Source: Chloroflexota bacterium
GTDB lineage: Bacteria > Chloroflexota > Anaerolineae > Promineifilales > Promineifilaceae
Assembly: GCA_008501785.1 (NCBI GenBank)
Contig: QQUD01000925.1
Location: 1 to 7,365 of the forward strand
Direction of reading: 5' to 3'
DNA: 7,365 nt
This document shows, piece by piece, positions 1-7,365 of the stretch (its first letter is position 1; the number at the start of each line of letters is the position of its first letter). The notes below the pieces were generated by a model. That model did no database searches and was not told the origin of the DNA. It worked only from the letters and a program-made list of their open reading frames with translations. Both the position numbers and the translations under genes were made by a program.

Positions 1-1
1 A

Positions 2-298
2 CGGTTTCAGGATCGTGCAAGTGTGGATACGGTTGTGATGGATGCAGTTATGGCACATTATGCTGAAGATATGTCAAATGTCACTTTATATTGCCAACAG
101 TATGGTATTGATTATCTTGTTGTAGATACAACACGTTTTGAGGAAGAATTAATAGCTAGTGGGAAATATTTTTACGATCCATATGATGGTTGGTTGGCAC
201 CCGAGCTTATGTCTCGCTCTCAGTTTGCGCTTGCTTCTGTACCTGAACAAGATCGATTGTTTGAGTTTGAAAACAAGTTTGTGATGGCCTGCCAGTAG
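2..298 (+). CDS. C-terminal part of an unidentified protein, possibly a membrane glycosyltransferase tail (5' end outside the window)
   Basis: The frame is open from the window edge (residues RFQDRASV before any ATG) to the TAG at 296-298, so about 98 C-terminal residues are visible and the true start lies upstream. The GTG at 23 and ATG at 38 are unlikely to be starts because coding-like sequence continues before them. The visible part is soluble, with the stretch YGIDYLVVDT followed by an aromatic-rich segment (YFYDPYDGW) and a C-terminal strand ending FVMACQ. Multi-pass glycosyltransferases of the GT39/PMT-like and YfhO-like type often end in such a small extracytoplasmic alpha/beta domain with a 'gIdYlvv' strand. 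That resemblance is from memory and weak. The gene converges on the minus-strand cluster with 7 bp between the two stop codons and no room for a separate terminator. Base use is AT-richer than in the polysaccharide genes. Confidence 0.55.
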   Translation, partial: RFQDRASVDTVVMDAVMAHYAEDMSNVTLYCQQYGIDYLVVDTTRFEEELIASGKYFYDPYDGWLAPELMSRSQFALASVPEQDRLFEFENKFVMACQ

Positions 299-305
299 CC
301 ATCAA

Positions 306-1508
306 TCAAGATGCTTGTAATAAAGCAGAACGCCGTTTTGAATACCAAATGGTAAGATAAGTTGTTAGGAGTGTGAGAAGGGGAATAACGGCCGTAAACG
401 TAGCTGAAGCACGCTGCATGGCAACATCAAACATCAACCAGGGCAGCACCATAATACATGTGACCCAGATTGCGCTTGCAAACCATCTGCTTTTTTGTCG
501 CAGTGTATAAAAGATGAACATCCAGGGGATTAGCAGCAGCAGATGCTCGTATTCCCATGCATAAGGCGTGGTTAGAATAGAAGCCCCCAGTGCCAGCGAT
601 GTTGCTTCATACAATGTGAGATTTTTATTGAATACCAATAACCACCCTAGCACAATCGTAATGATGATTAATAAAAGCAATCCTGTCACTGCCCACCAGT
701 TTGGCGTCAATTCATAGGCCAATCCCCAAATAGTAGGGGTGATTTGCGTGACCTCAGTTTTTCCCGTGACATTAAACCACTGAAATAGCCATCCGGGAAT
801 CGTTATCCAACTGATTAAAAATAAGGTGGCTGCGCCAGTGATAGCGCCAAGAATGATCTGCCATTCGCGTCTCGATAGCAGCCAGACACCAAATAAAGGC
901 ACAAATAAGATAAATGGATTTGGCTTAAAGGCAACACATGCCAGCACAAGCCCAGCGGCAAACGGCCGTTTTCTATACACTAAAAACATAAAAAGGGCCA
1001 AAATAAACAATAACTCAAACGTTAGCTGCCCTACAAACAGAGTTAATACACCCCCTCGATACAAAGCAGCTCCTAGTGCCAATAGAAAAAATTCAATGAG
1101 AGAGAGTCGGAGATGATTGAAAATTTTTCCTAGAAAAAACGAAGCGCCAACCAACATGTACAGTGAAAATGCGACCCACGTGGCTGCACCCCACCCTAAA
1201 TCTAAAATTGAGAATGGCAAAAAGAAAAGCAATGTCCAAAGCGGAAATGGCTCTCGGCTGTCTGGAACCCACGTGTTGCCTAAACTGATGCGCCACGGAC
1301 CCCATACGTCAGGATCGTATGGGTTAAGCCCAGCAATGACTGCTTTTCCACCAGCCCATAAGCTAACAAAGTCACGATCATCATATCGGTGAGGTCCCGT
1401 TAGAAACCGATAATTTATCCATGAAAGCCCAGCGAACATGACAATGGCAATCAAAACCATCAAAATCAAACGCATCTGATTAGAGCTATTTCCTGCTTTC
1501 TTCTGCAT
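306..1508 (-). CDS. GT87/DUF2029 family polytopic membrane glycosyltransferase
   Basis: The 400-residue protein is very hydrophobic, with roughly 10-12 membrane segments (for example about 13-32, 107-125, 158-177, 217-239, 273-293, 322-336, 343-360 and 370-388). Family marks are the first outside loop DRDFVSLWAGGKAVIAGLNPYD (residues 44-65, in two runs here: DFVSLWAGG and GLNPYD), a KPNP motif near 195-198, and TPYAWEYEH near 314-322. GT87 enzymes such as mycobacterial PimE transfer a sugar, usually mannose, from polyprenyl phosphate on the outer face of the membrane. The Asp in the first loop (D46 or a neighbour) is the candidate catalytic base. The substrate here is unknown. Start ATG 1508-1506 overlaps the upstream kinase stop by one base (TAATG), and a GGGAGGA ribosome site lies inside the kinase gene about 11 nt upstream. 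It is the last gene of the polysaccharide cluster. Family call is fairly sure; the exact reaction is inference. Confidence 0.8.
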   Translation of the reverse strand: MQKKAGNSSNQMRLILMVLIAIVMFAGLSWINYRFLTGPHRYDDRDFVSLWAGGKAVIAGLNPYDPDVWGPWRISLGNTWVPDSREPFPLWTLLFFLPFSILDLGWGAATWVAFSLYMLVGASFFLGKIFNHLRLSLIEFFLLALGAALYRGGVLTLFVGQLTFELLFILALFMFLVYRKRPFAAGLVLACVAFKPNPFILFVPLFGVWLLSRREWQIILGAITGAATLFLISWITIPGWLFQWFNVTGKTEVTQITPTIWGLAYELTPNWWAVTGLLLLIIITIVLGWLLVFNKNLTLYEATSLALGASILTTPYAWEYEHLLLLIPWMFIFYTLRQKSRWFASAIWVTCIMVLPWLMFDVAMQRASATFTAVIPLLTLLTTYLTIWYSKRRSALLQAS

Positions 1509-2155
1509 TAACTATAATATCCTCCCACCACGCTGTCGCGTTGTGCATTGGTCAGCGTGGCCCCCACAATTCGAACTTTTGCTTTTTCCAGCGTGTCCTT
1601 GGCGCGTTCGGCATGGTCACGTTTGGTCTTGCCTGCGTTAATGATCAACAAAACGCCATCTACTTTTGCACCTAAAACGGCCGCATCCGTCACCGCAATC
1701 ACAGGCGGTGCATCAAACAAAACGATGTCCGCCTGTTCTGCAAGTGTGTTGATAATCTGATCCACTTTTTTGCTGCCTAGTAAATCGGCTGGATTAGGTG
1801 GCAATGTGCCCGCTGACAGTAGCGATAAGTTGTCAATGCTGGTTTGTTGTAGGGATGGTCTCCCATTTTCTTCCAAGATCGCGTTCGTGAAACCCGGTTC
1901 TGGTTGTAAGTTGAACAGGGCGTGCAAAGACGGCCGTCTTAAATCACAATCCACCAAAATCGTGCGATTACCACCCTGGGCCATCGTCACCGCCAAATTG
2001 GCAATCGTTGTGCTTTTTCCCTCATCCGTCGCCGCTGACGTTACCACCAACGTGCGAATCGGGTTATCCAAACTGTAAAAAGACAAATTTGTTCGTAAAG
2101 TACGGTACGCCTCACTCACTGGTGAACGTGGGTCAGTCAAAGTTATTAAGTCCAT
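1508..2155 (-). CDS. CpsD/CapB/Wzc-type bacterial tyrosine kinase (polysaccharide co-polymerase ATPase)
   Basis: This 215-residue cytoplasmic P-loop ATPase has the full BY-kinase signature. The activator-docking motif SEAYRTLRTNLSF lies at 14-26, the Walker A variant SAATDEGKST at 40-49, Walker A' ILVDCDLRRP at 66-75, LSAGTLPPNPADLLGS at 113-128, and Walker B VLFDAPPVIAVTDA at 145-158. The length suits a stand-alone CpsD rather than the fused Wzc form, and the matching membrane partners are encoded just upstream. Such kinases autophosphorylate a C-terminal tyrosine cluster and thereby tune polymerisation and export of capsule or exopolysaccharide. Here the cluster is reduced to the tail GGYYS (Y213, Y214). 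Start ATG 2155-2153 has an AAAGAG site 6 nt upstream. The last codons also carry the Shine-Dalgarno of the next gene. The ATPase family is secure; true tyrosine-kinase activity is less certain because of the short tail. Confidence 0.9.
   Translation of the reverse strand: MDLITLTDPRSPVSEAYRTLRTNLSFYSLDNPIRTLVVTSAATDEGKSTTIANLAVTMAQGGNRTILVDCDLRRPSLHALFNLQPEPGFTNAILEENGRPSLQQTSIDNLSLLSAGTLPPNPADLLGSKKVDQIINTLAEQADIVLFDAPPVIAVTDAAVLGAKVDGVLLIINAGKTKRDHAERAKDTLEKAKVRIVGATLTNAQRDSVVGGYYS
1513..1530 (-). promoter_or_regulatory. Shine-Dalgarno for the GT87 gene embedded in the kinase tail
   Basis: On the minus strand the codons for G-G of the kinase tail (GGA GGA) form GGGAGGA together with the preceding base, about 11 nt before the GT87 ATG. 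The kinase stop and the GT87 start share one base. This supports both the chosen start and coupled translation. Confidence 0.7.
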
Positions 2156-2167
2156 AGGTTACTCTTT

Positions 2168-2249
2168 TTGAGTGGATAATTATTAGTGATAAGTGGAAAG
2201 CCTTCCCTTTGAATGACTAATCACTATCCACTTTCCACTATCCACTAAT
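2168..2249. repeat. 7-bp tandem arrays in head-to-head orientation, spacer between the kinase and second Wzz-like genes
   Basis: At 2215-2249 five consecutive heptamers follow the form SACTWWY (GACTAAT, CACTATC, CACTTTC and so on). At 2168-2195 units such as ATTAGTG and ATAAGTG are the same heptamer on the other strand. The two blocks can pair: 2184-2200 with 2231-2247 matches at 14 of 17 positions around a 30-nt loop. The array fills the spacer of 100 bp between the two genes, leaving only the kinase ribosome site outside it. No T-run follows on either strand, so it is not an ordinary terminator. Confidence 0.8.
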
Positions 2250-2255
2250 TATTTC

Positions 2256-2906
2256 TTATTGCCCTGGAATACTCCCAATCACCGGGATATCCAAATACCG
2301 TTCCACATCTTGCGTGCGGCGCATCACACCAGATTCAATCCACTCCAGCGCGAAAATAATAATAATGCCCAACAATGCGCCAAAAACAGCACCAGCGGCT
2401 GTGTTAATTGTTGTTTTCGGGCTGTCTAAACTTGGTTTTGGATTGTCTTGGAATGAAATCGTGATCCGGTCTTCTTGTCGATTTTGGTCATTTTCAAATT
2501 GCTGATCTTGAATAAGCAAATTTCCCCAGGCAATTGCAATATCACTGGCTACCGCTGGGCTGCTGTTTTTCACAGAAATTGTTACCTTTCGTTGCAAATT
2601 GTCTGATGCAAAGGCAACATCACCAAGCAGTTCATCGGCAGTTAAATCTAGTTCCAGCGAATTAATTACTTCCTGAGCGCGAAACGAGCTGTTGAGCCAT
2701 GCTTCATAGCTGCCTAACAGTTCGACAACTGCCTGCGTTTGCCCAAAATCGGTCCGTGCTGGGCGTACCAGCAAATTCAGCTGTGATTCGTAGATTTCAG
2801 TTTGCATTCTGCTGTAGCCAAAGGTGGCGGCAGCGGTAAGAACGGCCGTTAACACAATAATCCAGCCCCGCTGCCGCAAAATGCGTAAATAATCACTTAA
2901 TTCCAC
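2256..2906 (-). CDS. Wzz/CpsC-type chain-length determinant protein (second of two)
   Basis: With the GTG start at 2906-2904 the protein has 216 residues. GTG is preferred over an in-frame TTG at 2930 for three reasons. GAGGAG sits 6 nt before the GTG. The resulting N-terminus MELSDYLRILRQRGW matches the neighbouring paralog MELRRYWQIFLRRW. The TTG lies inside a tandem repeat. Topology is the classic co-polymerase plan: TM1 about 14-30, an external alpha/beta domain to about 165, a proline-rich segment NPKPSLDSPK at 155-164, TM2 about 168-187 with small residues, and a cytoplasmic tail ending IPVIGSIPGQ that would contact the kinase. It should sit in the cytoplasmic membrane and set polymer length together with the CpsD-like ATPase encoded next. 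Spacers on both sides hold 7-bp arrays. Length is normal for the short CpsC/YveK-like class. Confidence 0.85.
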   Translation of the reverse strand: MELSDYLRILRQRGWIIVLTAVLTAAATFGYSRMQTEIYESQLNLLVRPARTDFGQTQAVVELLGSYEAWLNSSFRAQEVINSLELDLTADELLGDVAFASDNLQRKVTISVKNSSPAVASDIAIAWGNLLIQDQQFENDQNRQEDRITISFQDNPKPSLDSPKTTINTAAGAVFGALLGIIIIFALEWIESGVMRRTQDVERYLDIPVIGSIPGQ

Positions 2907-2920
2907 GCTGTACTCCTCGT
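2907..2920 (-). promoter_or_regulatory. Shine-Dalgarno that decides the GTG start of the second Wzz-like gene
   Basis: GAGGAG on the minus strand lies 6 nt before GTG 2906-2904. No comparable site precedes the alternative TTG at 2930, which sits inside the 7-bp array. Confidence 0.7.
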
Positions 2921-2921
2921 T

Positions 2922-2963
2922 AATTGTCAATTGACAATTGCCAATTGATAATTGTCAATTATT
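2922..2963. repeat. 7-bp tandem array AATTGNC, six units, between the two Wzz-like genes
   Basis: Six contiguous heptamers start at 2922, 2929, 2936, 2943, 2950 and 2957. Each begins AATT, and the first five read AATTG followed by TC, AC, CC, AT, TC. Units AATTGTC and AATTGAC are reverse-complement-related through the shared CAATTG core, so the array is also locally palindromic. Its end contains the stop codon of the first Wzz-like gene, and its beginning lies 15 bp upstream of the GTG start of the second. Confidence 0.85.
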
Positions 2964-3624
2964 TTTTGGGGATTTCGCCTAAAACTTCAAACCCCATCTG
3001 TTCAATCTCTTCCCGGTCGCGCATCGTTGGGTCTAAATATTCGGCTAATAATGCCAGCCCGATGCCAGCGACGAGCGCCAACCCAACCCGCAGCGGCAAA
3101 TCTAGCTGGCTGCGAATGCCGGTGGGAATCTGGTTCACAATTGGCTCATCGACGAGAACGAGAACGGCCGTTTCACCCCCCAACTGCGGCAAAGCATTCT
3201 GCTCAGTCACCACCACAATCACCGCACCCATCATCGCCGCCAGGGCATCTGGGTCGTTGTGAGACATGGAGAGTTGCAGCTTGCTGCGCACATTGTCGGC
3301 CACAATGCCAATCGCGCCAGCCGGGATATCATACCCTTGTTCGGCGAGTTGGGCAGAAACGGCCGTTTTAAACGTATTGCCGCTCACCCAATCAGCCAAC
3401 CCATTCACAATATATTCCGAAGTCAGCCACGCATAATATCGTTCCTGGTCTTCAGCAGCAGCAGCAGCGGAGGGTTCTTGACTGACAATAAAGTTCACAC
3501 CCACGGTGTAAGCCGGTGGTGGTGTCTGATATGTTGCCAACCCAATAATCAGCACAATGGCTGTCGGGATCGCCACATACAGCCAGCGCCTCAAAAATAT
3601 TTGCCAATATCGTCGTAATTCCAT
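2959..3624 (-). CDS. Wzz/CpsC-type chain-length determinant protein (first of two)
   Basis: This 221-residue protein has TM1 about 15-32, an external domain from about 33 to 175, TM2 about 177-194, then a cytoplasmic tail EYLDPTMRDREEIEQMG followed by FEVLGEIPKK. That tail is the usual 'yldp-irt-ee-ie-lg-pvLG-iP' ending of Wzz/Wzc co-polymerases. The proline-rich box before TM2 is weak (only IPTG and LDLPL). A run of five alanines (53-57) in the external domain is encoded by five identical GCT codons. The gene starts one nucleotide after the TAG of the glycosyltransferase upstream (TAG-T-ATG) with no strong ribosome site, so translation is probably coupled. Its stop codon lies inside the 7-bp array that separates it from the second paralog. 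The two paralogs share topology and N-terminal pattern but little else by eye. Confidence 0.85.
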   Translation of the reverse strand: MELRRYWQIFLRRWLYVAIPTAIVLIIGLATYQTPPPAYTVGVNFIVSQEPSAAAAAEDQERYYAWLTSEYIVNGLADWVSGNTFKTAVSAQLAEQGYDIPAGAIGIVADNVRSKLQLSMSHNDPDALAAMMGAVIVVVTEQNALPQLGGETAVLVLVDEPIVNQIPTGIRSQLDLPLRVGLALVAGIGLALLAEYLDPTMRDREEIEQMGFEVLGEIPKK

Positions 3625-3625
3625 A

Positions 3626-4732
3626 CTAAACTACTTTTAAATGCCCTTGGTGCTGATCAAACTTCTCTTCGATAAATGATTTCATTTTTTGTTGGAAAAC
3701 GGCCGTATCAAACTGCTCCGCATGATGACGAATCACCGCATTATTAACCCTTGCTGCATCGAAAGATTCAACAGCGTCGATAATAGCATCAACCGTTTGT
3801 TCCGTAAACAAAACGCCGGTGCCGGGAATTACAGTTTCCAATGCGCCGCCACCCGCATAGGCAATCACGGGTCTCCCCGCTGCCATCGCTTGAATGGGCG
3901 CGATGCCGAAATCCTCTTCACCTGGAAACATAAAAGCACGGCAGCGGGCAATCATGTCCGGTAAATCCTCATCAGGCACGTAGCCTAAAAATTCGACGGT
4001 TGGACCAGCCAATGCCTGCAACCGTTCTTTGTCACGACCGCTGCCTGCGATGCGTAACGGCCGTTTCATTTTGTTAAACGCTTCAATCAGTAAATCAAGT
4101 CGCCGATAAGGAACCAACCGCCCCACGAACAAATAATAATCCTCAACGCGATTCGAAGGTTCAAAACGAGTTGTTTCCACCGGCGGGTAGATAATAGTCG
4201 ATTCGCGTCGGTAAACCTTTGCGATTCGCCGACGGATTTCTTCCGAAATGGCGATGAAATGGTCAACCCTATCTGCTGCCAACCGATCCCATTGGCGCAA
4301 TAACGTTAGAAATGGTGGTAAAATGCGTCGCGTCATCCTGCCTAACTGCTCTTGTTCAGCGTATTGAAAATAGCGCCACACGTACCGGGTTGGTGTTAAA
4401 CAGTAACAAACATGCATCGTCTCTGGCCCAGAAATAACCCCATGACAAAACCCGCTTTTATTGCTTAAAATAACATCATATTTACTGAAATCAAACTGTT
4501 CAAATGCAAATGGATAGAGCGGGAAATAGAGCTGCTGCTTTTTATGTGCCAATGGCATTCTGTCAATAAACGATGTGCGAATATCCCAGTTTTGCCAGTG
4601 GTCCGGCATCCTGTCTTGCCAATAGAGGGATGTAAAAATAGGGGAATTGGGGTAGAGGCTGACAAAGTTTTCCAGCACATCTTCAGCCCCTCCCAATTGA
4701 TTGAGCCAGTCGTGAACGAGAGCAATGTTCAT
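3626..4732 (-). CDS. GT4 family glycosyltransferase (WbaZ-like, GT-B fold)
   Basis: This 368-residue cytoplasmic enzyme would transfer a nucleotide-sugar-derived residue, possibly mannose, to a growing lipid-linked glycan. The N-terminal domain starts with MNIALVHDWLNQLGGAE, the strand and glycine loop typical of GT4, and carries VCYCLTPTRYVWRY at 108-121, characteristic of WbaZ-like members. The donor-binding domain begins near 200 with YLFVGRLVPYRRLDLLIEAF (200-219), then RIAGSGRDKERL (227-238), VEFLGYVPDEDL, FPGEEDFGIAPIQAMAAGRP (269-288) and VIAYAGGGALETV. The usual E-x7-E donor motif reads E273...Q281, so the second glutamate is glutamine. Start ATG 4732-4730 directly follows a 7-bp tandem array and has no recognisable Shine-Dalgarno. 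The 3' end is 1 nt from the next gene. Family call is strong; sugar and acceptor cannot be read from sequence. Confidence 0.9.
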   Translation of the reverse strand: MNIALVHDWLNQLGGAEDVLENFVSLYPNSPIFTSLYWQDRMPDHWQNWDIRTSFIDRMPLAHKKQQLYFPLYPFAFEQFDFSKYDVILSNKSGFCHGVISGPETMHVCYCLTPTRYVWRYFQYAEQEQLGRMTRRILPPFLTLLRQWDRLAADRVDHFIAISEEIRRRIAKVYRRESTIIYPPVETTRFEPSNRVEDYYLFVGRLVPYRRLDLLIEAFNKMKRPLRIAGSGRDKERLQALAGPTVEFLGYVPDEDLPDMIARCRAFMFPGEEDFGIAPIQAMAAGRPVIAYAGGGALETVIPGTGVLFTEQTVDAIIDAVESFDAARVNNAVIRHHAEQFDTAVFQQKMKSFIEEKFDQHQGHLKVV

Positions 4733-4737
4733 AGTGT

Positions 4738-4779
4738 CAGTAATCGGTAATCCGTAATTGGTGGTCGGTAATCAGTGGC
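4738..4779. repeat. 7-bp tandem array CGGTAAT, six units, directly upstream of the GT4 start codon
   Basis: Six contiguous heptamers start at 4738, 4745, 4752, 4759, 4766 and 4773: CAGTAAT, CGGTAAT, CCGTAAT, a diverged TGGTGGT, CGGTAAT, CAGTGGC. The array begins 5 bp upstream of the ATG of the glycosyltransferase gene (minus strand) and ends 9 bp from the inverted-repeat element. Confidence 0.85.
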
Positions 4780-4788
4780 TGGAAGAAT

Positions 4789-4868
4789 GTCATTCCGAAG
4801 TCCTCTGAGGAATCCCTACGATCTGTGCGGTAAAGATTTTGGGATTCCTCGGCGGACCTCGGAATGAC
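4789..4868. mobile_element. Inverted-repeat element with 28-bp arms (MITE/REP-like), GTCATTCCGA ends
   Basis: Left arm 4789-4816 and right arm 4841-4868 are reverse complements at 25 of 28 positions, around a 24-nt centre. The outer ends read GTCATTCCGA and TCGGAATGAC; the inner ends read GAGGAATCCC and GGGATTCCTC. It lies in the spacer between the PspA-like and GT4 genes and carries no coding sequence of its own. Elements with GTCATTCCGAGG...AGGAATC arms are familiar to me as dispersed palindromic repeats in several bacterial phyla. As RNA it would form a strong hairpin after the PspA-like stop, but no T-run follows, so a role in termination or message protection is only possible. Confidence 0.8.
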
Positions 4869-4901
4869 GATTGCGAAGGCAAATGATAATCTCCGACGAC
4901 C

Positions 4902-5576
4902 TCATAACCCAAGTCTATCCATTCTGGCGGCCAAATCTGATTCAACTTCCAAGCTGTGCATAGCCGAGTCAAGCTGGTTGTCCAGGTTGCTGGTTTGCAA
5001 TTCCCATGCAGCATCGGCATGGTCCAACCGTTGACGAATGTTTTCTGCTGCCTGGGAAACTTCAGTATCCCCATACCCAATCAAGGAGTCAAGGGATTTC
5101 ATGGCCTTGGTCGATACTTCCTTTGACTTTGCCAATTGCAGCAAAAATCCTAGTTCTTCGCGTTCTTGTTTGGCAATGGCTAAACGGCCGTCTAGCTTTA
5201 CCTCCACATCTCTCAACTTTTCAAGAGCCGCCACCTGTTTTTCAAGCGATGCATCATACGTTTCAATTAAGTCCATCGTCGAGCGGAACTTTTTCTGTGT
5301 AACCATCGCTTCCGTTTTTTTGCGCTGGGTTAAATATTTATCGACCATAATGTCGAGCTTGGCTGCGTTGGTCGCTAAATTTTCGCGCCGCCGTTTAGAC
5401 GATTTTACTTGTGCAAACATGGGCGTGATCGTTTTTTTGAATTCTTGTAACTCACGCTCTGCTTGACGAATATAGTCGTCATAAACAGATAAATCGCTCT
5501 TTTGCAGCGCTTTGTCTGCTGCGTCATGCAGTTTTGCTTTGAACAAGGTTCTGAGTTTACGAATTAATGATGCCAT
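4902..5576 (-). CDS. PspA/IM30 (Vipp1)-like coiled-coil membrane-protecting protein
   Basis: The 224-residue product is almost entirely helical with no membrane segment. The N-terminus MASLIRKLRTLFKAKLHDAADKA fits the amphipathic helix and 'ikanlnd-ldkaEdp' start of PspA/IM30 proteins (two runs: MASLIRKLRTLF and KAKLHDAADKA). Long charged heptad-like helices follow: about 30-65 (IRQAERELQEFKK), 66-130 (many K/E, RRKLDxxV pattern) and 131-160. A shorter C-terminal helix pair covers 172-222. PspA relatives are ESCRT-III-fold proteins that polymerise on the inner face of the cytoplasmic membrane and limit leakage when secretion or polymer export stresses it, which suits a place next to polysaccharide genes. 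The start ATG at 5576-5574 has only a weak TAGG upstream. A 169-bp spacer with repeats follows, so it may or may not share a transcript with the glycosyltransferase gene. Another coiled-coil family is possible; no catalytic motif is visible. Confidence 0.7.
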   Translation of the reverse strand: MASLIRKLRTLFKAKLHDAADKALQKSDLSVYDDYIRQAERELQEFKKTITPMFAQVKSSKRRRENLATNAAKLDIMVDKYLTQRKKTEAMVTQKKFRSTMDLIETYDASLEKQVAALEKLRDVEVKLDGRLAIAKQEREELGFLLQLAKSKEVSTKAMKSLDSLIGYGDTEVSQAAENIRQRLDHADAAWELQTSNLDNQLDSAMHSLEVESDLAARMDRLGL

Positions 5577-5585
5577 GTGAAGTAC

Positions 5586-5789
5586 CTACATAGTTGACAA
5601 CCGTTTCATTTGCATAACAGATGATTTTGATTTTCTAATTTTTATTTCCTGTAAAAAAATGGCTGTTAAATTCAAGGCCTCAATAATACCCCGTTTTGCT
5701 TCAAAATCTACTAATTCTAAATCCAGGACATCCTTGATGCTTTCTATAAATTGAATGAAGTCATCTATTTGATCACCGTTGATTATAGT
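5586..5789 (-). pseudogene. Short 5'-truncated coding remnant, possibly the C-terminal end of a serine recombinase
   Basis: On the minus strand a 67-codon open frame runs from an in-frame TAA (5792-5790) to the TAG at 5588-5586, ending 9 bp before the PspA-like start. It reads like real protein: acidic helical sequence with DQIDDFIQFIESIKDVL, then LVDFEAKRGIIEALNLTAI and a basic tail ending RLSTM. No ATG or GTG lies in its first half; the only in-frame ATGs are near the end. The segment 'vDFEaKRgIIEaLnl' resembles the conserved 'DFeaKRrileaLdvrv' found near the C-terminus of many large serine recombinases. That recognition is from memory and modest, and the residues after it do not follow the usual pattern. 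An imperfect palindrome (5788-5806) sits exactly at the truncation point. A small gene with a non-canonical start, or one frameshifted from the ATG at about 5809 (MFRTVLNYNQR), is the alternative. Confidence 0.45.
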
Positions 5790-5957
5790 TTAAGACAGTT
5801 CTAAACATTGTGTTTTTGACGGCGTTTCAAGTCAGCGGTGGATGTTTCCAAAGTTAATTTCTTAACGTTTGAAACGACTAGTTGAAAGACGCAAACGGTG
5901 GTAAACACATTGAATTTTAATTTGGTAAGGGGGAGAAGCCCGACCCCAAAACCTCTG
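5788..5957. other. Gene-free stretch with several imperfect dyads (possible recombination scar or regulatory region)
   Basis: No convincing coding frame is seen on either strand. A 19-bp imperfect palindrome lies at 5788-5806 (GTTTA...TAAAC, 14 of 19 positions self-complementary). A hairpin pairs 5844-5857 with 5862-5875 (12 of 14 pairs, TTTC loop). CGTTTCAA at 5823-5830 is inverted at 5869-5876, and CATTGTGTTT near 5806-5815 recurs inverted at 5903-5912 with one mismatch. Together this is a roughly 100-bp imperfect inverted structure. Position 5925-5953 can form a weak GGT...GGGG/CCCC...ACC stem after the propeller gene stop, without a T-run. The cluster promoter for the PspA-like gene may also be here, but no clear -35/-10 pair was found. 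Confidence 0.5.
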
Positions 5958-7310
5958 CTAATCCATTATGACGGGCAAGAAGAGCATATATGGGCAATGG
6001 AAAGTTGTGGCAAATGTTGGTTGTGATTGAATGGTGGTATCTACAATAGTAGATGTTGTGTCTTCAACAACAATTGCTGAATTTTCAATAGTAATAGCAA
6101 CATTCATAAGACCAAAGTCGATATTCTGGCTAATTTGACAATCACTAATGCCTGCTTCTGTAATTTTCATTACTAAGCCACCCAAGCCACCATTATCATC
6201 TACAAATGGAAGAGCGCTACCCGTTACTATAAGCCCACCATCAGATGCAACCGTAATGTCTCTTAAAATGGGATATCCTGCATAACTTTTTTGCCAAACA
6301 AGGTCTCCATTTGAGGATAATCTGACAATACTGCCAGCCGTTGTCATTACATAATCACCGTTTTCTGTTTCTTGAACTGCTGAAATGAAACCATTATCTG
6401 TGTTGCTGAACTGTTTTTGCCAAACGGATGAACCATTAGTATTTAATTTGGCAACCCAAGGTTTAAAAGCTCCTTGACCTGCAATGATAAAGCCACCATC
6501 ACTTGTTTCTTGAATAGCATAAGCAATATCCACTCCTGCACTAGTGTATACTTTTTGCCATATGACATCTCCCTTGCTGTCCAATTTCAATAGCCAACTA
6601 TCATCGATATTGATTAAGGGAATGCGCCCCACAATGACAAAACCTCCATCACTCGTTTCATGCAAATCATAAATGCGGGTGATGCCCACACCATTGATGA
6701 TTTTTTGCCAAATCATGGAGCCGTTACTATTTACTTTAAAGACCCACGCATCGTAGTCACCGGCACTAATAACAGATTCATGCCCAATGACTACAAACCC
6801 ACCATCCGCTGTCTCACGCACATTAACCGCAACCTCCACTGTGGATCCCATATCATATGTTTTTTGCCATGAAACACCACCATCTTGATCCACTTTTACC
6901 ACCCAAAAATCACTGTAGGCCCCCAAAGGGGTGTTGGCCTTTTGACCAACAATGATGTAGCCATGATCGCTTGTTTCTTGAACCACCCGAAAGTTACTTC
7001 GGTTTATATCTCCATATGCTTTTTGCCACATAGTTGAGCCATTTTGGTTAAGTTTTAAAAGCCAGCCAGCGTCTGCACCTGTAATGGGATGGCTTATTTC
7101 ACCAGCAAGTATGTAACCACCATCATTGGTTGGTTGGATAAAATAAAATTCATTACTGCCTTCATTACGATATATGGTTAGCCATTTGTCATTTAAAGTA
7201 TGAGTAAGCGGTGTGTACAGGCTGCTATGTAAGCGGGCGCTATTTGATGTGGTTGTGTTTTTTGCACGGCAATCAGGATCTGATGTATAGACATTGGGTG
7301 TTTGCGCCAT
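5958..7310 (-). CDS. Seven-repeat WQK/DGG protein, probable beta-propeller of unknown function, with Chloroflexota-like LPxI tail
   Basis: The start is the ATG at 7310-7308 (450 residues); a TTG lies just before it, and an in-frame TGA prevents longer versions. Seven imperfect repeats of about 42-53 residues each carry 'QETsDGGfiiaG', then 'D.WllKLdsnG..iWQKvy'. The strand Trp occurs about every 50 residues (near 43, 95, 148, 201, 251, 297 and 339 from the ATG), which suggests a seven-bladed propeller (inference). Similar 'ETSDGGYIVAG ... WVLKLDxNGxVxWQK' proteins are common hypothetical secreted proteins. A Ser/Thr/Val/Ile-rich tail follows, then the end CPYMLFLPVIMD, like the short hydrophobic LPLI/LPVI tails I associate with Chloroflexota exported proteins. 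No signal peptide is seen at the N-terminus (AQTPNVYTSDPDCRAKN). The gene is AT-richer than the polysaccharide cluster and lacks its ACGGCCGT octamers. No enzyme motif is visible, and the function is unknown. Confidence 0.75.
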   Translation of the reverse strand: MAQTPNVYTSDPDCRAKNTTTSNSARLHSSLYTPLTHTLNDKWLTIYRNEGSNEFYFIQPTNDGGYILAGEISHPITGADAGWLLKLNQNGSTMWQKAYGDINRSNFRVVQETSDHGYIIVGQKANTPLGAYSDFWVVKVDQDGGVSWQKTYDMGSTVEVAVNVRETADGGFVVIGHESVISAGDYDAWVFKVNSNGSMIWQKIINGVGITRIYDLHETSDGGFVIVGRIPLINIDDSWLLKLDSKGDVIWQKVYTSAGVDIAYAIQETSDGGFIIAGQGAFKPWVAKLNTNGSSVWQKQFSNTDNGFISAVQETENGDYVMTTAGSIVRLSSNGDLVWQKSYAGYPILRDITVASDGGLIVTGSALPFVDDNGGLGGLVMKITEAGISDCQISQNIDFGLMNVAITIENSAIVVEDTTSTIVDTTIQSQPTFATTFHCPYMLFLPVIMD

Positions 7311-7317
7311 CAACTTG

Positions 7318-7323
7318 GTTATA
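7318..7323 (-). promoter_or_regulatory. Possible -10 box (TATAAC) for a near-leaderless propeller gene
   Basis: TATAAC on the minus strand lies 7 nt upstream of the ATG at 7310 and 4 nt upstream of the TTG at 7313. No Shine-Dalgarno is visible before either. Transcription from it would start at about the start codon. The -35 region at 17-bp spacing (GTTATT) is poor, so this is weak. Confidence 0.25.
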
Positions 7324-7346
7324 CAAACAGTTCATAAACTAATAAC

Positions 7347-7352
7347 AAGGAG
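7347..7352 (+). promoter_or_regulatory. Shine-Dalgarno for a divergent gene beginning at or just past the window edge
   Basis: AAGGAG on the plus strand is followed by an AT-rich stretch ending in AT at 7364-7365. If the next base is G, an ATG would start 11 nt after the site. No coding sequence of that gene is visible. Confidence 0.4.
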
Positions 7353-7365
7353 TAAGATACAATAT

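Follow-up and report, generated by a model that had tools for sequence, protein, structure and literature searches.

Palindromic elements with seven-nucleotide units as a possible source of the periodic arrays in a Chloroflexota operon

The window, by which we mean the whole 7,365-nucleotide stretch of Chloroflexota DNA analysed here, carries an operon in which three spacers each hold a tandem array with a period of 7 bp, and the repeated unit differs from spacer to spacer. The question is what could produce one period with different sequences in the same kind of place. The genes concerned all lie on the minus strand. A P-loop ATPase gene (1508..2155; Pfam ParA/CbiA/AAA_31) is downstream of spacer 1, and its product is probably BY-kinase-like, judging from its place beside Wzz, an adjacency also found in relatives. 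The gene for Wzz-like chain-length protein 2 (2256..2906; Pfam Wzz) sits between spacers 1 and 2. The second Wzz-like gene of the operon, here Wzz-like 1 (2959..3624), had no Pfam match at E 1e-5 and is putatively Wzz-like from its position. A group 1 glycosyltransferase gene (3626..4732; Pfam Glycos_transf_1) lies next to it.

Spacer 1, from Wzz-like 2 to the BY-kinase, holds a heptad array at 2212..2253 (minus strand), which is the 5' G-rich arm of a hairpin in the coding-strand reading, and inverted heptads at 2168..2200 (minus strand), which make up the 3' arm with several shifted pairing registers. The AATTGNC heptads of spacer 2, from Wzz-like 1 to Wzz-like 2 (2919..2960, minus strand), are self-complementary and overlap the TAA stop codon of the upstream gene (2959-2961). 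Spacer 3, from PspA to the glycosyltransferase, contains single-arm heptads (4737..4778, minus strand), recognised by lag-7 score and shuffles, and this array ends 4 nt upstream of the glycosyltransferase ATG. The same spacer has a separate palindrome with 28-nt arms (4789..4868, no strand assigned), which is not heptad-phased. Its arms, 4789-4816 and 4841-4868, are 89% complementary, and a search among plasmids found no relative of the palindrome at 4780-4872.

Tandem Repeats Finder reported period 7 in all three spacers: 3.7 copies with 89% matches at 2222-2247, 5.6 copies with 81% matches at 2922-2960, and 4.9 copies with 70% matches at 4740-4773, each with 0% indels. The lag-7 scores were 17.5 (2919-2960), 16.5 (2212-2247) and 10.0 (4737-4758). 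Order-2 Markov copies of the window, 300 in all, gave a maximum lag-7 score of at most 13.0 and a third-best of at most 8.0. The third array is the weakest, matching itself at 24/45 positions at lag 7 and at 24/38 at lag 14 (lag-14 score 10.5), and its score was reached in 0/5000 base shuffles of that spacer. The Markov copies and the spacer 3 shuffles rule out a chance origin, and the three arrays described in the earlier note are therefore real. That note called them strictly periodic, which is true of the phase and not of the sequence, since the units match at 70-89%. The inverted units that it saw in spacer 1 are also genuine: positions 2178-2200 pair with 2231-2253 at 83% complementarity, besides four other, partly overlapping pairings. 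As RNA, spacer 1 folds at -26.4 kcal/mol (z -3.5) and spacer 2 with a z of -3.2, while spacer 3 (z -0.5) shows no hairpin.

We then turned to relatives, found via the glycosyltransferase 3626..4732 (the proteins of L001-L020 are 67-80% identical). The sample comprised 26 related Chloroflexota genomes with 2.08 Mb in total, and the window's own genome lies outside it. These genomes are metagenome-assembled stretches of 17-421 kb each, so that "no array" means none within the stretch seen. For gene calling we used a simple purpose-built hexamer model, which makes the coding and non-coding labels approximate. Two stretches (L074 and L126) were dropped as duplicates, and L085-L108 were excluded from density counts. 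Two runs of N were removed from the 22 period-7 matches of one scan and also lie within that scan's counts for other periods. Twenty stretches of genome G010 were selected for lying around matches to a single hairpin. G010 is thus oversampled, and these stretches enter the enlarged G010 spacer count, the overall stem, array-pair and stem-polarity counts, and a Fisher test.

Period 7 dominated in the relatives, and the view of the arrays as a single class with varying units is supported. Among non-coding arrays of the 26 genomes, 127 had period 7 and 45 period 8, against 1-4 for periods 6 and 9-11. The 127 arrays comprised 65 distinct units. Period-7 arrays were present in 16/26 genomes and absent from the stretches seen of the other 10 (about 0.59 Mb). 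Among 532 stems with arms of at least 15 nt, in which G010 is oversampled, the best period was 7 in 97 and 8 in 44, and any other in at most 8. Since some relatives bear arrays and others show none in their stretches, the group lends itself to comparative tests of what sets the 7-nt step, what spreads the elements, and how they affect operons and proteins.

A plain tandem array proved to be an incomplete description, as heptads often make up the two sides of a hairpin stem. Among the 69 pairs of neighbouring arrays, 56 were inverted, 6 direct and 7 unrelated. The elements are hairpins of the form [unit]n-loop-[inverted unit]n, with heptad arms whose 10th-90th percentile range is about 16-31 nt, and spacer 3 is a single-arm version. 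Arms matched their own partner better than arms swapped within the family (0.947 vs 0.915; 18 higher and 7 lower of 26; p 0.0014). This better pairing might equally come from selection on pairing.

The units were not independent of each other. Identical units made up 10.7% of within-genome element pairs and 0.8% of between-genome pairs, a difference reached in 0/2000 label permutations. Since units recur within a genome and differ between genomes, the elements disperse. Units are thus not invented afresh in each spacer. One hairpin of genome G004 had 37 other matches within that genome, while in G010 another matched 84 times over about 40 sites (sites counted by hand). The commonest unit accounted for 7/17 elements in G004 and 7/14 in G011, beside several unrelated units. 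The recurrence of units within genomes means that purely local slippage from random seeds cannot account for everything.

Turnover was followed in the congeners G017 and G002. Across L204, L193 and L140 we compared 19 array sites, 10 of which had a clean G002 orthologue. In the reverse direction 6/23 sites had one, and these were mostly identical to the forward-direction sites. Further comparisons covered L140 56-113, L002 9931-9990 and a single site from a different palindrome family. We observed a length difference of one 7-bp unit at an orthologous site, different units occupying one orthologous site (L204 12669-12741), and presence or absence of an element in a T-box leader. One array of 32 nt, or 47 nt when the adjoining bases are included, was identical in both congeners amid flanks that are 86-90% alike, which could reflect constraint.

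The arrays were about 33 times denser outside called genes. Confinement to intergenic sites was not borne out, as 29/156 arrays lay in called coding sequence and one octamer hairpin extends the stem of a T-box leader. In-frame arrays were found in carB, in an isoleucyl-tRNA synthetase gene and in membrane proteins, and the in-frame carB hairpin aligns opposite 11 gap residues of PDB 1bxr_A. Such hairpin-encoded peptides may be passengers and not domains, which calls for caution in annotation. Internal coding arrays fell in multi-TM proteins in 21/41 cases, yet they came from only 10/26 proteins (hand count), so the binomial p makes this link look stronger than it is.

Arrays occurred in 75/777 tandem, 20/156 convergent and 5/169 divergent spacers. 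The expected numbers are 66.1, 12.0 and 21.9 by base pairs, and 70.5, 14.2 and 15.3 by number of spacers. Divergent spacers are depleted more strongly when counted by length (5 vs 21.9, p 5e-6) than when counted by number (5 vs 15.3, p 0.002). The depletion is weaker still in the enlarged G010 sample, which centred on a single family of hairpins (48/343 tandem, 4/60 convergent, 6/55 divergent).

With moderate confidence, we propose that these are dispersed palindromic repeats with 7-nt, less often 8-nt, arm units, made by slippage and fold-back and kept where they are harmless. Slipped-strand replication would gain or lose units in 7-nt steps. Fold-back template switching may copy one arm from the other and so maintain the palindrome, and ectopic copying could seed an identical unit elsewhere in the genome. 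Copies would persist where the added sequence does no harm, as in non-promoter spacers, peripheral RNA stems and protein loops. The arrays of the window would then be passengers of an exopolysaccharide-type operon, probably without a conserved regulatory role. Slippage alone leaves unexplained why the steps are 7 and 8 and not 6 or 9. Loss of the hairpin nuclease SbcCD is not supported as a required condition, because 13/16 array-bearing genomes have SbcD above cut-off, as do all 10 others. The three genomes in which SbcD fell short (G010 and G024 with no match, G003 below cut-off) all bear arrays.

An alternative that we regard as unlikely is that whole REP-, MITE- or RPE-like elements are mobilised in trans by a transposase and that the heptads simply happen to be their sequence. 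The copies are indeed dispersed and palindromic, lie in tandem and convergent spacers, and are sometimes in frame in genes. In the available part of the source, REPs occupy unidirectional and convergent gene gaps (PMC3733652), and RPEs are likewise described as inserting in frame (PMC10969869, available part). Some loops of one G004 family, ACGCACC, are partly alike (TTTAGT, TTCAGT, TCCAGT), which would fit whole-element copying. Among 19 other copies of two families, however, loops and flanks vary and no shared ends were seen, both judged by eye. Three of the ten G004 copies among these 19 matched in one arm only. A single genome also carries several unrelated units. Y1 transposase counts were somewhat higher in array-bearing genomes (p 0.016; 26 of 30 genomes searched), but array-rich G010 has one Y1 match of 31 bits, and G026 has three yet no array in 60 kb. 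A RAYT/Y1 transposase as the sole agent is therefore not supported.

A broader reading, which we advance very tentatively and consider quite unlikely, is that a general bacterial process with a 7-nt, sometimes 8-nt, step writes units and folds hairpins independently of sequence at any tolerant site, and that STRR, TAACTGA and the Nostoc P6b repeats, together with these Chloroflexota elements, are its products. If this reading were true, the process would act in spacers and RNA stems and also in frame in essential enzymes, and the step would be a physical property of one enzyme.

Decidedly doubtful is a role as functional RNA hairpins in operon mRNAs, serving stability, partial termination or translational coupling, with the structure selected and the sequence drifting. 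Hairpins in tandem spacers start a median of 7 nt past the stop codon and end a median of 28 nt before the next start, divergent spacers hold fewer elements, and shuffled versions of window spacers 1 and 2 fold less well than the originals. For REPs, too, an RNA nature has been argued on the grounds of location and G-T pairing (PMC3733652, available part). But in the tandem-spacer stems G-U was not in excess over A-C on the sense strand (69 vs 64 for period 7, 47 vs 47 for period 8), which gives no sign of selection at the RNA level. A T-run (at least 6 T in the next 8 nt) followed only 2/76 heptad and 2/37 octad stems, and intrinsic terminators are rejected as a general account. Moreover, similar elements lie within coding sequence, and the orthologous Wzz2-BYK spacers in L013, L016, L018, L019 and L020 are too short for a hairpin or have none.

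It is highly improbable that units of 7 or 8 nt are synthesised at DNA ends by a templated enzyme, either a reverse transcriptase or some unusual polymerase, and then fold back. Such an enzyme would suit the sharp 7/8 size class. The G-rich arm is 5' in 118/134 periodic stems vs 230/333 non-periodic ones (ties left out), and it comes first in array pairs by 50:3. The same polarity, however, is seen in non-periodic stems of array-free genomes (18:6), and is thus partly general to hairpins in these genomes. Reverse transcriptase matches were more numerous in array-bearing genomes (p 0.0013, uncorrected for kinship, genome size and split genes), but G014, a genome of uncertain completeness, has arrays and no such match, and one template would not readily yield several unrelated units in a genome. 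Phased binding sites for a protein array can hardly be the explanation: the phase in the window is exact and the units share a post hoc bias, NRNNRRT (46/65 vs 27.8 in letter shuffles), but cross-validation bears this bias out weakly (median z 1.65, range -0.32 to 4.29) and it is not relied on as a universal unit grammar, units differ at orthologous sites, and arrays also occur within protein genes.

How do the dispersed palindromic heptad repeats that we favour compare with known systems? The analogy drawn in the earlier note was with STRR, the heptamers of filamentous cyanobacteria. It is apt: in both cases, as far as the available part of the source describes them, several different heptamer units occur in one genome (Calothrix heptanucleotides, as cited in PMC4692102). 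The relatives likewise carry head-to-tail 7-nt units, mainly non-coding (127/156), in 16/26 genomes. Heptamers have been reported to outnumber other longer simple repeats in most of the bacterial genomes surveyed, and the length of DNA that the polymerase holds has been proposed as the cause (PMC4679880, PMC4692102; available parts of both). TAACTGA repeats, found in Beggiatoaceae, Cyanobacteria and Bacteroidetes, are similar in forming mainly intergenic heptamer arrays, of which a genome has many, with 2-6 units each in the main genome and some arrays in ORFs (PMC4679880, available part). They have one favoured unit and are nearly all direct, with one inverted among 170 sets (same part of PMC4679880), whereas the Chloroflexota elements have many units, mostly inverted pairs and no single favoured unit per genome. 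In the same phylum, the Chloroflexus aurantiacus satellites (GATAGRA)n are scattered heptamer arrays, but of one unit in one species, and the available part of the source does not mention palindromic pairing (PMC6749651).

Among dispersed palindromes, REPs also lie between co-directional and convergent genes (PMC3733652, available part), and we found the same preference over divergent spacers, weaker in the biased G010 sample. Unlike REPs, the arms here are heptad arrays and G-U is not in excess. Rickettsia palindromic elements are likewise in frame in metabolic genes, but measure about 150 bp and carry a conserved peptide, as opposed to arms of about 16-31 nt with variable units (PMC10969869, available part). 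The Nostoc tRNA-Leu intron P6b, with its Class I TDNGATT and Class II NNTGAGT heptamers, resembles our elements in having heptamers in both hairpin arms, as in the 56/69 inverted pairs and spacer 1 of the window, though not spacer 3. It also shares length steps of 7 or 14 nt, replacement of the unit class at one site and a variable stem in a structured RNA. As described in the available part of PMC4476775, P6b is one cyanobacterial site, whereas here the class is dispersed genome-wide in Chloroflexota, in spacers, a T-box stem and proteins. In the Chloroflexota genomes, then, period 7 occurs together with hairpin pairing, spread through the genome and exchange of units at orthologous sites.

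We confirmed the 7-bp-periodic arrays that the earlier note had described in three operon spacers of the window, and at lag 7 they stood out against simulated copies of the window. The minus-strand genes encode a PspA-like protein, a group 1 glycosyltransferase (GT), two Wzz-like proteins, a P-loop ATPase and a GT87 protein; one of the two Wzz-like proteins had no Pfam match. On the coding strand, the spacer between Wzz-like 2 and the P-loop ATPase, a putative BY-kinase (BYK), reads as a direct array and then an inverted one. Its best arms (2231-2253 and 2178-2200) are 83% complementary, with four further pairings shifted along the array, and the fold has an energy of -26.4 kcal/mol (z -3.5). 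The Wzz1-Wzz2 spacer also folds (z -3.2). The PspA-GT array was the weakest of the three, its score was not reached in 5000 shuffles of that spacer, and the spacer showed no fold beyond shuffles (z -0.5).

The PspA-GT spacer also carries an imperfect palindrome with 28-nt arms at 4789-4868 (GTCATTCCGAAGTCC...GGACCTCGGAATGAC), for which no relative was found among plasmids. Upstream of the PspA gene lies a 451-aa ORF (5958-7313) that repeats internally (WQK...DGG) and matches no Pfam family at E 1e-5. Another palindrome, ACGGCCGT, occurs nine times in the window against 0.06 expected, mostly within genes (388, 962, 1930, 2842, 3164, 3359, 3699, 4057 and 5184). Of the 26 related genomes, 15 carry it at 1.06-2.20 per kb and two, G004 and G010, at 0.01 per kb; its frequency does not follow the heptad arrays. 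The motif is similar to the HIP1 palindrome of cyanobacteria.

Using the window glycosyltransferase as a query, we collected 20 Chloroflexota loci (67-80% identity), assigned to Anaerolineae, Anaerolinea, Anaerolineaceae, Ardenticatenaceae or Chloroflexi, and then used their genomes. Four remoter loci were also found, of which L022 alone served as a small control. The gene set PspA-GT-Wzz1-Wzz2-BYK was complete in 10 of the 20; the others end at a contig edge or miss one or two genes. When orthologous spacers were compared side by side, a heptad array or hairpin was often present across species, with a different unit each time. The Wzz2-BYK spacer has GAACAGT in L010, TTCAGTT in L017, GATTAGA in L009 and TGAACCG in L003, while in L013, L016, L018, L019 and L020 it is too short for an array or hairpin, or has none in place. 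Octads replace heptads in the Wzz2-BYK spacer of L008 and the Wzz1-Wzz2 spacer of L017. Between L003 and L014 (78% identical), the Wzz2-BYK array is recognisably homologous, with the period largely gone in L014.

Non-coding tandem arrays were then counted in 2.08 Mb from 26 genomes. Period 7 was found in 127 arrays and period 8 in 45, against 1, 4, 1 and 1 for periods 6, 9, 10 and 11; periods 14, 16 and 21 (66, 35 and 36 arrays) were treated as largely multiples of the 7- and 8-nt arrays. Heptad arrays were present in 16 genomes. The ten without one (G013, G015, G016, G018-G022, G026 and G032; about 0.59 Mb in total, 17-200 kb each) serve as a control for the array-finding method, and G013 and G026 have one octad array each despite lacking heptads. 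The octads form a second, smaller class, also in hairpin arms (G010/G011 stretches L045-L064, L008, L009 and L017). With one genome oversampled in both counts, the best arm period among the 532 stems whose arms reach 15 nt or more was 7 in 97 and 8 in 44 (at most 8 for each other period from 4 to 12), and neighbouring arrays formed 69 pairs, 56 of them inverted, 6 direct and 7 unrelated. The window's 7-bp arrays are genuine and part of a wider class.

The expected dominance of the 7-bp class thus held in the relatives, but its confinement to intergenic sites did not, since arrays also occur in a T-box leader and in genes. Array density is about 33 times greater outside called genes than inside. 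In array-bearing genomes, arrays occupied 75 of 777 tandem, 20 of 156 convergent and 5 of 169 divergent spacers, against 66.1, 12.0 and 21.9 expected by spacer length (divergent deficit, binomial p 5e-6) and 70.5, 14.2 and 15.3 by spacer number (p 0.002). The contrast was weaker in an enlarged G010 sample of stretches picked around one hairpin family (48/343, 4/60 and 6/55). In tandem spacers the heptad and octad hairpins start at a median of 7 nt past the stop and end at a median of 28 nt ahead of the next start. A T-box leader of G017 (Rfam RF00230, 94.8 bits, gathering score 93) contains an octamer hairpin in the helix immediately 5' of the antiterminator; the stem at that place is short in the orthologous leader of its congener G002 (104.3 bits). 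A second hairpin, of heptads, follows the G017 T-box and has no counterpart in the aligned G002 sequence.

Well within called genes we found 41 heptad or octad arrays. Of these, 21 are in proteins predicted to have four or more membrane windows, against 16% of coding bases, though the 21 come from only 10 of 26 proteins. The hairpin in carB of G011 is in frame, with 2 + 9 gap residues in the alignment to PDB 1bxr_A (E. coli CarB). An array in the isoleucyl-tRNA synthetase gene of G017 lies opposite 1 + 5 gap residues. The carA array aligns nearly gap-free, which argues against an insert and for a replaced linker. The densest cluster seen, L204 6056-19999, has 11 heptad or octad array sites, 9 within ORFs, across consecutive large genes for membrane proteins, one of them with a PMT glycosyltransferase match.

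Over aligned stretches, identity between G017 and G002 is mostly 80-94%. Among orthologous sites, the two copies of one hairpin are exactly one 7-bp unit apart and one 32-nt array is identical; beside the latter, the (ACTTGCA)n of G017 corresponds in G002 to a short stretch resembling octads plus other sequence. Where G002 has its PspA-GT hairpin, G017 has sequence unrelated to it, and a membrane-protein site with conserved flanks has a GATTGGA hairpin in G017 and a CGACCAC array, 33 nt shorter, in G002. Length differences from G002 at the L204 in-ORF sites (0, 9, 0, 33, 36, -9 and 0 nt) are all multiples of three, as is a 24-nt difference at an array viewed from G002. At L204 sites 19510 (equal length), 12898 and 17933 the G002 copy falls below the array threshold. 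Both genomes also carry many copies of a distinct dispersed palindrome of about 80 bp (GCGGATT.../...AATCCGC; for example L140 15312-15436 and L002 1472-1555).

Loss of SbcD, part of the hairpin nuclease SbcCD, is not required for arrays, since SbcD was above cut-off in 13 of 16 array-bearing genomes (and 10 of 10 others; 26 genomes counted). Purely local birth from random seeds would not produce the unit sharing seen within genomes: after merging elements within 1 kb (93 elements), two elements of one genome had identical units in 10.7% of pairs and two elements of different genomes in 0.8%, and none of 2000 label permutations was as extreme. One G004 hairpin had at least 37 other matches (40 of 312 first-look candidates scored). 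Another, in G010, had at least 84 at about 40 sites (40 of 384 scored), a count that includes the query and, for many hairpins, both strands. By eye, the 19 other copies compared share unit and architecture and differ in loops and flanks; in another G004 family several loops are alike.

Retention of the hairpins as RNA predicts more G-U than A-C pairs on the transcript. No excess was seen in tandem spacers (69 versus 64 for heptads, 47 versus 47 for octads), and a T-run followed the stem in 2/76 and 2/37. Arms matched their own partner better than arms swapped within the family (0.947 versus 0.915; 18 of 26 higher, 7 lower, p 0.0014). Template switching, in which one arm would be copied from the other, would explain both the missing G-U excess and the better own-arm match; one report proposes that such switching creates and maintains hairpins (PMC8794818). 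Matches to Y1 (IS200-like) transposase (30 genomes counted, p 0.016 over 26 of them) and reverse transcriptase (26 genomes, p 0.0013) were more numerous in array-bearing genomes, with clear exceptions and with kinship, genome size (p 0.051) and split matches uncontrolled.

The literature covered, which largely excludes subscription papers, yielded no earlier account of heptad-phased hairpins for Anaerolineae, which does not prove that none exists. The arrays are best explained as dispersed palindromic repeats that have a 7-nt internal phase, turn over fast and are retained where harmless. Chloroflexus aurantiacus has heptamer satellites (PMC6749651), REPs are similarly located (PMC3733652) and RPEs likewise have in-frame copies (PMC10969869). 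TAACTGA repeats are closest in genome-wide intergenic placement; however, they favour a single unit and are almost never paired in inverted orientation (PMC4679880). Closest in form is the P6b stem of the Nostoc trnL intron, with heptamers in both arms and the unit class swapped at one site (PMC4476775).
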